5,095 nt of DNA from Candidatus Mcinerneyibacteriota bacterium (GCA_030630935.1 DAOVMD010000260.1:1-5095), one strand, 5' to 3'. Positions 1 through 5,095 are shown, counted from the stretch's first letter. Program-made: numbers and translations. The notes: generated by a model not told the origin, from the letters alone.

Positions 1-64
1 TGTTCAGTGGTTAATTTTTTATTTGTAAACTCCATCAAGACAGGCAAATGGGGGGGAGGAAGCT

Positions 65-232
65 GAAAGTCCTGTAAATATCGTATTATTCGATAAATAA
101 CAGGTTTCTGTGAATAAACATTTCACAGTACCGAGAAGCGTATCGGGAGACTTTTATGAGACTTGTAAGTAAATATTTAAAAAACATAAGAATTGTTTGC
201 CAAACAAAGTAGGGGTTAAGGGCCTTAACCCT
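65..232 (+). ncRNA. Cluster of perfect stem-loops; candidate structured RNA of unknown class
   Basis: Stems visible by eye: CCTGT 71-75 with ACAGG 100-104 enclosing TATCG 79-83 with CGATA 91-95; CTGTGAA 108-114 with TTCACAG 122-128; CCGA 131-134 with TCGG 143-146; TTGTTT 193-198 with AAACAA 202-207 (loop GCC); GGGTTAAG 213-220 with CTTAACCC 224-231 (loop GGC). A direct repeat GAGACTT sits at 147-153 and 158-164. None of these stems is followed by a T-run on either strand, so they are not simple terminators. Such packing suggests a folded RNA. The plus strand is weakly favoured because CCGTGTGAAAGG (254-265) and a small ORF follow, an arrangement that recalls the 5' domains of bacterial group II introns upstream of their ORF. 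No domain V-like hairpin and no GTGYG 5' boundary were found, so class and strand remain uncertain. Confidence 0.35.
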
Positions 233-268
233 GATCAAAAGAACTTAATCCGCCCGTGTGAAAGGAGT

Positions 269-373
269 ATGAAAACAATAAAAAAAAAGAACGAATATTT
301 AAATCATGAAGAAAAGGAAAATTACAAGCAAAAATCCGAAATAATAAATTTTCAAAAGTTAATAAAAAAGTAA
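269..373 (+). CDS. Possible small lysine-rich ORF, 34 codons
   Basis: ATG 269 to TAA 371-373 encodes 34 residues beginning MKTIKKKNEYLNHEEKEN and ending LIKK. It is strongly rich in Lys, Glu and Asn, with no hydrophobic segment or recognisable domain. AAAGGAG lies directly upstream but only one base separates it from the ATG, closer than the usual 5-9 nt. The stretch is extremely A-rich, so an open frame of this length can arise by chance. It could be a real small protein, the remnant of an ORF carried by the structured element at 65-260, or nothing. No function is proposed. Confidence 0.2.
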   Translation: MKTIKKKNEYLNHEEKENYKQKSEIINFQKLIKK

Positions 374-470
374 TATGTATTCAATCAAAAATACAGAGTA
401 CTTCATATTAAAGGCTAAGCAGGCTTTTCCGGGAATTTCAACAAACTAAAATGGAGAAGAACTTTAAATC
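374..470. other. AT-rich intergenic end between the minus-strand operon and the left-hand region
   Basis: I see no coding frame, no clear rho-independent terminator for the operon ending at 471, and no convincing promoter. The only small palindrome is AAGC-AG-GCTT (417-426), too weak and without a T-run. Together with 1-268, where only the hairpin cluster is visible, this means the first 470 bases hold no confidently identified gene. Confidence 0.5.
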
Positions 471-2306
471 TTAACCAATAGTATCGATTGCTTTTGCAAT
501 AGTATGTCCGTTATTTACAGCATTTATTACATCAGGGCCTTTTGCAATATCCCCACAGGCATATAGCCAATCAAGTTTTGTCTTTCCATTTTCATCTGTA
601 ACGACTATTGGTCCTCTGAATTCAATATTATCTTTATATTTCCCTAAATAATTATAATTTGGAGCTTGTCCAACCGCTTCTACAATTTCATCAACTTTGA
701 ATACTTTGGTTTTCGATGTATTAAATTTCGGATTAAATCTTTGATCTTTATCAAATACCTGTGTACAACATTCAACAGTAACTGATTTAATTTTTTCATT
801 ATCCAGCTCTATTTTCGCATTTCCCCAACCAGGAAAAATTTTAATATCTTCTTCTTGCGATTCTATTATTTCCTCTTCATCAGCAGGCATAATATCCCTT
901 GTTTCAAGAGAAACAACAGAAATATCGACCTTATCATATATTTCTCTTTGTAACCTGGAAAGACTTCGTGCAATATCCATTGCAACATTTCCTCCACCGA
1001 TAACAAGAATCTTCTTTTCAACCGGAACTTTCTCACTTCTTGAAATCTTAGGAAGTAATTCTAATGCTTGAATAATAAAAGGTGATTTTACATCTTTTGG
1101 GAGTACTGATCTTCCTTCATTGAAACCAGTATCTAAAATGACATAATCTGAATTTTTCCTTATTTCATCAATAGTTATATCTTTACCAACTTCTGTATTT
1201 ACCTTTATTTTTACCCCAAGTTGTGTGATTGCTTCAATATCCTTGTCAAGTGCTTTATCCGGTAAGCGGTAGTTTGGAATTCCATATCTCATTATGCCGC
1301 CGGCAAGACTCATCTTTTCATATATTGTAATATCATAACCCATTAAAGAAAGGTAATATGCAGCGCTTAATCCACCAGCTCCGGCACCAATAATGGATAT
1401 AATTTTCTTTTTCCCTTTTATAGCACCATTGGCAACAACTTTTTTAAGATCTTCATAATCAAGATTGTCAACAGCATATCTTTTTAACCATCTTATAGGA
1501 ATTGCTTCTCCTCTATGTGATAGTGAACAGGCAATTTCACAATTATGTGTACAAACCCTTCCGCAAACATTTGGGAACGGATTGGTTTTGTAAATTTGCT
1601 TTACCGATTCTTTCAGGTCTTCATCCCAGATCGCATGAATATAGTCAGATATATTCATATTTGCAGGACAAGCATCCTCGCACAAACTACACTCAAGACA
1701 TCGATCAGATTCTTTTAATGCCTGCTCTTTTGAATACCCTTTAACGATTTCTATAAAAGAAGAACTCCTTTCATTTGGAGTAAGCATCGACATAGGAACT
1801 CGTTCAGGATCAAATAGTGCGTATTTCAAATCGGAGCTATATCCGTCATAATTTGCCTTTCTATGCGTAAGAGATGCCTTAAAAATAGAATATTCTTCTT
1901 CCGGCAAGAAATGTTCTTTATCAGATTTCTCATCCTTAGGAATAAAAACAAATGTTTTCGTGTCAAAATGAATATGATAAAAATCTCGTGATAATCTTAA
2001 CGAACCAGGTGGACAAATATCAACACAAAGTCCACAGAAACAACATCTTCCATAATCAATTTCAGGTCGTTCATTTTTTTTCCCCGATTCTGGTTTAATC
2101 TCGGCAAGTTCTACCATTGTAATTGCTTCATTAGGACAGATATCTTTACAATTTCCACAACCCGTACACGTTTCCCAATCATTAAGATGAAAACCACGGC
2201 ATCTTAATGCCGGTTCCTTCTTTTCAAATGGAAACCTCAATGTTTTAGGTTTTTTAAAAAGAAATTTAATTGCATTAAAAGGATTTAAAATACTTGGTTT
2301 TGACAT
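471..2306 (-). CDS. NuoI-type ferredoxin fused to GltD/NfnB-type FAD-NAD(P)H oxidoreductase
   Basis: 611 residues in two modules. Residues about 1-105 resemble NuoI, with two 4Fe-4S motifs: C47-C50-C53-C57-P and C88-C91-C94-C98-P. A linker of about 85 residues follows. From about 165 it is like the small subunit of glutamate synthase or NfnB: ERVPM, then a cluster domain with C203-C206-C209-C213-P and C248/C252/C256/C260 (CGRVC..NCEIAC). The FAD dinucleotide fold is at 305-330 (G307-G309-G312, E330), the NAD(P)H fold at 433-450 (G437-G439-A442), and the C-terminal FAD motif ACGD is at 583-586. All expected residues are present. ATG 2306 is preferred over 2342: AAAGGAG lies 8 nt upstream, and the longer frame starts inside the nuoD-like gene. 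As last gene of the operon with no NuoE/F/G visible, it probably connects NAD(P)H to the NuoB-like cluster. No glutamate synthase large subunit is nearby. AegA-like proteins combine similar modules but lack this context. Confidence 0.9.
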   Translation of the reverse strand: MSKPSILNPFNAIKFLFKKPKTLRFPFEKKEPALRCRGFHLNDWETCTGCGNCKDICPNEAITMVELAEIKPESGKKNERPEIDYGRCCFCGLCVDICPPGSLRLSRDFYHIHFDTKTFVFIPKDEKSDKEHFLPEEEYSIFKASLTHRKANYDGYSSDLKYALFDPERVPMSMLTPNERSSSFIEIVKGYSKEQALKESDRCLECSLCEDACPANMNISDYIHAIWDEDLKESVKQIYKTNPFPNVCGRVCTHNCEIACSLSHRGEAIPIRWLKRYAVDNLDYEDLKKVVANGAIKGKKKIISIIGAGAGGLSAAYYLSLMGYDITIYEKMSLAGGIMRYGIPNYRLPDKALDKDIEAITQLGVKIKVNTEVGKDITIDEIRKNSDYVILDTGFNEGRSVLPKDVKSPFIIQALELLPKISRSEKVPVEKKILVIGGGNVAMDIARSLSRLQREIYDKVDISVVSLETRDIMPADEEEIIESQEEDIKIFPGWGNAKIELDNEKIKSVTVECCTQVFDKDQRFNPKFNTSKTKVFKVDEIVEAVGQAPNYNYLGKYKDNIEFRGPIVVTDENGKTKLDWLYACGDIAKGPDVINAVNNGHTIAKAIDTIG

Positions 2307-2314
2307 TTGCTTTT

Positions 2315-2321
2315 CTCCTTT
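2315..2321 (-). promoter_or_regulatory. Ribosome binding site of the NuoI-GltD fusion
   Basis: AAAGGAG on the minus strand ends 8 nt before ATG 2306 and overlaps the TAA stop of the nuoD-like gene. It fixes the start at 2306 instead of the longer frame at 2342 and suggests tight coupling with nuoD translation. Confidence 0.8.
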
Positions 2322-3426
2322 ATCTATCAATTTCCGGAGCAATAATATAGAGACTAATCATAATATTTCCAACATCGGAAATATTAGCTCCCTTGAGCAA
2401 TTTCTCTAAAATAGGTAGTCCATGTGTATAAGAAGGGGTTCTGAAATGCACACGATAAGGTTTGTCTTCTCCGTTGCTTACAAGGTAAAGCCCCAATTCT
2501 CCGCGTGATGATTCAACTCTTACATAAGCTTCACCTTCCGGTATTCGCCATTTTAGTGGATTAGGTGTTCTGTTCCACACATCACCTTCAGGCATCATAT
2601 CAAGCAGTTTAAAAATCATGTGAACACTTTCTATCATCTCATCTCTCACTATCCATATTCTTGAATAGGCATCACCATCCTCTCTTGTGGGAACATCAAA
2701 ATCTACCTTATCATAAGCTGCATAAGGTTCAACCTTTCTAATATCATATTTCATTCCTGTTGCTCTCAAAACTTGACCTGCAGCACCCAATTCTTTTGCA
2801 TCTTTGTGAGTTATTGCTCCAATTCCTTTTGCTCGTTTATAAAATAAGGCATTATTGAAAAATGCAGCATCGTAATCAGGAATACAACCACCTATAGCAT
2901 GTAGGGTTTTTACAATTTTATCTTTAAAACCTTTGGGGAAATCTCGTCTTACGCCACCCGGATTGATATAAATATGATAAACACGACCTCCTGTTAGTTC
3001 TTCAAATAGATCCAAGATAATATCTCTATGATACATCGCCCATTGAGCAGCAGTATCAAAGCCAAGCATATTGGCATAAGCCCATAAACCAAATAGATGA
3101 GAACCCACTCTGGCAAGTTCCAGATAAATACTTCTTATATAGTTTGCTCTTTCCGGGATCTCTATTCCGGCTACTTTCTCTACTCCCATTGCATATATCA
3201 TTTCTATTGAATCTGGTTCAATAACATTTATTCTACAGACCAATGGAAAATTTTGCATCCAGGTTCTATACTCCATCAACTTTTCAAACCCACGATGCAG
3301 ATATCCTGGGTTTGCTATGGCCTCTATAATTTTATCACCTTCGACTTTTAAAGTTATACTAAAATTACCAACCATTCCAAGATGTTGGGGTCCATAAAAT
3401 AATTCTAATTCTCTTTCTTCAATCAT
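2320..3426 (-). CDS. nuoD: NuoD-like large subunit lacking both Ni-ligand cysteines and canonical quinone-site residues
   Basis: 368 residues, homologous to complex I 49-kDa subunit and NiFe-hydrogenase large subunit. Family landmarks: GPQH (12-15), GYLHRGFEKLME (41-52), VEKVAGIEIPERANYIR (82-98), ELARVGSHLFGLW (104-115), GGRVYHIYINPGGVRRD (146-162), the RATGMKYDIR-PYAAYD block (221-239) and the C-terminal APEIDR. Hydrogenases need two CxxC motifs for NiFe binding. Here the N-terminal pair falls at about N67 and E70, and the C-terminal DPCxxC is replaced by IIAPEID, so no Ni site is possible. By alignment by eye, the quinone-site His of complex I (second His of HPAAHG) is V19 and the quinone-site Tyr (in DRxDYxS) is V68. 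It is therefore neither a hydrogenase nor a standard quinone reductase, and resembles Ehr-type subunits. GGAGG lies 10 nt before ATG 3426. The symbol marks homology only. Confidence 0.92.
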   Translation of the reverse strand: MIEERELELFYGPQHLGMVGNFSITLKVEGDKIIEAIANPGYLHRGFEKLMEYRTWMQNFPLVCRINVIEPDSIEMIYAMGVEKVAGIEIPERANYIRSIYLELARVGSHLFGLWAYANMLGFDTAAQWAMYHRDIILDLFEELTGGRVYHIYINPGGVRRDFPKGFKDKIVKTLHAIGGCIPDYDAAFFNNALFYKRAKGIGAITHKDAKELGAAGQVLRATGMKYDIRKVEPYAAYDKVDFDVPTREDGDAYSRIWIVRDEMIESVHMIFKLLDMMPEGDVWNRTPNPLKWRIPEGEAYVRVESSRGELGLYLVSNGEDKPYRVHFRTPSYTHGLPILEKLLKGANISDVGNIMISLYIIAPEIDR

Positions 3427-3929
3427 TTTTCTCTATCCTCCACCGGTAAAACAGAATCGTAAAAATTTTTAGAATACTCCCTTGTATCAAAATCCTTCCT
3501 AAAAGGAGGGATTTCATACTTTCTGTAAAGAAAAAGTGGAATTAATCTATTATTTCCGTTAAAAACTACTCCAAATAGTTCATGTATTTCCCTTTCATAA
3601 AATTCAGCATTTTCAAATATAGGAAGAACACTCATAATTTCAGGATTCTTTCTTGATATCTTTGCCTTTAAAATTATATGAGTTTTGCTCCTTTCATCGT
3701 CCAATAAATAAGAAGTTAATATGTAAACTATTTCAAATTGATTCTCTTTGATCCAGTCTACACAGGAAATTAATGCAAGATGATCAAATCCATTGTTTTT
3801 AAGAAAACTTAGAATATTTAATGTTTGTTCCTTCTGTACATTTAAGAAGATTCTATTATCTTTACCAACTTTCGATACAACATTCTTAAAAACGTTCCTT
3901 ATTTCTTCTTGTAATTTATTTATGTTCAT
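3423..3929 (-). CDS. nuoC: NuoC-like 30-kDa subunit
   Basis: 168 residues, matching the complex I 30-kDa / hydrogenase subunit E family. This is a structural subunit without cofactors that packs against the NuoB- and NuoD-like subunits in the peripheral arm. The diagnostic region is FYEREIHELFGVVFNGN (about 110-126), followed by LIPLFLY and PPFRKDFDTREY, which match the family signature (ER E..D/E.FG...F.G......L). The central FDHLALISCVDW (about 48-59) matches the usual '...SAVDY' strand. I chose ATG 3929 because it overlaps the upstream stop as ATGA and has AGAGGA 6 nt upstream. The longer frame from 3971 adds 14 residues lying wholly inside nuoB-like coding sequence. The gene ends in an ATGA overlap with the nuoD-like gene, implying translational coupling. 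No cysteine cluster is expected or seen. Confidence 0.93.
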   Translation of the reverse strand: MNINKLQEEIRNVFKNVVSKVGKDNRIFLNVQKEQTLNILSFLKNNGFDHLALISCVDWIKENQFEIVYILTSYLLDDERSKTHIILKAKISRKNPEIMSVLPIFENAEFYEREIHELFGVVFNGNNRLIPLFLYRKYEIPPFRKDFDTREYSKNFYDSVLPVEDREK

Positions 3930-4492
3930 TTTACATCCTCTTTTTCTTCTAATGGAAACAACGGTTCCCACTCAAGTTTTCCCAATACCTTTTCTTGATT
4001 TTCGCGATAATATTTATATTTTTCTTTATATTTTTTATATCCATCTGCCATTTCTTTATCTATTAATGTCCATAAATGTGTTACTCCAATAAATATTGCT
4101 TCAGGACGCGGCATACAGCCTGCTATCCAACCATCTACGGGGATATACTTATCCAGATGTTTGATCGTATTATATGAATCCCAATACATCCCGCCATTTA
4201 TGGGACAGGAACCGAATCCGATAACAAATTTTGGGTCAGGCATCATTTCATAAGTCTTAATAATTGCCTTTAAGGTTTTTATAGAGACATATCCGGTAAT
4301 CAAAAACAGATTTGCATGCCTTGGAGTCGCAACCGGGATAACCCCAAACCTTTCAGCATCCCAACGTGTAGTTATAACAGGTGGAACTTCAATAATACCG
4401 CAACCTGTGCAAAAATAAATCGCAGAAAGGGAATATTTATGTCCCATTTTCCCTGGTTCTTTAAACCATTTCAAAATTTTATTTCTATCCAT
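3926..4492 (-). CDS. nuoB: NuoB-like [4Fe-4S] subunit with hydrogenase-type CxxC
   Basis: 188 residues, homologous to complex I subunit B (20 kDa/PSST) and the small subunit of group 4 hydrogenases. It would carry the terminal [4Fe-4S] cluster that passes electrons to the site shared with the NuoD-like subunit. Candidate ligands are C28 and C31 (CTGC), C96 (GFGSC) and C126 (GCMPRPEA). WDAERFG, TPRHANLFLITG and MPDPKFVIGFGSC are clear family motifs. Canonical complex I has adjacent CC; the CxxC here and GC.PRPEA are more like hydrogenases. One residue appears inserted between C31 and E35 (CGIIE against the usual CDIE or CAIE). Residues after about 148 form a lysine- and tyrosine-rich charged tail beyond the conserved core. 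ATG 4492 has AGAGGA 7 nt upstream. The stop overlaps the nuoC-like start as ATGA. A 17-nt direct repeat flanks the gene. The symbol marks homology only. Confidence 0.93.
   Translation of the reverse strand: MDRNKILKWFKEPGKMGHKYSLSAIYFCTGCGIIEVPPVITTRWDAERFGVIPVATPRHANLFLITGYVSIKTLKAIIKTYEMMPDPKFVIGFGSCPINGGMYWDSYNTIKHLDKYIPVDGWIAGCMPRPEAIFIGVTHLWTLIDKEMADGYKKYKEKYKYYRENQEKVLGKLEWEPLFPLEEKEDVK
3929..3945 (-). repeat. 17-nt direct repeat, copy at the 3' end of the nuoB-like gene (contains the nuoC RBS)
   Basis: Identical to 4493-4509. This copy is coding: it spans the last codons of the nuoB-like gene (..K-E-D-V-K) and carries the Shine-Dalgarno for nuoC-like ATG 3929, whose A is the last base of the repeat. 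Apart from one A in the A-run, similarity continues through the ATG in both copies. Confidence 0.85.
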
Positions 4493-4509
4493 TTTTACAT
4501 CCTCTTTTT
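4493..4509 (-). repeat. 17-nt direct repeat, copy upstream of the nuoB-like gene (contains its RBS)
   Basis: AAAAAGAGGATGTAAAA on the minus strand is identical to 3929-3945. It ends immediately before the nuoB-like ATG and supplies its Shine-Dalgarno (AGAGGA). Here it is non-coding. Confidence 0.85.
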
Positions 4510-4523
4510 AAATATGTCAAAAA

Positions 4524-4534
4524 GACACAGAGTT
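4524..4534 (+). repeat. Inverted repeat, copy downstream of the GxxExxY gene
   Basis: GACACAGAGTT on the plus strand lies in the 58-nt gap between the GxxExxY stop and the nuoB-like start. It is the exact inverted partner of 4921-4931, so the two copies bracket nearly all of the GxxExxY gene. A further pair, AAATATG, lies outside in the same inverted sense (4510-4516 plus, 4956-4962 minus), but that match is short and AT-rich. Confidence 0.75.
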
Positions 4535-4550
4535 CTCGGAGAATTTAATT

Positions 4551-4958
4551 TCACAATATTAACCTCTCTATCCCATTTTTTAATAAAGCTTCATTAAAAT
4601 TTATTAATAATCCTATTCTTTTCCCTGCCATTCTCAAATATGACAATACCTGTGCATTATAAATTGTTGATAAATTACTAACTGCTTTTAATTCAACAAT
4701 TACCTTATCTTCTACTAATAAATCTAACCTGAAATCTCCCAACTTTCTATTCTTATATTGAACAGGAATAATCACCTGGCATTTATAGTTTATCTTATTT
4801 AAATCAAATTCTATACATAAAGCAGATTCATAAATTGACTCTAACAATCCTGGTCCTAAATTTCTATGAACTTCTATTGCGCATCCAATTACTTGTTCTG
4901 TAACTTTATTTAATATATCTAACTCTGTGTCCTCTGTGCCTTTGTGGCTATTATTCAT
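4551..4958 (-). CDS. GxxExxY protein (PD-(D/E)XK nuclease-like superfamily)
   Basis: 135 residues, usual for this family. The signature G37-LL-E40-SI-Y43 is intact and follows the typical EVHRNLGPG stretch. A PD-(D/E)XK-type core is visible: D79 in FRLDLL, then E89-L-K91 (VELK), and a RecB-like QxxxY motif, Q103 to Y107. All residues expected for a metal-dependent nuclease fold are present, but to my knowledge no activity or biological role is established for the family. I chose ATG 4958 because AAAGGA sits 7 nt upstream; the longer frame back to 5027 would run into the nuoH coding region. The gene lies between the nuoH-like and nuoB-like genes, where no complex I or hydrogenase subunit of this kind belongs. 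Its N-terminal codons (HKGTEDTE) consist of a repeat-like DNA sequence that recurs inverted just after the gene. I infer a mobile or inserted accessory gene, not a subunit of the complex. Confidence 0.9.
   Translation of the reverse strand: MNNSHKGTEDTELDILNKVTEQVIGCAIEVHRNLGPGLLESIYESALCIEFDLNKINYKCQVIIPVQYKNRKLGDFRLDLLVEDKVIVELKAVSNLSTIYNAQVLSYLRMAGKRIGLLINFNEALLKNGIERLIL
4921..4931 (-). repeat. Inverted repeat, copy at the 5' end of the GxxExxY gene
   Basis: GACACAGAGTT on the minus strand is an exact match to plus-strand 4524-4534. It lies inside the N-terminal codons of the GxxExxY gene. Just before it is a second near copy of the 9-mer: GGCACAGAG followed directly by GACACAGAG, together encoding G-T-E-D-T-E. 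Confidence 0.75.
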
Positions 4959-4965
4959 ATTTGAT

Positions 4966-4971
4966 TCCTTT
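4966..4971 (-). promoter_or_regulatory. Ribosome binding site of the GxxExxY gene
   Basis: AAAGGA on the minus strand lies 7 nt before ATG 4958 and overlaps the TAA stop of the nuoH-like gene. It decides the start against the longer frame from 5027. Because it sits at the nuoH stop, it may once have served the next subunit gene, before the GxxExxY gene was inserted (inference). Confidence 0.7.
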
Positions 4972-5095
4972 ATATGATCATTGTTAAAATTAATCCCACT
5001 AAAGCAATTAGTGTAGGAAATCCCCATAAATATTTAACCGCTTGTTCTATTCTTAATCTTGGGAAAACAGCATTGATAAAAATACATATTACAAA
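4970..5095 (-). CDS. nuoH: NuoH-like membrane subunit (complex I / Ehr type), C-terminal fragment
   Basis: Only the last 41 codons are in the window; the 5' part lies beyond the right edge. Reading from base 5095 in the first frame gives an open frame ending in TAA at 4972-4970. It contains a hydrophobic stretch, then the motif NAVFPRLRIEQAVKYLW, then a last transmembrane helix (roughly FPTLIALVGLILTMII). The FPRxRI(E/D)Q motif followed by a final hydrophobic helix is typical of the C-terminus of NuoH and its hydrogenase homologues (EchB/HycD-like). NuoH is the membrane subunit that joins the peripheral arm to the ion-pumping arm and forms the channel to the active-site cavity. The next gene starts 11 nt after the stop, so transcription is almost certainly shared. 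From so short a fragment, complex I, Ehr and hydrogenase versions cannot be told apart; the symbol marks homology only. Confidence 0.85.
   Translation of the reverse strand, partial: FVICIFINAVFPRLRIEQAVKYLWGFPTLIALVGLILTMII

Follow-up and report, generated by a model that had tools for sequence, protein, structure and literature searches.

A NuoI-GltD-type fusion gene in an MBS/Mbx-like bacterial operon: a candidate NAD(H) input module for a sulfur-linked ion pump

What is a NuoI-type ferredoxin domain doing in the same polypeptide as a complete GltD-type flavoprotein, directly downstream of nuoB-, nuoC- and nuoD-like genes, and to which kind of membrane complex does it belong? The locus that raises this question is an entire contig of 5,095 bp, referred to here as the window (G000:C28), from a 3.16-Mb, 80%-complete MAG of a Candidatus Mcinerneyibacteriota bacterium. 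The reading we favour, with a probability of about 0.52, is that the fusion protein serves an MBS/Mbx-type pump which would pass electrons to and fro between NAD(H) and sulfane sulfur, with a proposed direction and substrate. All the genes considered here are on the minus strand, including the fusion gene, for which the sequence-only reading had given no strand. They are transcribed in the order nuoH-like end, GxxExxY gene, nuoB, nuoC, nuoD and fusion gene (Table 1), the upstream part of the operon being interrupted within nuoH by the end of the contig.

Table 1. Features of the window, with positions counted along its 5,095 bp
Feature	Position	Strand	Evidence
Fusion gene: NuoI/MbsN-type 2x[4Fe-4S] domain and NfnL/GltD-type FAD/NAD(H) flavoprotein (predicted), 611 aa	471..2306	-	ORF, NF010590, Pfam, PDB comparison, alignment, predicted fold
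NuoI/MbsN-like domain, aa 1 to ~122; C47/50/53/57 and C88/91/94/98	1941..2306	-	Pfam Fer4_7 46-101; 6u8y_N E 2.4e-29
Fer4_20 helical domain, aa 181-282; C203/206/209/213 and C248/252/256/260	1461..1766	-	Pfam, alignment
Pyr_redox FAD and NAD(H) domains (predicted), aa 300-609; GGGNVAMD ~437, triplet S-L-E ~467-469	480..1409	-	Pfam, alignment, fold
NuoD/MbsL-like subunit, 368 aa; without Nqo4 H38, Y87 and all four NiFe Cys	2320..3426	-	family models, Pfam, PDB, alignment
NuoC/MbsK-like subunit	3423..3929	-	family models, Pfam
NuoB/MbsJ-like subunit, 188 aa; FCTGCGIIEVPP motif, MbsJ spacing	3926..4492	-	family models, Pfam, PDB, alignment
GxxExxY (PDDEXK_3) gene between nuoH and nuoB	4551..4958	-	family models, Pfam
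NuoH/MbsM-like membrane anchor, C-terminal 41 residues, ended by contig edge	4970..5095	-	match to L049 NuoH C-terminus

The GxxExxY gene is probably not part of the complex, and is missing from the junction of nuoH and nuoB in two related loci (L022 and L049); it looks like a mobile cassette within a respiratory operon. Repeats of the CACAGAG type flank it near 4515-4545 and 4920-4950, and five more diverged copies of the gene are found elsewhere in the source genome. At the other end of the window, the 3' region at positions 1-470 has no ORF of 60 aa or more, and an Rfam search of the whole window, this region included, returned no match; the GC skew of this contig end runs opposite to that of the operon.

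The fusion itself, as described in the sequence-only reading, was borne out in all its parts. A single ORF of 611 aa, which starts with ATG and is preceded by the Shine-Dalgarno-like sequence AAAGGAGA, carries the NuoI-type domain and a complete GltD-type module, directly behind the genes for NuoB, NuoC and NuoD. All eight cysteines of the two NuoI-style motifs are invariant in a 39-sequence alignment, and a domain search recovered the expected succession of Pfam Fer4_7 (residues 46-101), Fer4_20 (181-282) and Pyr_redox_2 (304-596), with E values from 1e-13 to 1e-29. The architecture is already catalogued, without functional description, as the 'putative oxidoreductase' NCBIfam NF010590/PRK13984, which covers residues 2-609 in one stretch (E 1.5e-234). 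As the window protein scores 780 bits and falls below the strict cut-off of 946, it appears from its sequence to represent a related subfamily.

A search of genome context showed that the same fusion and gene order recur widely, in dozens of genomes and in many phyla. The genome_contigs scan returned 39 loci, about 35 of which have both halves in one ORF; the hosts include Gammaproteobacteria (Thiocapsa, Thiomargarita, Parabeggiatoa and Escarpia endosymbionts), Alphaproteobacteria, Zixibacteria, Planctomycetota, Fibrobacterota, Myxococcota and Spirochaetota. Strong matches to NF010590 were present in 23 of 386 other genomes, a few of these being the flavoprotein part alone, and a second search, in another phylum, found the fusion in nine of 54 genomes; Thermotoga maritima, used as a control, encodes a protein above the NF010590 cut-off. 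The read-level frameshift that the sequence-only reading had named as a possible objection is ruled out by the approximately 35 intact fusions, and an artefact of assembly or frameshift was rejected on the grounds that many independent assemblies contain intact homologues, with the gene order conserved. No account of PRK13984 or of a NuoI-GltD fusion was found in the open-access literature, where, for Thermotoga, 'TM1217' occurred only within an ortholog table. Nor did that open-access literature yield any account of the NAD(H) fusion, of its NAD and NADP variants or of the module exchange described below.

By sequence, the soluble arm, most of which is encoded in the window, is closer to the Pyrococcus MBS than to respiratory complex I. 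When compared with all PDB chains, NuoB best matched 6u8y_J (E 1.5e-66, the next match having 1.6e-33), NuoD best matched 6u8y_L (1.8e-106, as against 2.6e-74 for Thermus Nqo4) and the NuoI part best matched 6u8y_N (2.4e-29, with complex I at about 1e-13). The proximal cluster of MBS has three Cys ligands only, the loop of MbsJ C25, reported as a non-ligand, being shortened, and the H38 and Y87 of Nqo4 are absent from MBS (PMC7684303). The window NuoB motif FCTGCGIIEVPP aligns without gaps to the MbsJ sequence FCTGCGGIEMPP, and CTGCGxxExPP with the MbsJ spacing recurs in the aligned fusion operons; the tandem cysteines (CC) that complex I uses for cluster N2 are absent from NuoB, which has CTGCG. 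Both H38 and Y87 are missing from the related NuoD sequences (28 of 28), the H38 column being E, V, I or S and the Y87 column V or M in all those compared, and the window NuoD also lacks the two NiFe Cys pairs of a group 4 [NiFe] hydrogenase. In two loci labelled Deltaproteobacteria (L021 7830-8396 and L052 1855-2421), NuoB has STACG in place of CTGCG, the first Cys having become Ser and the other three being kept; this loss fits with MbsJ C25 not being a cluster ligand.

With MBS the nearest relative, an MBS-type cluster motif in NuoB and both H38 and Y87 absent, a relay into the quinone pool is the less likely reading, and a quinone-type complex I is disfavoured both by the residue tests on NuoB and NuoD and by the PDB ranking. 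The operon described in the sequence-only reading as complex I-like does contain genes of the NuoB, NuoC and NuoD types, but it is not well described as a plain complex I with a new NADH input, MBS being nearer. The NuoI part is joined to the flavoprotein in the window and its relatives, rather than forming a free-standing MbsN, which lowers the case for an 'archaeal-type MBS' but not the case that the complex works like MBS. In the 80%-complete source genome, family searches found no complex I of its own: the matches to PF01512, the NuoF family, look like RnfC, PduS and a Hyd/diaphorase-type subunit and not like the NuoF of complex I. PF00361 had no match in this genome, that part of the operon probably being missing from the assembly.

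The fold of the fusion was predicted with AlphaFold2 on a 39-row alignment (mean pLDDT 84.6, pTM 0.83), the NuoI half being modelled with moderate confidence, at a pLDDT of about 76-87 around the clusters and below 60 at both domain ends. In this model, residues 163-611 are predicted to share the fold of NfnL (5jfc_L; Z 44.1, rmsd 2.3, 435 aligned), a comparison that scarcely tests the NuoI half. The Fer4_20 domain has eight cysteines (Table 1) and lacks the NfnL ligand set of seven Cys and one Glu: the Glu of L-E-R-F in NfnL is Lys in the fusion (L-K-R-Y), and C248 is absent from NfnL. Given this Lys and the extra conserved C248, the cluster next to the FAD is probably ligated differently from that of NfnL.

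The YRR triplet that binds the NADP phosphate in NfnB and DsrL-2 is also lacking, being replaced by S-L-E in the window fusion and, across the whole first set of 34 fusions, by S/A/C/T-L-E (L-Q in one). In DsrL, YRR corresponds to NADP(H) and such replacements to a preference for NAD(H) (PMC7596348). Hence the substitution of S-L-E for Y-R-R predicts the use of NAD(H), not NADP(H), and the NADPH use that the sequence-only reading had allowed for is unlikely. YRR-type fusions were found in distant relatives, in four other lineages (G050, G109, G154 and G350), and NADP(H)-type fusions therefore exist outside the lineage of the window. An independent origin of the NADP(H)- and NAD(H)-type fusions was considered and not upheld, as a single fusion clade was not rejected (AU p 0.35).

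Since the window contig ends in nuoH, the membrane arm, the antiporter genes and the CoA reductase are known from relatives. In L049/L093, which belong to the same class as the window and have a NuoI part 77% identical to it, the operon runs mrpE, CoA-disulfide/persulfide reductase, ArsR regulator, mrpF, mrpG, mbhE-mnhB, mrpC, mrpD-like, nuoL/M-like, nuoH, nuoB, nuoC, nuoD, fusion. The best models of the relatives' two antiporter-like subunits are PRK08377 and PRK08668. An Mrp module with two antiporter-like subunits is found in L049/L093, L092, L094, L095, L122, L123 and L128, among others, and complete operons of the L049/L093 layout are present in many further genomes. A CoA-disulfide reductase gene also lies directly behind the fusion in L021, so that this link was seen at two of the loci examined (the L049/L093 type and L021), which come from two phyla, and ArsR genes lie within or beside the operons of L020, L047 and L094. 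These linkages provide independent, though limited, support for a role in sulfur metabolism. The NSR of P. furiosus and T. maritima is presumably a member of the CoA-disulfide reductase family. NSR accompanies MBS/MBX in both species, and mbxA of T. maritima is up 4.36-fold with S0 (PMC9431562).

A rubrerythrin/ferritin-like gene follows the fusion in both of the loci tested for it (L029 11818-12330 and L035 11664-12329), ORFs of 160-180 aa are found behind it in many other proteobacterial loci, and a protein with an intein-splicing/Hint domain is encoded directly behind it in L095 (2984-3544). In two YRR-type operons the antiporter-like subunits apparently form one chain (L124 7649-10789, 1046 aa; L132 5155-8076, 973 aa). 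Two Zixibacteria loci (L017 11937-21659 and L018 3447-13200) have a second complex I-like operon after the fusion operon, with genes for a molybdopterin oxidoreductase, NuoH and a NuoD-like protein.

From the domains, gene order, family placement, cluster motif, loss of the quinone residues, NAD-type site and genetic link to a CoA-persulfide/disulfide reductase in two phyla, we infer the following electron path, substrate, ion coupling and direction. The window would encode the peripheral arm of an MBS/Mbx-type membrane complex, an Mrp-antiporter-linked relative of complex I, in which the MbsN/NuoI ferredoxin-type subunit is covalently joined to an NfnL/GltD-type flavoprotein. Electrons would move, in either direction, between NADH, the FAD, two [4Fe-4S] clusters of the Fer4_20 domain, two of the NuoI domain and the proximal cluster of NuoB, with up to four [4Fe-4S] clusters in one chain forming the relay to the latter, which by analogy with MBS probably has three Cys ligands. 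Sulfane sulfur, in the form of polysulfide or an organic persulfide or disulfide, would react at this cluster in the NuoB/NuoD/NuoH chamber, and the reaction would be coupled to the movement of H+ or Na+ through the Mrp-type membrane arm. In an anaerobic fermenter, as the source genome appears to represent, the likely direction would be towards polysulfide, from NADH and possibly from reduced ferredoxin as well; in sulfur-oxidising Gammaproteobacteria with the same operon it could reverse, generating NADH from sulfide and spending the ion gradient. On textbook potentials, the drop from NADH to polysulfide is about 50-60 mV per electron under standard conditions. Pumping with NADH as the sole donor would therefore be marginal; ferredoxin may contribute, or the direction may be reversed in the sulfur oxidisers. 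A point against the favoured reading is that the NuoI clusters, which the fusion keeps, could still take electrons from ferredoxin.

The same components could be arranged in other ways. The main rival dispenses with a sulfur acceptor: ferredoxin would pass electrons through the NuoI clusters and the fused flavoprotein to NAD+, making the complex an ion-pumping ferredoxin:NAD+ oxidoreductase that does the job of Rnf. Such an enzyme would enjoy a comfortable energy drop and make use of a nucleotide site that the P. furiosus MBS does not have, and it is the older proposal for Mbx, Thermoanaerobacter clades holding either a 13-gene mbx or Rnf (PMC3608648, PMC4596419). We nevertheless consider it less likely than not: the source genome already has RnfC and RnfD genes that could perform this task, a ferredoxin:NAD+ route would not need the family-wide three-Cys motif of the proximal cluster together with an emptied quinone site, and reduction of sulfane sulfur was later demonstrated for the MBS of P. 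furiosus (PMC7684303). The energy problem would also be eased if an NfnL-type FAD merged electrons from NADH and ferredoxin to reduce polysulfide with pumping, and the closest fold to the flavoprotein is indeed that of a bifurcating subunit. Electron confurcation of this sort is improbable, given the Lys at the equivalent of the reported Glu cluster ligand, the extra C248 with its implication of a different ligation beside the FAD, and the examples of GltD and DsrL, which have the same fold and do not bifurcate.

More improbable still is a variant of complex I delivering electrons from NAD(P)H to the quinone pool, the fusion replacing both NuoI and NuoEFG. It would account for the order nuoB-C-D-I, for the lack of any separate nuoI, nuoE, nuoF or nuoG in related operons, an absence that the sequence-only reading had anticipated, and for the name of the NuoD-like gene, which exceeds the cut-off of the curated NuoD model (417 against 360 bits); it would not account for a NuoD without H38 and Y87, a NuoB without the tandem Cys pair or the clearly closer relationship with MBS. 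Finally, the contig is short and the two halves of the fusion show differing phylogenies, as might be expected of a chimeric or mis-assembled gene, an explanation that we regard as having very little chance of being correct when intact fusions are found in an isolate record (Thiocapsa marina, L046) and in the single-contig genomes G329, G350 and G394.

These differing phylogenies bear on how the input module has evolved. The NuoI part of the window fusion is 67-76% identical to those of a group from Zixibacteria, Fibrobacterota, Planctomycetota and Myxococcota, but the flavoprotein part only about 40-43%, whereas both parts are 64-80% identical within that group. Two genomes of the window's class have two MBS-like operons, one window-like (type 1) and one nearer the proteobacterial form (type 2). 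The NuoI parts of the fusions in G006 differ throughout, mostly having 40-70% identity per 25 residues; identity climbs near residue 171, at the domain border, and is 100% over about residues 271-337, the latter being the shared contig end. The last ~100 bases there may be an assembly overlap, but the bases 100-200 from the end are 98% identical. In the flavoprotein tree, the window falls into a single clade (100/100) with G6 type 1, G6 type 2 and G2/G3 type 2, and both fusions of MAG B62_G9 (Spirochaetota) make up a second (100/99); in the NuoI tree, type 1 groups with the Zixibacteria group (97/83). AU tests rejected a topology with the type 1 flavoprotein parts in the Zixibacteria group (p 2.8e-68 and 1.2e-16), as they did one uniting the paralogues' NuoI parts (p 0.0016 and 7.7e-6); since these groups were defined with the trees and identities already in view, the p values are indicative. 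Most simply, these data would mean that in two lineages a type 2 flavoprotein half was copied into the paralogous type 1 operon, leaving the NuoI half in place; the pairs within a MAG depend on correct binning, but the clade also mixes types across MAGs. The input module would thus appear to evolve as an exchangeable cassette.

A second, truncated copy of the flavoprotein lies at a contig end in the source genome itself (L007, G000:C442, 4013-4413; 92.8% nucleotide identity over 401 bp), directly followed by genes of the lipid A/Kdo type. This copy may be a remnant or the edge of a type 2 operon, or a rearrangement.

Taken at its widest, the proposal would be of a family of bacterial MBS-like pumps that couple sulfane sulfur directly with the NAD(H) pool, bypass quinones, run in reverse in sulfur-oxidising Gammaproteobacteria and take their input from an exchangeable NAD(H)/NADP(H) cassette that has been copied at the domain border between paralogous operons at least twice; we put this forward tentatively, as a possibility with the odds against it. 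In discussions of evolution MBS has been placed between hydrogenases and complex I, and ferredoxin is described as its donor. If bacterial versions of MBS have a built-in NAD(H) module, then a low-potential sulfur pump gained an input for pyridine nucleotides independently of NuoEFG, and the module exchange would be a testable case of cofactor input evolving apart from the pump. As the curated models name an NADH-quinone oxidoreductase, metabolic models may wrongly assign these subunits to quinone respiration. A direct route from sulfide to NAD+ in sulfur-oxidising Gammaproteobacteria would bear on the supply of NADH for carbon fixation, and T. maritima, in which mbx expression has been studied, would offer a laboratory system for such tests.

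The complex is of a known kind, MBS/Mbx, and bacterial mbx clusters are already known. The P. furiosus MBS (formerly Mbx, 6U8Y) shares with it the NuoB/C/D/I-type arm, to which it is nearest by sequence, the cluster motif, the absence of the quinone residues and, in the fusion's relatives, the Mrp-type membrane genes. It differs in that its MbsN is a separate ferredoxin-accepting subunit of 208 aa without a flavoprotein, and in that MbsL keeps two residual NiFe Cys, dispensable in MBS (PMC7684303), of which the window NuoD has none. The mbx clusters of T. maritima, Thermoanaerobacter and Caldanaerobacter subterraneus subsp. yonseiensis are likewise bacterial MBS/Mbx homologues, with 13 subunits or genes where counted; the passages cited describe them as ferredoxin-dependent, with no mention there of a fused NAD(H) flavoprotein (PMC9431562, PMC3608648, PMC4596419). 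Respiratory complex I (Nqo/Nuo) has homologues of NuoB/C/D/I/H in the same gene order, but its tandem-Cys N2 cluster, quinone residues and NuoEFG are missing here. NF010590/PRK13984 has the same full-length architecture over 611 positions, and differs in the score by which the window protein falls short of its cut-off. NfnL/NfnB and the small subunit of GltD (5jfc_L, 5vj7, 2vdc_G) have the predicted fold of residues 160-611 (Z 40-44), but are separate subunits, to which the fusion adds a NuoI domain; NfnL/NfnB also has YRR, for NADPH, where the fusion has S-L-E and an extra Cys. DsrL, too, is a GltD-like flavoprotein, which comes in NAD(H)- or NADP(H)-type variants and has an extra ferredoxin domain (PMC7596348), but in DsrL this domain is C-terminal, and the partner is DsrAB and not a membrane complex.
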